Source of the DNA: Shouchella hunanensis
GTDB taxonomy: Bacteria > Bacillota > Bacilli > Bacillales > Bacillaceae_D
Length of the DNA: 64,000 nucleotides
Assembly: GCF_028735875.1 (NCBI RefSeq)
Contig: NZ_CP117834.1
Span: 558,001 to 622,000, forward strand
Direction: 5' to 3'
How positions within the stretch are numbered: position 1 is the stretch's first letter; every line of letters begins with the position of its first letter. The translations under genes were made by a program, and so were the position numbers. A model generated the notes under the pieces. The model saw nothing but the letters and a program-made list of their open reading frames with translations, was not told where the DNA came from and did not search any database. Below are positions 1 through 64,000 of this stretch, in pieces.

Positions 1-2
1 TA

Positions 3-521
3 GTCGATATTATTGATGCGTTAGATGGGATTGAAATTGATGTAACATATGAATTTGACTTTAAAGAAAAAAGTCGTAATGTCGATTTTACATTTACAAA
101 AGGACCAACCCATATGGACGGTGAAAAAGCTCTCGCCTATGCCCGTGAAAGAAAATCGGCTGAGAGTGGTGGAGATAAAGGACGAGGCATTCGTCAGCAA
201 CAAGTTATTGAAGCTATTATTGACCGAGCAGCATCTCTTTCTAGCATTACCCGATTTAACGATCTGTTTGATGCTGTTGGAAACAATCTTCAGATGGACT
301 TAACATTCGGAAATATTGTCTCTCTACATGGCTACGCTTCTTCAATCGATACCATTGAGACACTCCAAGTGCATACGAATGGTCAAATGCGCCCAGATAT
401 TTATGGAAATAACATTTGGTATGAGGATGCTGTTGAAGAAGACTTATATGCATTGCAACAAACATTAAGAGAGCATTTAGAACTCCCTATAGACACTGAA
501 AATGAACTTTATACGCAATAA
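3..521 (+). CDS. LCP-family (LytR-CpsA-Psr) cell wall ligase, 3' fragment
   Basis: The frame is open from the left edge of the window, so the 5' part lies outside. LCP proteins are membrane-anchored phosphotransferases that move teichoic acid or capsule chains from undecaprenyl diphosphate to peptidoglycan on the outer face of the membrane. The fragment shows the family's late motifs: ALAYARERK followed by GDKGRGIRQQQVI, with the Arg residues that contact the pyrophosphate, then a helical C-terminus. The stop at 519-521 is followed at once by a hairpin terminator. Placement before a wall hydrolase and teichoic acid genes suits the role. Which paralogue it is (TagT, TagU or TagV) cannot be told from this part. 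Confidence 0.9.
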   Translation, partial: VDIIDALDGIEIDVTYEFDFKEKSRNVDFTFTKGPTHMDGEKALAYARERKSAESGGDKGRGIRQQQVIEAIIDRAASLSSITRFNDLFDAVGNNLQMDLTFGNIVSLHGYASSIDTIETLQVHTNGQMRPDIYGNNIWYEDAVEEDLYALQQTLREHLELPIDTENELYTQ

Positions 522-528
522 AATGAAG

Positions 529-557
529 AGACTAGACATCGATCTAGTCTTTTTTTG
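529..557 (+). terminator. Rho-independent terminator after the LCP gene
   Basis: An 8-bp perfect stem (529-536 with 543-550) with a 6-nt loop is followed by a run of T to 556. It starts 7 nt after the LCP stop codon. Confidence 0.85.
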
Positions 558-656
558 TAAAAAAGAAAAAATGAGTCATTCTAACTAGGTTTTATTCTTT
601 ATAATAAGAGGTATAGTGACAGGATCTCTCAATATTTGCGGGATGATTAAAAATCT

Positions 657-707
657 CCTCAACTCTATTAATATATGAAACAATTGTTTCGATAAATATA
701 GTTGAGG
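657..707 (+). other. Nested inverted repeat in the leader of the SH3 autolysin gene
   Basis: An outer 8-bp arm pair (657-664 CCTCAACT with 700-707 AGTTGAGG) encloses a perfect 14-bp palindrome GAAACAATTGTTTC at 677-690. It lies between a TATAAT hexamer at 600-605 and the ribosome binding site at 721. It may be an RNA hairpin or an operator; the sequence alone does not decide. Confidence 0.45.
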
Positions 708-724
708 AAGAACAAAATTCGGAG

Positions 725-3700
725 GTGTTTATCATAAAAACGAAAATTCTAGTTACAAGTGGATCAGCCTCCGCGCTCACTCTAATCGCAACGGCTTTCC
801 CTCTTCAAACAACGTTCGCAAATTCCTTTACAGTCGTTGAAAATCATTACCCTATCTCATTTAACGATGCAGTCGACCGGCAAATGGGATTGTCTGCCCC
901 ACCACAAACTGATCGAAATGGACGATGGCAAAACGCGTCCAGGAATGATGTAGCCTACTACATGAATCCTAATAATTTTAATCAAGGAACATCTGCTTAT
1001 TTACAGTTTCTTGACTTAAGCTCTAGTGCAGGTTTAAGTGCGCAGTCCATTAACTCCCAACTTCTATCTAATAAAGGGACTCTATCTGGACATGGTCAAA
1101 CATTTATTAATGCGAGTAAACTGCATGGCGTAAATGAAATCTATCTTATCTCTCACGCATTATTGGAAACAGGTAATGGTGGTTCCCAACTAGCACGAGG
1201 GGTTCAATATAACGGTCGAACCGTTTACAACATGTACGGAATTGGCGCTTTTGACGGAAATGCAGTACAAGCAGGCGCCCGCTATGCTTATAATCAAGGT
1301 TGGTTTACACCTGAAGATGCCATCATTGGTGGTGCTCGTTTCGTTTCTAACAATTACTTTGCTAGAGGTCAGACAACGCTTTATAAAATGCGCTGGAATC
1401 CTGCTTCTCCTGGGACATATCAGTATGCAACCGATGTCGGTTGGGCTGTCAAGCAAACCCACCAGATGGCAAATTTATATGGATTAGTCGATAACTATAA
1501 TTTGCAATTTTCCGTTCCCGTCTACAATAATCAGCCAGTAGGAAATCAACCAGGTGACAATGAACTTGAGCCATTACCACCAAATACATATGGTACTACT
1601 ACTGCAAGATTAAATGTGCGAACAGGCCCAGGTACAAGTCATTCTGTTTTAACTACGTTAAATAAAGACGAACGAGTTGAGTTAATTGCTAAAACGGGAC
1701 AATGGTACCAAATTAAAGTTGGAAATGTAGAAGGCTATGTATCAGGACAATTTTTAACGTTTTCGCAAGAAAGTGAAGACCAAATTGAAGAAGTGGATGA
1801 AGAGATTATCGCGGAAGGTAAAACAACGGCGCGTTTAAATTTACGAGCCCAGCCAAACACGAATAGTTCGATTCGCACAACTCTTTCCAAAGACCAAACT
1901 GTGCAAATCGTAAAGAAAGAAGGCAACTGGTATTTTGTAAGAGTTGGCTTTCAAACTGGTTGGGTTTCTGCTGATTTTGTCTCCATTACAAGCGACAATG
2001 TTGAAGAGAATAAGCCTTCTCTTGGGTCCGCTACAACGACAGCTCGCTTAAACCTTCGTTCGGGTGCAGGCACTTCTCACCGAGTCTTAACGACGCTTCC
2101 GGTTGGACAGAAATTAGAGCTTCTTCAAAAACAAGGCAACTGGTATCAAGTTAAAGCCGGCAATCAAACTGGTTGGGTTTCTGCTGACTTCATTAAAACT
2201 GATGGGAACAATGTCGGAGACAACAAGCCTTCTCTTGGCTCTGCTACAACGACAGCTCGCTTAAACCTTCGTTCAGGTGCGGGCACATCTCACCGAGTCT
2301 TAACAACGCTTCCGGTTGGACAGAAATTAGAGCTCCTTCAAAAACAAGGCAACTGGTATCAAGTTAAGGCCGGCAATCAAACTGGTTGGGTTTCTGCTGA
2401 CTTCATTAAAACTGATGGGAACAATGTCGGAGAAAACAAGCCTTCTCTTGGCTCTGCTACAACGACAGCTCGCTTAAACCTTCGTTCGGGTGCGGGCACG
2501 TCTCACCGAGTCTTAACAACACTTCCGGTTGGACAGAAATTAGAGCTTCTTCAAAAACAAGGCAACTGGTATCAAGTTAAGGCCGGCAATCAAACTGGTT
2601 GGGTTTCTGCTGACTTCATTAAAACTGATGGGAACAATGTCGGAGACAACAAGCCTTCTCTTGGCTCTGCTACAACGACAGCTCGCTTAAACCTTCGTTC
2701 AGGTGCGGGCACGTCTCACCGAGTCTTAACAACACTTCCGGTTGGACAGAAATTAGAGCTTCTTCAAAAACAAGGCAACTGGTATCAAGTCAAAGCCGGC
2801 AATCAAACTGGTTGGGTTTCTGCTGACTTCATTAAAACTGATGGGAACAATGTCGGAGACAACAAGCCTTCTCTTGGGTCCGCTACAACGACAGCTCGCT
2901 TAAACCTTCGTTCAGGTGCAGGCACGTCTCACCGAGTCTTAACGACGCTTCCGGTTGGACAGAAATTGGAGCTTCTTCAAAAACAAGGCAACTGGTATCA
3001 AGTTAAGGCCGGCAGTCAAACTGGTTGGGTTTCTGCTGACTTCATTAAAACAAATGGGAATAATGTCGGAGAAAACAAGCCTTCTCTTGGCTCTGCTACA
3101 ACGACAGCTCGCTTAAACCTTCGTTCGGGTGCGGGCACGTCTCACCGAGTCTTAACGACGCTTCCGGTTGGACAGAAATTGGAGCTTCTTCAAAAACAAG
3201 GCAACTGGTATCAAGTCAAAGCCGGCAATCAAACTGGTTGGGTTTCTGCTGACTTTCTTTCCACTAATTCAGAGGCAAAGAAAGAAGAGACAATTGTAAC
3301 AAAAGCTGGTGAAACAACAGCACGATTAAATTTACGTGAAGGCGCTGGAACTTCCTACAAAGTTCTCACTACATTAAATAAAGGCCAATCTGTTGAGATT
3401 TTGAGCACTAAGAGCGGCTGGCATCAAATAAAGGTTGGTTCACAAACTGGCTGGGTTTCTGCACAGTATGTACAAGAAAAGAGTTCTGAGCCTAGTATTC
3501 AAGCAATGTCGCGCTCACTAATGGGTCCAATGTTTGTAGACGAACCAGAAACCGTGATCGAAGAACCTCTACAAGCAGAAGAAACTGATGGAGAGAGTGG
3601 ACAGGACAACTCCTCTAAACAAGAAAAGCCTGAGAAGGAACTAGATTCTAATAAACAAAGCGCTGAAACTGTTCCAAATAAGGAAAAAGATTTATCAAAT

Positions 3701-4642
3701 CAGGAAACGGATTCTAAAAAAGAGCCGGCTTCTGCTGTCGATGATGTCGATAACGATTTAGTCTCTGATAGCGAGGACGATTCTTCTTCTGAGATCGGTG
3801 ATAATGATTCTGGCTCTGATAGAAATGACGATTCTTCTTCTGAAGCCGTTGATAGCGATTCAGTCCCTGAGAGTGATGATTCTTCTTCTGAGGTCGTTGA
3901 TAACGATTTAGTCTCTGATAGCGAGGACGATCCTTCTTCTGATGACGGTGATAGCGACTCAGTCCCTGAGAGTGATGATTCTTCTTCTGAAGGCGTTGAT
4001 AACGATTCTGGCTCTGATAGCGATGACGACCCTTCTTCTGAAGTCGTTGATAACGATCTAGTTTCTGAGAGTGACGATTCTTCTTCTGAAGTCGTTGATA
4101 ACGATCTAGTTTCTGAGAGTGACGATTCTTCTTCTGATGACGGTGATAGCGACTCAGTCCCTGAGAGTGACGATTCTTCTTCTGAGATCGGTGATAACGA
4201 TCTAGTTTCTGAGAGTGACGATTCTTCTTCTGAAGTCGTTGATAACGATCTAGTTTCTGAGAGTGATGATTCTTCTTCTGATGACGGTGATAGCGACTCA
4301 GTCCCTGAGAGTGACGATTCTTCTTCTGAGATCGGTGATAACGATCTAGTTTCTGAGAGTGACGATTCTTCTTCTGAAGTCGTTGATAACGATCTAGTTT
4401 CTGAGAGTGATGATTCTTCTTCTGAAGGCGTTGATAACGATTCTGGCTCTGATAGCGATGACGACTTTATTACGTTAACGATTGACACTGACTTGTTAGT
4501 CTCTGCGGATAATGACAGTGATATCTTGCTTCAATTAGTTAAGGGGCAATCTGTTGAGGTTCTAGAAACGCATTCAGGTTATGTTAAAATCAAAGTGAAT
4601 GGAAAAGAAGGCTGGATAAAAAATACAGGGATTATCCTATAA
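725..4642 (+). CDS. Secreted endo-beta-N-acetylglucosaminidase with tandem SH3 domains and a Ser-Asp repeat
   Basis: A signal peptide is followed by a GH73-type glucosaminidase domain (about residues 100-260), with the catalytic Glu probably in [10 protein letters not shown], which cuts peptidoglycan glycan chains. Next come nine bacterial SH3 domains with the TTARLNLR start; six of them are almost identical units of 71 residues (about 2012-3290). Then comes an acidic Ser-Asp-Glu tract (about 3740-4470) and a last divergent SH3 domain. SH3 domains bind the wall, so this is a wall-bound autolysin. No sortase motif is seen. The only standard start in frame, GTG at 725, lies inside the GGAGG Shine-Dalgarno; ATA at 734 has ideal spacing and begins the lysine-rich signal peptide, so the true start may be 734. 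Confidence 0.9.
2012..3290 (+). repeat. Six tandem 213-bp SH3-coding repeats
   Basis: The marker AAGCCTTCTCTTGG recurs at 2012, 2225, 2438, 2651, 2864 and 3077, exactly 213 bp (71 codons) apart, with only scattered substitutions. The near identity at the DNA level, including third codon positions, points to recent duplication or ongoing homogenisation. The flanking SH3 domains are clearly diverged. Confidence 0.95.
3740..4470 (+). repeat. Ser-Asp-rich repeat tract, 48-bp units
   Basis: Codon blocks for [16 protein letters not shown] and variants recur with a 16-codon period and high DNA identity. The tract is very acidic and resembles the Ser-Asp stalks of staphylococcal surface proteins in composition only. 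It forms part of the autolysin reading frame. Confidence 0.9.
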
Positions 4643-4649
4643 TTTCTGC

Positions 4650-4687
4650 ACTCCTGCTATAAATCATGTTTAGCAGGAGTTTTTTAA
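4650..4687 (+). terminator. Terminator after the autolysin gene
   Basis: A 10-bp stem (4650-4659 with 4671-4680), an 11-nt loop and a T run follow the stop codon directly. Confidence 0.9.
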
Positions 4688-4691
4688 CAAC

Positions 4692-4742
4692 AAATAAACC
4701 GTACTCTAGTTATTGGAGGCTAGAATACGGTTTATTTTTTTT
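4692..4742. terminator. Second hairpin between converging genes
   Basis: An 18-bp stem with one mismatch (4692-4709 with 4720-4737) runs into the end of the minus-strand gene. The T run to 4742 favours stopping plus-strand transcripts, but the hairpin can serve both directions. Confidence 0.75.
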
Positions 4743-6930
4743 ACTTACTGTTTACAATCACTTTTTCAGCAATATGCTTTGATGCTTGTCCATCATCTAA
4801 GTGACAATACTCGTTATGGAAATCCTCCAGTATCGTAGCATACTTTTGTTTCGTTTCCTCTAACCGATCTAATGCATTCACAACATCTTCTGTTGTTTTC
4901 AACAAAGGACCAGGTGCTTCGGTCTCCAAATCAAGATAAAAGCCTCTAAGCGTATCCCTATACTTTTCTAGATCATAAGTAAAAAATAAGATTGGGCGTT
5001 TGAGGTTTGCATAATCAAAAAATACGGAAGAATAGTCTGTAATTAATACATCTGATATTAAGTAAAGCTCCGTTATGTCATCATAATCTGATACGTTCAA
5101 CACAAAATCTTCCACACCTGAAAAATCCAGCTTGTCCGCAATAAAATAATGTGTGCGAATTAAAAAGAAATACTCATTTCCTAATCTTTCTTTTAATCGA
5201 TTTAAATCCAACTGCAACTTAAATTTATATTGACCAGGTTTATAAAACTCATCATCTCGCCACGTTGGTGCATACAAGACAATCTTTTTATCTTGTGGAA
5301 CACGTAATCGTTCTTTATATTCAGCTGCCAGTTGATCCTTATTATCCGCATACAATAAGTCATTTCTAGGATACCCATATTCAAGAATGTGGTTATCAAA
5401 TAAAAAGGCACTCTTGAATATTTTTGTTGAATAATGATTTGCCGAAACAAGGTAGTCCCAAGCTCTCGATTGATCATAAAAGTCTTTTTTATAGTTAGGA
5501 TTGGCAGAATGAACATCATTCATATCAAACACTAGTTTCTTTAAAGGGGTACCATGCCAAGTTGCTAGAAAAACTTGATTCGGTCGTTTTATAAACCACT
5601 TTGGCTGACGCATATTGTTTACATGGTACTTAGCTTTTGCCATGTAATACATATGTTTAAAACTAAATCGTTTTACTTTCGTAACACCAGTAGGTTCTAT
5701 TCTTGAAGGATCATTAAATACCCAGACATGTTTGTACTTGTTTGGATAGTGCTTATTTAAATACTCATAAATATACTTTGGGCTATCTGAGTAGTTGCGT
5801 CCTAAGAAACTCTCATACAAAATAACATTCTTATTAATCCTTGTTTTCTTTGATAAGAAAGTTTGATAAAGAACTCGATTCAGTGTTTTTGGTTTTTTAA
5901 GTACCTTTTTCACAGTTCTGAAGAAAATTCTTCTATTCGCCAGCTTAGTCGCTTTAGCATACTTTTCTTCTATTAAAAATTTAACTTCTTTCTCATGAAT
6001 GGACCTAGCAAATTGGACATTATTCAAACCAATTTTATTAAAGCTACTTGCCCATACTTTTTTTATTTCATTAAATTCATCTTGCGAATAAATTTGATTT
6101 AAATACTTATATTGATAGGCTTTTAAAAATTTGGCGATTAATTCAGCCTTTAGTGCACCATCTTCGTCAGTTAACAAAGCAATAGCATCTGCCATACCAA
6201 TAGGATAATAAATGGAACCATCTAACTCTTGGTTTACAGAAGGATTTTTTATAGGATCATTTCGTACATATTTTTGATACAATGCATCTTTCTCATACAC
6301 AATCGGCTTCTTTGTTACTTTATATGCTTGCGTTGTAAAAATTACATCTGCATGACCTACTTTTTCTTCATCAAAAAGTATAGTATGCTTTGAAATTAAA
6401 TCTTTTCTAAATAACGTGTTTAAAGCCGAGATCCGATATTTCTTTTCAGCTAATGTAACAGGCTTACTTATACGATTATCGAGAAGTCTTTTTAACAGAA
6501 TATTATATGTTGGTGAATCAATATCTTTTTGGAATGTCGTTTCTTTTAAAGCACCTAAAATAATGTCATAGCCAATCCCTTCGCTCATGGCCGATTCCAT
6601 TAGAATATATAGAGTGTGTTCGTGTAAGCGATCATCCACATCTAAAAAATAAATATACTCCCCTTGAGCACTTTGAATTCCTTTATTTCTTTTAGCATAA
6701 ATGCCTGCATTTTTTTCTTCTATTACACGTATCACTAAGTTTTGATTTAATTTTTGAATGTCTTTAACGTGTTCAGTAATAAGAGCTGATTCTTGTTCAA
6801 TAATTAAGATCCATTCAATCCCTGTTTGAATTTGAGCTGCAACCGAGGCCCCACAGCTTCGGATATACATTTCATCCATTGCAGCAACAGGCGTAATTAT
6901 ACTAACATTCACCTTCTTCAATCCTTTCAT
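4741..6930 (-). CDS. GT2 glycosyltransferase fused to CDP-glycerol glycerophosphotransferase (TagF-like)
   Basis: The N-terminal third is a GT-A family 2 glycosyltransferase (VSIITPV start, YFLDVDDR as the DXD region). The C-terminal half is a CDP-glycerol:poly(glycerophosphate) glycerophosphotransferase with TWHGTPLKKL and LITDYSSVFFDYA motifs, which adds glycerol phosphate units to a teichoic acid chain at the inner membrane face. TagD, which makes its CDP-glycerol donor, is directly upstream. The fusion may add both sugar and glycerol phosphate to one polymer, as inferred for other two-domain TagF proteins. ATG at 6930 has a GGAG 10 nt before it; GTG at 6912 behind AAAGGA is an alternative; a TTG at 6975 is less likely. 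Confidence 0.88.
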   Translation of the reverse strand: MKGLKKVNVSIITPVAAMDEMYIRSCGASVAAQIQTGIEWILIIEQESALITEHVKDIQKLNQNLVIRVIEEKNAGIYAKRNKGIQSAQGEYIYFLDVDDRLHEHTLYILMESAMSEGIGYDIILGALKETTFQKDIDSPTYNILLKRLLDNRISKPVTLAEKKYRISALNTLFRKDLISKHTILFDEEKVGHADVIFTTQAYKVTKKPIVYEKDALYQKYVRNDPIKNPSVNQELDGSIYYPIGMADAIALLTDEDGALKAELIAKFLKAYQYKYLNQIYSQDEFNEIKKVWASSFNKIGLNNVQFARSIHEKEVKFLIEEKYAKATKLANRRIFFRTVKKVLKKPKTLNRVLYQTFLSKKTRINKNVILYESFLGRNYSDSPKYIYEYLNKHYPNKYKHVWVFNDPSRIEPTGVTKVKRFSFKHMYYMAKAKYHVNNMRQPKWFIKRPNQVFLATWHGTPLKKLVFDMNDVHSANPNYKKDFYDQSRAWDYLVSANHYSTKIFKSAFLFDNHILEYGYPRNDLLYADNKDQLAAEYKERLRVPQDKKIVLYAPTWRDDEFYKPGQYKFKLQLDLNRLKERLGNEYFFLIRTHYFIADKLDFSGVEDFVLNVSDYDDITELYLISDVLITDYSSVFFDYANLKRPILFFTYDLEKYRDTLRGFYLDLETEAPGPLLKTTEDVVNALDRLEETKQKYATILEDFHNEYCHLDDGQASKHIAEKVIVNSK

Positions 6931-6983
6931 ACAAAAAGAACTCCACACTTTTATTGGTAAGTATGAAGCTCTCAAGACTTTTC

Positions 6984-7379
6984 TTATTTATTCGCTTCGA
7001 GCAATTCCGTTTTAATTTTTGTCGTTGAGATGCCTTCTGTGCGAGGAAGATACACAACTTCACAATATTCTTTTAAGAAGTCAAATTTCCCTTCCCAGTC
7101 ATCGCCCATAACGAAAACATCTATATCGTGTGCTTGAACGTCAGTCACTTTTTGTTCCCAATTATCTTCAGCAATGACTTCATCCACATAACGAATTGCC
7201 TCTAAAATCATTTTACGGTTTTCAAAGCTGTGGTACGCTTCTTTTTCTTTTAATGCATTAAATTCATCAGACGATATTGCAACAATTAAATAATCGCCTA
7301 AATCTTTTGCGCGTTGTAGTAAGTTAATATGACCCCAGTGTAATAAATCAAATGTTCCATACGTAATGACTTTTTTCAA
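6984..7379 (-). CDS. tagD: Glycerol-3-phosphate cytidylyltransferase
   Basis: This 131-residue protein matches the usual TagD length. It makes CDP-glycerol from CTP and glycerol 3-phosphate in the cytosol. The nucleotidyltransferase signature TFDLLHWGHINLL carries the HxGH motif, and EGISTTKIK near the C-terminus matches the ISTTxI signature. AGGAGG stands 7-8 nt before the ATG. It leads a two-gene unit with the TagF-like fusion, and its product is the donor for both CDP-glycerol transferases here. An extended -10 promoter lies about 75 bp upstream. Confidence 0.96.
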   Translation of the reverse strand: MKKVITYGTFDLLHWGHINLLQRAKDLGDYLIVAISSDEFNALKEKEAYHSFENRKMILEAIRYVDEVIAEDNWEQKVTDVQAHDIDVFVMGDDWEGKFDFLKEYCEVVYLPRTEGISTTKIKTELLEANK

Positions 7380-7445
7380 TGTGATCTCCTCCTATCAAGA
7401 TTCTTTCTATATGATTCTTTTATATTTGTGGGTGTATGTTTACAA

Positions 7446-7461
7446 TAGGCACATTATAACA
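7446..7461 (-). promoter_or_regulatory. Extended -10 promoter for tagD
   Basis: On the minus strand TGTTATAAT (hexamer at 7453-7458) gives a TG-n-TATAAT extended -10. No good -35 is visible 17 bp upstream. It is the likely start of the tagD unit. Confidence 0.5.
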
Positions 7462-7488
7462 TAGAATACGTTCTCTCACCTTGTAATA

Positions 7489-8253
7489 TCATGGTTCTTT
7501 AGGAAAACTCTTAACGGTTATAAAAAAGCGCGCAACCACTTTTAAGGCAAAGATAAATAAAAATAAGACCATGTACCACACTTGCCATGATACAGTTTGA
7601 AAACCAGTCACAAGCGTAATAAGCAATAGTGTTGCAAAAAATCCAGGTAATCCTAATAAGACACCAGCAAACTCAAATATAACCGATTTCGTACGTATTT
7701 TATTGACTGGATCGCGCTCATCTTGTGCTGAAGAACGTGTTAATTGAAATGCAATTGGCACAAAAAGTGCCATAATAATTAATGTGAACACGCTATACAA
7801 GCCAATAAGCTCCATACCTGTTAACTGCAGCGAACCCTTTATAACAAGTAACGCTAATGGTATGGACAAGAACACAGGCAGCGTAGCGCCTTGAATTAAT
7901 AAATCAATAAAATACCCTTTCTTCGACGTGTTCTTCGTAAGCCTTGCTACTTCTCCATCCACACAATCAAATAAGTAACCAAGGTTATAGAAAACAAACG
8001 CCATTAAAAACCCTAAAGGCGTTGCTTGTATGAGCCAGGCTCCTGAGGAAACAACAAATAGTGCACTAAGCCAACTAATTGCATTGGGTGTGAGCTTAAG
8101 CTTTATAAAAAGGATGGTTACAAAGATTGATATTCTTCTTAGTACATACCACGACCACAAGTCTTCTTTTGCACTATACGACTGTGATTGTTCTCGTAGA
8201 TTTCTAATACGTTTTGTATCAAACCAGGTCGAAGCAATCATTTCGTGTTTCAT
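7489..8253 (-). CDS. CDP-alcohol phosphatidyltransferase family membrane protein with an altered motif
   Basis: This 254-residue protein with about six membrane segments carries the superfamily motif DCVDGEVARLTK...GYFIDLLIQ. The pattern D-x2-DG-x2-AR-x8-G-x3-D is intact, but the last Asp, proposed catalytic base in the family, is Gln (codon CAA). Family members move a phospho-alcohol from a CDP-alcohol to an acceptor. In this setting a CDP-glycerol or related donor and a lipid or polymer acceptor are plausible, but the substrate is unknown. It starts 3 bp after the TagB-like gene in the same direction, so the two are very likely co-transcribed. An inactive or altered role is possible. Confidence 0.8.
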   Translation of the reverse strand: MKHEMIASTWFDTKRIRNLREQSQSYSAKEDLWSWYVLRRISIFVTILFIKLKLTPNAISWLSALFVVSSGAWLIQATPLGFLMAFVFYNLGYLFDCVDGEVARLTKNTSKKGYFIDLLIQGATLPVFLSIPLALLVIKGSLQLTGMELIGLYSVFTLIIMALFVPIAFQLTRSSAQDERDPVNKIRTKSVIFEFAGVLLGLPGFFATLLLITLVTGFQTVSWQVWYMVLFLFIFALKVVARFFITVKSFPKEP

Positions 8254-8256
8254 TCT

Positions 8257-9438
8257 TTATTCCCCTGCCTTAAAAACGTTCTGCACGACCCGGCTTGTTG
8301 CTTTTCCATCATCAAACAAGCAGAATTTATTAAAAAATGCTTCATATTTCAGTTGATTATTCTCTGTAGAAGAGCGTTCAATTGCCTGTATACATTCATC
8401 TGTTGTTTTTACAATTGACCCTGGTGCATGTTCTTCTAAAGAAAAATAAAACCCTCTAATATCGTCTCGATACTCTTCTAGATCGTATGTGAAGAAAATA
8501 ATTGGTCGCTTTAAAATGGCAAAATCAAAAAATACTGAAGAGTAATCGGTAATGAGTAGATCTGATATTAAATAAAGCTCATTAATGTCTTGATTCTTTG
8601 TTACATCGTATACAAACCCTTTATACTCGCTAAAATCTGGTGCTTTCGTTATAAATGAATGCAGCCGCATTAAGATGATATAGTCATCACCCAGCTGCTC
8701 TTGGCAACGCTTTAGATCCAGCTTAAGGTCAAAATGATACGAACCTGGTCCAGCATTATGATGGTCTCGCCACGTTGGCGCATACAAAATCACTTTTTTA
8801 TCAAGGGGAATCTTAAGTTCTTTTTTTATCCTCATAATTGTCTGTTCTGTGTTTCCATTAACTAGTTGATCATTTCGTGGGTAACCTGTTTCGAGCATAT
8901 CTTTATGAAATTGAAACGCTCTTTTAAAGATCTTAGTTGAGTAGGGATTTGGTGAAATTAAATAGTCCCAGTTCTCGACTTCTTTATGAAAATTTTTAAT
9001 ATAGCGGTCACGATTAGTTCCAGGCATTCTCACATCATCCATATCAGCAGCAAGCTTTTTTAGCGGTGTACCATGCCAAGTTTGCAAATAGATTGTGTGT
9101 GATGGCTTGCTTATCCAGTTCGGCATTCGGCTGTTAGTTACCCAATAACGTGACCGAGCCAACTCAAAAAACCAGCGTAAGCTTAATCGTTTAATATAAG
9201 GAATATTTCTTTCTTCAAATTCTTTCACGAAATCTTTGTTTACACTCCATATGAGTTGGTAATCTGTTTTTTCCACCTTCAAGTATTCATAAATAGCTCT
9301 TGGGTTACAGCTATATTGTTTGCCAGAATAGCTTTCAAACATTACTTGTTTCTTTTTTACTGGTAATGATGCCGATGCTTGAAAAAAAAGTCGAGTCAAC
9401 CGTCGAACGATTTTTAACCGCTTCATCTGCTTTAACAT
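8257..9438 (-). CDS. CDP-glycerol glycerophosphotransferase family protein, TagB-like
   Basis: At 393 residues this is one transferase domain without the extra GT2 part of its neighbour. It shows LQTWHGTPLKKLAADMDD and LLITDYSSVFFDFAILKRP, the CDP-glycerol transferase signatures, with an Arg/Lys-rich amphipathic N-terminus for membrane association. The size suits TagB (primase, adding the first glycerol phosphate to the linkage unit) more than TagF (polymerase). tagA and tagO are not in this window, so a main wall teichoic acid role is not proven. A ribosome binding site AAGGG precedes the ATG. Confidence 0.87.
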   Translation of the reverse strand: MLKQMKRLKIVRRLTRLFFQASASLPVKKKQVMFESYSGKQYSCNPRAIYEYLKVEKTDYQLIWSVNKDFVKEFEERNIPYIKRLSLRWFFELARSRYWVTNSRMPNWISKPSHTIYLQTWHGTPLKKLAADMDDVRMPGTNRDRYIKNFHKEVENWDYLISPNPYSTKIFKRAFQFHKDMLETGYPRNDQLVNGNTEQTIMRIKKELKIPLDKKVILYAPTWRDHHNAGPGSYHFDLKLDLKRCQEQLGDDYIILMRLHSFITKAPDFSEYKGFVYDVTKNQDINELYLISDLLITDYSSVFFDFAILKRPIIFFTYDLEEYRDDIRGFYFSLEEHAPGSIVKTTDECIQAIERSSTENNQLKYEAFFNKFCLFDDGKATSRVVQNVFKAGE

Positions 9439-9465
9439 AAAATAAAACCCTTTCCGTTACATACA

Positions 9466-9499
9466 GATTCCCCACATACCTTGTGTAATGTGGGGAATC
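9466..9499. other. Perfect 12-bp hairpin between two envelope genes
   Basis: Arms 9466-9477 and 9488-9499 (GATTCCCCACAT and its complement) are perfect, with a 10-nt loop. There is no T run on either side, so it is not a classical terminator. It sits between the sugar transferase stop and the TagB-like start codon, and may be a processing site or attenuator. Confidence 0.6.
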
Positions 9500-9507
9500 C
9501 CATTTCT

Positions 9508-10884
9508 TTAATGGCTCTGTTGTTTCTTTGTGAAATAAGAGACCTTTTTATTTTTGGTTGAATTCGTTTCCCCTTCTGATTTCGCCTTATTAATGACCAC
9601 GAGTATGGTCTGCATTAAAATGGTTAAGTCTAACCAGAAAGAATAGTTTCGAATATAGTGTAAATCAAATTTTAGTTTTTTATCCGCATCTGTTGTATAT
9701 TTACCCATTACTTGCGCATAGCCAGTAATTCCTGGTTTTACAGCATGGCGGTAGTTAAACCATTTGTTTTCTCGTTGAAACTGTTTTGTGAAGAATTCAC
9801 GCTCTGGTCTCGGACCAACAAGAGACATATCTCCTTTTAATACATTAATTAACTGGGGTAATTCATCAATTCTTGTTTTACGAATAAATTTACCCATTTT
9901 TGTAATACGGTCATCATTTGATTTTGCTAGCACTGGACCTGTTTTTGATTCGGCATCAATGACCATGGAACGGAACTTTAAAATGTTGAACGGCTTATGG
10001 TTTTTCCCAACCCGCTCTTGTTTAAAAAATACTGGGCCACGATCTTCAATCTTAATGCCGATTGCTGTCACAACCATAACTGGCAATGTTGCCACAATCA
10101 TCGCTACAGCTGCCGCGATGTCAACACCTCGTTTAATGAGTAGCTGTGTTAACGAAAGCGTAAATGGTCTTACTTGCATCACCATCGTGTCATCCATTGT
10201 TGTTACAGATGTATTCATAAGCAGCATGTCATTCACTTTCGGTACAACGTAGACAAGCTTTTTATTTTTCATCGCATGAAACATCAAACGATCTTTCTTT
10301 TCTTCTTCTAATTCTGAACCAATGAAGACGACGTTAAACTGGTTAATTTGTGTACGCAATTGCGCAAGCGATTCTTTTTTATCATACCATCTGACATAGC
10401 TGCTCTTTGAAAGAAAGGATGCTAAGCTATCTTCCATTTCTTCGAATTCTTTTTCTGTTCCGATGAACATCACTTTGCCTTTTCTCGATAGCTGGCTATA
10501 TTTTGTAAAAGCCGATTTCCATACTAATAAAGCGGTAAAGGCAATTCCATGTGCAGATAATAGGACTGAACGCGGCATGGCAAACTCTCGGAAAAAGAAG
10601 GAAACCGTCATCGTAATTAATAAAATGAACGTAACAGCAATAGCTAATTTCCTAACAATATCCCATACATCGTATTGAACCAAACGATCAAGCTCATAGA
10701 TACCTAAAAAAAGGATGCTAATAACAATAATCCAAGGTAAAATTCCTAAAAACGCGTCATAGTTCTTAGGCGTCATTTGCTCATTAAAAAGAAGGAAGGC
10801 AAGACCATATGATAATACAATTAATATTAAATCGACGACCATTGTAAGCGCGCGAGTCGCTCGGTTTGGAATCATATTTGGCAT
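9508..10884 (-). CDS. Undecaprenyl-phosphate sugar phosphotransferase (exopolysaccharide priming enzyme)
   Basis: The N-terminal part has four to five membrane helices and a nucleotide-binding-like region; the C-terminal 200 residues are the bacterial sugar transferase domain (KRGVDIAAA membrane helix, KFRSM, DELPQLINVLKGDMSLVGPRPE). Such WbaP/EpsL-type enzymes place the first sugar phosphate on undecaprenyl phosphate to begin an exopolysaccharide repeat unit. GGAG at 8-nt spacing selects ATG 10884 over the longer ATG at 10905. It lies between an ExoA-like glycosyltransferase and the teichoic acid genes, all on the minus strand. The sugar cannot be read from sequence. Confidence 0.92.
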   Translation of the reverse strand: MPNMIPNRATRALTMVVDLILIVLSYGLAFLLFNEQMTPKNYDAFLGILPWIIVISILFLGIYELDRLVQYDVWDIVRKLAIAVTFILLITMTVSFFFREFAMPRSVLLSAHGIAFTALLVWKSAFTKYSQLSRKGKVMFIGTEKEFEEMEDSLASFLSKSSYVRWYDKKESLAQLRTQINQFNVVFIGSELEEEKKDRLMFHAMKNKKLVYVVPKVNDMLLMNTSVTTMDDTMVMQVRPFTLSLTQLLIKRGVDIAAAVAMIVATLPVMVVTAIGIKIEDRGPVFFKQERVGKNHKPFNILKFRSMVIDAESKTGPVLAKSNDDRITKMGKFIRKTRIDELPQLINVLKGDMSLVGPRPEREFFTKQFQRENKWFNYRHAVKPGITGYAQVMGKYTTDADKKLKFDLHYIRNYSFWLDLTILMQTILVVINKAKSEGETNSTKNKKVSYFTKKQQSH

Positions 10885-11044
10885 CGTCTTAACTCCTAGT
10901 TTCATAGAATTTTAAACTAAGATTCATTTTAGCATAAGTGTGATCGAATGTCTTTTATCAAAAAAAGGTTTGATAAAATACCATACAGATTGTTTTCTTC
11001 ACATATTCTTTCATAACTAAACCGTTCCATTGATTCGTCGATCC

Positions 11045-12070
11045 TTACGTATTTGTCCGTTTCACACGCCAATAGCTACGGGAGAAAAAAGCTTGGAATG
11101 ATGCATACCCTCGCACGAAATGAAGTACGAAAAAAGTTGTTGCACACGGGAGCCAAGCACCTAGTCCATTTTCCTTTGCACATGGATATGATACGGTTAA
11201 ATTGAGAATGGCGTATAAGAGAACAACGGAACTAAATAAGATGAGTGCACTTGTGCTTAACAATGACGCAATGAGTAAAAGTAAACCGGCTAAAAACGCA
11301 AGCAATGGGATACGGTGTCGTAATCCAAGCGCTCCAGGCGTTGCGGCATTCGCAATGATGTTCCATTTACCGTCACCGAGGGATTTATCGATTAGCCCTT
11401 TTAATGTCGGTCTTACAAAATAGGTTGATTGGATAGCAGTAGATAAGAAAAAAGTCTTGCCAGCATCGCGCATCCGCTTATGAAACTCAATATCTTCGTT
11501 TCGTTTTAAGCGTTCATCAAATAAACCTACGTCTGAAAAGACCGCTCGTTTATAGGCTCCGTAAGGTACTGTATCTACATAGCCTTCCCACTCTTTTCCT
11601 TCGAGAGTTCGGAATTTCGAATTTCCTACGCCGAACGGATGTGAGTAGACATACTCATTAATTTTCCCTTGTTTCCCAAGACCACGAGATTGAATAATGC
11701 CCCCAACGACATCAGCAGCTGGCTGTCGCTGTATACAGTTGACATAGCGTTGCAAGAAGTCATTTGGGACAGCTGTGTGGCCATCAATTCTCAAAATATA
11801 CGAACCACTTGCCCCTTTAATTCCAATGTTCCAACCTGTTGGCAATGTTTTTTTAGGATTATCAAGCACGCGTATTCGGTGTCCCTGCTCAACAAACCCT
11901 TGAATAATTTCCAATGTACGATCAGTAGAGCGACCGTCAACAACAATAATTTCAAAATCAAATCCGTTTTTTTCTTGCTTTAAAAGGTTTTCCATTAATG
12001 TCGCAATATACCGTTCTTCGTTTCGAATGACGAGTAATACACTTAGTTGGATCGTTTTAATTGTAGACAT
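11045..12070 (-). CDS. ExoA-like family 2 glycosyltransferase with C-terminal membrane helices
   Basis: The GT-A fold is visible from SVLLVIRNEE through VVDGRSTDRT to LRIDGHTAVP (DXD-like). Succinoglycan ExoA-type enzymes share this layout and add a sugar to a lipid-linked oligosaccharide. NEDIEFHKRMRDAG is the usual acceptor-side motif. Two to three hydrophobic segments at residues about 245-325 anchor it in the membrane. Upstream of the sugar transferase on the same strand (139 bp apart), it probably extends the primed unit. The start ATG at 12070 diverges from the SGNH-like gene. Confidence 0.85.
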   Translation of the reverse strand: MSTIKTIQLSVLLVIRNEERYIATLMENLLKQEKNGFDFEIIVVDGRSTDRTLEIIQGFVEQGHRIRVLDNPKKTLPTGWNIGIKGASGSYILRIDGHTAVPNDFLQRYVNCIQRQPAADVVGGIIQSRGLGKQGKINEYVYSHPFGVGNSKFRTLEGKEWEGYVDTVPYGAYKRAVFSDVGLFDERLKRNEDIEFHKRMRDAGKTFFLSTAIQSTYFVRPTLKGLIDKSLGDGKWNIIANAATPGALGLRHRIPLLAFLAGLLLLIASLLSTSALILFSSVVLLYAILNLTVSYPCAKENGLGAWLPCATTFFVLHFVRGYASFQAFFSRSYWRVKRTNT

Positions 12071-12157
12071 GTCTTCTCCTTATTCATCGGCCTCATGATG
12101 GCGACAATGACATTCTAATAGATCAAATAAACTCTTTCTATGTTCGCCAACCATGAC

Positions 12158-12163
12158 TATAAT
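12158..12163 (+). promoter_or_regulatory. Probable -10 element for the SGNH-like gene
   Basis: TATAAT stands 35 bp before the start codon in the divergent intergenic region. The -35 is weak (TTTCTA with 17-bp spacing). Confidence 0.4.
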
Positions 12164-12197
12164 AGATTGTAGATAATTGTCAAGAAAGGACGTAATA

Positions 12198-12980
12198 ATG
12201 TTGAAGAAAATAGGTTTCCCTCTTGTTATTCTGTTTAGTATAACAGGAATTATTTTAAGCTATATGTATAATCAACAGCAAATTGCAGAAATTGCCGATG
12301 AAGCTACATCATCAATCCCTGTTGAAGAACCCGAAACAAACGAAGAAACAGAGGTTGAGCCCGATATAGACGAAACGGTTTCTTCAGGTTGGCTAGGAAG
12401 CCACATAGAAAAAGACTCCTCTCTTACTCAAAAAGTGGTGTTTGTTGGATCCTCATCGTTTACTAGTACTGAAAGTGATCGTGATTGGCCAAGCCTTGTT
12501 ATGAAGGAAACCGCTCATGCAATCACCGCTACGAAGATTGATTACGAGGTACTAACTTATTCAGGTGAAACGGTCTCTTCTTCTCTTATTGCCGATACAG
12601 CGAGTGACATTACCGCAGCGGAGCCTACCATTCTTATTGTTGAATCGTTCTCACTAAACGATAATCAGTATTATCTGCCATTTACTGAACAAGAATCCGT
12701 TGATAATCTTTCTCTTTTTCTAACGCATATGGAAAGCGAATTACCTGATACTGAAATCATTGTCGTTCCTTCAAATCCTTTTCCTAATGCCTTACACTAT
12801 TTAGAAAGGAAAAACACACTCGATGAACAAGCATCTTCACTTCCAGGTACATATGTGGATCACTGGGTGGCGTGGCCTACAGGCGAAGGTTTAGAATCCG
12901 TTACTCAAAATCTACGCCCTAATGATGAGGGCCAAGAAATTTGGTCAGAGGCATTTCTAGAATTTTTTATCGATTCATAA
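12198..12980 (+). CDS. Membrane-anchored SGNH/GDSL hydrolase-like protein with a degenerate active site
   Basis: ATG 12198 is chosen because AAAGGA stands 7 nt before it. The product (260 residues) has an N-terminal membrane anchor, an acidic linker, and an SGNH-like fold: FVGSSSF for block I and RPNDEGQEIWSEAF for block V. In active enzymes block V reads DxxHPN; here the His is Arg and the Asp is missing, so it may not hydrolyse esters. SGNH proteins in polysaccharide regions often act on O-acetyl groups outside the cell. It diverges from the exopolysaccharide genes, hinting at a link to that polymer. The family assignment is tentative. Confidence 0.6.
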   Translation: MLKKIGFPLVILFSITGIILSYMYNQQQIAEIADEATSSIPVEEPETNEETEVEPDIDETVSSGWLGSHIEKDSSLTQKVVFVGSSSFTSTESDRDWPSLVMKETAHAITATKIDYEVLTYSGETVSSSLIADTASDITAAEPTILIVESFSLNDNQYYLPFTEQESVDNLSLFLTHMESELPDTEIIVVPSNPFPNALHYLERKNTLDEQASSLPGTYVDHWVAWPTGEGLESVTQNLRPNDEGQEIWSEAFLEFFIDS

Positions 12981-13025
12981 GCTTATGTGTTTCTTTTTTT
13001 ACATGTTAAACAAAAAAATTTCCGT

Positions 13026-13031
13026 TATAAT
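13026..13031 (+). promoter_or_regulatory. -10 element of the nrd operon
   Basis: A perfect TATAAT with a poor -35. It would give a leader of about 200 nt before nrdI that contains hairpins and DnaA-box-like sites. Confidence 0.5.
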
Positions 13032-13055
13032 GGACAGCGTTCTACAAAAAGTAGG

Positions 13056-13080
13056 GCGTTTTTTCTTTGTCGAAAAAACG
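13056..13080 (+). other. Leader hairpin 1 of the nrd transcript
   Basis: CGTTTTTTC pairs with GAAAAAACG around a loop of about 6 nt. It is A/T rich and may be an attenuator part or incidental. Confidence 0.4.
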
Positions 13081-13091
13081 TTAAATTACGC

Positions 13092-13154
13092 TTATCCACA
13101 AAGAAAGGGTTGAAACAGCCCTGTTTTTCTCACTTTCCCACAGGCTGGGGATAA
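13092..13154 (+). promoter_or_regulatory. Cluster of DnaA-box-like sites before nrdI
   Basis: 13092-13100 is TTATCCACA, a perfect DnaA box. 13134-13142 TTTCCCACA and the complement of 13146-13154, TTATCCCCA, each differ at one position. Three sites in 63 bp upstream of a ribonucleotide reductase operon recall DnaA control of nrdAB in Escherichia coli. Confidence 0.6.
13106..13128 (+). other. Terminator-like hairpin inside the nrd leader
   Basis: A 6-bp stem with one G-U pair (13106-13111 with 13117-13122), a 5-nt loop and a GTTTTT tail. It could attenuate nrd transcription. Confidence 0.4.
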
Positions 13155-13239
13155 AATCAATATGTTGATTTATTTATGTTTATCGTCTACCATATGTGGT
13201 ATTAAAGATATAGATGATTTATATTGGAGTTGTTCACTA

Positions 13240-13632
13240 ATGAAGATACTTTTCGATTCTAGAACTGGTAATGTTAAGCGATTTACCGAAAAATTACCAT
13301 TCGAATGTGAACGAATTACTGAGTCGTCATTTGTGGACGAGCCTTATATTCTTCTCACATATACGACAGGTTTTGGTGACTTGTCTCCTAAAACGCGTCA
13401 GTTTTTAGAAAGTAATCATAGATGGCTTGTAGCCGTTGCAGCAAGTGGGAATCGCATTTGGGGCGATCGTTTTGCAAGAAGTGCAGACTTAATTGCGGCG
13501 ATGTATCACGTACCCATTCTTCATAAATTTGAATTAAGTGGCACAGCAACTGATGTTGCACACTTTATACAGGAGGTTCATTCTATTGACAACACTAACG
13601 CAAAACTCAGTACCAAAGTGGGTTCAGCTTAA
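13240..13632 (+). CDS. nrdI: Flavodoxin-like ribonucleotide reductase maturation protein
   Basis: NrdI supplies superoxide or reducing equivalents to assemble the manganese-tyrosyl radical in NrdF. The sequence shows a flavodoxin-like fold: ILFDSRTGNVKRF phosphate loop, TYTTGFGDL for the second FMN loop, and AASGNRIWG for the third. The 130-residue length fits. The ATG at 13240 is preferred over an upstream in-frame ATG at 13162 because homologues begin with the beta strand ILFDS. It overlaps nrdE by 47 bp, so the two are translated from one message. Confidence 0.94.
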   Translation: MKILFDSRTGNVKRFTEKLPFECERITESSFVDEPYILLTYTTGFGDLSPKTRQFLESNHRWLVAVAASGNRIWGDRFARSADLIAAMYHVPILHKFELSGTATDVAHFIQEVHSIDNTNAKLSTKVGSA

Positions 13633-15697
13633 CAATGAGCTCATGATCGCCAAAGACGGCTCGTATCAATTTGAAAAAGATAAAGAGGCTGTACATAGTT
13701 ATTTTGTTGATTATGTGAATCAAAATACTGTCTTCTTCCATGACTTAGAAGAAAAAATGGAGTACCTCGTAAAAAATGATTATTATGAGGAAGAATTACT
13801 AGACTTATACACTATGGATGAGATAAAAGAAGTAATGAATGTTGCTTACAATAAAAAATTTCGTTTTCCTTCTTTTATGTCAGCATTTAAATTTTACAAC
13901 GATTATGCATTAAAGACGAACGACAAAACAAAAATTCTTGAACGGTATGAGGACCGCGTTGCGATTGTAGCGCTTTTCTTCGGGAAAGGCGATGTTGATA
14001 AAGCAAGAGCGCTTGTGAAAGCAATGATCTCACAAGAGTTTCAACCGGCTACACCGACGTTTTTAAATGCAGGTAGAAAGCGACGTGGAGAGCTTGTCTC
14101 TTGCTTCTTATTAGAAGTGAATGACTCATTAAACGATATTAGTCGTGCCGTTGATATTTCCATGCAACTATCTAAGCTTGGCGGCGGTGTTGCACTAAAC
14201 CTCTCGAAGTTACGCGCAAAAGGCGAAGCCATTAAAGACGTTGCTAACGCTACTAAAGGGGTTGTTGGCGTTATGAAACTGTTGGATAATGCGTTCCGTT
14301 ATGCAGATCAAATGGGGCAACGTCAAGGATCTGGTGCAGCTTATTTAAACATTTTCCACGCAGATATTAACGATTTCCTTGATACAAGAAAAATTTCTGC
14401 TGACGAAGATGTTCGTGTGAAAACTTTATCTATTGGCGTTGTCATTCCTGACAAATTTATTGAACTCATGCGTGAAGATAAAGATGCGTACCTCTTCTAC
14501 CCACATACGGTCTACAAAGCGTATGGTGAGCATTTAGATGAAATGAATATGGAAGATATGTATGAGACGTTAGTTGATGATCCAAGGGTACGTAAAGAAA
14601 AAATTAACCCTAGACGCTTGTTCCAAAAGCTTGCTATTCTTCGTTCCGAGTCTGGGTACCCATACATTATGTTTGCAGATAATGTGAACAAAGCCCATGC
14701 GAACAATCATATTAGTAATGTTAAATTTTCAAATCTCTGTTCTGAAATTCTACAGGCCTCACAAGTTTCAACCTATAATGATTATGATCAAGAAGATGAC
14801 ATCGGCTTAGACATTTCTTGTAACCTTGGTTCAATTAACATAATGAACGTAATGAAAAATCGCTCACTTGAACAAACGGTGTCACTAGCAACTGATGCAC
14901 TTACAAGAGTGTCCGAGTCAACTAATATTACGAATGCACCAGCTGTTCGTCATGCCAATGAAAAGATGAAATCTATTGGTCTTGGTGCGATGAACCTTCA
15001 CGGTTATCTTGCTGAACAACATATTGCTTATGAAAGTCCTGAAGCGCGTGACTTTGCTAACACATTCTTTATGGCAATGAACTTTTATTCCATTAAACGA
15101 TCAGCAGAAATTGCTCGCGACCGTGGTGAAACGTATTATCGATATGATGAAAGCACGTACGCAACAGGTGACTATTTTACGCCTTATCTCACGACAAATT
15201 TCACACCACAGTACGACAAAATCGCTGCTCTCTTTGAAGGAATGCATATTCCAACAACTGACGACTGGAAAGAACTTCAAGCTTTTGTTCAAGAGCATGG
15301 TCTTTTCCATAGCTATCGATTGGCCATTGCACCAACTGGTTCCATTTCTTATGTTCAATCGGCTACCGCAAGCGTTATGCCAATTATGGAGCGTATTGAG
15401 GAACGAACATACGGAAACTCAAAGACGTACTACCCAATGCCAGGCTTAACAGCAAATAACTGGTTCTTCTTTAAAGAAGCATACGACATGGACATGTTTA
15501 AAGTCGTCGATATGATTGGAACAATCCAGCAGCATATCGATCAAGGGATTAGCTTTACGCTATTCTTAAAAGACACGATGACGACAAGAGACTTAAACCG
15601 AATTGACCTCTACGCTCACCATAAAGGGGTTAAAACGATTTACTATGCACGAACGAAAGATACAGGCCAAGATGACTGCCTATCTTGTGTCGTTTAA
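13586..15697 (+). CDS. nrdE: Class Ib ribonucleoside-diphosphate reductase, alpha subunit
   Basis: This catalytic subunit reduces ribonucleoside diphosphates to deoxy forms. A TTG start at 13586 is set by AGGAGG nine bases before it, inside nrdI. Visible signatures: ATPTFLNAGRKRRGELVSCF with the first active-site Cys, SCNLGSINIMNV, and the C-terminal redox pair in DDCLSCVV that is re-reduced by NrdH or thioredoxin. The N-terminal ATP-cone of class Ia enzymes is absent, as expected for NrdE. The 703-residue length is normal and there is no intein. It is followed by nrdF after 36 bp. No nrdH is next to it, so the reductant is encoded elsewhere. Confidence 0.97.
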   Translation: MTTLTQNSVPKWVQLNNELMIAKDGSYQFEKDKEAVHSYFVDYVNQNTVFFHDLEEKMEYLVKNDYYEEELLDLYTMDEIKEVMNVAYNKKFRFPSFMSAFKFYNDYALKTNDKTKILERYEDRVAIVALFFGKGDVDKARALVKAMISQEFQPATPTFLNAGRKRRGELVSCFLLEVNDSLNDISRAVDISMQLSKLGGGVALNLSKLRAKGEAIKDVANATKGVVGVMKLLDNAFRYADQMGQRQGSGAAYLNIFHADINDFLDTRKISADEDVRVKTLSIGVVIPDKFIELMREDKDAYLFYPHTVYKAYGEHLDEMNMEDMYETLVDDPRVRKEKINPRRLFQKLAILRSESGYPYIMFADNVNKAHANNHISNVKFSNLCSEILQASQVSTYNDYDQEDDIGLDISCNLGSINIMNVMKNRSLEQTVSLATDALTRVSESTNITNAPAVRHANEKMKSIGLGAMNLHGYLAEQHIAYESPEARDFANTFFMAMNFYSIKRSAEIARDRGETYYRYDESTYATGDYFTPYLTTNFTPQYDKIAALFEGMHIPTTDDWKELQAFVQEHGLFHSYRLAIAPTGSISYVQSATASVMPIMERIEERTYGNSKTYYPMPGLTANNWFFFKEAYDMDMFKVVDMIGTIQQHIDQGISFTLFLKDTMTTRDLNRIDLYAHHKGVKTIYYARTKDTGQDDCLSCVV

Positions 15698-15733
15698 GCT
15701 TATATCGTGCAACATCAAAAAGGAGCGCAACCT

Positions 15734-16714
15734 ATGACACACGTTTACGACGCAGCAAATTGGTCAAAGCACGAAGATGATTTTACGCAAATGTTTTACA
15801 ACCAAAACGTTAAACAGTTTTGGCTTCCTGAAGAAGTCGCTTTAAATGGCGACCTTCTTACATGGAAGTACTTATCTGCTAACGAAAAGGATACGTATAT
15901 GAAAGTGTTAGCCGGGCTAACCTTACTTGATACGGAGCAAGGCAATACAGGAATGCCCATTGTTGCTGAACATGTGAACGGCCATCAGCGAAAAGCGGTT
16001 CTTAATTTTATGGCGATGATGGAAAATGCTGTTCATGCAAAATCCTATTCAAACATCTTTATGACTCTTGCCACAACCGAGCAAATTAATGATGTATTTG
16101 AATGGGTAAAAGAAAATCCTCGTTTGCAGAAAAAAGCAGATATGATCGTTTCTCTTTATAAAGCGATTCAAACAGGCGATGAGATTTCACTATTTAAAGC
16201 AATGGTCGCATCGGTTTACTTAGAAAGTTTCTTGTTTTACAGTGGATTTTATTACCCTCTTTATTTCTATGGGCAAGGTAAGCTTATGCAAAGTGGAGAA
16301 ATTATTAACTTAATTCTCCGTGACGAGGCTATTCATGGCGTATACGTTGGTTTACTGGCTCAAGAAATTTTCAATAAACAAACACCTGATACGCAAACAG
16401 CTTTAAAAGAGTTTTCAATTGATTTATTAAAAGAACTTTACAAGAATGAGCTTGCTTACACAGAAGAATTGTATGACCCAGTTGGCTTGTCACACGATGT
16501 TAAAAAGTTTATTCGTTACAATGCAAACAAAGCACTAATGAACCTTGGATTTGATCCCTACTTTGAAGATGAAGAGATTAATCCAATCGTTCTGAACGGC
16601 TTAAATACAAAAACAAAGTCACATGATTTCTTCTCAATGAAAGGAAACGGCTATAAAAAAGCAACAGTCGAGCCATTACGAGACGATGATTTCTTTTTTG
16701 CCGATCAAACATAA
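15734..16714 (+). CDS. nrdF: Class Ib ribonucleoside-diphosphate reductase, beta subunit
   Basis: NrdF carries the di-metal site and tyrosyl radical. The metal ligands are visible in order: Asp in LLDTEQGN, Glu and His in [14 protein letters not shown], Glu in [12 protein letters not shown], Glu and His in [11 protein letters not shown]. The radical Tyr lies in AKSYS. AAGGAG 8 nt before ATG 15734 decides the start over an upstream in-frame ATG at 15707. It is the last gene of nrdIEF, closed by a terminator 15 bp downstream. Confidence 0.97.
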
Positions 16715-16726
16715 GTATACTAAAGA

Positions 16727-16756
16727 AAAAAGAGCAGGATCATCTTGCTCTTTTCT
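16727..16756 (+). terminator. Terminator of the nrdIEF operon
   Basis: AAAGAGCA (16729-16736) pairs with TGCTCTTT (16746-16753) around a 9-nt loop, followed by TCTTCTT. Confidence 0.85.
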
Positions 16757-16822
16757 TCTTGCGTCTTAAGATGCAGTGTAAGATAATGTAGAAGTTAATC
16801 GTTTTTTTGACAAGGAGGTACT

Positions 16823-17449
16823 ATGATGGGCAAGATGGATGAAATGATTGTTGTTGCACCACGTAAACACGTTTTCCATGATGAGTCTCTTGCATTTCAA
16901 GGCGTTGTTAGTAACCATGAGCAAGTTGCGACCATTATGAATCGGATTAATCGCCATTTTAGCGAGATGAGACGAGGAAACGCTGAGGAAGACGAGTTAT
17001 ACAAGCAACCCATTCCATATGTCGTCATTCGTAAAGGATCAGCTATTTACGCATATGAGCGGTTAAAAGGCGGCGGAGAAGCGAGACTACACCAAAAGTT
17101 ATCCATTGGTTTTGGTGGTCATATGAACGCTACATCGTCATCAGATTTTAAAGATATGCTTGAGGCGAATACAGAAAGAGAATTACATGAAGAACTTCAA
17201 TTCGACCCTACACATATAAAAGGTATGAAAACCATTGGACTTATTAATGATGATGAAAGTGATGTCGGTCGTGTTCATATTGGTATTTTGTCTGTATTAG
17301 ACCTAGCAGAAGAAGCAACCGTTACAGTAAAAGAAACCAATCAACTTGCGGGTATGTGGCTGACGGTTGAGCAGCTTAGCGAGAAAGAAACATTCGACCG
17401 CCTTGAAACATGGTCCCAATTCGTTATTGATATTTTGAAAAAGGGGTAA
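16823..17449 (+). CDS. Nudix-superfamily protein
   Basis: The central GFGGHMN and the later RELHEEL form a Nudix box with a longer insert than the usual pattern, so metal-dependent hydrolysis of a nucleoside diphosphate-linked compound is likely but the substrate is open. Nearby acidic residues complete the expected Mg site. AAGGAGG is followed by two adjacent ATG codons (16823 and 16826); the second has better spacing. It follows the nrd operon but has its own leader after the terminator. The 208-residue length is longer than single-domain Nudix enzymes because of an N-terminal extension of about 60 residues. Confidence 0.75.
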   Translation: MMGKMDEMIVVAPRKHVFHDESLAFQGVVSNHEQVATIMNRINRHFSEMRRGNAEEDELYKQPIPYVVIRKGSAIYAYERLKGGGEARLHQKLSIGFGGHMNATSSSDFKDMLEANTERELHEELQFDPTHIKGMKTIGLINDDESDVGRVHIGILSVLDLAEEATVTVKETNQLAGMWLTVEQLSEKETFDRLETWSQFVIDILKKG

Positions 17450-17463
17450 TACACCCTTTTTTC
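17438..17463 (+). terminator. Terminator overlapping the Nudix gene stop
   Basis: AAAAAGGG (17438-17445) pairs with CCCTTTTT (17454-17461); the stop codon lies in the loop. Confidence 0.75.
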
Positions 17464-17490
17464 TTTATTCCATTCTAGGGAGTGAAACGA

Positions 17491-17682
17491 ATGAAAACCG
17501 TTCAACAATTAGAAAACGAGCTTGCAGAACTAAAGAGTGATTTTATTCGCATCCAAGGAGACGTCGAAAAAATTGAAACGATAGGCGGTAATGTAGCAAA
17601 AGCCGTTGAACAGCTAGACGCTCTCGAAAAAGAAATTGCAGATGTTAGAAATCAGCTCCGCGAAGCACTTGCCGAAACATAA
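17491..17682 (+). CDS. Short coiled-coil protein, unknown function
   Basis: AGGGAG is 8 nt before ATG 17491; the upstream GTG at 17482 overlaps that site. The 63-residue product is almost all charged heptad helix (QLENELAELKSDF, QLDALEKEIADV), with no signal or Cys. It may be a structural or adaptor protein; no family was recognised. A strong terminator begins 9 bp after the stop, and a hairpin lies before it, so it is a single-gene unit. Confidence 0.7.
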   Translation: MKTVQQLENELAELKSDFIRIQGDVEKIETIGGNVAKAVEQLDALEKEIADVRNQLREALAET

Positions 17683-17690
17683 ACTGAACG

Positions 17691-17722
17691 AAGCCTGTCG
17701 ACTTTTTCGACAGGCTTTTTTT
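17691..17722 (+). terminator. Strong terminator after the coiled-coil gene
   Basis: An 11-bp perfect stem (17691-17701 with 17707-17717), a 5-nt loop and a T7 run. Confidence 0.92.
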
Positions 17723-17820
17723 AGCTGTTCCATGACACATCTCCTCATTCACATTCTTCTTTTTTTCTCTTTTTACGCATACCTTTATACAATTACTAGT
17801 ACTTACAGAGGTGATGAATC

Positions 17821-19113
17821 GTGCAAATTCATGTTGTGCAACAAGGAGAATCACTTTACGGCATTTCTCAAGCGTACAATACCTCAGCTGAAGAGGTCAT
17901 TAACGCCAATGAATTAGATGCACCCAATGAGCTTGTCGTTGGGCAGACACTCGTTATTCCGATAAATGGCCGATATTACTTTGTCCAGCCAGGAGACACG
18001 CTCACCCTCCTTTCTAATCGCTATGGTCTTCCTGTTCAAGAGATCGCTCAATTGAATCAACTTAACCCTAACCAAAATATTTATCCCGGCCAACGCCTTT
18101 ACTTCCCTCCTTTACAGAAAAGCAACATTGAAACGAACGCCTACATTGAGCCTATTAATAACGTATTAAGTGAGAGTCTTATTACGGCAGCTCAGAGCGC
18201 CGTTCCATCACTTACGTACTTAGCGCCTTTCAGCTACCAAATCGAACGAGATGGCAGCCTGAGTGATTTAAACCTCGGTCCTCTGCCTGACATAGCTAGC
18301 CAGGCAGGTGCATCATTAATGATGGTCATTACGAATCTGGAGGATGGAGCCTTTAGTGGCGATCTCGGTCAAACCGTTCTAGAAAATAATTCCCTTCAAA
18401 ATGCTTTACTGGACTCCATTATTGCCGAGGCAAATCGTGTCGGACGTTTTTCAGATGTACATTTTGATTTCGAATTTCTTCCAGCAACTATGCGCGAACC
18501 GTATAATCAATTTTTACGAAAAGCAGTTGAACGTTTACACCCACAAGGATTGCTCGTTTCCACTGCTCTTGCACCGAAAACAAGCGCCACCCAAACGGGT
18601 CAATGGTATGAAGCCCATGATTACGGTGCGCATGGCACTATTGTTGATTTCGTCGTATTAATGACATATGAATGGGGTTACTCAGGGGGTCCTCCTCTCG
18701 CTGTTTCCCCGATCGGTCCCGTTACCGACGTTGTCAATTATGCTCTGTCTGAGATGCCATCTGAAAAAATAATGCTCGGTCAAAATTTGTACGGCTATGA
18801 TTGGACATTGCCTTATGAACCAGGTGGTGAGTATGCTCGTGCTGTAAGTCCCCAACAAGCCATTACCATTGCACGGGAAAACAATGCCGTTATTCAATAC
18901 GATGAAAGCGCACAGGCTCCTTATTACTTTTATGTTGGTGAAAATGGTGCTACTCATGAGGTGTGGTTCGAAGATGCTCGATCCATTAATGCAAAATTTA
19001 ATCTTATTCGCGAAAAGGAATTGCGTGGTATTAGCTATTGGAAATTAGGGCTGTCTTTCCCGCAAAACTGGCTACTATTGAACGATCAATTTACAATCAC
19101 TAAGCGTAGCTAA
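17821..19113 (+). CDS. Spore cortex hydrolase with two LysM domains and a GH18 domain (YaaH/SleL type)
   Basis: Two LysM modules (residues 1-48, VVQQGESLYGISQAYN, and about 50-96, FVQPGDTLTLLSNRYG) bind peptidoglycan. The rest is a GH18-like barrel with DVHFDFEFLP as the strand-4 catalytic motif, Glu being the proton donor. YaaH/SleL proteins of about 430 residues act as N-acetylglucosaminidases on cortex fragments in germination. The start is GTG behind GAGGTGATG. No signal peptide precedes the first LysM, as in SleL, which is placed by the mother cell. A CATACCTTTA segment about 30-40 bp upstream recalls a sigma-E -10, but no matching -35 was found. Confidence 0.88.
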   Translation: MQIHVVQQGESLYGISQAYNTSAEEVINANELDAPNELVVGQTLVIPINGRYYFVQPGDTLTLLSNRYGLPVQEIAQLNQLNPNQNIYPGQRLYFPPLQKSNIETNAYIEPINNVLSESLITAAQSAVPSLTYLAPFSYQIERDGSLSDLNLGPLPDIASQAGASLMMVITNLEDGAFSGDLGQTVLENNSLQNALLDSIIAEANRVGRFSDVHFDFEFLPATMREPYNQFLRKAVERLHPQGLLVSTALAPKTSATQTGQWYEAHDYGAHGTIVDFVVLMTYEWGYSGGPPLAVSPIGPVTDVVNYALSEMPSEKIMLGQNLYGYDWTLPYEPGGEYARAVSPQQAITIARENNAVIQYDESAQAPYYFYVGENGATHEVWFEDARSINAKFNLIREKELRGISYWKLGLSFPQNWLLLNDQFTITKRS

Positions 19114-19276
19114 ATGAAACACGCTTTAAACGAGAATTTACCCAATTGGCCTATATGCATTCATCCTTACGGTTGGTGTTATAAGAAAAGGAAGTCATAC
19201 GTTTTGGTGTGTTTAATTAGGTAAAAGGCGACATTTGTTCAAACAACGGTACAAAATTGCATATTTCATTTCACAA

Positions 19277-19316
19277 GTGATGAAAGCGCCACTCCATACG
19301 CTTTTATCACTTTTTC
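19277..19316 (+). terminator. Terminator downstream of the GH18 gene
   Basis: A 12-bp stem with one G-T pair (19277-19288 with 19299-19310) and a TTTTTCTTT tail. It lies about 160 bp after the stop. The rest of this 266-bp gap shows no other clear signal. Confidence 0.7.
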
Positions 19317-19379
19317 TTTCTGTTTAAAAAAATGAAAATAGGGAACTACATGCGAATAAAGAAAACGAGGTGAATCGTC

Positions 19380-20132
19380 ATGAAGAATCTTGCCGTTATT
19401 ACAGGTGCAGCTTCTGGAATTGGCCGTGCTACAGCAGATAAATTTATTAATCACAATGTGCCAGTAGCGTTAATTGATGCAAATGAAGAACAGTTAAATG
19501 AACTAAAACAAGCATACCCTCATCACTCTATTCTTGTGTATAAAGGAGATATCTCAAACAATGATGAGATGGAGCGCATTTTTTCTTCCATTGGTACCTA
19601 CACCTCGTCCATTTCAACATTGTTTGCTAACGCTGGAATAAATGGGAAAGTTACTTCCATTGAAGCATTTCACCCTGATGACTGGGATCAAACCATAAAC
19701 ACGAACTTACGAGGTACTTTTTTAAGTGTGAAGCATGCCATTCCTTTCATGAAAAACGACGGTGGGAGTATAATTTTAACAAGCTCAGTTAATGGGACAA
19801 GAACCTTTTCCAATATCGGGATGAGCGCCTACAGCGCTTCTAAAGCAGGAATCGCCGCTTTCGGAAAGATGGCTGCACTGGAGCTTTCTTCTTATCACAT
19901 TCGAGTAAATACCATCTGTCCTGGTGCTATTAAAACGAGTATTGACGAACGGACCTATCGTGATGACACTTCTTTAGAAAACCTTACGTTCAAAAAAGAA
20001 ATAAGCCCTTTTCCTGTACCCGCAGCGGATCCAAGTGAAGTGGCTAATACGGTCTATTTTCTTTCTTCTCCGGAAGCAAAACATATTAGTGGCACTGAAA
20101 TTGTAATAGACGCTGCACAAACACTACTATAA
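19380..20132 (+). CDS. Short-chain dehydrogenase/reductase
   Basis: A classical SDR of 250 residues: TGAASGIGRATA at the N-terminus binds the dinucleotide, NAGI follows, Ser in ILTSSVNG and the YSASK pair (Tyr and Lys) form the active site, and a proline-rich PGAIKT loop covers the cofactor. Acidic Asp after the second strand (LIDANEEQ) favours NAD(H) over NADP(H). It stands alone, so the substrate cannot be inferred. GAGGTG precedes the ATG. Confidence 0.9.
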   Translation: MKNLAVITGAASGIGRATADKFINHNVPVALIDANEEQLNELKQAYPHHSILVYKGDISNNDEMERIFSSIGTYTSSISTLFANAGINGKVTSIEAFHPDDWDQTINTNLRGTFLSVKHAIPFMKNDGGSIILTSSVNGTRTFSNIGMSAYSASKAGIAAFGKMAALELSSYHIRVNTICPGAIKTSIDERTYRDDTSLENLTFKKEISPFPVPAADPSEVANTVYFLSSPEAKHISGTEIVIDAAQTLL

Positions 20133-20208
20133 ATCCCAATGTGAAGCTCTATCTGTTTTATCGAAGCATGAGCGAAATGGTTACAATCACAATGAGCCAC
20201 ATTGGGAT
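20133..20208. other. Long inverted repeat after the SDR stop codon
   Basis: ATCCCAATGTG (20133-20143) and its complement (20198-20208), with GCTC/GAGC extending inside, frame a 44-nt loop. It has no T run. The right arm lies in a possible small minus-strand gene. Confidence 0.5.
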
Positions 20209-20259
20209 GCTTAAGAGTACGCCCCAAAATAAACCAACTAAAAAACGAGTTCCGTACAT
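20158..20259 (-). CDS. Possible 33-residue single-pass membrane peptide
   Basis: On the minus strand ATG at 20259 is preceded by GAGGG at 7-nt spacing and opens a 33-codon frame ending at 20158. The product starts MYGTRFLVGLFWGV and continues as one hydrophobic helix (IPMWLIVIVTISLM) ending in Leu-Arg. It has the form of the many short membrane peptides of Bacillaceae, some sporulation-linked. No family was recognised. A longer minus-strand frame over the same bases has no such hydrophobic pattern. Confidence 0.45.
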   Translation of the reverse strand: MYGTRFLVGLFWGVLLSIPMWLIVIVTISLMLR

Positions 20260-20304
20260 AGGTCATCCCTCATTTGGATACGTTTTTATTTTAGTTTTGA
20301 CGAA

Positions 20305-20342
20305 AAGATGGACAGCTATGCATGCTATTGTCCATTTTTTCT
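20305..20342 (+). terminator. Plus-strand terminator beyond the SDR gene
   Basis: ATGGACA (20308-20314) pairs with TGTCCAT (20329-20335), followed by T6. It is 175 bp past the SDR stop; the stretch between holds the inverted repeat and the small minus-strand frame. Confidence 0.6.
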
Positions 20343-20455
20343 TTATACTATATGCGGCGCTTGTTTTTTTTGAACCATTTGTAAAAATTTTATGCAGGTG
20401 TTTAAATATCGAGTAAACGGGGAAAAGAAAAAATATGAGACAGATTTCTTACACA

Positions 20456-20487
20456 TACAAAAAGAGACAAGGTATATCCCTGTCTCT
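20456..20487 (-). terminator. Terminator for the NYN-domain gene
   Basis: AGAGACA (20463-20469) pairs with TGTCTCT (20481-20487); on the minus strand the stem ends in a U run. It lies about 130 bp past the NYN stop. Confidence 0.65.
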
Positions 20488-20614
20488 CGTAACGAATTTG
20501 TCTAACGCATAAATGTTTTATCGAATTGTAACGAATCATTTGTCTATCCCTATAATATGAGAGACTTATCTACAAGTCAACCCTTAAGATTCGACAAACA
20601 TATCATTCAAATCA

Positions 20615-21487
20615 TTACGTTTTCGATAAGGGCGCTAACCAATTGCGTCCTTCTTCTGTTAACGCGATACTTGGCTTGACATCTCCGTTTTTTAACTCTT
20701 TGTTTTCCGACCCAATTAACTTTTCAATCTTTAATAAATCGATCAGTTCACTTGCAGAATTTGCTGGTATACCGAACTTCACCGAATATTGATTTCGTAA
20801 CCACGGTGCACCTAGGTACAATTCGTTCTCCGTTCCAAATCTTGCTTCCCACTCTTCAATAAACCGTAAAGCGTCTAGTTTATAGGATTCTAAATGATAT
20901 TCTTTTACTTCTAACTGTAAAAATTCTCTTAAGTCCTCACTATAATGAGAGTAATTCGTTATATCCGTATGCTTTGGTGCGGCTTCAGATAAATAATAGA
21001 GTTCGACTCGCTTTCCTTTGTACATTAATCGGCTCATAATCGGTACCATATCACTATCCGCAGTGACAAACACATAACATGAAATATTTTCATCTTTATA
21101 CGTCATTTCAATTGCATCTATACAAAGCTCAATATCAGAAGAGTTCTTCCGAGAATCTCCTTCTTTATCATTTGAGTATACATGGCGTATTTGAACGCGT
21201 TGTTTTTGCAGATCCGTTAAGCTAGAACGGATTCGTTGAAAATCTGCATACGCTCGAAACGTTCGCACTTGATCCTGACCATAACGTTCCCATAAAGAAT
21301 TGAATAGATTCTTTTCTTCACTCTCATGATTTGGATTATGATTATAGCGATTCATTAATGTCCAATAGACATTATCATAATCAACAAAGATCGCAATGTT
21401 CTCGTGATCTCCTGTATGAAATGCACTTTCTATCTGTCCTCTACTCATTCTATTAACCGCCTTTGAACGATCGTACGTTGCCCTCAA
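20615..21487 (-). CDS. NYN-domain (PIN-like) putative ribonuclease with a C-terminal winged-helix-like part
   Basis: NYN/LabA-type proteins have a PIN-like fold with clustered Asp residues that bind Mg for RNA cleavage. Visible acidic motifs: IAIFVDYDNVYW, SDIELCIDAIEMTY, and FVTADSDMVPIMSRL. The last 80 residues (NQYSVKFGIPANS through LTEEGRNW) look like a small helix-turn-helix or OST-HTH-like domain that may bind RNA. The start is uncertain: TTG at 21487 has AGGAGG 11 nt before it, ATG at 21448 has AAAGG. It stands alone. The target RNA is unknown. Confidence 0.8.
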   Translation of the reverse strand: MRATYDRSKAVNRMSRGQIESAFHTGDHENIAIFVDYDNVYWTLMNRYNHNPNHESEEKNLFNSLWERYGQDQVRTFRAYADFQRIRSSLTDLQKQRVQIRHVYSNDKEGDSRKNSSDIELCIDAIEMTYKDENISCYVFVTADSDMVPIMSRLMYKGKRVELYYLSEAAPKHTDITNYSHYSEDLREFLQLEVKEYHLESYKLDALRFIEEWEARFGTENELYLGAPWLRNQYSVKFGIPANSASELIDLLKIEKLIGSENKELKNGDVKPSIALTEEGRNWLAPLSKT

Positions 21488-21683
21488 TTGACGGTCTTCC
21501 TCCTATTCATTTCCATGAGGCACATGGCTTATCACGAATATGCTCAATATCTTTAAGAATATCCTTAGTGTACGACAAAATCGAATCGTTGCCTACACGA
21601 ATTTCGTAATTTTACATTGGGCAATATGACAGCCCCATGCTTATTAAATACCAGAAAAAAGTGAAAAAAAACAGAAAATAGGT

Positions 21684-21712
21684 TTGACAACTCACTGTAT
21701 GAGTCATATAAT
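21684..21712 (+). promoter_or_regulatory. Consensus sigma-A promoter of the ABC/GntR operon
   Basis: TTGACA (21684-21689), 17-bp spacing and TATAAT (21707-21712): a perfect promoter, which implies that a repressor holds it in check. Confidence 0.9.
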
Positions 21713-21744
21713 ACACACATCAAGTGTATGAACCAAATAATACA
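21696..21744 (+). promoter_or_regulatory. Two operator repeats over the promoter
   Basis: TGTATGAGTCATATAATACA (21696-21715) and TGTATGAACCAAATAATACA (21725-21744) match at most positions, are 29 bp apart, and each is an imperfect inverted repeat (TGTAT...ATACA). The first covers the -10 box and the second the start region. The GntR/YtrA-type gene of this operon is the obvious candidate to bind them. Confidence 0.7.
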
Positions 21745-21759
21745 TACAGGGGGTTAGTT

Positions 21760-22584
21760 ATGTCGATTATTAAACTCATGATGTTTGAGTACAAACGAAT
21801 TTGGAAACTCTATCTTGCCTTGGTAATAGCTGTTACCTGCATTCAATTGTTCTTTATATGGTACGGCTCTTATACCCATGCGGAGATGTATAAAGAACTT
21901 GCGAGAGAAAGTGGACGTACATACTATCAGATCGCACAGCAAGACCAGTTATCCTTTGTCCATGTCTTTAATAGCTTTCCTATCCATGCTTCTATCATGA
22001 TATCCATTGCCGCTTTGTTGCTTTATAGCTGCTTCATTTGGTACAGAGATTGGGTTGGGAAATATCCGATGGCACAGCGACTCTTAACGCTCCCTATCCA
22101 TCGATCTGCTCTTTACTTTTCAAAATTAGGTACGATTTTCACTTTTGTCTTAGGAATGATTGCACTTCAATATCTTATTATACTTGCAGGAATAGGACTT
22201 GTTCACTTAACTGTCCCTAGCGAATTTTTACAGGGCAATCCACTTGTACTTTCATCAATTGCAAGATTTTCACAGGTATTTTCGGTAATTTTACCGCTTA
22301 CATTTAAATCCTTTTTATTAATGTATGGAACTGGCTTCACGTTCTTAACCGTCGCTTTTACTGTTATCGTCATTGAACGTTCGTTTCGGATGAAAGGGTG
22401 GTTTATTGGTGCAGCTTATATGGCTATTGCTGTGGCGTTCAATGGACTTGGCACGTACATATCGTTGAAATTACATTTATTTGAAAGTGAAGTCTTTATC
22501 GTATTCGGTTTCACATTAGTAATCACGAGCATTCTTTCTAGCCTGCTATGTATCTATCTCTTACAACGAAAGGTGACGGTTTAA
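21760..22584 (+). CDS. ABC transporter membrane subunit (ABC-2 type)
   Basis: ATG 21760 is chosen because AGGGGG stands a few bases before it; the earlier in-frame start at 21724 lies in the operator. The 274-residue product has six hydrophobic segments, typical for an ABC-2 permease such as YtrC/YtrD. It stands first in a four-gene operon with a second membrane protein, a GntR regulator and the ATPase. The family responds to wall-active antibiotics in Bacillus; the substrate here is unknown. It overlaps the next gene by one base (TAATG). Confidence 0.8.
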   Translation: MSIIKLMMFEYKRIWKLYLALVIAVTCIQLFFIWYGSYTHAEMYKELARESGRTYYQIAQQDQLSFVHVFNSFPIHASIMISIAALLLYSCFIWYRDWVGKYPMAQRLLTLPIHRSALYFSKLGTIFTFVLGMIALQYLIILAGIGLVHLTVPSEFLQGNPLVLSSIARFSQVFSVILPLTFKSFLLMYGTGFTFLTVAFTVIVIERSFRMKGWFIGAAYMAIAVAFNGLGTYISLKLHLFESEVFIVFGFTLVITSILSSLLCIYLLQRKVTV

Positions 22585-23735
22585 TGAAACAAAAACGGTA
22601 TTTTTTATTTAGTTTCTTTTTTTTCTTTATCATAGCTACATTTGTGACAGTATTTACCGTTAACGCAATTGAAGAACGATTTGTTCAGCATCCACTTGAA
22701 TGGGAGCTTGTTGAAGGGGATCGGCATTTCTTTGAACAGCTTTCTTTTGAAGGCTATGGACTAGGAAATGGTTCTCGTTCTTACCTATTTCAAAAAGAAC
22801 GTGATTCGATTGAATTGAGCCCTATCCGTCGATCACTTGATGGTCACATGAGCTATAGCGCGCAAGCTGAACACATTTTACACGAGGATCGAAGGTTTTT
22901 CCGACTTCCACCTATGGAGCGAAACCTTGTATTGGAGAGCGAGGACTACTTGATTGCTGTTGGATCAAAGGAATCCTACGATGATGGGTATAAACAATTT
23001 TTAACAATTCATTCTAAGGAAAAACAAGGGGTTCAAAAAGAACCCCTTTCTATCCCTATTGATCAACACTATTTTTCCAACCTTGATGGCATCATTCAAG
23101 GGGATCGACTCCTTCTTTTAGCTGGAGACTATACGTATTTAGAACAAGAAGGCTTTCTTAATGCATACGAAATCGATTTGGGGACGAATACAGTGGTTCA
23201 TTCAGATACCATAGTCGGCCCACAATTCATCGAGGGACTAGGAACGGAATTTGATGATTTTCAGTATGCGCATGAACCTCATACCGTTACATTTCATCCA
23301 GATCAGCCTGTAGCAATTTACATCCATGAGCGTTCAGACGGCAAAATGGGCTACAGTATTTATCACTTTCAATCACAAAAACTCTATACACTTGAGACAA
23401 GTCAAACCTATCAAGATACACTGATTGCGCCTTCGCCTGATGGTTTTCACCTCTTAGAAAAACGAAATACAAAAGGGCATCTACTAACCGTCACACTAAA
23501 TGATGATGGCATCGTTTCTGAAGAACTGCTTGAATTAGATTTACCTGCTTTGCGCCTTACAAGTAGCTTTGCTTATCATAATAATCAGCTTGCGTTGCTT
23601 CGTCAGGAAGATGGATCAGAATATCAACTAGAGCTCTTTCATGTTTCTGATAACAATCCTTTACTATCAGCAAAACTACCAATTAAAAAAGAGCATGGAA
23701 TTGTTCAGATTACATCTATGCAGTTCGAAGAATAA
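22584..23735 (+). CDS. Membrane-anchored extracytoplasmic protein of the ABC operon
   Basis: The 383-residue product starts with a Lys-rich segment and one hydrophobic helix (FLFSFFFFFIIATFVTVF), then a soluble part rich in beta-strand pattern (GDRLLLLAGDYTYL, LLTVTLNDDG) that may fold as a propeller. There is no lipobox. Its place in the operon, overlapping the permease by one base, suggests an outside sensor or accessory part of the transporter. No known domain was recognised. GGTGACGG precedes the start. Confidence 0.7.
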   Translation: MKQKRYFLFSFFFFFIIATFVTVFTVNAIEERFVQHPLEWELVEGDRHFFEQLSFEGYGLGNGSRSYLFQKERDSIELSPIRRSLDGHMSYSAQAEHILHEDRRFFRLPPMERNLVLESEDYLIAVGSKESYDDGYKQFLTIHSKEKQGVQKEPLSIPIDQHYFSNLDGIIQGDRLLLLAGDYTYLEQEGFLNAYEIDLGTNTVVHSDTIVGPQFIEGLGTEFDDFQYAHEPHTVTFHPDQPVAIYIHERSDGKMGYSIYHFQSQKLYTLETSQTYQDTLIAPSPDGFHLLEKRNTKGHLLTVTLNDDGIVSEELLELDLPALRLTSSFAYHNNQLALLRQEDGSEYQLELFHVSDNNPLLSAKLPIKKEHGIVQITSMQFEE

Positions 23736-23755
23736 GAGGGGGGACAGAAAAAGAC

Positions 23756-24142
23756 ATGAATATATTGTTTAACAACCGTGAACCCGTCTACATTCAAGTC
23801 ATTCGACATTTTAAAGAACAAATCGCACTCGGTCATTTAGTCGCTGGTCAAGAGATCCCCTCTCGTCGTGAACTTGGCTCAACGTTAAAGATTAATCCGA
23901 ACACCGCCCAACGTGCTTATAAAGAAATGGAGGAACAACAATTGATTGAAACGGAACGGAATAAACCAAGTCGTATTACGCAAGATCAAGAGATTCTAAA
24001 CCAAATTCGAGCGGAACTAATTCACGAATCCGTCGATCTCTTTCTCGATTCTATGAAAACAATCAATGTGTCTGTTGATGAGCTCATTTCAATTATTCGC
24101 AATCGCTATGAGGACGGAGGTACATCCCATGATTCACGTTGA
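23756..24142 (+). CDS. GntR-family repressor, YtrA subfamily
   Basis: A winged-helix domain (EPVYIQVIRHFKEQIALG through PSRRELGSTLKINPNTAQRAYKEME) plus a short helical tail of about 50 residues gives 128 residues, the layout of YtrA-type regulators with no ligand domain. These repress ABC operons they belong to. The TGTAT...ATACA repeats at the operon promoter are the likely operators. It overlaps the ATPase gene by 14 bp. Confidence 0.9.
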   Translation: MNILFNNREPVYIQVIRHFKEQIALGHLVAGQEIPSRRELGSTLKINPNTAQRAYKEMEEQQLIETERNKPSRITQDQEILNQIRAELIHESVDLFLDSMKTINVSVDELISIIRNRYEDGGTSHDSR

Positions 24143-24824
24143 AAAGCTTTCAAAATCATTTGGTCGTAAGGTGATTTTTGATCAAATTCGTTTCACTGCT
24201 GAAAAAGGGGAAATCACTTGTTTGATTGGCATTAATGGGGTGGGGAAAACAACGTTACTAAAAGCTATTGCAAACTTAACGCCTGTTAACAGTGGCCAGG
24301 TTACAATTGACGGCGAGCCGCTGCGAGCACAACAGTATCGAGACATTGTCTTTATTCCAGATGTACTTCCTATGGCACCTAGTTTTTCGATCCAAGAAGC
24401 CATTGACTTTATGAAAGACTTTTATCCGAATTGGAATAATGAGCGCTGTAGCGAACTGCTTACATTCTTTAGGCTAGATCAGCATCAAAAGCTTAGTCAT
24501 TTATCGAAAGGGAATGTTGCAAAAGTCAATCTCGTTCTCGGTTTATCAGTAGATTCCTGCTATATTTTAATGGATGAGCCTTTCTCTGGTATTGACATTT
24601 TTAGTAGAGAAGAAATTGCCTCGCTCTTTTCAAGCGGATTTCTTGAAGACAAAGGAATTTTAGTGACGACCCATGAAATACGTGATATTGAGCACCTAAT
24701 AGATAAAGCCGTATTATTAAAAGATGGAACAGTAGTGAAGGAGTTCTATACAGAAGATTTACGACTAGAAGAAGGCAAATCGATTGAAGATGTGATGAGG
24801 GATATTTATATAAACCATGGCTAG
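24129..24824 (+). CDS. ABC transporter ATP-binding protein
   Basis: ATG 24129 has GGAGG 8-9 nt upstream, inside the regulator gene. Motifs in the 231 residues: Walker A GINGVGKTTL, signature LSKGNVAKV (a variant of LSGGQ), Walker B CYILMDEP, and switch His in TTHEIRD. The variant signature is common in YtrB/YhcG-type ATPases. It should pair with the ABC-2 permease three genes upstream. Confidence 0.93.
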   Translation: MIHVEKLSKSFGRKVIFDQIRFTAEKGEITCLIGINGVGKTTLLKAIANLTPVNSGQVTIDGEPLRAQQYRDIVFIPDVLPMAPSFSIQEAIDFMKDFYPNWNNERCSELLTFFRLDQHQKLSHLSKGNVAKVNLVLGLSVDSCYILMDEPFSGIDIFSREEIASLFSSGFLEDKGILVTTHEIRDIEHLIDKAVLLKDGTVVKEFYTEDLRLEEGKSIEDVMRDIYINHG

Positions 24825-24828
24825 AGGA

Positions 24829-25593
24829 TTATCCTCTAGCCACTTCTTTCACTTGATAATCTGTTGCAACTTGAAAACCTTTTTCTTTGACTTCATTAGT
24901 AGGAAAGGTCTCATCCAAATGCATGCAGCAAATTGCGTGACGTTTCGCTGTTGGGATAAGGTCTTCAAGCTTTGAAAGCGAAAGATGCACGTTCCCAGGA
25001 TAGTCTAAAAAGGATGTATCTTGGTAAACCATCTGATAAAAATCTTCATTCATCCGGTTTAAAACAGGTTGGGGTATGTTTTTTGCATCGCCACTATAAT
25101 AAAAATGTTCGTTTTTCGCTTGGTGCACACATTCATAGCTATAACACTCTAAATGTGGAGCGTGTTCAGCAGGAAAAGCCGTTACATTGTATGGTCCAAA
25201 AGCCGAGTCTTCCTCTAATGATTGCCAAATGGCCTGTCCTTCTTCAACGCCCATTCGCATCAGTAAATCTTTTGCATGCATAAGCAATGTCCGTGGTGCC
25301 TTAATGCAGAGCTTCGCCTTAAAGGCTGGCGCCATTTTTATGTAGGAATAAAAAATAAAATCTCCTAATGAACCAATGTGATCGGGATGGGTATGGGTTA
25401 ACATAACCGTTATTCTTTCAACATTTTCTAAGACACGAAAGCGAAGAAGTCGTTCAAATGTGGCACTCCCACAGTCAAACATGCCTAACTCCTGATTATG
25501 ATAAAAATATCCGCCGTTGTTTCCTAACGCTGTATGAAAAGCACTACCGCATCCTATAAACGTTAGTGGTGATGTGAATCCTTCATCTGACAA
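24829..25593 (-). CDS. Metallo-beta-lactamase-fold hydrolase (RNase Z-like)
   Basis: THTHPDHIGSL is the HxHxDH zinc motif; further ligands are His in AEHAPHL, Asp in YYSGDAKN and His in CCMHLDE. The layout without an HTH or KH domain, and the 254-residue length, suit small RNase Z-like or phosphodiesterase members of this fold. The start is TTG at 25593 behind GAGAGG. It converges on the ABC operon with a 4-bp gap. The substrate is unknown. Confidence 0.85.
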   Translation of the reverse strand: MSDEGFTSPLTFIGCGSAFHTALGNNGGYFYHNQELGMFDCGSATFERLLRFRVLENVERITVMLTHTHPDHIGSLGDFIFYSYIKMAPAFKAKLCIKAPRTLLMHAKDLLMRMGVEEGQAIWQSLEEDSAFGPYNVTAFPAEHAPHLECYSYECVHQAKNEHFYYSGDAKNIPQPVLNRMNEDFYQMVYQDTSFLDYPGNVHLSLSKLEDLIPTAKRHAICCMHLDETFPTNEVKEKGFQVATDYQVKEVARG

Positions 25594-25693
25594 TGGCTAT
25601 CCATCCTCTCTTTTTTAAAAAGCATTTGCGTTGCTGTCTTGTTCACTTTATAGTAAAACAAAGAGCAATTTATTAAAAGGGTGCGATCCAATA

Positions 25694-26197
25694 ATGAAAG
25701 TAAAAAGTGGTGTTGAGCAAGCGGTTTGTATACTTGTTATGCTTGCGACGCAATCAAATCAACAATATGTTAAAAGCGATACCATCTCGACACGATTGCA
25801 TGTCTCACCATCTTATTTAAAGAAAGTGATGCGCAAGCTTGTCGTTCACGAATTAATTAAATCGACACCAGGAAACAGCGGAGGATTTTCACTAGCGCGT
25901 CCAGCTGAGTCGATTACGATGCTTGATATTGTACGAGCTATTGAAGGAGAAGGCTCTTTCATGAAATCAGAAGGTTTAATCGAACGGGTCTTTCCAGAAA
26001 CTGATGCTGCTAAAATTGGCTCTCTACAACTTGAAGCCATTTTTTCCGATGCACAAGATGCTTATTTTCATTCACTAAAAAAAGTCTCGTTAAAAGACGC
26101 TTTGCTGTCAACATTGAATCGAGACAGCATTCAGCTTGTGGATTGGAACGATTCATTTGGACAAACAGATATTGAGAAACTTCAGAATGAACGTTAA
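25694..26197 (+). CDS. Rrf2-family transcriptional regulator without an iron-sulfur site
   Basis: The N-terminal winged helix (GVEQAVCILVML, LHVSPSYLKKVMRKL, GGFSLARPAESITMLDIV) is the Rrf2 signature. Only one Cys is present, at the N-terminus, so the three-Cys cluster of IscR/NsrR is missing; it belongs with the YwnA/YwgB-like branch that senses by other means. ATG 25694 is preferred over an upstream start at 25631. The metallophosphoesterase gene follows after 17 bp. Confidence 0.85.
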   Translation: MKVKSGVEQAVCILVMLATQSNQQYVKSDTISTRLHVSPSYLKKVMRKLVVHELIKSTPGNSGGFSLARPAESITMLDIVRAIEGEGSFMKSEGLIERVFPETDAAKIGSLQLEAIFSDAQDAYFHSLKKVSLKDALLSTLNRDSIQLVDWNDSFGQTDIEKLQNER

Positions 26198-26214
26198 GAA
26201 AAGGAGCTATCCTG

Positions 26215-27060
26215 TTGTTTAGTCGCAAAACCATTCTTGTGTTACTCCTTCTATTCATTGTAGCCATATACTTTTTCTATACACAAAACCACAGAATCGT
26301 CCTGTCCAGTCATTCAATCGAAGTAGCACAAATGGATGCTGAACACAATGGTATCACCATCGTCCATTTATCTGATCTACATTCAGCAGAATTCGGTGAA
26401 AAAAATGAACGTCTCATACAAATCGTACAGCAAGAAGACCCGAGCTTCATCTTCATGACCGGTGATTTGATTGATTCCTATACGTCGAACAATGGAGAAG
26501 GCGTTGATTTAATGAAGGAATTGGTTTCCATTGCACCAACCTATTATGTAACTGGAAATCACGAATGGCGCTTAGGTATTGTCGAGGGGCTAGAAGAGAC
26601 ACTTGATGAAATTGGTGTAACGGTACTAAGAAATGAATCATTAACGATCGAGCACGAAGGGTTTTCTTTTCAACTAGTCGGTATTGATGATCCTGATTCT
26701 AGGGGGACTGCTTCTCCAGAAGAGATCGTAAGGGATTTATTGGATGAAGCGATTCCAGCTACTGCAGCAGATTCTTATACGATACTCCTGTCCCACCGAC
26801 CAGAAGTGTTTTCGATCTATCAAGATTCAAGTGCAGACTTGGTGTTTTCAGGGCATGCTCATGGGGGTCAAGTTCGCCTTCCTTTTATTGGCGGTTTACT
26901 TGCTCCTGGTCAAGGGCTTTTTCCAGACTATAGCGAAGGCTTATATGAGGAAGAGGATACTAAAATGATTGTGAGTAGAGGCTTAGGAAACAGTCTTTTT
27001 CCCCTTCGCTTATTTAATCGACCGGAAGTTATTCGAATTGATCTTCAACCCCCTTCATAA
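26215..27060 (+). CDS. Membrane-anchored calcineurin-like phosphoesterase (YkuE type)
   Basis: One N-terminal membrane helix is followed by the di-metal motifs IVHLSDLHSAEFG, FMTGDLID, TGNHEW, LLSHRPE and FSGHAHGGQVRLP, all complete. YkuE-like proteins act at the membrane, probably on phosphorylated lipids or nucleotides such as UDP-DAGal; the true substrate here is open. A TTG start at 26215 has GGAG at 8-nt spacing. It is likely co-transcribed with the Rrf2 gene. Confidence 0.88.
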   Translation: MFSRKTILVLLLLFIVAIYFFYTQNHRIVLSSHSIEVAQMDAEHNGITIVHLSDLHSAEFGEKNERLIQIVQQEDPSFIFMTGDLIDSYTSNNGEGVDLMKELVSIAPTYYVTGNHEWRLGIVEGLEETLDEIGVTVLRNESLTIEHEGFSFQLVGIDDPDSRGTASPEEIVRDLLDEAIPATAADSYTILLSHRPEVFSIYQDSSADLVFSGHAHGGQVRLPFIGGLLAPGQGLFPDYSEGLYEEEDTKMIVSRGLGNSLFPLRLFNRPEVIRIDLQPPS

Positions 27061-27069
27061 GTAAAGGCA

Positions 27070-27107
27070 AAAAAACACACTCCGTTAGGAAATCGGAGTG
27101 TGTTCTT
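27070..27107. terminator. Bidirectional terminator
   Basis: An 11-bp perfect stem (27074-27084 with 27094-27104) with an A run before and T-rich bases after it. It serves both converging genes. Confidence 0.9.
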
Positions 27108-27109
27108 TG

Positions 27110-27772
27110 TTATATCGCTTTAATAAATTGTTTTGCCGTTTCAATGGATGATTGTGGATTTTGACCCGTCACAAGCTTCCCATCAGCGTATACATTTTCT
27201 TCCCAATCTCCTTTACCTACGAATAGAGCGCCCTCTTTTCTTAGACGCGTTTCTAATAGGAAAGGCATTTGATTGACTAATTCAACGCCTTCTTCTTCTG
27301 TATTCGTGAAGGACGTCACTTTTCGATTCGCAACAAGAAACTCACCATTTTCCAGCAATACGCCTGTTAATGCTGCCGGTCCGTGGCAAACAGCTCCAAT
27401 CACTTTATCCGCTTCATAAAAATCACGTAATAGTTGCTGGAGTTCTGGGTTGTCTGCTAAATCAAACATCGCCCCATGACCACCAGGCATAAAGATCCCA
27501 TCATAATCAGCTGATTGAATCTCTGCCAATGGAATGGTTCGCTTCAACATCTCCGCTAGTTCATGCCATTGCTCAGGAATGATGCCATTCTCTAAACTGG
27601 CATCATCGATTGGTGATTCACCACCTTTTGGGCTTGCAACTGTTACATGGTAACCAGCTTTAGTAAATTCTTCATACGGCTCTGTAAACTCCGATAACCA
27701 AATTCCTGCAAACTGTTCATTATTCATTTTTGCGCCGTTTGTTACGACCATTAGTAGTTGTTTTGTACTCAA
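27110..27772 (-). CDS. DJ-1/PfpI-family protein (Hsp31-like)
   Basis: The nucleophile elbow IGAVCHGPAAL holds the conserved Cys, with MPGGHGAMFDL carrying an upstream acidic or His residue. The 220-residue length and SPKGGESPIDD motif match the class I amidotransferase-like group that includes Hsp31/YdeA-type glyoxalase III or deglycase enzymes. A likely role is removing methylglyoxal or related aldehydes; this is inferred. The start is TTG at 27772 behind GGGAGAGG. Confidence 0.87.
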   Translation of the reverse strand: MSTKQLLMVVTNGAKMNNEQFAGIWLSEFTEPYEEFTKAGYHVTVASPKGGESPIDDASLENGIIPEQWHELAEMLKRTIPLAEIQSADYDGIFMPGGHGAMFDLADNPELQQLLRDFYEADKVIGAVCHGPAALTGVLLENGEFLVANRKVTSFTNTEEEGVELVNQMPFLLETRLRKEGALFVGKGDWEENVYADGKLVTGQNPQSSIETAKQFIKAI

Positions 27773-27910
27773 GATGACCTCTCCCTTTTTGTCTGCTACT
27801 CTTCTCTTCCCTTACCGTTTCTTCATTAAACAAGAAAAAGAAAGACAACGTACGATTTACGCATTCATCATCATGCTAGCGGACAGACCTCTACTCACCT
27901 GCTCTCGTAC

Positions 27911-27954
27911 AAAAAAGAAGTGCTCGATTAAGGTTAGAGACCTTAACGAACACC
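27911..27954 (-). terminator. Terminator after the HAD phosphatase gene
   Basis: GATTAAGGT pairs with ACCTTAA(C) near 27926-27947 and the outer arms extend it; on the minus strand a U run follows (A run at 27911-27916). Confidence 0.8.
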
Positions 27955-27962
27955 CCTCTCGG

Positions 27963-28772
27963 TTAATTCAACACATTCATTCGAATAGCATGTGCAACGC
28001 CATCTTCGTTATTTGACTTTGTAATATAATCAGCCGCTTCCTTTAATTCAGGAATGGCGTTTTCCATTGCTACGCCACAGCCTGCAAACTGTATCATCGA
28101 CAAGTCATTCCCATTGTCTCCAATACACATGACTTCTTCTCGTGTGATGCCAAGCTTGCCTGCTAGCTGTTTGACCGCATTTCCTTTACTTGCCTCCGGA
28201 TGGAGAATTTCCAAGAAGAAAGGAGCGCTTTGAACCATTTCATAACGTTCTTTTAATGAAGCTGGAATCGCCGCTTTTGTTTCCTCAAGACGATTTGGTT
28301 CATCAATGAACATGACCTTTGGTATGACAATATCTTTATCAAGTTCTTCCTTTGTTCGAAAACTTAGAGGCACTTGTGTAACATACGATTCATATATGGT
28401 ATAAGGCGAAACGTCCTTATTAAATGTATATAACTTCGCTTGATCAAAGAAATGCATCGGTGTTTGAAGAGCTTCTGCCGTAGCAGACAATTCAAGTAAA
28501 TCATCATAGTGTAACGTTAGTGAGACAACATTTTCATTTGTATGCGTGTTTTGTACAAGTGAACCGTTGTACGCAATCACATAATCATCTTCATCCGTTA
28601 ATTCTAATTCCTTTAAATAGCGCGTAACGCCCCCAAGCGGTCTTCCTGTGCATAAAACAACCGTTACTCCAGCTGCTTTAGCCTCTTGTAACGCAGCTTT
28701 CACTCCTGGGGTTACGTGATGTTGATCATTTAACAACGTTCCATCCATATCAATGGCAATTAATTTATACAT
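27963..28772 (-). CDS. Cof-type HAD-superfamily phosphatase
   Basis: Motif I IDMDGTLL, motif II LCTGRP, motif III Lys in EASKGNAV, and motif IV MCIGDNGNDLSM mark a type IIB HAD phosphatase of 269 residues. These act on sugar phosphates, FMN or pyridoxal phosphate. GGAG at 7-nt spacing selects ATG 28772. It follows the PRPP synthetase-like gene by 32 bp on the same strand, so the two may act in one phosphosugar step. Substrate unknown. Confidence 0.9.
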   Translation of the reverse strand: MYKLIAIDMDGTLLNDQHHVTPGVKAALQEAKAAGVTVVLCTGRPLGGVTRYLKELELTDEDDYVIAYNGSLVQNTHTNENVVSLTLHYDDLLELSATAEALQTPMHFFDQAKLYTFNKDVSPYTIYESYVTQVPLSFRTKEELDKDIVIPKVMFIDEPNRLEETKAAIPASLKERYEMVQSAPFFLEILHPEASKGNAVKQLAGKLGITREEVMCIGDNGNDLSMIQFAGCGVAMENAIPELKEAADYITKSNNEDGVAHAIRMNVLN

Positions 28773-28804
28773 CTCTCTACTCCACTCCTTATTCACGAGC
28801 GAAC

Positions 28805-29755
28805 TTATTGAAACAACGTGCTAACAGATTGTTCCTTATAAATTCGATAGATCGCATCAGCTAACAAACCTGCCATTGATAAAATGGTCATATTATCAAG
28901 CTGTTTTTCTTTAGGTAATTCAATCGTATTCGTCACAACAATTTCTTTTATTGGTGCAATGGCTAGCCGCTCGATTGCTGGTCCTGTCAGTACTGGATGG
29001 GTACAACACGTGTACACATCTTTAGCACCGTTTTCCACCAAAGAATGAGCAGCTAATGTTACCGTTGCTGCTGTATCAATGAGGTCATCAATAATAATGG
29101 CATCCATTCCTTTTACTTCACCTACAATGTCAATCGCTTGCGCAAAACCAGGTTCAGGTTGACGCTTATCAACAAAAGCAATCGGTGCATCAATATATTC
29201 GGCTAGCTTCCTTGCTCGTCCTAAGCCCGATGTATTTGGAGCAACGACGACAGGATTCACAAGATTTTTCTTGATATAATGCTGTGCCAGCAACGGTATT
29301 CCTTGCAATGGATCCACAGGAATATTAAAGAAACCTTGAATTTGTGGAGCATGTAAATCGACTGTTACAACTCGGTCTGCCCCCGCAGTTTCAAGTAGAT
29401 TCGCAATAAGCTTTGCAGCTATTGGCTCCCGAGAACGAGCTTTTCGATCCTGTCTAGCATACCCAAAGTAAGGTATAACAACATTAATTTCCCCTGCTGA
29501 AGCTCGTTTTAATGCGTCAATCATAATGAGTAATTCAATCACATGCTCATTTCCCGGCTGAGAAGTTGATTGTAAAATAAATACCTTAGCCCCACGAACA
29601 CTTTCTTGAATATGAATTTGCACTTCACCGTCACTAAAGCGATTCACTGTGCATTCTCCAATTGTACAACCAAGTTGATCGGCAACTTCTTGCGTTAACA
29701 ATGGGTTTGATTGAATGGTAAACAGTTTAAATTTATCGTTCATTACATAACTCAC
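28805..29755 (-). CDS. Ribose-phosphate pyrophosphokinase paralogue with altered active-site loops
   Basis: The whole 316-residue length lines up with Bacillus PRPP synthetase (FSDGE, ELLIMIDALKRASA, ARQDRKARSREPI, DLHAPQIQGFF, VDKRQPEP). Two key sites differ: the usual PDHGGVTRARK is PNTSGLGRARK, and the PRPP loop DDIIDTAGT is DDLIDTAAT. The catalytic Lys and Arg of the flexible loop are kept. It may be a changed-specificity enzyme, a regulatory paralogue, or weakly active. The housekeeping prs normally lies next to glmU, which is not here. GTG 29755 is set by AGGAGG at 7 nt. A HAD phosphatase gene follows. Confidence 0.85.
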   Translation of the reverse strand: MSYVMNDKFKLFTIQSNPLLTQEVADQLGCTIGECTVNRFSDGEVQIHIQESVRGAKVFILQSTSQPGNEHVIELLIMIDALKRASAGEINVVIPYFGYARQDRKARSREPIAAKLIANLLETAGADRVVTVDLHAPQIQGFFNIPVDPLQGIPLLAQHYIKKNLVNPVVVAPNTSGLGRARKLAEYIDAPIAFVDKRQPEPGFAQAIDIVGEVKGMDAIIIDDLIDTAATVTLAAHSLVENGAKDVYTCCTHPVLTGPAIERLAIAPIKEIVVTNTIELPKEKQLDNMTILSMAGLLADAIYRIYKEQSVSTLFQ

Positions 29756-29831
29756 GAAACCGCCTCCTACTCGTCCTAAAATCGTCTTAATTGTAGCTTA
29801 CTTTCGAGCGGAATACAAAGTGTTACACTAC

Positions 29832-29862
29832 AAAAAAAGCGTTCCTCTAATAAGAAGAACAC
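29832..29862 (-). terminator. Terminator after the first Gfo/Idh/MocA gene
   Basis: An imperfect stem (GTTCCTCT with AGAAGAAC) is followed on the minus strand by a U7 run. Confidence 0.65.
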
Positions 29863-29870
29863 TTTCACTC

Positions 29871-30968
29871 TTAAAAACCTCTTGTCGTCATAGACAACGG
29901 CAATAATTCAGGGATGCTACATGTACTTACCATTTGATAATGCTTTTCTTCTATTGACGAACGTAAAATGCCGTGCATCGCTTCAAGCACATGATAAGCT
30001 AGTGCATCACTCGCACGATGGGCACGCTTTTCCTTAATTGCCGCAACCATATCTAAAACACCTAGACCTCGACTATTTTCTTGAAAACCATAAGTAAGCG
30101 GTACTTCTTGAAACGCAACCTCCCCTTGTTTCTTGAAGAAGAGAGGTCCTCCAAATGTATTTGGATCTGGCAATATAAGAGAACCTCTTGTGCCGTGTAT
30201 TTCTAAATTCGGTGTTTGTGATCCCCATACATCAAAGCTCGTAATTAACGTTCCGATTGTTCCATTCTCAAAGTCTACTATACTAGACAAATGTGTCTCT
30301 ACTTCTACTTGCATTGTCTCACCAAAACGGGGAAGGGATGTAATGTTACGTTCCTCAAATGCCTTTCCTGTAGAGGATGTAAGTCGCTTAATCGGACCTA
30401 GTATTGATACAAGAGCTGTTAAGTAATAGGGACCCATATCAAATAAAGGTCCAGCACCTTCTTTATAAAAGAAGTCCGGGTTCGGATGCCAGTCCTCAGG
30501 TCCATGGCTCATCATAAATCCATTAGCCGATACTGGTCTGCCAATCCAACCATCTTCTATTAGTTTCTTTGCCGTTTGAAGGCCACCACCTAAAAAAGTA
30601 TCTGGGGCAGCTCCTAAATAAAGATTTTTTTCCTTGGCTAGTTTTCTAAGCTCCTCCGCTTCAGTTAAGGACAATGCTAACGGCTTTTCGCCATACGCAT
30701 GTTTCCCAGCTTCTAATGCACGTTTATGAACGGCATAATGAGCAGAAGGAATCGTTAAGTTAATGACAAGCTCAATTCGCTCATCTTGAAAGAAATCGTC
30801 CATTGATAAGGCTTCTATTTCTTTGTAATTAGCTGCTTTTTGAGTTGCTTGAGCCATATTTAGATCGGTACAGGCAATAATTTGTATATCATCAAACCGA
30901 TTATTTAATTGAAAATAGATATCGCTAATATTCCCACAACCAACTACTCCAGCTTTTAAAACGCTCAC
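29871..30968 (-). CDS. Gfo/Idh/MocA-family oxidoreductase
   Basis: A Rossmann domain at the N-terminus (AGVVGCGNISDIYF) binds NAD(P). The EKPLA segment (GEKPLALS) and the later DMGPYY region are the family's usual catalytic neighbourhood (Lys and downstream His/Tyr). At 365 residues it is a typical sugar or polyol dehydrogenase of this family. GTG 30968 has GGGAG before it. It stands alone between terminators, so no substrate is suggested. Confidence 0.88.
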   Translation of the reverse strand: MSVLKAGVVGCGNISDIYFQLNNRFDDIQIIACTDLNMAQATQKAANYKEIEALSMDDFFQDERIELVINLTIPSAHYAVHKRALEAGKHAYGEKPLALSLTEAEELRKLAKEKNLYLGAAPDTFLGGGLQTAKKLIEDGWIGRPVSANGFMMSHGPEDWHPNPDFFYKEGAGPLFDMGPYYLTALVSILGPIKRLTSSTGKAFEERNITSLPRFGETMQVEVETHLSSIVDFENGTIGTLITSFDVWGSQTPNLEIHGTRGSLILPDPNTFGGPLFFKKQGEVAFQEVPLTYGFQENSRGLGVLDMVAAIKEKRAHRASDALAYHVLEAMHGILRSSIEEKHYQMVSTCSIPELLPLSMTTRGF

Positions 30969-31048
30969 GTGAAATCCACTCCCTTAAAATCCTAACGTTT
31001 ATTATAGCGCTTTCAAGAACAAACGACAATAACACATATTGTCTATAC

Positions 31049-31102
31049 AAAAAAGCACTAGGAGACGCTGTCGATTAGCCATTCGTCTCTCTAGCACTTT
31101 TC
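31049..31102 (-). terminator. Terminator after the M15 peptidase gene
   Basis: AAAGCACTAG and CTAGTGCTTT-type arms (31051-31061 with 31091-31101), with a second inner stem GAGACG/CGTCTC; on the minus strand a U run follows. Confidence 0.85.
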
Positions 31103-31110
31103 GTAGTAAC

Positions 31111-31743
31111 TTATGGCCAGTAATAGCCTCCACCCGTGGTTTCTGCTCGACTATCCACATGCGTAAATGTTTGATAAATAATGATGCCACTAAACCCACA
31201 AGTCCGTGCAGTATTTGCTTTCCTTGTTGGTGTTGTTGACGATGAGACATCTGCTGCTGATCCATATAGATGCTGACTGTTACTTGCTCCACCTACACTT
31301 GAATTATGACTGCGACTACGGAAGCCGGAATTTATCGTTAATGGGATGTTCCCTAATTTGCGCCTCTTTGCCTCAAGTTTATACATTAAACGACGGACAT
31401 TTTCTTGTACTTGAGTAGCCGATACTGCGCCTCCTGTAAACCTTGATCCATCTCTTGAATGAAACTCACTCCAGTTAAAATGTCTGGTCGAACCGTCAGC
31501 TGCTTCAAGATTGTTTAACGCGGTATGCGTTTGTGGTCCAGCAACTCCATCAGCAGATAAGTTGTAGCTTGATTGAAACCTACGAACAGCTCCTTCTGTT
31601 GCTGGTCCAAATTGACCGTCTACAGTAATATGAGTTCGACTTGCTGATGCAGCTGCATAGCCTGCCACCCGAATTTGTAATTCTCGAACATCATTCCCAC
31701 TCATGCCACTTCTCAGTGTTCTCGTCCATTGATACGCCATCTT
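31111..31743 (-). CDS. Peptidoglycan-binding protein with an M15-type zinc peptidase domain
   Basis: A PG_binding_1 domain (GNDVRELQIRVAGY through GVAGPQTHTALN) is followed by a metallopeptidase domain: SQHLYGSAADV gives the HxxGxAxD zinc motif and TFTHVDSR gives HxD. This is the layout of Streptomyces-type zinc D-Ala-D-Ala carboxypeptidase and related DD/LD-endopeptidases. No signal peptide is seen from ATG 31743, chosen because GAGGGG is 7 nt upstream. A GTG at 31833 would add a short hydrophobic stretch but has no ribosome binding site. Lysis-linked or forespore release are possible. Confidence 0.85.
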   Translation of the reverse strand, partial: KMAYQWTRTLRSGMSGNDVRELQIRVAGYAAASASRTHITVDGQFGPATEGAVRRFQSSYNLSADGVAGPQTHTALNNLEAADGSTRHFNWSEFHSRDGSRFTGGAVSATQVQENVRRLMYKLEAKRRKLGNIPLTINSGFRSRSHNSSVGGASNSQHLYGSAADVSSSTTPTRKANTARTCGFSGIIIYQTFTHVDSRAETTGGGYYWP

Positions 31744-31764
31744 TATACCCCTCTTCTTTGATTT

Positions 31765-31778
31765 AGCAAGCGCTTGCT
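31765..31778. promoter_or_regulatory. Perfect 14-bp palindrome, cre-like
   Basis: AGCAAGCGCTTGCT lies 22 bp before the M15 gene start. It matches 12 of 14 positions of the CcpA cre pattern (TGWAARCGYTWNCW). Confidence 0.45.
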
Positions 31779-31854
31779 GTTTTTTAAAGAGAAGCAAATG
31801 AAGAAAAATAAAACGATGTAAAAAACTTTTCACCCACTATCATGTACGATATAA

Positions 31855-31872
31855 TGAATGAATAATCATTCA
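31855..31872 (+). promoter_or_regulatory. FadR-type operator at the SCP2 promoter
   Basis: TGAATGAATAATCATTCA is a perfect match to the published Bacillus FadR box TGAATGAMTANTCATTCA. It starts on the last base of a TATAAT box (31850-31855) with TTTTCA 17 bp upstream as -35, so a bound repressor would block the promoter. Confidence 0.75.
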
Positions 31873-31888
31873 TAAAAGGAGATGTAGC

Positions 31889-32218
31889 ATGACGACAGAA
31901 GAGAAATTATATGCCCTCGCAAATCAAATAAACAATCATCCTGACAACATTCGTGATTTTAATCGTTCTTACCAATTTGAACTAAAACCAGAAGCTCGTT
32001 ATAGCGTGACGTTTTCTAATGGCGCTGTAACGATTGAAAAAGAACCTATAAAGAACGAAGAAGCCTGTATACTGAAATTGAGCGAAGCGAACTTGCATAA
32101 GCTATTAGAGGGAAATTGGAATCCTACTGTCGCTTATATGACGGGACAATTAAAAGTAGATGGTGATGTCCGTCACGCCCTTAAACTCCATGAGATCGTC
32201 AAACAGTACACAGGATGA
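31889..32218 (+). CDS. SCP2 sterol-carrier-like lipid-binding protein
   Basis: The 109-residue product is a single SCP2 domain: YSVTFSNGAVTIEKE for the sheet, then CILKLSEANLHKLLEG and PTVAYMTGQLKVDGDV, the latter being the best-kept motif. SCP2 folds hold fatty acyl chains or acyl-CoA in a hydrophobic tunnel. The FadR-type operator at its promoter suggests control by long-chain acyl-CoA and a role in fatty acid use. GGAGAT precedes ATG 31889. Confidence 0.85.
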   Translation: MTTEEKLYALANQINNHPDNIRDFNRSYQFELKPEARYSVTFSNGAVTIEKEPIKNEEACILKLSEANLHKLLEGNWNPTVAYMTGQLKVDGDVRHALKLHEIVKQYTG

Positions 32219-32223
32219 ACACG

Positions 32224-32260
32224 AAAAAACCGACCTCGCTTATTGAGAGTCGGTTTTCTA
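32224..32260. terminator. Bidirectional terminator between SCP2 and CsbD genes
   Basis: A 9-bp stem (32226-32234 with 32249-32257) has A6 on its left side and T4 on its right side. Confidence 0.88.
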
Positions 32261-32271
32261 ACATGGAAAGC

Positions 32272-32454
32272 TTATTCGTTTGTTTTATTTTTGATATCAC
32301 CTTTAGTATCTTGTACTTCGCCTTTAACTTTATCTTTTTTTCCTTCTGCTTGCATTTTTTTATTATTCGTAAGGTTTCCTACTGCATCTTTCACAGCACC
32401 TTTTGCTTTATTGCCAGCACCTTTTGCTTTGTCTCCAGTTCCGTTATCACTCAT
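32272..32454 (-). CDS. CsbD-family stress protein
   Basis: AGGAGG at 8-nt spacing fixes ATG 32454. The 60-residue product is highly charged and rich in Lys, Gly and Ala with the KAKGAVKDAVGNLT and KGEVQDTKGD repeats of CsbD-like proteins. These are general stress proteins, under sigma-B in Bacillus, with no known activity. No clear sigma-B promoter was found upstream. Confidence 0.88.
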   Translation of the reverse strand: MSDNGTGDKAKGAGNKAKGAVKDAVGNLTNNKKMQAEGKKDKVKGEVQDTKGDIKNKTNE

Positions 32455-32517
32455 GAAAAACGCCTCCTTCTTGTCTATTTCTTTATATAGACGTTTTCCA
32501 AGGTTTCTAAACATTTA

Positions 32518-33480
32518 TCAAGAAGAGCTCTGTTGACTCCACTGATGGCGCACTTCATCCATTAACGTCATCACATCGGTTGAATAGGTTAGATAGGATT
32601 GATCCATTCCACTAACGCTTGATTCCATTGCTTTAATTTCATTCACTAATGCTTCCGAAGATAGACCTGCTTTTATAACCTCTGAATTCCCATCATGCCA
32701 TGTTAATGTAGCTTGTTCAGCACGTGGAAAATCGTCTACTGTAATAAAACCGTTCTCACAGGCAATTAATCCACGCTTTGGCATTTTCCCTCGAAATGCA
32801 AGCGAAATGGTTACAATTTCATCGGTTGGTGTTTTTAGTACAATGGCCGATTGTTCATCTACGTTTGTTTCAGCTGCTTTCATTGTTGTTAGCACTTGCG
32901 TAGGCTGCTCTGAAAGAAAGAAACGAGCAAACGATAATGCGTATGTGCCAATATCCAAAAGCGCACCACCAGCTAAATCCGGGTTGTAAAAACGATTGCT
33001 CGGATCAAATGGTTTACGACTTCCGAATGTCACATTAATCGTTTTAACTGAACCTAATCGATTGCTTTTCATTAAATCCTTCAGTGTATGATACAAAGGC
33101 ATATGATAGATGGTCATTGCTTCCATTAAAATAAGGTTGTTCTTCTCAGCAAGCTGGATAAGTTCCTTTAACTCCCCACCATTAATAGTAATCGCTTTTT
33201 CACATAATACATGCTTCCCATTCTCTAGAGCTTCTTTTATGTATTTATGGTGACTCGCGTGTGGTGTAGCCACATAGATAATATCTATTTTTGGATCTGT
33301 CATTAACGATTTATATTGACCGTACGCTTTTGTGGCACGATGTTCACTAGCAAATGCCTTTGCTTTTTCGATTGAACGAGAACCGACAGCGTACAATTCC
33401 CCATGATAGGATGTTAATGCATTGGCAAAGTCTGCTGCAATTGAACCGAGACCAAGAATACCCCAATTGTATGTACTCAT
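32518..33480 (-). CDS. Gfo/Idh/MocA-family oxidoreductase, trans-dihydrodiol-dehydrogenase-like branch
   Basis: WGILGLGSIAADF is the Rossmann start, CEKAIT is the EKP-type segment with Ala for Pro, and GGALLDIGTYALSF is the signature of the branch near dihydrodiol or glucose-fructose dehydrogenases. At 320 residues it is shorter than the other family member 1.5 kb upstream and only distantly similar. GGAG precedes the ATG. Single gene; substrate unknown. Confidence 0.88.
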   Translation of the reverse strand: MSTYNWGILGLGSIAADFANALTSYHGELYAVGSRSIEKAKAFASEHRATKAYGQYKSLMTDPKIDIIYVATPHASHHKYIKEALENGKHVLCEKAITINGGELKELIQLAEKNNLILMEAMTIYHMPLYHTLKDLMKSNRLGSVKTINVTFGSRKPFDPSNRFYNPDLAGGALLDIGTYALSFARFFLSEQPTQVLTTMKAAETNVDEQSAIVLKTPTDEIVTISLAFRGKMPKRGLIACENGFITVDDFPRAEQATLTWHDGNSEVIKAGLSSEALVNEIKAMESSVSGMDQSYLTYSTDVMTLMDEVRHQWSQQSSS

Positions 33481-33647
33481 AAAATAACCACTCCTTCTTT
33501 CAATACGTTCATTGTACAGAAGACGAGAGGGAACGACTACTAAAACGTATTGATCGACAAGCCAGGCACTAGAATTCTATCTAGTCATCCTATATAATGA
33601 ACTATTAACTTCTTCTTACATGCATACAAGTCGAAAGGGTGGAACAC

Positions 33648-33896
33648 ATGGGCATAATTGTTGTGGAAGTCTGTGATGGAAACCTGATGAGTCGAGTAGA
33701 CCTAGAAAATCTATTGGAGTCAGAGTACCCAGAAGTTGCCGTCATGGATAATGAATGCCTTTCCTTTTGCGGGCTTTGTGCGGTTAGACCGTACGCAATT
33801 GTAAATGGTACCCGTATTTTTGGTGCCACCGCAGAAGAATGCATATCAAAAATAAAACACCGTATTGAGTTGGAGCTTGCGTTGTACGAGCTTTAA
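33648..33896 (+). CDS. YuzB-like DUF1450 protein
   Basis: The 82-residue product has NECLSFCGLCAVRPYAIVNG, the Cys-rich core of DUF1450 (YuzB). The Cys positions suggest a redox or metal-binding site; no function is established. AAAGGG with 8-nt spacing sets ATG 33648 over GTG 33639. A terminator follows directly. Confidence 0.88.
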   Translation: MGIIVVEVCDGNLMSRVDLENLLESEYPEVAVMDNECLSFCGLCAVRPYAIVNGTRIFGATAEECISKIKHRIELELALYEL

Positions 33897-33906
33897 TTTA
33901 TAAATA

Positions 33907-33932
33907 AACGTCACATACCGTGGCGTTTTTTC
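33907..33932 (+). terminator. Terminator after the yuzB-like gene
   Basis: An 8-bp stem with one wobble pair (33907-33914 with 33920-33927), then T6. Confidence 0.8.
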
Positions 33933-34028
33933 ACTGCTTTCACTTGATAAACACATACATAGTCGACTACGTTTTTCATTATAGGCAACACTAAAAATGA
34001 TTTTAACGAATGTATAGGAGTTTAACCA

Positions 34029-35780
34029 ATGTTTGAATTACTTCTTCTTATGCTAGAGAGGCTTGGCCTCATTGTCATGCTTGCTTTTATTGCCACACGA
34101 TTTCGCTTTTTCCGCAAGATGGCTTCATCCATTGAATTATCTATTAAGCAAAAAACAACTGCCATTTTATTTTTCGGAGTGTTTGGCATTATTGGAACCT
34201 ATTCTGGGGTGACATTTCAACCAGAGTCACTTGCATTAGAACGCTTTACCTTCGCCATTCCAGATGATGCGGCCATCGCTAATTTTCGTGTTATTGGCGT
34301 CATGCTCGCTGGCTTATTTGGAGGTATGAAAGTTGGTTTAGGTGCAGGCTTAATTGCTGGCATTCACCGAATGATGCTTGGCGGATTTACAGCGGTAGCG
34401 TGTGGCGTCGCTTCCATTTTAGCTGGTGTATTAGCGGCCTATTACCGAAAAAAAAATCCCCAAGTCATTTACCAACCACTACACATTATGATCCTTGGTG
34501 CTTTAGCAGAAGCCATGCAAATGGGGTTAATCGCCATTCTTGCTACACCAACAACGAGAGCGATTGAACTTGTACAGCTTATTGGAATACCGATGATTAT
34601 CGCAAACGGGATTGGCTGTGTATTGTTCTTTCTTATAATTCAAAGTGTATCAAAAGAAGAGCAAAAGGCAGGGGCGTTGCAAGCGCAGAAAAGTTTGCGA
34701 ATTGCTGAACAAACACTTGTTTATTTAAAGCATGGCCTGAGCAACCAATCTGCCTTTAACGTGTGCACGATTCTGTATAAAGAATTAAATGCTTGTGCAG
34801 TCGCTATGACGGACCGCAGCCTTATTTTATCCCATATTGGTGTAGGAGCCGATCACCATAAAGCAAATATGGTGATCCAAACGCAGTTAACATCAGAGGT
34901 CATGAAGCAGAAAAGAATGATCATTGCTAGTGACGACGAAATACATTGCAAGGAATCTCAATGCCCGTTAGGAGCAGCTGTTATTGCACCGCTTATTATT
35001 CGCGATAACGTTGTTGGAACGTTAAAGTTTTATTATCATTCTAAAAAAGACATTACAGCCCTTGAGACTGAAATGCTTTCTGGACTGACAAAATTGCTGA
35101 GCAGTCAGCTTGAATTAGCTGAGGCCGACCGAGCATACCAGTTAGCAAAAGATGCTGAGGTAAACGCACTTCAAGCGCAAATTAGTCCGCATTTTCTCTT
35201 TAACACACTCAATACTGTTATTTCGCTTATTCGACTAGACCCTAAAAAAGCAAGAACGATGCTACACTCATTATCGCAGTTTTTACGTCACAACGTTTCT
35301 GCTACAACTGTGACTTTTCACTCTTTAAAAGAAGAACTTCAGCATATACAAGCTTATTTATCAATTGAAGAAGTGCGGTTTGAAGATCGTTTATCAGTTA
35401 CGTATACCATTGAGGAAGAACTACAAGCCGTCTCCATCCCCCCATTAACGTTGCAACCTTTGGTGGAAAACGCCGTTAAACATGGCTTTCGCAATAAACG
35501 CTTTAACTGTGAACTTACCATCCACGTATTTCATCATGGTGACAAGGTTGGACTACGTGTACGTGATAATGGTGAAGGGTTCGACGAATCGATGCTAAAC
35601 CTAAATGAACGTGGACAAAAGACTGACTCAAGCACAGGAATTGGTATCTACAATAGTAATAAACGCTTGCAGATGATGTTCGGAGAGTCTGCCTCACTCC
35701 GTTTCAGTACGGAACTTGGAAAAGGCACGACGGTTGAATGTTATATTCCAAAATCAACTCGAAAGGAGACGGTAGAATGA
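34029..35780 (+). CDS. lytS: LytS-family sensor histidine kinase
   Basis: A 5TM-5TMR_LYT membrane sensor (residues about 1-200), a GAF domain (about 220-360), and a His_kinase domain with NALQAQISPHFLFNTLN (phospho-acceptor His) then HATPase motifs PLVENAVKHGF, RVRDNGEGFDE and GIGIYNSNKRL. The 583-residue layout matches LytS/BtsS/YpdA. B. subtilis LytS senses extracellular pyruvate and E. coli BtsS does likewise. The response regulator overlaps the stop codon (ATGA) and a CstA-type transporter follows, supporting pyruvate sensing here too. Confidence 0.93.
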   Translation: MFELLLLMLERLGLIVMLAFIATRFRFFRKMASSIELSIKQKTTAILFFGVFGIIGTYSGVTFQPESLALERFTFAIPDDAAIANFRVIGVMLAGLFGGMKVGLGAGLIAGIHRMMLGGFTAVACGVASILAGVLAAYYRKKNPQVIYQPLHIMILGALAEAMQMGLIAILATPTTRAIELVQLIGIPMIIANGIGCVLFFLIIQSVSKEEQKAGALQAQKSLRIAEQTLVYLKHGLSNQSAFNVCTILYKELNACAVAMTDRSLILSHIGVGADHHKANMVIQTQLTSEVMKQKRMIIASDDEIHCKESQCPLGAAVIAPLIIRDNVVGTLKFYYHSKKDITALETEMLSGLTKLLSSQLELAEADRAYQLAKDAEVNALQAQISPHFLFNTLNTVISLIRLDPKKARTMLHSLSQFLRHNVSATTVTFHSLKEELQHIQAYLSIEEVRFEDRLSVTYTIEEELQAVSIPPLTLQPLVENAVKHGFRNKRFNCELTIHVFHHGDKVGLRVRDNGEGFDESMLNLNERGQKTDSSTGIGIYNSNKRLQMMFGESASLRFSTELGKGTTVECYIPKSTRKETVE

Positions 35781-36511
35781 CGATTACTAAGATACGAACA
35801 ATTATTGTTGATGACGAAAAATATGGACGTGAAGAGCTCCATTATTTACTCCGAGTTTTTCCGAACATTGTTATCGTTGGTGAAGCTCAATCGGGTACAG
35901 AAGCGATTGCCAAGGTGATGGAATTGCAGCCAGACCTGCTCTTTCTTGATATTGAGATGCCAGAAATGAACGGGAAAGATGTGGCGACCATCATTAAGCA
36001 GATGAAGCAACCACCTTATATTGTTTTTGCTACTGCTTATCCACAGTTCGCCGTTGACGCGTTTCAACTACAAGCAAAAGGCTATCTTGTCAAGCCCATT
36101 GATGAGGTACAGCTCGCTGAAACCATTTCACAAGTAGAAGATGCTTTAGATATAAAAAGCACACAGGAAAAAACAAACCTAACAGCAAAGCTCGCTGTTG
36201 ATAAAGAGGATACCATTCATTTTCTCGATCCTGAGTCCATTCTTTACGCATATCGAGACGATAAAAATACAAAAGTCCAAACAAACGTAGCCGCTTACGA
36301 AAGCAAGTTAACGTTAAAAGAGTTAGAACATCGACTCGCTCCCTACGCTTTTTTCCGGGTTCACAAAAGCTATTTAGTGAACACTGCCTACATTTCAGAA
36401 ATGAATGCATGGTTTAATGGAGCGTATCAATTAACGTTAACAGGCGTTTCAGAACAAATACCAGTAAGTCGTAATTATGTCAAACCATTGCGAAAAATGA
36501 TTGAATTATAG
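35777..36511 (+). CDS. lytT: LytTR-family response regulator
   Basis: The receiver domain (IIVDDEKYGREEL; phosphorylated Asp in LLFLDIEMPEMNG; Lys in YLVKPIDE) is joined to a C-terminal LytTR DNA-binding domain (FRVHKSYLVNTAYISEM, IPVSRNYVKPLRK). AAGGAGAC precedes ATG 35777 inside lytS, so translation is coupled. LytTR proteins bind pairs of direct repeats about 21 bp apart; such repeats stand before the next gene, a CstA-type transporter, which is the likely target. Confidence 0.94.
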   Translation: MTITKIRTIIVDDEKYGREELHYLLRVFPNIVIVGEAQSGTEAIAKVMELQPDLLFLDIEMPEMNGKDVATIIKQMKQPPYIVFATAYPQFAVDAFQLQAKGYLVKPIDEVQLAETISQVEDALDIKSTQEKTNLTAKLAVDKEDTIHFLDPESILYAYRDDKNTKVQTNVAAYESKLTLKELEHRLAPYAFFRVHKSYLVNTAYISEMNAWFNGAYQLTLTGVSEQIPVSRNYVKPLRKMIEL

Positions 36512-36535
36512 AGCCGACACTTTGGCTCTATTTTT
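36509..36535 (+). terminator. Terminator between lytT and cstA
   Basis: A 7-bp stem (36509-36515 with 36524-36530) includes the lytT stop codon and is followed by T5. Confidence 0.8.
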
Positions 36536-36538
36536 CTG

Positions 36539-36568
36539 CATGTTGATCACTAATTTTGACATGTTACG
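36539..36568 (+). promoter_or_regulatory. LytTR-type direct repeats before cstA
   Basis: CATGTTGAT (36539-36547) and CATGTTACG (36560-36568) are 21 bp apart, the spacing used by LytTR dimers, and share the GTT core. The downstream -10 (TACAAT at about 36600-36605) has no good -35, as expected for an activator-dependent promoter. Confidence 0.5.
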
Positions 36569-36612
36569 ACAAAATCAGCCTTTCTGATGGTAAATCCCTT
36601 ACAATACGACTA

Positions 36613-36626
36613 TGAAAACGCATTCA
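36613..36626 (+). promoter_or_regulatory. Near-consensus cre site
   Basis: TGAAAACGCATTCA matches 13 of 14 positions of the CcpA cre pattern. It lies just after the presumed -10 of cstA, where CcpA binding represses. Confidence 0.65.
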
Positions 36627-36649
36627 CTCATGGTGAAGGGAGAACAATT

Positions 36650-38101
36650 ATGATTACTTTTTTAATTGCTTTAGTCCTCTTATTTGTCGGCTACTTTACG
36701 TACGGCAAATTTGTAGAAAGAGTTTTTCAACCTAAAGCAGAGCGACCAACTCCAGCTTATACACAAGCTGATGGCGTTGATTACTTGCCAATGGGTAAAA
36801 ATAAAAATGCTTTAATCCAATTAATTAGTATTGCTGGTGTTGGTCCGATTTTTGGACCAATTATGGGAGCGCTTTATGGTCCTGTAGCATTCATTTGGAT
36901 CGTACTAGGTTGTATTTTCGCTGGTGCGGTTCACGATTACTTAACTGGTATGATTTCCATCCGAAACGGTGGTGCTCATTTACCTGAACTTGCAGGTCGC
37001 TTTTTAGGAAAAGCGATGAAGCATGTCGTAAACGCTTTCTCTATCTTACTATTATTACTTGTTGGTACGGTGTTCGTTGCATCACCAGCGGACTTACTTT
37101 ACGATCTTGTAAATGGTTCAGTACCTGTTCTGATTTTTGTTATTTTCATTTTCATTTACTTCTTATTAGCAACGATCTTACCAATAAATAAAATTATCGG
37201 CAGTGTTTACCCCTATATTGGTGCATTATTATTATTTAGTACAGTTGGTATTGGGATTGCCCTCGTTTGGCATCAAGCTCCCATCCCAGAGCTCTCGTTT
37301 GAAAACACACACCCAGCAGGTGCGGCTATTTTCCCACTCTTATTTTTAACCATTTCATGTGGAGCTTTATCTGGGTTTCACGCAACACAATCACCAATTA
37401 TTTCGCGGACAACGCAGAACGAAAGTCAGGGGCGCAGAATTTTTTACGGAATGATGATTGCAGAAGGCATGATTGCGATGATTTGGGCTGCTGCTGCAAT
37501 GAGCTTATTTGATGGTCCGATTACACTAAATGAATTAATTAATACCATTGGTACAGGTGGTATTGTGTCTGAAATCTCAACAGCCATGTTAGGACCGATT
37601 GTCGGTACACTCGCTATATTAGGTGTCATTATTCTGCCAATCACTTCTGGAGATACAGCTTTCCGAAGTGCACGAATGATCATCGCCGACTATATTAAAG
37701 TCCCACAAAAGAAAATGATGAATCGAATATGGATTGCCATGCCTCTATTCATCCTGTCTATTTTCTTAACAACCGTTGATTTCACCATGCTTTGGCAATA
37801 CTTTAACTGGGCAAATCAATCAACAGCCGTTATCGCACTCTGGATCGGCGCTATGTTCTTATATATCTCTCGTCGAAATTACTGGATTGCTATTTTTCCA
37901 GCATGGTTTATGAGCGTAACAGCAACAACGTATATTATGAATGCACCGATCGGGTTAAACCTATCCATGCAGACATCTGTCATCATCGGCGTCGTGTTCA
38001 CTATCTTTTTAACGATCTTATTCTTCAAGGCTGCAAGCAAGCGCCGTGGGAATAATCACCCGTTAGAAGATGATGTATCGAATTGGAAGCAGAGCGCATA
38101 A
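36650..38101 (+). CDS. cstA: CstA-family carbon starvation transporter
   Basis: The 483-residue protein has about 13 membrane helices with GPIFGPIMGALYGPVAFIWI, GAVHDYLTGMIS and SGFHATQSPIISRT, all CstA signatures. E. coli relatives BtsT and CstA take up pyruvate and peptides. It is shorter than those (about 700 residues) and lacks most of their C-terminal part, like several Firmicute forms. AAGGGAGA sets ATG 36650. LytST upstream, LytTR-like repeats and a cre site suggest induction by pyruvate and repression by glucose. Confidence 0.92.
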   Translation: MITFLIALVLLFVGYFTYGKFVERVFQPKAERPTPAYTQADGVDYLPMGKNKNALIQLISIAGVGPIFGPIMGALYGPVAFIWIVLGCIFAGAVHDYLTGMISIRNGGAHLPELAGRFLGKAMKHVVNAFSILLLLLVGTVFVASPADLLYDLVNGSVPVLIFVIFIFIYFLLATILPINKIIGSVYPYIGALLLFSTVGIGIALVWHQAPIPELSFENTHPAGAAIFPLLFLTISCGALSGFHATQSPIISRTTQNESQGRRIFYGMMIAEGMIAMIWAAAAMSLFDGPITLNELINTIGTGGIVSEISTAMLGPIVGTLAILGVIILPITSGDTAFRSARMIIADYIKVPQKKMMNRIWIAMPLFILSIFLTTVDFTMLWQYFNWANQSTAVIALWIGAMFLYISRRNYWIAIFPAWFMSVTATTYIMNAPIGLNLSMQTSVIIGVVFTIFLTILFFKAASKRRGNNHPLEDDVSNWKQSA

Positions 38102-38103
38102 TT

Positions 38104-38150
38104 CAAAAAAAGAGGAGTACGGATGCTTCATCCCTACTCCTCTTTTTTAA
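38104..38150. terminator. Bidirectional terminator between cstA and the decarboxylase gene
   Basis: A 14-bp perfect stem (38106-38119 with 38135-38148) with A run before and T run after. Confidence 0.92.
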
Positions 38151-39789
38151 ATGCTCTTATTTGTTTTACATAATCAGGTGCATCCATTGGATCATCGACT
38201 ACAATCTCCACTACACATAAACAGTCATTCTTTTCAATTTGACGAAGCACATGTTGTAGTTCTGTTGTTGTTTTAGCTTTAAAATGTGTAGCACCACCAC
38301 CGAAGCCTTCAAGTAGAGAGCTATAGTTCCATGTTGGAATATCGTTATAAACTTGTTCCTTTGTTTCTGTGTTCAAATACCTCTCAATCGTATAACCAGC
38401 ATTATTTAACACGAAGATAATAGGTTTACAGTCATAATAAAGCATGGAACTTATTTCCTGAACCGTAAGCTGCATTGACCCATCACCTGTAAATAACAAC
38501 GTTCTACGATTAGGTTCTGCGATAGAGGCACCAAATGTAGCTGCCGTTGCAAATCCTATTGATTGCCATCCGCCTTGCTTTAAATAACTAACCCCTTTTG
38601 TCATTCGAGCTTGGGACATACCGTAGAAAAACGTTCCTGTCTCCACGATAACGATATCTTCTTCCTTGATAAAATCTTGCAAGATTGGATAATAATTAGA
38701 CGCACGTAAAGCTTTGTCTTCTGTTTCCAATGCTGTAGCATAAGGGAAAGTAATTGGAGAAGCTACGGTGTCTATTGAAATTTCTAACGTCCCAATTTCT
38801 TTTAATACATCATAGGCTTTCACATTCTCATACGTAGCATGCTCTACCCTTACATAGTGTGGTTGTATATCAATTAACTGCTCTTTCTTTAAAGAAGCTG
38901 TAAAATTAGCTGTATTTGTATCCGCCCAAACAAGTCCAACAGCGATGACACAATCTGCATGTTCTACTCGATCCCTTACTTCATGGCTCCCAAAATCACC
39001 TGCATACATACCGATGTACTGATCTGAGCTTTCATCCACTGAGCCTTTTCCATATACCATGCTCGCTACTGGAATACGAAGTGATTCTGTTACTTCCTGA
39101 ATTAGCTTTTCCAATTCAAAACTTTTCACTTTCGTATCAACTAACAAAATAGGCTTTTGACTGTCACTTACTTTTTTTTCAATGTGGCGCATCGCTTGTG
39201 CAAACGTTTCTTTGTCCGTTTTAAAGCGTAAAATGTCTTCCGCTTCCTTCTCTGTTATCGGTTCATTCGCATGATCATCTGCCACCATCATGTAAACAGG
39301 CTTTTGATAATCTTTTGCCATTTGTATCGCTTTTGCTACTTCCGTTTTTGCGTTGGAAGGTGTAACCACCGTACTATAAGCTGAAATTTCAGTAAACATC
39401 CGTTTGAATACATGAAAGTCCCCGTTCATTAACGTATGGTGCACGTGTAATCCTTTTGCTTGTTTGTCATAGTCAGGCGCTCCGACAATATGGATAATTG
39501 GGATGTTCTCGCAATTCGCACCCGCTATCGCGTTTGCTGCACTTAATTCACCAACGCCAAACGTTGTTATAAGGGCAGAAATTCCATGCAAACGTGCGTA
39601 TCCATCAGCTGCATACCCAGCATTTAATTCATTTCGGTTGTGAATAAATCGTAAGCCATCTGTTCTTTCAAGCGTATCGAGTAAAGCAAAGTTATAATCA
39701 CCTGGAACACCGAACACATCTCGAATTCCCTCATTATACAAAGATTCATACAAGTAGTCTCCAACAGTTTGTTGGTTAGCTCTATCCAT
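38134..39789 (-). CDS. Thiamine-diphosphate 2-oxoacid decarboxylase (pyruvate/indolepyruvate decarboxylase family)
   Basis: The 551-residue enzyme has the three thiamine diphosphate enzyme domains. VPGDYNFALLD and NELNAGYAADGYAR with the cofactor-activating Glu, the catalytic pair in LHVHHTLMNGDF, and the C-terminal GDGSMQLTVQEISS...NNAGYTIE cofactor motif are all present. It decarboxylates pyruvate, indolepyruvate, phenylpyruvate or branched 2-oxoacids to aldehydes; which one cannot be told. GGAGGGAG with 7-8 nt spacing selects ATG 39789 over ATG 39810. It converges with the pyruvate-type transporter. Confidence 0.92.
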   Translation of the reverse strand: MDRANQQTVGDYLYESLYNEGIRDVFGVPGDYNFALLDTLERTDGLRFIHNRNELNAGYAADGYARLHGISALITTFGVGELSAANAIAGANCENIPIIHIVGAPDYDKQAKGLHVHHTLMNGDFHVFKRMFTEISAYSTVVTPSNAKTEVAKAIQMAKDYQKPVYMMVADDHANEPITEKEAEDILRFKTDKETFAQAMRHIEKKVSDSQKPILLVDTKVKSFELEKLIQEVTESLRIPVASMVYGKGSVDESSDQYIGMYAGDFGSHEVRDRVEHADCVIAVGLVWADTNTANFTASLKKEQLIDIQPHYVRVEHATYENVKAYDVLKEIGTLEISIDTVASPITFPYATALETEDKALRASNYYPILQDFIKEEDIVIVETGTFFYGMSQARMTKGVSYLKQGGWQSIGFATAATFGASIAEPNRRTLLFTGDGSMQLTVQEISSMLYYDCKPIIFVLNNAGYTIERYLNTETKEQVYNDIPTWNYSSLLEGFGGGATHFKAKTTTELQHVLRQIEKNDCLCVVEIVVDDPMDAPDYVKQIRAFKKEE

Positions 39790-40090
39790 GATTCGTCTCC
39801 CTCCAGTCATCTTACAGAACCTATACCCTAATCTCGCATTTGCACACCTTTTATTACATCCGTCAAAACAGTTCCTATGACCTAATAAAAAATAGTTATT
39901 TTTTCCTTTTTATAGAAGGTATTTAACAATTTATGCAGAATTATCTATATGCAAAACCATTTTTCGACGAAAATACTGCACGCTCTACTTCTTTAGACAT
40001 ACACAACTTCTCGTGTTGCTCTGTTCCTCTACCTTCCTTGGCCTTGTAATCCTTACCCTTTAGTCTCTGTTAGTTTGTAATCCAATAGGA

Positions 40091-40168
40091 AAGGAGGTGA
40101 GTGCTTATGTAAAAGCACAACCCCCGCACTAAAACCGCATTCTGTAGAATTACTTCTACACTCCTCCT
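40091..40168 (+). other. Strong Shine-Dalgarno, ATG-TAA in a hairpin loop, and further RNA structure
   Basis: AAGGAGGTGA (40091-40100) leads to ATG TAA (40107-40112) with no coding between. The ATGTAA is exactly the loop of a 6-bp hairpin (GTGCTT 40101-40106, AAGCAC 40113-40118). A second perfect 7-bp hairpin follows (40143-40149 with 40154-40160), and CACTCCTCC (40159-40167) could pair with the Shine-Dalgarno. This lies in a 670-bp gap (39790-40459) with no other gene seen. It may be the scar of a deleted short gene such as a holin-like toxin, or an RNA element. Confidence 0.4.
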
Positions 40169-40264
40169 GCTTCACAAACGATGTATGGTGCCAACCTCTT
40201 CCAGCATTCTCTTACTCGTAATGGTCTCTTCCTCCATGACCAATTTGTAAACTTATTCGGAACG

Positions 40265-40322
40265 TTTTATAAAAAAAGAGCTCTACTAACCACAATACAG
40301 CGGTTCTTAGAGCTCTTTTTCA
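40265..40322. terminator. Strong bidirectional terminator in a gene-free gap
   Basis: A 12-bp perfect stem AAAAAGAGCTCT with its complement, extended by AACC/GGTT, with U runs of 7 (minus) and 5 (plus). It may end the GNAT gene (137 bp upstream on the minus strand) and a plus-strand transcript from about 40080. Confidence 0.85.
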
Positions 40323-40459
40323 TATAATCATTCTGGTTTTCTGTTCAACGAAATGATGACGGCTAACAAACATATGCGCATAGGTATGAGCTTCATTGCA
40401 TAGGCTAGCTCCTTAACGGGTTTCAGCAATACGGTATATTTAGTTCTTCAAAAAATCGA

Positions 40460-40945
40460 TTATGAATTTTTGATACAATAAATAGCTTGCTCTTCTCCAA
40501 ACCTTAGTACGGTTTCTTGTAATTTCATACCTAGTTTTTCTAATAGTCTACAAGATGCTTTATTCGCTAGCTGTGTTTCAGCAACAATTTCAGTTAAGTT
40601 TAGTTTATGAAAAGCATAGTAGATAAATTCTTTAACAATTTCGGTAGCATATCCCTCTCCCCACCATTTTGGGAGCAACTGATATGAGACTTCAGTTGAT
40701 ACACCATCGTAATGAGTGTCTAAGGAAATTAGCCCTATGAACCTATTTGTATCGTTCTCTCTAACCACAAAGTATGCGGAATCTTTCGAGGATAAATTCA
40801 TCTCATTAAACCTTACTTGAATGGACTCCTCTTTCAAAGTACCTCCAAGATATTTTCTTACACTCTCATCAACATAAAGTAATTTTACATCTTCATAATC
40901 ATCTTCTTGTAATTTGGAAAGCAAGCATCTATTTGTTTTTATCAC
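40460..40945 (-). CDS. GNAT-family N-acetyltransferase (RimJ/RimL-like)
   Basis: The 161-residue protein follows the RimL-type GNAT order: RCLLSKLQEDDYEDV strand, FIGLISLDTHYDGVSTEVSYQLLPKWWGEGYATEIV (acetyl-CoA loop with WGEGYAT in place of QxxGxG/A), and ANKASCRLLEKLGMKL, a typical conserved end. Substrates range from ribosomal protein N-termini to small amines; none can be assigned. AGGAGG stands a few bases before the start. Confidence 0.9.
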   Translation of the reverse strand: MIKTNRCLLSKLQEDDYEDVKLLYVDESVRKYLGGTLKEESIQVRFNEMNLSSKDSAYFVVRENDTNRFIGLISLDTHYDGVSTEVSYQLLPKWWGEGYATEIVKEFIYYAFHKLNLTEIVAETQLANKASCRLLEKLGMKLQETVLRFGEEQAIYCIKNS

Positions 40946-41039
40946 GAATCTACCCTCCTAAAATAACCTCTTCTCTTTTTTTTATTTTTGATGGAATTCT
41001 TGTTGGTTATCCTTTAAAGCTCTGTTGTCAAACTTTTCT

Positions 41040-41235
41040 CCCTATAATCTCACGTAAGAGTCCTCTCATTATTAAAGGCCTTCTTAGGCATGAAGGTAGT
41101 GAAACGACATAGGCCTTTATATTCAAACAGTAACGTTGAAGCTACTCATAAATTGAAAGGTGTTGGGTATCGTTCTCCAACAAAGAAAAATCCTTCGCCT
41201 AAATATCAGTTCACTTTTAGCTTCTGTTTGAAAAA
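41040..41235 (+). other. Possible dispersed-repeat or mobile-element remnant
   Basis: The 363-bp gap 40946-41308 has no gene. This part keeps weak coding character on the plus strand (VVKRHRPLY, KLKGVGYRSP) that loosely recalls the end of an IS3-type transposase, but no catalytic motif, frame or terminal repeat is present. It could equally be a dispersed intergenic repeat. Confidence 0.2.
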
Positions 41236-41261
41236 CTACAATAAAAGTGCAGTAAAATAAG

Positions 41262-41302
41262 AAGAGCCAAAAACCCTTGATAGAAAAGGGTTTCTAGCTC
41301 TC
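41262..41302 (-). terminator. Terminator of guaA
   Basis: AAACCCTT-type arms around 41269-41293, with outer AGAGC/GCTCT arms; on the minus strand a U-rich stretch follows. Confidence 0.75.
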
Positions 41303-41308
41303 CTGCGA

Positions 41309-42856
41309 TTATTCCCACTCAATTGTGGATGGTGGCTTGCTCGTTACATCGTAGACGATGCGGTTGACGTGTGCAACTTCATTAACAATACGTGTTGAAA
41401 TGATCTCTAACACATCCCAAGGAATACGGGCCCAGTCAGATGTCATCCCATCAATGGATGTTACAGCACGAATGCCGACTGTATAGTCATACGTACGTGC
41501 ATCGCCCATAACGCCAACACTTCTCATGTTCGGTAGTGCAGTGAAATACTGCCAAATTTCGCGTTCAAGACCAGCTTTTTTAATCTCCTCACGAAGAATC
41601 GCATCACTTTCGCGAACAATGGTCAGCTTTTCATCTGTAATTTCACCAAGAACACGAATCCCTAAACCTGGTCCTGGGAACGGCTGACGCCAAACGATTT
41701 CGTCTGCAATGCCTAGCTCAGAACCTAGCGCACGCACTTCGTCTTTAAATAAAGCATTTAAAGGCTCGATTAGCTCAAATTTCATATCTTCTGGTAATCC
41801 ACCTACATTGTGGTGTGATTTTATCGTTTGAGCTGTATCTGTACCTGATTCAATAATATCTGTATAGAGGGTCCCTTGTGCTAAGAAGTCCATTTTCTTG
41901 TCTTTTAACTTAGCTGCTTCTTCATCAAAAACATAAATAAATTCATTTCCAATAATTTTACGTTTTTGCTCCGGATCTGTTACGCCTCTCAATTTCCCTA
42001 AGAAACGATCTGCTGCATCGATTTTGACAACGTTCATGTTGAAACCTTCACTAAAGGTTTCCATAACGCTTTCTGCTTCGCCTTTACGTAGCAAGCCGTG
42101 GTCAATAAACATACACGTTAATTGATCCCCAATTGCTTTATGAAGAAGCACTGCAACAACAGAAGAATCGACGCCACCGCTTAATGCACAAAGCACATGA
42201 CGGTCGCCCACTTGCTCACGAATCTTCCTAATCTCTTCTTCAATGAAATTCTCCATTGACCATTCGCCTTTTGCTTTACAGATTTCAAAAGCAAAGTTCT
42301 TTAATAAGTCATTTCCAAATTCGGAGTGACGTACTTCTGGGTGAAACTGTACACCATAAAAGCGTCTTGATTCATCGCTCATTGCAGCTACTGGACATGA
42401 AGGGTTCGATCCATCAACTGTGAATCCTTCTGGAGGAGCAATGATTTTATCACCATGACTCATCCAAACCGTTTGTTCAATTGGCAACCCTTTAAATAAA
42501 TCTGATTGATTTTCCACTTTTAAAACAGCTTTTCCATACTCACGATGAGATGCTTTTTCAACTTTTCCACCAAAGTGATGGGTCATAAGCTGAACACCAT
42601 AACAAATACCTAGGATTGGAATACCTAACTCATAGATGGCAGGATCGCAAGAAGGTGCTCCTTCTACGTATGCACTATTTGGTCCGCCAGAGAAAATAAT
42701 TCCAATAGGATTCATAGCCTTAATTTCTTCGGCAGTGATTTTATGTGAATGTAGCTCACTATAAACCCCTAAATCACGAATTCGTCGTGTAATTAGTTGA
42801 TTGTACTGCCCTCCAAAATCAAGGACAACAATCGTTTCATGATTCGTCACTTGCAT
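41309..42856 (-). CDS. guaA: GMP synthase (glutamine-hydrolysing)
   Basis: GuaA turns XMP, ATP and glutamine into GMP. The glutamine amidotransferase domain has [11 protein letters not shown] (nucleophile Cys) and GVQFHPEV (His, Glu). The ATP pyrophosphatase domain has [11 protein letters not shown] (P-loop) and the C-terminal dimerisation part ends with KPPSTIEWE. The 515-residue length is normal. AAAGGG at 8-nt spacing sets ATG 42856 over GTG 42865. It follows tgpA/yebA-like gene as in B. subtilis. No purine riboswitch is seen in the 205-bp gap upstream. Confidence 0.98.
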
Positions 42857-43061
42857 CTTATCCACCCTTTACCATATAATCTATCTTTTATTTAAAAAGT
42901 TAAGAAGCTTCCCATGCAAACAAAACGGCTACAAAAACAATGAATGACGCTCCATTGAATTGCAGCCCTAACGTTGCGCTAGCTTTCAAACTCTTTTTAG
43001 TATGTGCATTCTTTCATACAGTTCATTCAAATTTAATCATAACAAGCAAGTAAACGATCGG

Positions 43062-45242
43062 TCAAGAAGTGATTTGATTCAGCATCTTTTTCCAATTTTC
43101 ATCAAATTTATTTTTATCGAACCGTTGGTTATCGTGACTATAAATATACCGTTCATACACCTCTACCAAACGCATCATTGTTCGATCCTCTAAGCCTAAT
43201 TCATTCTCTACATTATGAGCATATTCTTTCAATGTTTGATGGGATTGTCTCTTGATTCCGTATAGACGCAGTACCCACATTAATCGCTCAAATGACGTCG
43301 CATAGTCGTCTACCGTTTTAGCCGTTTGTTGTTTTGCCTTAATATAGCGTATCGCAAACGTTTTTCTAAAAAGAAACACGACAATCGCTCCTACAAGTGC
43401 AAGTGCTAAACTACCAAAAACAAAAAGACCGGTTGTTCCACGCTCTGTTTGCGCAGATGTCTCTGCCACTTCATCCTCTTGAACGTCTTCTTGCTGGCTT
43501 TCTTCTTGCTGTTCTTCTGAATCATTTTGATCTTCTGGAGTCGGAATGTCTTCAGTTTCATCTACATTTGAATCCACTTGTTCTTGTTCAAATTCAAATC
43601 CAGAAAAACTGGGTGTTGGTTCAAATGAAACCCATCCAGCACTTGGAAAATACACTTCAACCCATGAATGCGCGTTGTTGTTTGAAATTAAATATTCCTC
43701 GTATTCATCATTTACTTCAACTCGTTCTCCTTCAGTAAAGCCTTTTACCCATCGAGTAGGTATATCAAGGGTACGAAGCATGACAGCCATTGCTGTTGAG
43801 AAATTATCACAATACCCTCTTTGTGTCTCAAACAAAAATTGATCAACATAATCTTGATTTCCACTCGGCACAGGTACATCTTCTGTTTCATACGAGAATG
43901 ACGGACCACGTAAATAGAGCTCAATGGCCATCACTTGATCATAAACCGTGTCTCTACCTTCAGTCAGTTCTTCAGCAAGCTCCCTCACTCTATCGGGCAG
44001 GTCATCTGGTACTTGCGTGTAAAGATCCATTTCAAGATCAGAGACTTGATCATCTTCTCTTAAACCAGCGACTTGGAACGTTTGCTCATAATACGTTACA
44101 TCATATTGATTCGGTGGAGCTTGTCCATCTACTAACGTTGCTTGATTGGAAATCGGATGAATGACAATTGCTTCTGATTCACCTGTGTTCATCAGCTCAA
44201 GTTCACTGGACACCAGCTCACCAGGGTAAAAAAGATGGTTAAATCGTTGCTCTCCCTCACCATAAAACTGTAGTTGAGCTTCTTTTTCTTCACGAATAAC
44301 AGAGATTAGCTCTTCCTCTTGTAATGGTGGAGTTTGGCCGGTATCATTCGTATTGTCCAAAGAAAGTTCCCAGCCTGAGCCTGTATACACATTTTTCGCT
44401 TCCCCTTTCCAATAAGAGCCTTCCTCTATACGGGCATAAAAGACTGGGGTATCGTCGTCTACAAAACCTCCACCTAACCTACTGTCATCTTCACTGTAGC
44501 CAATGCGCTGAGTTGGTGTACCACCGCTTGAAAAACCGAGGATGGATTCAAGATACGGTACAGGATCAGACCACTGCGGCTCGGGTTTTGGCATCACAAA
44601 GCTAATAGCGGCGGCAGTTAGAATAAAAATGCTGCTAAATGCCATCACCTTACCTAATCGGCCAAAGGAAAAAGCCGTATTTCCTTCCCCATTTTTCAAT
44701 ACTCGCAATGTGACAAGTAGTATTAGGCCAACCACAAAAATGCGTACAATAGATGCATCTCCACTATATTCAGTAAAGGAGTCAATCGCACCTACATAAA
44801 TAATACTTACAATTAGAAACAGCAAAATTCTACGAGCATGAATAATCCAGTAATGGAGCAAGTAGCTTAATATTGACAATAAGACAATAAAGAGAAACGT
44901 TCTAAAAAGAGCAGACAATTCGACGACATTTCCTGAAAGAATAAAGACACTGTTTTCAAAGAAGTGTTGTGCCAATAAAGCAAACCAAGAATCCGATGAG
45001 CCAGGCTCAGGTGGGAATAACCAGAACAAGGCACCGATAATGATGACTGCTCTGAGAAAAAACGATACGATCATGGGTAAACGTACTAATGTAACGAGAA
45101 AAAATAGCCCTGAAATGGTAATAAAAGCAGGAATATCGCCGCCATTCGTAATATAAGGAACTGGGTATAGCCATTCTAGCAGCAAAATAAAACCGAGGGC
45201 ATACAAAAAAACATCTCGAAATAAAAAGCTTTTAGGCTCCAT
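43062..45242 (-). CDS. TgpA-like transmembrane transglutaminase (YebA type)
   Basis: An N-terminal TgpA/DUF3488 region with six to seven membrane helices is followed by an outside transglutaminase-like domain, with Cys in RGYCDNFSTAMAVML, His in NNAHSWVEVYF and FEPTPSF, an acidic Glu/Asp-rich linker, one more helix and a cytosolic C-terminal tail. It likely acts as a protease or amide-transferring enzyme on surface proteins; the substrate is unknown. It overlaps the DUF58 gene by 11 bp. AAAGGGG before ATG 45242 is favoured over GTG 45251. With DUF58 and MoxR it forms the yeaC-yeaD-yebA operon upstream of guaA. Confidence 0.92.
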   Translation of the reverse strand: MEPKSFLFRDVFLYALGFILLLEWLYPVPYITNGGDIPAFITISGLFFLVTLVRLPMIVSFFLRAVIIIGALFWLFPPEPGSSDSWFALLAQHFFENSVFILSGNVVELSALFRTFLFIVLLSILSYLLHYWIIHARRILLFLIVSIIYVGAIDSFTEYSGDASIVRIFVVGLILLVTLRVLKNGEGNTAFSFGRLGKVMAFSSIFILTAAAISFVMPKPEPQWSDPVPYLESILGFSSGGTPTQRIGYSEDDSRLGGGFVDDDTPVFYARIEEGSYWKGEAKNVYTGSGWELSLDNTNDTGQTPPLQEEELISVIREEKEAQLQFYGEGEQRFNHLFYPGELVSSELELMNTGESEAIVIHPISNQATLVDGQAPPNQYDVTYYEQTFQVAGLREDDQVSDLEMDLYTQVPDDLPDRVRELAEELTEGRDTVYDQVMAIELYLRGPSFSYETEDVPVPSGNQDYVDQFLFETQRGYCDNFSTAMAVMLRTLDIPTRWVKGFTEGERVEVNDEYEEYLISNNNAHSWVEVYFPSAGWVSFEPTPSFSGFEFEQEQVDSNVDETEDIPTPEDQNDSEEQQEESQQEDVQEDEVAETSAQTERGTTGLFVFGSLALALVGAIVVFLFRKTFAIRYIKAKQQTAKTVDDYATSFERLMWVLRLYGIKRQSHQTLKEYAHNVENELGLEDRTMMRLVEVYERYIYSHDNQRFDKNKFDENWKKMLNQITS

Positions 45243-46416
45243 AAAATTCACCCCTTTGACGATCCTCAGTATGTTGATATTGGGGGATAAAGACCTGTCC
45301 TCCTGCTTTGCTCACCTCAAAAACGGCTTCTTGTGATAGGGCTTCTGTGGTAACGATAAATACGCGTCGTTGGTGCGAGACGTTTCTTCGAATAACATCT
45401 ATCGCCATTTCTGAATAGCGAGGTGTCACAATGAAACAAATCCCTTGATCCTTTTCTAAATGAGGGAGAGTGGTATCATTAGTGGGGATTGGATTAATTA
45501 ATGCAAACAATCGTAAAGAATGCCTCCAATCGTTGAACGTGACAAAAGTACGAATCCATTCTTGATTGTACACATATATCGTTGTATGAACATGGTCCTG
45601 GATGAAAGCTGCATGAATAGATACAGCCTCTTTTATGCTTTCTTCATATTGTATAGGATCCTCTAGCGCATCCACCTCTTGTGCCACATGTACAATTTCC
45701 ACATGCTGGTCTTCTTCTGTTTCAAATTCTTTTGTTAAAAGTCCATTCACACCAGCAGAACGCTTCCAATCAATTTTACTTAAACGATCTCCCGAAATAT
45801 ACGGACGAATACTTGAGAGGACATCATCGTGAAAGCCTTTATGGAAATGGTCGGCTTTATTCGCATATGCAAATAACGCTTTTTTATTTGTAATGGGGTA
45901 AAAAGCTGGCGATATCACAATTTCTGTATCGGAATGTAACGTTCGTTTTACACTTATTAACCCAAACAGATCGTTGGCGTGTACAATCGTTTCATTGAAT
46001 TGATAAACCCCACGTTGTAATGCCTTTGCTTCATAAGAGAGCATTAACTGTTTATCGAATGAAAAAGAAAACAGTTGATGGTTTCTCTCCGATACAAATG
46101 TTTCAGGTGTGGTGTCAGACAAATGATAATAGAAGAATGGCGTATAGACAGGTTTTTCTACGATCACATCAATAGTTAGAACTTCTCCAACTTCAATGTT
46201 ACTTTCCGTAACCGTTCGCTTTAGCTTTAGTCCAATAATGGATAAGAACGGGATGATACTAGAAAAAAGAAAAACGACGACTAGACCGTAAAATAAAAAC
46301 CAACTAACAAATCCACCTTGAAACATTGCAAAGCTAAACGACAGCAAAAAAATGGCGATGGCAAGAATCCACCTAAAAAGAAAACGGCTCGTTTTGCTTA
46401 GCGAGGAGGTCTTCAT
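45232..46416 (-). CDS. DUF58 membrane protein (YeaD type)
   Basis: Two membrane helices at the N-terminus (residues about 12-60) precede a beta region and the DUF58 motif SSIRPYISGDRLSKIDWKRSA, a conserved part of a von Willebrand A-like fold. The 394-residue length is normal. DUF58 proteins work with MoxR ATPases, usually in the same operon, to assemble or remodel an unknown complex at the membrane. It overlaps the MoxR gene by 4 bp (ATGA) and TgpA by 11 bp. Confidence 0.92.
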   Translation of the reverse strand: MKTSSLSKTSRFLFRWILAIAIFLLSFSFAMFQGGFVSWFLFYGLVVVFLFSSIIPFLSIIGLKLKRTVTESNIEVGEVLTIDVIVEKPVYTPFFYYHLSDTTPETFVSERNHQLFSFSFDKQLMLSYEAKALQRGVYQFNETIVHANDLFGLISVKRTLHSDTEIVISPAFYPITNKKALFAYANKADHFHKGFHDDVLSSIRPYISGDRLSKIDWKRSAGVNGLLTKEFETEEDQHVEIVHVAQEVDALEDPIQYEESIKEAVSIHAAFIQDHVHTTIYVYNQEWIRTFVTFNDWRHSLRLFALINPIPTNDTTLPHLEKDQGICFIVTPRYSEMAIDVIRRNVSHQRRVFIVTTEALSQEAVFEVSKAGGQVFIPQYQHTEDRQRGEFYGA

Positions 46417-47381
46417 TTCACTTTTTCCTTTTTATCGACTAACGGGACGCGAATATGGGCGATAACGTCCTCTAGCACCGCATCTACCTTTTTCACTTTT
46501 AATAGAGATTCATTGGTTAATCGAATCCGGTGTCCAAGTACGGATAAAGCAATATCTTTTACATCGTCAGGGCTCACATAATCGCGACCATTAATGAGTG
46601 CATTGGCTTGACTCGCTTTCATAAGCGCAATGGTTGCTCTTGGACTAGCACCGAGCTCGATATCTCGATTGGTTCTTGTAGCATGTATTAGGTTAACAAT
46701 ATACGTTTTTACACTTTCATGAATAAAAATATCCCGAGCTACCTTTTGCAGTTCAATGACTTGATCTAAATTAATGACATTTGTAATGGCATCAATTGGA
46801 TGCTCTCTTTCAACTCGATTCAGTAATTCCAATTCTTCTTCCACAGTAGGGTACCCAAGTTGAATCTTAACTAAAAATCGATCAAGCTGTGCCTCTGGCA
46901 AAGGGAATGTTCCTGCATATTCAATTGGGTTTTGAGTTGCAAGAACGAAAAAGGGAGCATGAATGTGCATCGTCTCACCATCAACTGTCACATTTCCCTC
47001 TTCCAATGCTTCAAGTAAAGCAGATTGTGTTTTAGGTGAGGTACGATTAATTTCATCGGCAAGTACGACATTTGCCATAATAGGTCCTGGTTTAAATTCA
47101 AATAATTGAGTCTTTTGATTATAAATGGCAGCACCTGTTACATCGGAAGGTAATAAATCTGGTGTAAATTGAATTCGCTTAAATTCCCCACCGATGGTTT
47201 TTGCCATTGCTCGTACAAATACAGTCTTCCCCACACCTGGTACGTCTTCCAGCAGCACGTGACCACCTGCAAGTAAGGCTACTAATGAGAGTTTAATCTC
47301 TTTACGCTTGCCAATAATTACTTTTTCAACGTTATCAATAATTGTGTCTATCGTGTTAATGTACGAATGGAAAGTGGTCAT
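46413..47381 (-). CDS. MoxR-family AAA+ ATPase (YeaC type)
   Basis: Walker A LEDVPGVGKTVFVRA, Walker B VVLADEINRT, sensor 1 in LATQNPIEYAGTFPLPEAQLDRF (also the MoxR signature), and a C-terminal lid with GASPRATIAL. At 322 residues it is full length. MoxR ATPases act as chaperones with a VWA-type partner, here the adjacent DUF58 gene. ATG 47381 is chosen over an upstream in-frame start at 47417; the ribosome binding site is weak (AGGATTC close by, GGGGGA further away). Confidence 0.94.
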   Translation of the reverse strand: MTTFHSYINTIDTIIDNVEKVIIGKRKEIKLSLVALLAGGHVLLEDVPGVGKTVFVRAMAKTIGGEFKRIQFTPDLLPSDVTGAAIYNQKTQLFEFKPGPIMANVVLADEINRTSPKTQSALLEALEEGNVTVDGETMHIHAPFFVLATQNPIEYAGTFPLPEAQLDRFLVKIQLGYPTVEEELELLNRVEREHPIDAITNVINLDQVIELQKVARDIFIHESVKTYIVNLIHATRTNRDIELGASPRATIALMKASQANALINGRDYVSPDDVKDIALSVLGHRIRLTNESLLKVKKVDAVLEDVIAHIRVPLVDKKEKVK

Positions 47382-47584
47382 GAATCCTGTTGTCCCCCTA
47401 TAACTGCACTTTTTCATATTGTACCATCTTCATCTTGTAGAATAATAGTAGCAGACTCGCAACATCCTCATTTACATATACCCTATTATCAATTGTATTC
47501 GCAATAAGATTAAGTCAATGTCCTATCTATACAACGTGATCATCATTTAATCTTAAAAGCCCTATTTAGTAAGAGAAAAAGGAT

Positions 47585-47643
47585 AAGCGGCGCTTAAATG
47601 GTGAGGCAGCACCGCCGAAGTAGGTTGAGGATGAGAACTCCTC
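47585..47643 (+). other. GC-rich structured segment in an intergenic gap
   Basis: CGGC (47588-47591), GGTG (47600-47603), CACC (47610-47613) and GCCG (47614-47617) form a stacked double hairpin, followed by GAGGA/TCCTC (47627-47631 with 47639-47643). It stands out from the A/T-rich gap 47382-47672 and may be a structured RNA or a dispersed repeat. Confidence 0.35.
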
Positions 47644-47672
47644 TTTATTAAGATGCTTATTTTTACAATCCG

Positions 47673-48230
47673 TTACAATTGGCGAAAGACTTGCACTAAG
47701 TCTTTTTCAATCGTTGCCCACGTAGTTTCCTGTTTAAACAGTTGATGCATTTTTGGAATGAACGTCTCTTTAAACGCAAGCTCATATTGAGGAGAATCTT
47801 TTTCAGGTAACAAAGCCTTATAGTTTGAAACGATTTCCTCTACCGCTGCAGCCCTCGGTCCCCATTTCGCTATTTCTTCCCCTTTTTCGTTTATAAAAAT
47901 GATAATCGGTATTGAACGGGCTGTTCCGTTCGTTAAATAACGATCCATTAATTCTACATTCTCATCGCGAATTAAAAACCGGCACTCCATTAAGCTATTG
48001 TTTGCTAACTTTAGCAAAATCGGAATATTCACCATGGCATCCCCACACCAATCAGCAGTTAGCACGATGGCTTTTATTCCTTTTCCTGTGACAGCTTGTG
48101 TAACATTCTCAGCTTCTTGACTCAATTGATACGTATGGTATATCGACCGTAACGTCTCTTGATTTACTTGCATCGATTCGACATATTCTTGAGCAGTCAT
48201 TCCTTTTTTAAACCATTCGAATAAATTCAC
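47673..48230 (-). CDS. Thioredoxin-like protein with a single active-site Cys
   Basis: GTG 48230 is set by AAAGGAG at 8 nt. The 185-residue product has a helical N-terminus and a thioredoxin-like fold with IVLTADWCGDAMVNIPIL, where WCGD replaces the CxxC of thioredoxin; cis-Pro in RSIPIIIFI. It suits the Thioredoxin_9 group, whose function is not known; one Cys would allow mixed disulfide or bacillithiol chemistry but not the normal cycle. Single gene between the MoxR operon and a divergent phosphoesterase. Confidence 0.85.
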   Translation of the reverse strand: MNLFEWFKKGMTAQEYVESMQVNQETLRSIYHTYQLSQEAENVTQAVTGKGIKAIVLTADWCGDAMVNIPILLKLANNSLMECRFLIRDENVELMDRYLTNGTARSIPIIIFINEKGEEIAKWGPRAAAVEEIVSNYKALLPEKDSPQYELAFKETFIPKMHQLFKQETTWATIEKDLVQVFRQL

Positions 48231-48390
48231 TATAGATACTCCTTTACCGTTCATCATTTGGCTATAGTTTACCACAGTTTCAATGCTTAAGCCCCAAGAA
48301 TGATTGCAGACGTTTTTTTCTTACAGAATCGGTTATAATTCCTCTTCTTTTCACACACACTATTGAAAAATGAGGAGGAGTAATTATAAA

Positions 48391-49338
48391 ATGGGTCACC
48401 TAAAGAAAACGATTGCAATCCTATCCTTTGTTATGCTACTTCTTGGGCTACTCATCCAATCGTCTCACCCCGTTGAAGCGAAAAATGATCGCCCTTTTTC
48501 CTTTGTATGGATGTCCGATACACAATACTACTCACAGAAATACCCTTATATTTATGACCAAATGACATCTTGGATTGTTGACCACTCAAAAGAAGAGAAT
48601 CTTAAGTATGTTATACACACTGGGGATATTATCGACCGAATGAACAATGAGTTTGAATGGATCCAAGCTGATGTTGCCATGAAGAAACTGGATCAAGCAA
48701 ATATGCCTTACGGAGTCCTAGCTGGCAATCACGACATCAATCATAACGATCGCGATTATACTTTGTTCAAAACCTACTTTGGGGAAGAGCGCTTTAAACC
48801 GATGAAAGCATTTAAAGGATCGTACCAGAACAATGAGGCTCACTACGATATAATAGAAGTAAACCGACATAAAATCCTTATTTTGTACATTGGCTTTGGC
48901 TGGAATCAGCAAACCATTTCCTGGGCTGAAGATGTGTTACAGACGCACCCTGATCATCCTGTCATACTAGCAACTCATCGGTATTTACAAGTTGATGGAC
49001 AGCGCTCGAAAGATGGCGAAACACTCTTTAGAAAACTTGTCATGCCTTATGAAAATGTTCAGCTTGTACTGAGCGGACACTACCATGGACATGCACAGCG
49101 GTTTGATAGATTGGATCAAGATGGGGACGGTATAAACGAACGAATGGTTGTTCAATTGTTATCTGATTATCAAAGCTATGATAAAGGCGGTAACGGATTT
49201 ATGAGAATCTTAACGTTTCATCCTGCTACTTCTTCAGTAGCCATTCGAACATATTCACCATTCACAGGTGAACATTTACTTGAAGATGAAGAATTCCAAA
49301 AAATTCCAATGAGTTTTCATTTTCCATTTGCTTTTTAA
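48391..49338 (+). CDS. Secreted calcineurin-like metallophosphoesterase
   Basis: A clear signal peptide (KKTIAILSFVMLLLGLLIQ, cleavage near VEA-K) leads a 315-residue protein with VWMSDTQYYSQKYP, VIHTGDIID, LAGNHDIN, THRYL and LSGHYHGHAQR, a full set of metal ligands. Outside the cell it may split phosphate from nucleotides or teichoic acid products. AGGAGGAG stands 10 nt before ATG 48391. It has no partner gene nearby. Confidence 0.88.
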   Translation: MGHLKKTIAILSFVMLLLGLLIQSSHPVEAKNDRPFSFVWMSDTQYYSQKYPYIYDQMTSWIVDHSKEENLKYVIHTGDIIDRMNNEFEWIQADVAMKKLDQANMPYGVLAGNHDINHNDRDYTLFKTYFGEERFKPMKAFKGSYQNNEAHYDIIEVNRHKILILYIGFGWNQQTISWAEDVLQTHPDHPVILATHRYLQVDGQRSKDGETLFRKLVMPYENVQLVLSGHYHGHAQRFDRLDQDGDGINERMVVQLLSDYQSYDKGGNGFMRILTFHPATSSVAIRTYSPFTGEHLLEDEEFQKIPMSFHFPFAF

Positions 49339-49365
49339 CATATCGCCCAAATTCCATTCCGCGTT

Positions 49366-49389
49366 CACCTTTTTAAGTGTACAGCCATA
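49366..49389 (+). promoter_or_regulatory. Sigma-K-like promoter before the yjcZ-like gene
   Basis: CACC (49366-49369), a 16-bp spacer and CATATTGTG (from 49386) fit the sigma-K pattern CAC...CATAnnnTA in part. The next gene is a small spore-type protein. Confidence 0.4.
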
Positions 49390-49421
49390 TTGTGTACTAA
49401 CCAAGAAAGGTGGTGCTTAAT

Positions 49422-49664
49422 ATGAGCTATTATCAAGCTGGTTACGGAAATCCTTGTTGTCCTCCACCACCTTGTGGAGGATATGGTTACGGTCCAGGTC
49501 CAGGCGGTTACGGACCTGGATACGGTGGGTACGGTGGTGGCTGGGCTATTGGCATTGTCGTCGTACTGTTCATCCTTATCATTATTATTGGTGGGGCTGG
49601 CTTCTGGGGTGGCGGCTTTGGTGCTGGTGGTTATGGCCCTGGCCCAGGTGGTAAACCTTGCTAA
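49422..49664 (+). CDS. YjcZ-family small sporulation protein
   Basis: The 80-residue product is a Gly-Tyr-Pro-rich N-terminus (YYQAGYGNPCCPPPPCGG) plus a C-terminal hydrophobic helix (AIGIVVVLFILIIIIGGAGFW), the YjcZ plan. Such proteins are found in the spore of Bacillus. AAAGGTGG with 8-nt spacing sets ATG 49422. It converges with another Gly-Tyr-rich gene, sharing one terminator. Confidence 0.85.
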   Translation: MSYYQAGYGNPCCPPPPCGGYGYGPGPGGYGPGYGGYGGGWAIGIVVVLFILIIIIGGAGFWGGGFGAGGYGPGPGGKPC

Positions 49665-49665
49665 C

Positions 49666-49700
49666 AAAAAGACATCAGCACATGTGCTGATGTCTTTTTG
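49666..49700. terminator. Bidirectional terminator between two spore-type genes
   Basis: A perfect 15-bp stem (49666-49680 with 49685-49699), with A run before and T run after. Confidence 0.95.
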
Positions 49701-49946
49701 TTAATAATAGTATCCTCCGCCATACGGTGGATACCCATACGGTGGATAACCGCCATAGCCATAGCCATAACCGGGACCGCCGCCAAAAAGATAGGGCGCA
49801 ACAAGCGCTCCTCCTAAGCCACCAACGAAACCACCTAACAGTGCATTTCCCCCTCCATAAAAGGGTCTTCTACCATAGCCACCGTATCCAAAGGGTCTGC
49901 GGAAATCTTGAGGCGTTTGCCTCATATATCTATATGGTGGATGCAT
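49701..49946 (-). CDS. Gly-Tyr-Pro-rich spore coat-like protein
   Basis: AGGAGG 10 nt before ATG 49946 sets the start. The 81-residue product has Arg-rich RYMRQTPQDFRRPF, a Gly-Ala stretch (GGFVGGLGGALVAPYLFGGG) and a Tyr-Gly-Pro tail (GYPPYGYPPYGGGYYY). Composition is like Tyr-rich spore coat or crust proteins that crosslink. A near-consensus sigma-K promoter lies upstream, which supports expression in the mother cell. Confidence 0.75.
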   Translation of the reverse strand: MHPPYRYMRQTPQDFRRPFGYGGYGRRPFYGGGNALLGGFVGGLGGALVAPYLFGGGPGYGYGYGGYPPYGYPPYGGGYYY

Positions 49947-49976
49947 GTGTATGAAACCTCCTAGCCAGTTATGAGG

Positions 49977-50005
49977 TATACTATGCGGAGACAACCAGGC
50001 ATGTG
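49977..50005 (-). promoter_or_regulatory. Sigma-K promoter of the coat-like gene
   Basis: On the minus strand CACA (50002-50005), a 16-bp spacer and CATAGTATA (49977-49985) match sigma-K -35 and -10 patterns; the -10 is perfect for CATAnnnTA. Confidence 0.65.
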
Positions 50006-50023
50006 CTGAGCAAAAAGAAAAAT

Positions 50024-52009
50024 TTAATCAAGAAACGTGTTATACATGTGGTCAATAATCGGAAGCACGTCACCACTTCCAACTCCCTCTTGCATGATCG
50101 CGAGCAGTAAATTTGATTCATCACTCTCATAACTCACTACCCAGCCGAGTGTATCTTCACCTACCTCAGCTGTTCCTGTTTTTGCCGCAATGGCATAATC
50201 GTTTCGTTCTAAAGAATGTGCTGTTCCATGGTCGCTAGATACAACATACTTTAATGCCTCATCAACCAATGTAGCAGTCTCAGCCGATACAGGCTCCATT
50301 AACACTTGCCCCGTCTCTTCTTCTTGCTCCAAGATAGGCTGAATAAGTTGGCCTTCATTTATGAATGTTGTAAACATCGCTGCTAGATGAACAGGGTTTG
50401 TTAAGATTTCTCCTTGGCCATAACCCGTATCGGCAAGCTGAATCTCTGATTTAAATCCTTCTTCTCCTGTAAGCAGTGATTGCTGAAGAGAATAGGTAAA
50501 TGCAAACGTTTCGTTAAACCCAAACGCCTCTGCTCCAGCTAGCAGTTCCTCCTCCCCTATTGCAAGCGCAGCTTGGGCAAAATAAATATTATCTGAATAC
50601 GCCATGGCATCAAATAAGTCAACTGCTCCATTTGGATCTGTCACACGTCGAACGTGATAACCGCCCCAATCTGAATCGGCTGGCTGCCATTCGTGACCAG
50701 GTTCGTCAACGGTTTCATTCGGATCTACCGTACCTGAATCAACACCAATTGCGGCAGTGATAGCTTTCATTGTAGAACCGGGTGAAAAACGATTTGAAAA
50801 ACGATTTAATAATGGCTGGTCTTCGTTTTCTTCCAGCTCCTCACGTTGAGCACTAGGCAGCCCTAAGGTCATTTGGTTTGGATCATAACTAGGTGAACTT
50901 ACTAACGCTAGCGTTTCTCCTGTTTCAGAATCAAGGGCAACAGCAGTGCCAGGCTCTCCGTCTAATTCGTTCATTAGCTCTTCTTGTAGATCCATTCGAA
51001 TCGTAAGATGGACATTATCACCATCCTCCGCTTCTCGTTCCACAATCGTTTCTTTTCGTTCACCATCAGCATCGACGATAACGATTTCCCCACCAGGAGC
51101 ACCACGTAGCTGTTCTTCCTTTATTAGTTCTAAACCTGTTTGCCCTACAAGAGATTGTTCTGTGTACCCTTCCTCTCTTCGCTCTTCAAGCTGCTCTGCG
51201 GTTATAGGGCGTATGTAGCCTATTAGGTGCGCCGCCGCTTCACCGAAAGGATAGACCCGTCCTTCACTCATTTGATACGTGAATCCAGGCACGTCCTCAT
51301 ATAGCGCTTCAATCGCCTCCAATTCAGAGGCTGGCATTTGGCCAATTAAGACAAGGCTACCTTCTTCCACCCAGCTTTGATCTAACGCTTGCTCAATTGA
51401 CTCCTTTGAACGTCCCAATCGATCCGCGATTTCTGCTATTTCAGACTCTTCCTCTTCAAATCGATTCGGTACAACCGCTAAATCAATGACTTCCCCATTG
51501 ATAGCTAAACCCTGCCCCTCTTTATCAAAGATTTCTCCACGTTTTTGTTTAGAAGCGTTGTACCTAACTGAATCTTCATCACTCAAATCAGGAAAGATGA
51601 GTTGAGAACCCCACTCTAGTTTCCAACTAGGATCGTCTTCTCGTTCATCCCAAACGAAAGAAAGCTGCTCTTCAAATTCGTACTCGCCAGCAACTGTGGT
51701 CATAGAAACGTTTACAGGAATTTGTTCTTCATTTTCTCCTGTAAACTCCTCAGGAACAATCGCTTCTATAGTAAAGTCATTTATTAGTCCATCATAAATA
51801 TTTTCATAACGCGCTATAAAATCTTCTTCCGATATAGACTCTTGAACGTCACTTGTTACCATCTGATACATAGAAGCATAGTCACGATTTTCCCAATGGT
51901 CGATAAATGACTGAGCTGAATTTTCTGGTGTCTCTGTTGAACATGCTGCTAAAAATATGCTAATAATTGAAAAAGTGCTAAATACGGCTGCTTTCTTCAA
52001 TCCATTCAA
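50024..52009 (-). CDS. pbpC: Lipoprotein penicillin-binding protein 3 (PBP2a-like)
   Basis: A lipobox signal (ISIFLAACSTE) leads an NTF2-like MecA N-domain (about residues 25-145), a PBP dimer domain and a transpeptidase domain with all three motifs: STMK in FSPGSTMKAI, SDN in AYSDNIYF, and KTG in AAKTGTAEVG. At 661 residues it matches B. subtilis PbpC. It is a low-affinity class B enzyme that crosslinks peptidoglycan outside the membrane. The outside part is very acidic, fitting a high-pH or high-salt setting. It stands alone. Confidence 0.94.
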   Translation of the reverse strand: MNGLKKAAVFSTFSIISIFLAACSTETPENSAQSFIDHWENRDYASMYQMVTSDVQESISEEDFIARYENIYDGLINDFTIEAIVPEEFTGENEEQIPVNVSMTTVAGEYEFEEQLSFVWDEREDDPSWKLEWGSQLIFPDLSDEDSVRYNASKQKRGEIFDKEGQGLAINGEVIDLAVVPNRFEEEESEIAEIADRLGRSKESIEQALDQSWVEEGSLVLIGQMPASELEAIEALYEDVPGFTYQMSEGRVYPFGEAAAHLIGYIRPITAEQLEERREEGYTEQSLVGQTGLELIKEEQLRGAPGGEIVIVDADGERKETIVEREAEDGDNVHLTIRMDLQEELMNELDGEPGTAVALDSETGETLALVSSPSYDPNQMTLGLPSAQREELEENEDQPLLNRFSNRFSPGSTMKAITAAIGVDSGTVDPNETVDEPGHEWQPADSDWGGYHVRRVTDPNGAVDLFDAMAYSDNIYFAQAALAIGEEELLAGAEAFGFNETFAFTYSLQQSLLTGEEGFKSEIQLADTGYGQGEILTNPVHLAAMFTTFINEGQLIQPILEQEEETGQVLMEPVSAETATLVDEALKYVVSSDHGTAHSLERNDYAIAAKTGTAEVGEDTLGWVVSYESDESNLLLAIMQEGVGSGDVLPIIDHMYNTFLD

Positions 52010-52194
52010 TCCCCTTTTTTACATTTCAATTTCCTTTCCATTACATTCACTTTACCATACTCCAAATCCGGTTTGAACCATTTCACTTTGATAAACGTAA
52101 GCAGTAAACACAAAAAACACGAAAAACAGGCAGATGATTCCGAGCGCATTCCCCTCGCCTATCATGTCCTATCTCGCGTGTTTTTCGTCATTGT

Positions 52195-52767
52195 TCAGTT
52201 ATTCGTTACAATCGTTAGTTTATCTTTAATGCTTGTACGCTCTTTCGCTTCTGGTACGAAATCCGCATACCCAATCATTAACGTTCCAATAATTTTTTCG
52301 CCACTTTCCACTCCAATTGCTTCTCGAAAGATAGGATCGTAAATCCAATCATTCGTTCGCCAAATCATGCCAATACCTCTTGCCCATGCTGCTAATTGGA
52401 AGTTTTGTATCATGGCACTTACAGCTCCGTAATCTTCATCCCATGTTTTTTGACGTGGGTGCTCAGGCATTACAACAACGAGATGAAGGGGGATTTGGTT
52501 GAAATAAGCTGCTTTCTTTTTCGCTTTTTCAGGTAAGGTTTGATCTGCACCCAATTGTGATTTTTTATAAGCGTTTATAAACGCTTCTTTGCCTTCATCA
52601 GCAAATAAAATAAAGCGCCATGGTTCTGTTAATTTGTGATTCGGCGCCCATTTTGCCACTTCTAGCAGTGAAATGATTTCATCTATTGATACAGCATCAG
52701 ATTTAAATTTTTTAATGGAACGTCTACCTTTTATAATAGAATCAATTGTCGTTATGTGATTCGTCAT
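52195..52767 (-). CDS. Nitroreductase-family flavoprotein (YdjA-like)
   Basis: The 190-residue single-domain protein has IIKGRRSIKKF (FMN phosphate contact), AKWAPNHKLTEPWRFIL, and the late GIGMIWRTNDW and IIGTLMIGY motifs of small FMN nitroreductases such as YdjA. It likely takes electrons from NAD(P)H to reduce nitro or quinone-like compounds; its natural substrate is unknown. A hairpin with CGTGTTTTT arms lies downstream (52110-52190), possibly its terminator. Confidence 0.9.
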   Translation of the reverse strand: MTNHITTIDSIIKGRRSIKKFKSDAVSIDEIISLLEVAKWAPNHKLTEPWRFILFADEGKEAFINAYKKSQLGADQTLPEKAKKKAAYFNQIPLHLVVVMPEHPRQKTWDEDYGAVSAMIQNFQLAAWARGIGMIWRTNDWIYDPIFREAIGVESGEKIIGTLMIGYADFVPEAKERTSIKDKLTIVTNN

Positions 52768-52902
52768 TGTATAACCATCCTTTTATCTAGCATTACGTTT
52801 AGTGTAGCGAATGCTTGAATCGAAAGCAAGGAATGATTCTCATTTTCAATTAGAAAATTGTATCGACACCTTTACAGCCTTCCCTATAAGGATGTCGCTA
52901 GA

Positions 52903-53694
52903 TTAAGAATGAAACCGACCTAAAAACGATTTCAATCGCTCCGTTTGTGGATGTTGAATGACTTGACTCGGCGTACCTTGTTCAGCTATTCTTCCTGCAT
53001 CTAAAAAGAAAACCCTATCGGCTACATCAAGTGCGAAATCCATCTCATGGGTGATGAGCATCATCGTCGTTTCTCCTTCAGCTGCAATATCGCGTATGAC
53101 TTCTAATACTTCCCCTACAAGTTCGGGGTCAAGGGCAGCCGTCACCTCATCAAACAACAGAACCTTTGGCTGCATCACGAGCGAGCGAGCAATCGCCACC
53201 CGTTGTTGTTGTCCACCAGAAAGCTGTGAGGGATACATATCTATTTTGTCTTCGAGTCCTACTTTCATTAGCATTTCCCTTGCCCTAGCCTGTGCTTCTT
53301 CCTTACTCAACCCTAGCACATGGATAGGCGCCTCTGTACAGTTTCTCATTATTGTCATGTGAGGAAATAGATTGTACTGTTGAAACACCATTCCAATATT
53401 GCCTCTCACTCTACGCAAATGCTTCTCATCAGCGGGTAGTAGTTTCCCATCGACCTCCTTATGCCACAGCATCTCACCATCTACTTCAATCGTACCTTCT
53501 GTCGGTTGCTCAAGGGTCATTAACATTCGAATAATCGTTGTTTTCCCAGAGCCTGAGGGACCAATTAAAGCAATTTTCTCTCCTTTTTTCACGTCAATAT
53601 TTAATTCATTTAAGACAACCGTATCGCCGAATGCTTTTTTTATATTCCGGTACCGTACAATGACATCTTGGTCTGTTTTGTCTTCTACACTCAC
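52903..53694 (-). CDS. ehuA: Ectoine/hydroxyectoine ABC transporter ATP-binding protein
   Basis: Walker A LIGPSGSGKTTI, signature LSGGQQQRVAIA, Walker B VLLFDEVTAALD and switch His ITHEMDF mark a polar amino-acid-type importer ATPase of 263 residues. The GTG start overlaps ehuD by 4 bp. Assignment as EhuA rests on the gene order and on the EhuB-like binding protein; alone the sequence would fit any polar amino acid importer. It is the last gene of the ehuBCDA operon. Confidence 0.85.
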   Translation of the reverse strand: MSVEDKTDQDVIVRYRNIKKAFGDTVVLNELNIDVKKGEKIALIGPSGSGKTTIIRMLMTLEQPTEGTIEVDGEMLWHKEVDGKLLPADEKHLRRVRGNIGMVFQQYNLFPHMTIMRNCTEAPIHVLGLSKEEAQARAREMLMKVGLEDKIDMYPSQLSGGQQQRVAIARSLVMQPKVLLFDEVTAALDPELVGEVLEVIRDIAAEGETTMMLITHEMDFALDVADRVFFLDAGRIAEQGTPSQVIQHPQTERLKSFLGRFHS

Positions 53695-54371
53695 GTTTTC
53701 ATCCCCCTTGTTTCTACTTTATTTCCATGTAAATTGCCGACTTTCCGCTCCAGGTACCGAATAAATAAAGCAGATGGATAACTTAAAATAAGAAATAGAA
53801 AACCGACAATGGTTATTGGTTCCACAAAGCTATACGTCTGAGAACCGATTGCACGAGCCGTTGACATCATCTCCATTACAAATACACCTAGTAACAAAGG
53901 GGTTTCTTTAAACAAGACGATTAAATAATTTCCTAGCATTGGAATCACTGGAGGAACAGCTTGAGGGAGAATAATTTTCTTCCACATCTGTGCCTTTGAA
54001 AAGTTGAGTGCTTTTCCTGCTTCCCATTGACTGTTCGGAACAGCGTTAATACCAGACCGATAAATTTCCGACACGTATGTAGCATAATGGATACCGAGAA
54101 CAAGAACTCCTGTTTGAAAACCCGTTAAAGGAGTTGTATAGAATACAAAAAACAATTGAACAAGTGGTGGTGTTGCACGAATAAACTCAATGATGCCAGC
54201 AATCGATAGTGCTAACGGCTTAAAAGCCGAGCGCCTTAGTAAAGCAAATACTAATCCGACTGTTAACGACAAAAAATATGCACTAATGGTTACAGAAATG
54301 GTTACTGTAATGGCCGATAAAATGTCAGGGAAGATTTCCCATGCAAAAGCCCAATCCCATACATCACTCAT
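53691..54371 (-). CDS. ehuD: Ectoine/hydroxyectoine ABC transporter permease
   Basis: Five membrane helices over 226 residues and the EAA loop (EAGKALNFSKAQMWKKIILPQAVPPVIP) typical of amino-acid importer permeases. It overlaps ehuC by 4 bp (ATGA) and ehuA by 4 bp, so translation of the three is coupled. It should pair with EhuC to form the transmembrane channel. Confidence 0.85.
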   Translation of the reverse strand: MSDVWDWAFAWEIFPDILSAITVTISVTISAYFLSLTVGLVFALLRRSAFKPLALSIAGIIEFIRATPPLVQLFFVFYTTPLTGFQTGVLVLGIHYATYVSEIYRSGINAVPNSQWEAGKALNFSKAQMWKKIILPQAVPPVIPMLGNYLIVLFKETPLLLGVFVMEMMSTARAIGSQTYSFVEPITIVGFLFLILSYPSALFIRYLERKVGNLHGNKVETRGMKT

Positions 54372-55039
54372 GAAAGTGTCACCCCTTTAGAAGCACGTTT
54401 TTCTAAATACCGAGCGAGTACAATAAGTGGCAGTGCAAGTAAGAAATAAGCAACTAATAAATACGTGTAAATTTCTACTTGGCTACTAATAGCAGTATTG
54501 CTACCTCTCAAAACGTTCGCATTAAAGGTTAAGTCGGCAAGTCCAATAAAATACACAAGGGAAGTCCCTTTTAACAGTTCAATCGCATTATTGCCAAAGC
54601 CAGGTAACATTAAGCGAAAAGCCTGTGGCAAAATGACTAGGCGCAATCGTTGAAAACGCGACATATTCAGAGAGATCGCCGCTTCAGTTTGACCAATATG
54701 TATCGAGTTAATCGCACTTCTTACCACTTCAGAAGCATAAGCGCCGTAATTTAACCCTACTGCTAATGAACCGGCTAGCATTAAACTCATGGAGATTCCA
54801 TCAATCAGTTGGGGTAACGCATAATACAAAAAGAACATTTGCACGAGTAGAGACGTGCCTCGAAATAACTCAACAAAAACAGCAGCTATCGTACGAACAA
54901 TAGCAAATTGAGACGTCCGCATTAATCCTGCTATGATGGCAATAGAATAAGCAAGAAGCGCACCATAAAGAAACACCATCACAGTTGTTGTCAGCCCTTG
55001 TAAAATAAAGGGAGCAAACGTCATAAAATTTGAAAACAT
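54368..55039 (-). CDS. ehuC: Ectoine/hydroxyectoine ABC transporter permease
   Basis: The 223-residue permease has five helices and the EAA loop EAAISLNMSRFQRLRLVILPQ, and the ELFRGTSLLVQMFFLYYALP motif of the HisM/GlnP type. GAGGTG precedes the ATG. It is the first permease after the binding-protein gene (78-bp gap), and overlaps ehuD. The similarity to EhuD is at family level, so the two probably form a heterodimer. Confidence 0.85.
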   Translation of the reverse strand: MFSNFMTFAPFILQGLTTTVMVFLYGALLAYSIAIIAGLMRTSQFAIVRTIAAVFVELFRGTSLLVQMFFLYYALPQLIDGISMSLMLAGSLAVGLNYGAYASEVVRSAINSIHIGQTEAAISLNMSRFQRLRLVILPQAFRLMLPGFGNNAIELLKGTSLVYFIGLADLTFNANVLRGSNTAISSQVEIYTYLLVAYFLLALPLIVLARYLEKRASKGVTLS

Positions 55040-55117
55040 CCATCACACCTCTTTTTCTACGAAAAAAAGCATGGGTAACGGTTGTGCATCACCATGCTTC
55101 CCTCATACTATTTCCTA

Positions 55118-55972
55118 TTAGCCATTCCTCTCACAACGGTCTTCAGTTGTTAGATTATCTGGAGGCAAATTCGCTTCTGTAAAACCAAATTCTTCGATAA
55201 TAGCAAGAAGTTCACCGGACTCAATTAATTCTTGTAACCCTTCATTGTAGGCTTCTCTTAATTCATCATCTGCAAACACAGCAGCACCATATGCTGTGAC
55301 AGGCTCACCATCTATAATCGGTTGTTCAAATTCCTCAACGAACTCCACTTCACCTGAGGTATTATTTTGAGCTGCTGAATTTGCTGTAGCATCGGTGGCA
55401 ACCATAACATCAGCCATCCCACTTTCAACTGCCGCAATATTGTCGGCGATGCTTGATCCTTGCATGAATTGACTCGAATCAATCCCTAAGTTTTCAAGCA
55501 TCCCAATCTGATTTGCACCTGACATCACGGCTACCGTCACATCAGGATTTGCTACAATATCTTCATAACTATGCAAATTAAGAGGGTTTCCTGTTTGAAC
55601 GACAATCCCTTCTCCATATTGAATTTCAATATCGCCGAAGTTCCCCATTTCACAGCGCTGAGGTTGTACATCCATTGCAGCAGTTGCCATATCAAATGAA
55701 CCAGAATTTACCCCTTCAATTAATGCACCAAAATCATTTACAGTTCCTTCGATATCGTCATAACCAATCCGTTGCAACACGGCACGAGCAATCTCAGGAG
55801 CCGCTCCAGTTACTTCATTATTCTCAATGTCGATGTATCCGTATGGCTCTTCGTTCGCTACACCAACGGAAATAATGCCACCGCCGTCTCCATCTGTTTC
55901 ATCACTGCTACCGCAAGCAACGAGGGCTATAGATGTTACAACTAAAAATCCGAACATTCCTACTTTTCTCAA
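55118..55972 (-). CDS. ehuB: Ectoine/hydroxyectoine-binding lipoprotein
   Basis: A TTG start at 55972 is set by AAAGGGGG at 7 nt; it opens a lipoprotein signal (FLVVTSIALVACGSS). The mature part shows EhuB-like segments: VGVANEEPYGYIDIENNEV, TGAAPEIARAVL, AAMDVQPQRCE and the C-terminal LTTEDRCE with paired Cys. It captures ectoines outside the membrane for the importer, serving osmoprotection or carbon supply. A promoter with an extended -10 (TGCTATGAT) lies about 130 bp upstream. No regulatory gene of the cluster was found nearby. Confidence 0.87.
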   Translation of the reverse strand: MRKVGMFGFLVVTSIALVACGSSDETDGDGGGIISVGVANEEPYGYIDIENNEVTGAAPEIARAVLQRIGYDDIEGTVNDFGALIEGVNSGSFDMATAAMDVQPQRCEMGNFGDIEIQYGEGIVVQTGNPLNLHSYEDIVANPDVTVAVMSGANQIGMLENLGIDSSQFMQGSSIADNIAAVESGMADVMVATDATANSAAQNNTSGEVEFVEEFEQPIIDGEPVTAYGAAVFADDELREAYNEGLQELIESGELLAIIEEFGFTEANLPPDNLTTEDRCERNG

Positions 55973-56005
55973 TATAAATCCCCCTTTTACAAGATCGTTT
56001 AACAA

Positions 56006-56274
56006 AAAACAAGTTGTTCCTTTTCGCTCTTTCTATTTCCCAACAACCTCTTTTTCATTGAACAAGTCTACTATGAGTATCATCATAGCATATTCACAAG
56101 TTTGTTAAAAATCAATTATTCAGCATATTCCTCCTTCTTTTTGCTTATTTTCGCTTTAGCCTCTTTCTCATTAAAATACATCTGAATAACTTAAAAATAA
56201 TCAACTTTCCAAAAAATAACGCAGTTTGTTTGTTTATTTTCGCCTTATATAAGTATGATTAGTGTAAGAAACAG
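56006..56274. other. Gene-free stretch upstream of ehuB
   Basis: This A/T-rich gap holds the probable ehuB promoter and, on the minus strand, an AAGGAGG followed by a four-codon ATG frame at about 56110-56130. Nothing else stands out. Confidence 0.5.
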
Positions 56275-56303
56275 AAAAGAGCAAGGAATCTCCCTGCTCT
56301 TTT
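56275..56303 (-). terminator. Terminator after the lipoprotein gene
   Basis: AAAAGAGCA pairs with TGCTCTTTT with inner GG/CC; on the minus strand it ends in U4. Confidence 0.75.
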
Positions 56304-56309
56304 ACGATA

Positions 56310-57107
56310 TTACTCTTCTTGTTCTTCCATTTCTTGTTCTAAATCTGCTTGCATCTCTGCCATTTTTTCTTGTGCCTCTTCAAGTGTAATAGCTTGTTCA
56401 ATTGCGTCTTCATCATAATCAACCTCTTCTAGCTGATCAAACTGACTAAATTCGTACACAACCTCTTCCGAAAACAGTTGCCCAACTTCGGCTATTTCAC
56501 CTTCCATAGATAATTCACTTCGTTCTTGCGTGAAGTTGTCTTTTTGAATAAGTAATTCAAAATTAAAATCTTGAAGGTCAACCTCTAACTCTTCCGGGCT
56601 TTCACCCATAAAGGCTAATGCAAGATTTTTCACCTCGTCGTCCGTACCTGATGCCGATAGATGGTAATGGTCTTCTGTTTCTTCTAAGCTCAGTGCATCA
56701 GTATGATTTGCTAAAGTTGTTAATTGATCCTCGGCTGGTTGAAAAGACTCTGATCCAGAAATGCCGCTTTCTTCTGCAGAAAGTTGAATCCATTCCTCAA
56801 GCATTGGCTCTTCCGTATAAAACGCTCCATCATGCATAAAGGTCATCGCCGGTTGACCTTCCTCTTCGTTTTCAGCTTGTTGCTCCGATATGGAAAAAGC
56901 AAACGGTTCCCGTATAATCTTCGTTGTTGTTACAGAACCTTGTCCCTCTTGACCGCTGGCCGTTGTATCCATTTGGTAACTCGTTTTTTCTGCCATCTGT
57001 TCTTGTGCATTTTCTAAGATTGTATCGATTTCACCTTGATCTGCTTGATCATCTTGACATCCAGCTAGCGCGATCGCTGCAATAAGAATAAATGGTGTTT
57101 TTTTCAC
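56310..57107 (-). CDS. Acidic lipoprotein, DUF6612-like
   Basis: GAGGTG before GTG 57107 sets the start; a Lys-Lys N-terminus, hydrophobic core and lipobox IALAGC are followed by a 240-residue acidic mature part with MAEKTSYQMDTTASG and later AFYTEEPMLEEWIQLSAEE. This plan (a beta fold like LolA/LppX with the early 'sodium-methyl' style strands) fits DUF6612-type lipoproteins of Bacillaceae. Role unknown; it may carry lipid or act in the wall. The C-terminus is a charged helix (EEAQEKMAEMQADLEQ). Confidence 0.7.
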   Translation of the reverse strand: MKKTPFILIAAIALAGCQDDQADQGEIDTILENAQEQMAEKTSYQMDTTASGQEGQGSVTTTKIIREPFAFSISEQQAENEEEGQPAMTFMHDGAFYTEEPMLEEWIQLSAEESGISGSESFQPAEDQLTTLANHTDALSLEETEDHYHLSASGTDDEVKNLALAFMGESPEELEVDLQDFNFELLIQKDNFTQERSELSMEGEIAEVGQLFSEEVVYEFSQFDQLEEVDYDEDAIEQAITLEEAQEKMAEMQADLEQEMEEQEE

Positions 57108-57301
57108 GCTTAGCACCTCGTTTTATTTGACTTCCTCGTCACTCTAACATATGAACAAAGTAGAGAACGACGACTTCATCAAATTCCCCTATTTTTATAG
57201 ACTTTACGTCATTTCAACAGAACGCCACCTATTTTTTTAGAATCAACCATAATTTACAATATTTCTTTAAACGAACCGTAAGATTCATTTATGGTCGCGA
57301 A

Positions 57302-57310
57302 GGGTATAAT
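57302..57310 (+). promoter_or_regulatory. Promoter -10 region of the csbB-like operon
   Basis: GGGTATAAT contains both a sigma-A TATAAT (57305-57310) and a sigma-B-type GGGTAT (57302-57307). GATTCA at 57282-57287 is a partial sigma-B -35. B. subtilis csbB is a sigma-B gene. Confidence 0.4.
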
Positions 57311-57343
57311 AGTCCATATTACTCATTATGGAGGATTTCTTTT

Positions 57344-58300
57344 ATGAATAAACCACTTCTTTCTGTTATTGTTCCTTCATTTAACGAAGAACAAAATGTC
57401 GAGCCCTTTTACTTTGCTTTAAAAGAAGTGCTTGACCAAAGCCATTATCGCTTTGAAGTGATTTATATTGATGACGGTAGTTCTGATTCCACCCTTTCTT
57501 TACTCCAACGTCTCTCTACTTGGCACCCCCAAGTAAATTATATTTCATTTACAAGAAATTTCGGTAAAGAAGCAGCCATTTTAGCCGGATTTCAACATTC
57601 GAAAGGGGATTGTGTGATTGTCATTGATGCCGACCTTCAGCACCCAGTCGAAATGATTCACGAGCTTCTTGATGGGTACGAGGAAGGATACGACCAGGTC
57701 ATTGCGTGCCGAAATCGAAAAGGAGACAATTTTGTTAAAACGGCTTTGTCAAAGGTCTACTATAAACTTATTAACAAAGTCGTCGACGTTCAGCTCGAAG
57801 ATGGGGCTGGCGATTTTCGCTTGTTAAGTCGAAGAGCTGTTGATGCCTTACTCATTTTAAGTGAAGGGAATCGTTTTTCAAAAGGATTGTTCTCATGGAT
57901 TGGTTTTGATCAAAAAGTGGTTCATTATGAAAACGTCAGTCGCCAAAATGGTGAATCAAAATGGTCCATACAGAAACTTATTAATTATGGAATTGACGGG
58001 ATTGTATCATTTAACTTAAAACCGCTTCGTATTTGTTTCTATATGGGCGGTATGATCTTGTTAGCTGCACTTGCTTACATTCTTGTCATGCTCACACAAA
58101 TCGTTCGAACAGGTATCGACGTCCCTGGGTATTTCACCATTATTTCAGCTGTTTTATTCCTTGGAGGGATTCAATTATTATCACTAGGTATTATTGGCGA
58201 ATATATTGGCCGAATTTACAATGAAACAAAAAAAAGACCGCATTATTTAGTTAAAGAATCCAATGCTACAAAAGGAAAACGATATGAACGCATTCAGTAA
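57344..58300 (+). CDS. csbB: CsbB-like polyprenyl-phosphate glycosyltransferase
   Basis: A GT2 domain (SVIVPSFNEEQNV, YIDDGSSDST, VIDADLQHP as DXD, ISFTRNFGKEAA) with two C-terminal membrane helices over 318 residues is the GtrB/DPM1-type plan. It loads undecaprenyl phosphate with a sugar from a UDP-sugar; GlcNAc for CsbB. A GtrA-type flippase and a YfhO-type GT-C transferase follow with overlaps. In Bacillus, CsbB, GtcA and YfhO add GlcNAc to lipoteichoic acid. AGGA precedes ATG 57344. Confidence 0.9.
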   Translation: MNKPLLSVIVPSFNEEQNVEPFYFALKEVLDQSHYRFEVIYIDDGSSDSTLSLLQRLSTWHPQVNYISFTRNFGKEAAILAGFQHSKGDCVIVIDADLQHPVEMIHELLDGYEEGYDQVIACRNRKGDNFVKTALSKVYYKLINKVVDVQLEDGAGDFRLLSRRAVDALLILSEGNRFSKGLFSWIGFDQKVVHYENVSRQNGESKWSIQKLINYGIDGIVSFNLKPLRICFYMGGMILLAALAYILVMLTQIVRTGIDVPGYFTIISAVLFLGGIQLLSLGIIGEYIGRIYNETKKRPHYLVKESNATKGKRYERIQ

Positions 58301-58703
58301 TTTTTGTCAGAAAATCTATCGAAACCAATTTATGCGATTCGCTTTTGTTGGAGGGATTAATACACTTGTATTTTATTCCCTCTTCTTGCTTTTTCATCAA
58401 GTCTTTTCCCTGTTTTATTTAGTTGCTCACATCTTAGCCTTTATTCTTTCAATGATTGTTTCTTATTTTTTAAATGTTTTTTTTACGTTTGGTGTGAAAC
58501 CATCTATAAAAACATTTTTACAATTCCCGCTAACACAAGTGGTAAATTTCACTGTATCAACGAGCCTCGTCTTTGTATTCGTTGAACTATTTAAGTTATC
58601 TCCTGTTATTGCGCCGATATTTGCAGTATTTCTAACAGTACCCATTACGTTCGTTATTACAGCGAAAATTTTAAAACGAGATGGAGTTTCACATGAATCT
58701 TAA
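58284..58703 (+). CDS. gtcA: GtrA-family polyprenyl-linked sugar flippase
   Basis: The 139-residue protein has four membrane helices with FMRFAFVGGINTLVFYSLFLL and VSYFLNVFFTFG, GtrA signatures. It moves the lipid-linked sugar to the outer face. ATG 58284 behind AAAGGAAA overlaps csbB by 17 bp, and its end overlaps yfhO by 11 bp. Confidence 0.9.
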   Translation: MNAFSNFCQKIYRNQFMRFAFVGGINTLVFYSLFLLFHQVFSLFYLVAHILAFILSMIVSYFLNVFFTFGVKPSIKTFLQFPLTQVVNFTVSTSLVFVFVELFKLSPVIAPIFAVFLTVPITFVITAKILKRDGVSHES

Positions 58704-61278
58704 AAAAGCACTCATTCTTGTTAGTTTAAGCCTAGTGGTCGCGTTTCTTGCCCACGGTTTCTTTCTGTATCAACTACTACATGGGCAATTTATGGTTGGG
58801 CCTAATGACGGAACAGCTCAAATGCTGCCTTTTAAGCAATTTTTATATAGTCAGTTCAGCCAAGGGAACTTCTTTTATTCTCACCAGTTTGGTCTTGGTG
58901 GAGGAATTTTTAGTCAGCTTGCTTATTATTTTTCCACAAGCACCGTTTTTTTTCTCACTTTTCTAGTAGTCTTGATTGGCGAATGGATGCAATTATTTCA
59001 GAACCCAGACAATATTCTTTTCTGGGCAAATGCTGCTGTTATTGTAAACAGCCTTCGATTAGCTCTTGTTATCATCATCACTACCTATGTGTTGCGCTAC
59101 TTTAAAATAGCCTTTCCGTTTGCTTTTCTTGGCGCCGTTTTATATGGCGCGAGTGTCATGTATTTTCGTCATGCCTCCTTCTGGGAATTTTTTGCGGATG
59201 CCTATTTATGGTTACCTTTACTCGTTTTTGGGGTAGAGAAGATTATACGGGAGAAAAAACCGTGGTGGTTTATTTTCGCAATTGCCCTTTCCATCATTAA
59301 TAATTTTTATTTTGCCTATATGAATTTTATTTTCATTGGCATTTATGCGATTTTGCGCTTTTTCATTAAGTTTTCTAAAGAGGAAATTTCTATTAAACAT
59401 CAGCTGTATACATATATTCCTGCAACCATGCTCGGTTTTTTTATTGGCTCATTTGCTTTTGTACCAGCTGTATATGGCTTTTTAAACAATCAAAGACCAC
59501 CATTTGAGCAGTCAATCGAGTGGATCGATTTTCATGATGAAATCTTTTTTACAAGTCGCTATCTGCTGATCCCAGCTTTGTTTATTTTATTTATCTGTTG
59601 TAAAAGTTTATATCGGTTTAAGCCTTTTCTTTTGTTTTCTTTGCTCTCATGCCTATTTATTCTTTTTCATTATAGTCCAATGATTGGAAGTATATTTAAC
59701 GGCTTTTCCGCCCCTCAATATCGGTTTCAATACATGGGATCCTTTGCTCTAGCAGCAGCTGTTGTTTTTGGCTTAAGCAAATTTTGGCATATTCCTAAAA
59801 AAGAAAAAGTACTTGCTAGTAGCGTGACAGGAGTTGTATATACAGGATTGTTCATTAGTGGTCTCATTACGGATAGAGACGCTTTTCTTTCCATTCAAGC
59901 GATTACGCTTTTTGGAACGGCTATTCTAACGGTGCTCATGATCGTTTTTCTAGTAAATGGTCGACGGAAGCACCTATTGTACGGACTGGTAGGCATCACT
60001 CTAGTCTTACATATCGGTTTAACGAATGCGTATCAGAAAGAATGGTTATTTGAACGAGGGGATCTACAAGCCACCTCGGCAGAATTCCTGCAAAGCCATG
60101 CATATGATCATCGACTGCAAAGAGACTTACTGAATGAAGTGGAGGAACATGCACCTTTATCGAGAATTGAATGGGTCGCTGATTTCCGCAATAACACGCC
60201 GCTTGTTCAAGACTTTAACGGAGTTAGTGCGTATTCAAGTGTATTAAATAGTGAATTGCTTTTCTTTTATTACACGGATTTGGAGATTGACATGAATCGG
60301 GAAAGTGTCAGCAGGTATTCAGGATTCGGTGACCGTGTGAACCTCCATAGCTTGTACCAAGTCTCACATAAGTTGATTGACAAAGAAGATCCAGACCCCG
60401 TTCCGTACGGATTTACTGAAGTAAGCGAAAATGAACGTTATCATCTGTTTGAAAATGAACAATTGCTTCCTTTCGCGCGCACAGCTTCCACCCTTTATGG
60501 AAGAGACCAACTGTCTTCTTATAGCGTGCTAGATAAAGAACACGCTATGCTTACTGGTGCTATTGTGGATGAAGAGCTCGCTACCGAAGAGTTCCGTTCA
60601 ACAGTGCAAAACCGTATCGACGACACAACCATCACAGCGATTGGCGGGGAGTACCATGATGGTCAATTAACAGTAACGGATGATATAGGTGGAATTGACA
60701 TTGAAGTTGGTGAACGGCAAGACGACGAAGTCGATGATTATCTATCCTTTTACTTGCTAAATAACGCGGAGACAGCTCCTCTATTCCCGCTAACAGTAAA
60801 TGAATTTGAAACGGATCGAAAATCACGTCAATCAATTTACAAAACGGATATGAATCACCTAACGGTAAGAGTTGAAGCAAGTGAAACGATTTCATTAAGA
60901 GTGCCACAAGGGGAATATACATTAACAGAACTAGCACTGTACACAGAGAACTATGACATTCTCCAAGCACAACAACAAGAGTCGACAGACATGCATACCG
61001 CTATCGATGGAAGACATATTATAATTGATATCGATAACCAGTCAAACGATGAACTATTGATTTTACCCGTCCCTCATGAAAAGGGTTGGGAAGTGAAAAG
61101 AAATGGGCAGACAGTAGATGTTGAACAAGTCAATTATGCGTTTCTCGGGGTCAAACTTGAAGAAGGTGAAAACGAAATACGGTTTTCTTATTTACCACCT
61201 TTCTTTAAACCAACATTGCTCTTAGCGATTGTAGGATTGATCCTTACCTTTAGTTGGATGTATGCAAGAAGAAAGTAA
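58693..61278 (+). CDS. yfhO: YfhO-family GT-C glycosyltransferase
   Basis: The 861-residue membrane protein has about 12 to 13 helices in its first 450 residues and one at the C-terminus, with a large outside domain between (about 480-830). GPNDGTAQMLPFKQFLY in the first outside loop holds the acidic residues expected for a GT-C catalytic site. It transfers the sugar from the lipid carrier to lipoteichoic acid. GGAG six bases before ATG 58693 sets the start. It closes the csbB-gtcA-yfhO operon. Confidence 0.9.
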   Translation: MNLKKALILVSLSLVVAFLAHGFFLYQLLHGQFMVGPNDGTAQMLPFKQFLYSQFSQGNFFYSHQFGLGGGIFSQLAYYFSTSTVFFLTFLVVLIGEWMQLFQNPDNILFWANAAVIVNSLRLALVIIITTYVLRYFKIAFPFAFLGAVLYGASVMYFRHASFWEFFADAYLWLPLLVFGVEKIIREKKPWWFIFAIALSIINNFYFAYMNFIFIGIYAILRFFIKFSKEEISIKHQLYTYIPATMLGFFIGSFAFVPAVYGFLNNQRPPFEQSIEWIDFHDEIFFTSRYLLIPALFILFICCKSLYRFKPFLLFSLLSCLFILFHYSPMIGSIFNGFSAPQYRFQYMGSFALAAAVVFGLSKFWHIPKKEKVLASSVTGVVYTGLFISGLITDRDAFLSIQAITLFGTAILTVLMIVFLVNGRRKHLLYGLVGITLVLHIGLTNAYQKEWLFERGDLQATSAEFLQSHAYDHRLQRDLLNEVEEHAPLSRIEWVADFRNNTPLVQDFNGVSAYSSVLNSELLFFYYTDLEIDMNRESVSRYSGFGDRVNLHSLYQVSHKLIDKEDPDPVPYGFTEVSENERYHLFENEQLLPFARTASTLYGRDQLSSYSVLDKEHAMLTGAIVDEELATEEFRSTVQNRIDDTTITAIGGEYHDGQLTVTDDIGGIDIEVGERQDDEVDDYLSFYLLNNAETAPLFPLTVNEFETDRKSRQSIYKTDMNHLTVRVEASETISLRVPQGEYTLTELALYTENYDILQAQQQESTDMHTAIDGRHIIIDIDNQSNDELLILPVPHEKGWEVKRNGQTVDVEQVNYAFLGVKLEEGENEIRFSYLPPFFKPTLLLAIVGLILTFSWMYARRK

Positions 61279-61397
61279 AATTCTTCTTGCATCCCAATTG
61301 AATAAATGGTAATATGGAGTTTAAACCCATGGAAATCGACCGATTTCGAATTATTCATAGGATTTTAAAAATTAATTTAACGCGGAGGTGATATGAT

Positions 61398-61562
61398 TTG
61401 AAACGACTTTATATTGGTTATGTAACACTGCTCTTGGCTCTAGGTATTGTGCTAATTGCATTCGGTGTCTTAGATAGCATTGCACCAACAATTGTATTTA
61501 CATTGCTTATTCTTGGTTCAGTCCTCTCTTTATTATTCAAACCTCGTAAAGCGCATAGCTAA
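61398..61562 (+). CDS. Small two-helix membrane protein A
   Basis: GGAGGTG at 61384-61390 with 7-nt spacing points to a TTG start at 61398. The 54-residue product has two hydrophobic helices (YIGYVTLLLALGIVLIAFGV and IVFTLLILGSVLSLLF) and a basic tail (KPRKAHS). No family recognised. It follows yfhO by 119 bp and is followed by a second gene of like plan, suggesting a duplicated pair. Confidence 0.65.
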   Translation: MKRLYIGYVTLLLALGIVLIAFGVLDSIAPTIVFTLLILGSVLSLLFKPRKAHS

Positions 61563-61653
61563 AGCCTTTCCCGAGCCTGTTATTTCAACTTTTTGACCTA
61601 ACTCATTTCGTTCGCTACAATACTCTTAGTAGTTATTACGGCGGAGGTCTAAC

Positions 61654-61833
61654 ATGTCCAAAAAACCAAACGAAAACCCACCAAATGAAGCACTCGGAAT
61701 GATCATCGGATTACTGATTGCAGTCGGCGCTAGCATTATTTTTGATAGTATTCCTATTGGAATTATTGTCGGGATTATTGTTGGTTCAATGATTAGTTTC
61801 TATAGTAGGAAACCAAATAAGAAAAATCAATAA
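61654..61833 (+). CDS. Small two-helix membrane protein B
   Basis: GGAGG lies 6-7 nt before ATG 61654. The 59-residue product has a polar start (SKKPNENPPNEAL), two helices (MIIGLLIAVGASIIF and IGIIVGIIVGSMISFYS) and a Lys-rich end. Its second half (a short Asp-Ser-Ile-Pro link between helices) resembles protein A, so the two may be paralogues. Function unknown. A terminator overlaps the stop codon. Confidence 0.7.
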   Translation: MSKKPNENPPNEALGMIIGLLIAVGASIIFDSIPIGIIVGIIVGSMISFYSRKPNKKNQ

Positions 61834-61862
61834 CCGGCTCATGCAAGAGTCGGTTATTTTCA
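61829..61862 (+). terminator. Terminator after small membrane protein B
   Basis: A 12-bp stem with one wobble pair (61829-61840 with 61847-61858), then T run. Confidence 0.8.
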
Positions 61863-61931
61863 TATTTTTTCTTTCGGCGCATACTATAAGTATGAAACAT
61901 TTTGAAGACAAACCAATAGGGAGGTATTCTT

Positions 61932-62474
61932 TTGTTATTCAAAAAAAAGAAAGCTCCGTCCTTTGATCAACCTCAACCGTCTCAGCCATCATTTCGCCAA
62001 CCACCACCGCCAACAACTAGCAGTCCATCTCAAGGATCCCAAATAAACCAGCCAAAGCCTTTAAGCTCAGACCAGCTACAGCACCTTCAACAGTTCATAC
62101 AACATGCTTATCAAGCCGTAACAGACTATGAATACTTATATGAAAAAGTCCCAACGGAACACACCGCACATACCATTCGTGGCATTATTGATGATAATAA
62201 AAAACACTATCAAACTCTCCTTCATTTGTATCGCAAGCAAGCGAATAAAGATCCTGAAGTGACAGAAGCTATGTTAAATCGAAATGCTTATACTCCTGCT
62301 CTAAAGAAAGCATTTGAACAGGAACAGCAGTACACGCATTTATTCGAAGAAGCAGCTCGCTTATCAGACAATCGACAGCTACGTGATATTTATACATCTA
62401 TAGCCAGAGATCATCAGCGACACGCACTATGGTTCCTTTCTTATTTAACCATTTATACAAACGACAAAACCTAA
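61932..62474 (+). CDS. Ferritin-like helical protein with a Pro-Gln-rich N-terminus
   Basis: GGGAGG at 7-nt spacing sets the TTG start. A Lys cluster and a Pro/Gln/Ser-rich linker (residues about 8-45) lead four helices. YEYLYEKVPTEHTAH and DNKKHY in the first pair and ARDHQRHALWF in the last look like the E and ExxH sites of ferritin-like proteins, so an iron site is possible. The 180-residue length fits. The substrate or metal role is not known. Confidence 0.6.
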   Translation: MLFKKKKAPSFDQPQPSQPSFRQPPPPTTSSPSQGSQINQPKPLSSDQLQHLQQFIQHAYQAVTDYEYLYEKVPTEHTAHTIRGIIDDNKKHYQTLLHLYRKQANKDPEVTEAMLNRNAYTPALKKAFEQEQQYTHLFEEAARLSDNRQLRDIYTSIARDHQRHALWFLSYLTIYTNDKT

Positions 62475-62512
62475 ATAGAAGCTAAGGTTATTAGCCTGAG
62501 CTTCTATTTATC
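62473..62512. terminator. Bidirectional terminator
   Basis: An 11-bp perfect stem (62473-62483 with 62499-62509) containing an inner AGG/CCT pairing. It overlaps the end of fdhD. Confidence 0.9.
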
Positions 62513-63297
62513 CGTTCAGGAACTGTATATACGTTCATAGATTGATGTCGAATAAAACCAACTGTTGTAATCTCCAGCTCTTCTGCAATTTCAAGAGCTC
62601 GATTGGTAGGTGCCGATTTGGATAAAATCACTTCACATCCAATTTTCGCTACTTTAAGAACGATTTCAGATGATAGCCTCCCGCTAAAGATGATAACCTT
62701 ATCCTCTAGGCTAAGCTGATGACGTAAACAGTATCCATACAGTTTATCGAGGGCGTTATGACGACCGATATCTGTTCGCATTAACACAATGCCACTTGGC
62801 GTTGCTAGTGCTGCATTATGCACACCACCTGTTTCTTTAAAGGTAGTTGCCCCTGCTTGAAGTTCATTCATTAGTGTCATACACTCAGTAGGTGATAGAA
62901 ACACATTACGCGTCTTCATTGTTTTCGTTGTTTTGGCATCTGCGGCAAATATAAAACTTTGTCGACTCATACCACAACAGGAGGTCAAATACCGCTTTGT
63001 TTGCAACTGATGATGAAATGGATTCAACGCTTGCTTTAACGTTACATGAACAAATCCACTTGCGGCTTCATAGCGAAGATGCATGATTTTATCGACGGAT
63101 ACAATAAACCCTTCTGAAACTAAATAACCAACGACCATATCTTCAATGTGATCTGGAGAAGAAATCATCGTCACAACTTCTTCCCCATTTATTTTTACAG
63201 TGATCGGTATTTCCGTTGCAACCATGTCTTCTACAACGTGTTCTTTGCCATTTACAAACCGGACAATGGTCCGGTTTGTTTGTTTTGAATAAGCCAT
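62491..63297 (-). CDS. fdhD: Formate dehydrogenase accessory sulfurtransferase
   Basis: FdhD passes sulfur to the molybdenum cofactor of formate dehydrogenase. The active-site loop is LTSCCGMSRQSF, with adjacent Cys as in Firmicute forms; further motifs are TGGVHNAAL, RTDIGRHNALDKLYG and IFSGRLSSEIV. ATG 63297 starts two bases after the DUF1641 stop, so the two are co-transcribed and 268 residues long. A longer in-frame start at 63363 would overlap the DUF1641 gene by more than 60 bp and lacks a ribosome binding site. Confidence 0.95.
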   Translation of the reverse strand: MAYSKQTNRTIVRFVNGKEHVVEDMVATEIPITVKINGEEVVTMISSPDHIEDMVVGYLVSEGFIVSVDKIMHLRYEAASGFVHVTLKQALNPFHHQLQTKRYLTSCCGMSRQSFIFAADAKTTKTMKTRNVFLSPTECMTLMNELQAGATTFKETGGVHNAALATPSGIVLMRTDIGRHNALDKLYGYCLRHQLSLEDKVIIFSGRLSSEIVLKVAKIGCEVILSKSAPTNRALEIAEELEITTVGFIRHQSMNVYTVPERINRSSG

Positions 63298-63299
63298 AT

Positions 63300-63944
63300 C
63301 TATTTTCGTTTCAATAAAAGTGGTAAAGCGAAAGCGAAAGCTCCGGCAGCAATCACATACCATTTTGTTTTTGATGATTCAGTTGACTCTTGCTTTTGAG
63401 GCTGCTGATACGTCTCATTTGCAATCGTGGACAATTCCGCTTGCGGTTGATTCGTTTCGTTTGACGATTGATCTTCTCCCATTCCTTTTAAAAGAGCTAA
63501 CAGTGTATTCATGCCTTCTAACGTTTTCGGGTCTTTTAGTGATTTTAACAAATAGCCCGCGCTAGATTGGTTTTGCTGATGGTTATGCTCGTACTCAGAC
63601 ACATAATTTAAAGCTGAATTGATTTTAAACAACATGGGCTCTAAATCTGCTAATTTAATGGACCCAAGTGACTGCACAATAACAAGCATATTTTTTAGTG
63701 CCTGTGTGATATGAGGATCGTCTAGTTTCGTTACAAGTTGATGTAACAACGGGTTTTTTTGATCCAAAAGGGAGTGAGCAATATTGAGCGCTTCTGTTTG
63801 TTCAAGCTTACGAAGAAGAGATAGGACACTTGTTAAAGCATCCTTGTTCTCGAGCAAAGCATTCTCTAATTCTCGTAGCTCCTTTTCTCGTTCTGCATTA
63901 GGATCGACGGGCATTTTTCGAATAACCGTTGCTGCTTTAGCCAT
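63300..63944 (-). CDS. DUF1641 protein, formate dehydrogenase-associated
   Basis: The 214-residue protein is helical (ENALLENKDALTSVLSLLRKLE; GYLLKSLKDPKTLEGMNTLLALLKGMG is the DUF1641 core), with a Gln/Ser/Asn linker and a C-terminal membrane anchor (WYVIAAGAFAFALPLLL, then Lys-Arg-Lys). DUF1641 genes stand beside formate dehydrogenase genes in Bacillaceae (YrhD). GGAAGG precedes the ATG. It overlaps the end of the upstream gene by 8 bp. Confidence 0.9.
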   Translation of the reverse strand: MAKAATVIRKMPVDPNAEREKELRELENALLENKDALTSVLSLLRKLEQTEALNIAHSLLDQKNPLLHQLVTKLDDPHITQALKNMLVIVQSLGSIKLADLEPMLFKINSALNYVSEYEHNHQQNQSSAGYLLKSLKDPKTLEGMNTLLALLKGMGEDQSSNETNQPQAELSTIANETYQQPQKQESTESSKTKWYVIAAGAFAFALPLLLKRK

Positions 63945-64000
63945 TTTTCGCCTTCCTCCTTGCTTCCACTAAATCGCCAGGGAAAATATAATCCCGTCTT
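63937..64000 (-). CDS. C-terminal end of a probable formate dehydrogenase alpha subunit
   Basis: On the minus strand the right edge opens in a frame ending with DYIFPGDLVEARRKAKNG and a stop at 63937-63939, overlapping the next start (ATGGCTAA). Only 20 residues are seen. The call rests mainly on the neighbouring DUF1641 and fdhD genes and the usual fdhA-DUF1641-fdhD order; the short end alone is weak evidence. Confidence 0.5.
   Translation of the reverse strand, partial: RRDYIFPGDLVEARRKAKNG

Follow-up and report, generated by a model that had tools for sequence, protein, structure and literature searches.

Organization of the locus

In the present study, a two-component system and the transporter and decarboxylase genes beside it were analysed in a stretch of 64,000 nucleotides of Shouchella hunanensis (the window). 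The features are as follows, in coordinates of the window.

34029 to 35780, plus strand: lytS, LytS-type sensor kinase (5TM-5TMR_LYT, His_kinase and HATPase_c by Pfam, and also GAF)
35777 to 36511, plus strand: lytT, response regulator (Response_reg and the DNA-binding LytTR by Pfam)
36508 to 36531, plus strand: intrinsic terminator 3' of lytT
36517 to 36524, plus strand: weak third LytT-type box ACACTTTG (6/8), in the 21-bp register and within the terminator hairpin
36538 to 36545, plus strand: LytT-type box GCATGTTG
36559 to 36566, plus strand: LytT-type box ACATGTTA
36600 to 36605, plus strand: putative -10 TACAAT, from the sequence
36613 to 36626, plus strand: cre TGAAAACGCATTCA (13/14), which coincides with the putative transcription start or directly follows it
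36650 to 38101, plus strand: cstA, short CstA of 483 aa, predicted APC/LeuT-fold secondary transporter
38134 to 39789, minus strand: TPP-dependent 2-oxoacid decarboxylase with three TPP_enzyme domains, convergent with cstA
39823 to 39828, minus strand: SigB-like -10 GGGTAT upstream of the decarboxylase

All domains of LytS and LytT scored above the curated Pfam cut-offs, which assigns the pair to the LytS/LytTR two-component systems, and besides LytT no second response regulator with a LytTR domain was found in the genome. The start of cstA is 36587 in the list of open reading frames, and the ATG with a Shine-Dalgarno sequence is at 36650. The gene order proposed in the preliminary description, with lytS and lytT upstream of a CstA gene and a decarboxylase convergent behind it, was confirmed together with the domains.

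The transporter belongs to the CstA family (TC 2.A.114), as it reached 188.5 bits with PF02554 against a gathering cut-off of 27. With the pyruvate/proton symporter equivalog PRK15015 it gave 85.9 bits, well below the cut-off of 1188. Its identity to BtsT is as low as 27% over 338 residues, and the cargo may therefore differ. In the predicted model the fold is that of the APC superfamily (Z 27.2, rmsd 2.9, 345 residues), with many amino-acid transporters among its fold neighbours; a search of the PDB gave no sequence relative. Judging from the family, CstA would import an oxoacid.

LytT-type boxes and the cstA promoter

The GTT-core repeats described earlier upstream of cstA were found again at 36538 and 36559, exactly 21 bp from start to start. 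The pair scores 16/16, and none of 5000 dinucleotide shuffles of the cstA intergenic region reached this value. In the 4.06-Mb genome the zero-mismatch pair pattern occurs at this site only, the pattern having been drawn up with knowledge of the site. A motif learned solely from promoters whose CstA is less than 75% identical to that of the window showed a single peak at 21 bp (21.9 bits versus 11.0-13.8 elsewhere) and scored 28.3 bits on the window, where the shuffle maximum was 15.7 and 0/2000 shuffles reached the window score. Once the window had been removed along with near-copies and any relative above 95% (linked promoters from 78 to 58, unlinked from 65 to 49), 21-bp pairs of at least 14/16 were present in 43/58 LytST-linked promoters, 2/49 unlinked promoters and 0.17% of shuffles, and among the spacings of 10 to 35 bp this one alone gave such enrichment. 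A third box in register accompanies 57 of the 60 linked promoters having a pair of at least 14/16; the other 18 of the 78 score lower, down to 11/16. Promoters of long CstA, SSF and MFS genes gave 10-14/16 with the short-CstA consensus, no better than at other spacings, and the boxes at L225, L232, L233 and L254 were judged by eye. A search of the genome allowing three mismatches was mostly noise (648/632 matches versus 526/553 in the control).

The tie to the two-component system was examined in genomes where short cstA stands apart from it. Sixteen genomes have short CstA and no listed LytS match; 12 of them, all but G122, G214, G251 and G274, were scored. The boxes are kept in both genomes that carry a LytS of the short-CstA type (52-53% identical) on a separate contig (G278, 16/16; G055, 14/16) and in 0/9 genomes with other LytS types alone (9-12/16). 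L149 and L100 seem to represent G278, and L159 seems to represent G055. G270, also among those scored (13/16), seems to correspond to L151, which has a fragmentary lytST adjoining. The comparison shows the grid of predicted boxes and links it to this type of LytST: the boxes follow the presence of the LytST type rather than that of cstA.

No good -35 was found 17 bp ahead of TACAAT, in agreement with the weak -35 reported before, and TACAAT is not among the promoter-like matches of the window's promoter scan. The 13/14 cre upstream of cstA was likewise recovered, scored with a 14-position consensus. This score was reached by 126/20000 mononucleotide shuffles, and several further 13/14 matches lie within the window. 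Weak alone, the cre becomes convincing because it is present in 68/78 LytST-linked promoters of relatives, mostly 29-49 bp before the ATG. L044 and L136, which have the boxes (14/16), were entered as unlinked in this count because their contig ends before lytT. With its site conserved in this way, cstA is predicted to be part of the CcpA regulon.

Distribution of the LytST-cstA pair

In an order-wide sample, LytS adjoins cstA in 94 of the 121 genomes that have a short CstA of at least 61% identity, and the predicted LytST-cstA link holds up. CstA is not peculiar to this strain; no other LytST partner is as frequent in the order sample. Other LytST pairs in the order adjoin PftAB, SSF or MFS carriers or, at 14 loci in other Bacillales, a long CstA of the PRK15015 type; PyrS-like sensors in the host's family adjoin MFS genes (L248-L250). 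Classes were assigned by tblastn together with ORF size and order; those of L223 (long CstA), L237, L247 and L254 (SSF) and L248 and L249 (MFS) were checked by HMM, and those of L250, L253, L255 and L256 follow ORF size and order alone. A literature search, with most subscription papers outside its reach, found no LytST-CstA pair described in Bacillales or Gram-positives; a Bacillus study from 2008 that dealt with response-regulator sites may contain a prediction.

Other candidate targets in the genome

The sole LrgAB-like pair of the genome (L007) is of CidA/LrgA type and scores below the LrgA and LrgB equivalog cut-offs; it has no lytST adjoining and no listed box pair with at most two mismatches upstream. 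The B. subtilis-type adjacency of lytST and pftAB is replaced here by lytST and cstA, with the LrgAB-like pair elsewhere. Since L007 lacks both lytST and a listed box pair, no pftAB under LytT control is evident elsewhere in the genome, as far as the DNA can be read, and the proposal that CstA stands in the place of PftAB appears sound. The second CstA (C1:2917892-2919349, a 550-aa open frame, 25% identical to that of the window) was rejected as a LytT target: no pair with at most two mismatches is listed upstream, and the listed C1:2918803-2918831 lies inside the coding match. Two of the one-mismatch places elsewhere were inspected by eye: C1:465525 is inside an ORF that resembles an MFS carrier, and C1:3063440 is in a stretch of small ORFs with no evident carboxylate gene.

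Sensor pocket

R87, R114, C125 and A128 of LytS align with R72, R99, C110 and S113 of BtsS, so that three of the four pyruvate residues are kept. In the BtsS model, pyruvate lies close to the two arginines and to the cysteine, and S113A prevented induction in BtsS. Among the sensors aligned (LytS frames of at most 480 aa were dropped, as were L093-L116 because their flanks cut lytS), the phospho-acceptor His is kept in all 86, and the two arginines and the cysteine in 52/52 short-CstA sensors. The Ser113 position holds Ala in the window LytS and in 35/52 short-CstA sensors, and Thr in PyrS. The SSF-linked sensors have lost all four positions (6/6). The pocket residues suggest that the ligand of the window LytS is pyruvate or a close oxoacid.

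Decarboxylase

The decarboxylase clearly belongs to its superfamily and has core motifs in common with the yeast-type pyruvate decarboxylases in the alignment; its 446.6 bits with the indolepyruvate decarboxylase TIGR03393 are below the equivalog cut-off of 946. It was found (E<=1e-100) in 7/41 family genomes, all of one genus. The other 34 lack it, including same-genus G029 and G034, which retain lytST-cstA. Upstream of the decarboxylase neither a LytT pair (10-12/16) nor a cre (10-11/14) was found in any of the seven genomes, and GGGTAT is conserved in all of them. A SigB promoter consists of GTTTAA, 12-15 bp and GGGTAT; the -35 here is a poor match, and a sigB gene is present in the genome (394 bits, cut-off 315). 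This distribution and the missing LytT and cre sites speak against the gene as a LytST regulon member. It is probably a lineage-specific neighbour under SigB.

Discussion

The locus was compared with systems already described. BtsSR of E. coli activates the gene of a pyruvate symporter from the CstA family (PMC5552118, PMC10653868). BtsS/BtsR-BtsT (YehUT-YjiY) resembles the window in having a LytS/LytTR pair with a CstA-family transporter under its control, a control that is predicted for the window. The window retains R, R and C from the pyruvate site, and its LytS and LytT are 30% and 35% identical to BtsS and BtsR, respectively. It differs in that the window has Ala for Ser113, a transporter of the short form, adjacent genes for two-component system and transporter, and a cre in the promoter. 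PMC5626966 gives two 13-nt boxes with 8 nt between them (that is, 21 bp) for B. subtilis LytT, and repression of pftAB by CcpA. LytST-pftAB shares LytST, the 21-bp box period and CcpA/cre control (predicted in the window) with the window, whereas its transporter is PftAB, its cre lies over the -35 rather than after the -10, and the boxes at the PftAB loci L232 and L233 read GCATTTCA in place of RCATSTTR. E. coli PyrS/PyrR (YpdAB)-YhjX is similar in its proteins (LytS 35% identical to PyrS, LytT 33% to PyrR), but YhjX is an MFS carrier. The long CstA next to LytST in other Bacillales shares the type of system and the gene order; it is, however, about 600 aa long, 39-43% identical to BtsT and about 25% to the window CstA. 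By analogy, LytST-cstA in Bacillales may work like BtsSR-BtsT of E. coli crossed with LytST-pftAB of B. subtilis.

We consider it probable that a pyruvate-type LytS/LytT activates the adjacent short cstA under CcpA/cre repression, with the decarboxylase outside the regulon. The membrane domain of LytS would bind pyruvate or an oxoacid close to it, as the pocket residues suggest, and LytS would phosphorylate LytT. On two to three boxes spaced by 21 bp, LytT would recruit RNA polymerase to the -35-poor cstA promoter. CcpA on the conserved cre over the start site would block cstA transcription with glucose, and CstA, when made, may import the oxoacid. The preliminary description had suggested sensing, uptake and decarboxylation under glucose control; predicted LytST control of cstA and the cre are retained here, and decarboxylation within the same programme finds no support.

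A smaller but real chance is given to the same circuit with another 2-oxoacid or hydroxyacid, a peptide or an amino acid as ligand and cargo. The Ala common among the short-CstA sensors, the distance of short CstA from BtsT and long CstA (25-27%), the missed PRK15015 cut-off and the amino-acid transporters among the fold neighbours all point that way. Both arginines and the cysteine are nevertheless invariant in these sensors, and a changed pocket looks otherwise, as seen in the SSF-linked ones. That the decarboxylase shares a single regulon of oxoacid uptake and decarboxylation with the rest of the neighbourhood, as had been proposed, is improbable: the decarboxylase gene, where present, is convergent with cstA in every genome, across 59-99% identity, but its upstream region carries GGGTAT instead of LytT or cre sites, and most of the family does without it.

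We regard it as very improbable that the repeats arose by chance or serve another protein, with LytST controlling other genes of the autolysis or holin-like kind. Staphylococcal LytSR controls lrgAB, and an LrgAB-like pair does exist in this genome; yet no box pair is listed near it with at most two mismatches, neither set of shuffles equalled the window, and the boxes follow the LytST type.

If the regulation of cstA by LytST and CcpA is as proposed, the gamma-proteobacterial BtsSR-BtsT arrangement would also be the usual one in Bacillales, with CcpA control added, and the well-studied PftAB of B. subtilis would be a minority LytST partner in this sample. More tentatively, and with somewhat less than even confidence, Bacillales LytS/LytT may be a reusable sensing cassette joined to carboxylate transporters of five or more kinds (short CstA, long CstA, PftAB, SSF and MFS), operator letters and pocket shifting with the partner. 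In that case the Ala-bearing short-CstA sensors and the pocket-less SSF-linked sensors would read other carboxylates, and transporter class would predict sensor ligand. The natural sensor-transporter pairs may serve as a set for reading the ligand specificity of LytS.

Results

Layout of the locus and its promoter

In the present study, the preliminary description of this locus, which named a LytST pair, 21-bp repeats, a weak -35, a 13/14 cre (candidate CcpA site), CstA and a convergent decarboxylase, was accurate, and every element was found as follows:

34029-35780, lytS
35777-36511, lytT
36508-36531, terminator past lytT
36517, weaker LytT-type box ACACTTTG, in 21-bp register with the other two
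36538, LytT-type box GCATGTTG, between lytT and cstA
36559, LytT-type box ACATGTTA, 21 bp from the GCATGTTG box
36600, TACAAT without a good -35
36613-36626, cre TGAAAACGCATTCA, 13/14
36650-38101, cstA (short, 483-aa form)
38134-39789, TPP decarboxylase, convergent with cstA

Genome G030, labelled as the same species, encodes a CstA 100% identical to that of the window. The window spans C1:558001-622000 of a 4.06-Mb genome, which has only two other LytTR domains (L009 at C1:2197009 and L010 at C1:966602), both C-terminal in proteins of 331-332 aa that are ABC ATPase-like by eye, with ABC transporter genes adjoining.

Pairs of the box consensus RCATSTTR were scored out of 16 at spacings of 10-35 across short-cstA promoters, and only the 21-bp spacing stood out. 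A pair of at least 14/16 at this spacing was present in 43/58 dereplicated promoters with lytST adjoining (linked). Such a pair occurred in 2/49 unlinked promoters and arose in 0.17% of shuffles. The window pair scored 16/16, which was reached by 0/5000 shuffles. Since the consensus had been drawn up with the window in view, the test was repeated with a 12-mer pair trained on 45 promoters of cstA genes whose products were <75% identical to the window CstA. The learned pair, with consensus TTCTGCATGTTA, gave 21.9 bits per promoter at spacing 21 and 11.0-13.8 at other spacings, and scored 28.3 bits at 36534 in the window (shuffle maximum 15.7; 0/2000 shuffles as high). As counter-evidence, 18/78 linked promoters had a pair score below 14/16. 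Among the 60 linked promoters with a pair of at least 14/16, a third box (at least 6/8) was in register in 57, and the last box usually lay 46-56 bp upstream of the cre. A cre of at least 13/14 was found in 68/78 linked and 28/65 unlinked promoters, and in about 0.5-0.8% of mononucleotide shuffles. Short CstA proteins 60-66% identical, with no LytST adjoining, were also seen at L164-L191 (most rows Halomonadaceae) and L195-L206 (Exiguobacterium); cre matches of 13-14/14 occurred at the Exiguobacterium promoters and none such at the Halomonadaceae ones.

Association of the boxes with LytST

Across an order-wide sample of 249 genomes, short CstA (E<=1e-60) was detected in 134 and a LytS match (E<=1e-70) in 145. 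Short CstA at least 61% identical occurred in 121 genomes, of which 105 also had a LytS match; by best-hit coordinates the two were adjacent in 94 and apart in 11. Two of these 11, G278 and G055, carry a LytS of the short-CstA kind (52-53% identical to that of the window) on a separate contig from cstA, and their cstA boxes are retained (16/16 and 14/16, respectively). The remaining nine have only other LytS kinds, with cstA promoters at 9-12/16, and of 16 genomes with short CstA and no LytS match among those listed, all 12 scored reached 13/16 or less. On this distribution, the boxes track whether a LytST of the right kind is present, in trans as well, and not the cstA gene itself, which we regard as the strongest evidence for a putative regulatory link between LytST and cstA. 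At L288 in G055, lytS and lytT are mutually convergent and distant from cstA, which nonetheless has LytT-type boxes.

Transporter and decarboxylase

The short CstA matches PF02554 (188 bits) and shares 25-27% identity with BtsT and long CstA (about 600 aa); no sequence relatives of it were found in the PDB. Its predicted model (mean pLDDT 78.5, pTM 0.81) has an APC/LeuT fold, which makes a secondary transporter likely and leaves the cargo unspecified; KimA aligned with Z 27.2 and rmsd 2.9 over 345 residues, MhsT, AdiC, ApcT and others scored about 2-3 Z below it, and Foldseek gave E from 4.9e-7.

The decarboxylase (E<=1e-100) was found in 7/41 family genomes, all of one genus, convergent with cstA every time; its nearest solved structures are yeast-type pyruvate decarboxylases, followed by branched-chain and indolepyruvate decarboxylases. 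Upstream of it, neither a LytT pair (10-12/16) nor a cre (10-11/14) was found in any of the seven, and GGGTAT lies 39-69 bp before the start in all seven (39823-39828 in the window), with a poor -35. GGGTAT, the -10 of SigB promoters, marks a possible general-stress promoter, and the window's genome encodes SigB (394 bits, cut-off 315). The decarboxylase was therefore removed from the proposed circuit, in which LytST would switch on cstA and the cre would provide glucose control.

Discussion

Sensor pocket and ligand

Across 86 aligned LytS sequences, Arg72, Arg99 and Cys110, three of the four residues of the BtsS pyruvate site, were retained in 52/52 short-CstA, 14/14 long-CstA, 3/3 PftAB and 3/3 MFS-linked sensors. 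All four pyruvate residues were lost in 6/6 SSF-linked sensors (L253-L256, L237, L247), which should thus sense something other than pyruvate. At the position of BtsS Ser113, E. coli PyrS, described as pyruvate-responsive, has Thr, and the 52 short-CstA sensors have Ser (17) or Ala (35), with Ala128 in the window LytS. In BtsS itself, substitutions of Ser113, Ala among them, abolished btsT expression (PMC10653868), and for this reason pyruvate is a likely but not secure ligand of the window LytS.

Partners of LytST

Forty loci were fetched for LytS matches, a choice that favoured matches without adjoining short CstA, so that the counts are not frequencies: LytST adjoined long CstA in 14, SSF symporters in 6, short CstA (insert or none) in 5, PftAB in 3, MFS carriers of lactate/oxalate type in 3 and no obvious transporter in 6. 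The LytS tree sorted by partner: its 8 groups required 10 changes, against a mean of 32.5 after shuffling. This was a quick tree with long-branch warnings, for the E. coli rows most of all. At L223, a long CstA falls within the short-CstA clade, which marks a swap of partner. The additional LytST pairs at L248-L250 (G002, G001 and G005, of the same family) cluster with E. coli PyrS and adjoin MFS lactate/oxalate-type carriers, in the manner of PyrSR with its MFS partner YhjX. The box letters also vary with the partner, since the PftAB loci L232 and L233 carry GCATTTCA boxes spaced 21 bp. At long-CstA, SSF and MFS promoters, where operators were judged by eye only, the short-CstA consensus at 21 bp scored no better than other spacings.

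The E. coli BtsSR-BtsT system joins a LytS/LytTR pair to a CstA-family pyruvate symporter (PMC5552118), and B. subtilis LytST-pftAB has two 13-nt boxes with 8 nt between them (21 bp) and CcpA control (PMC5626966). The window resembles the former in its CstA-family target and the latter in its Gram-positive LytST, 21-bp boxes and cre, and so combines both. In our literature search, no account of a LytST-CstA pair in Bacillales was found. On a bolder reading, LytST may be a cassette that swaps transporter partners.
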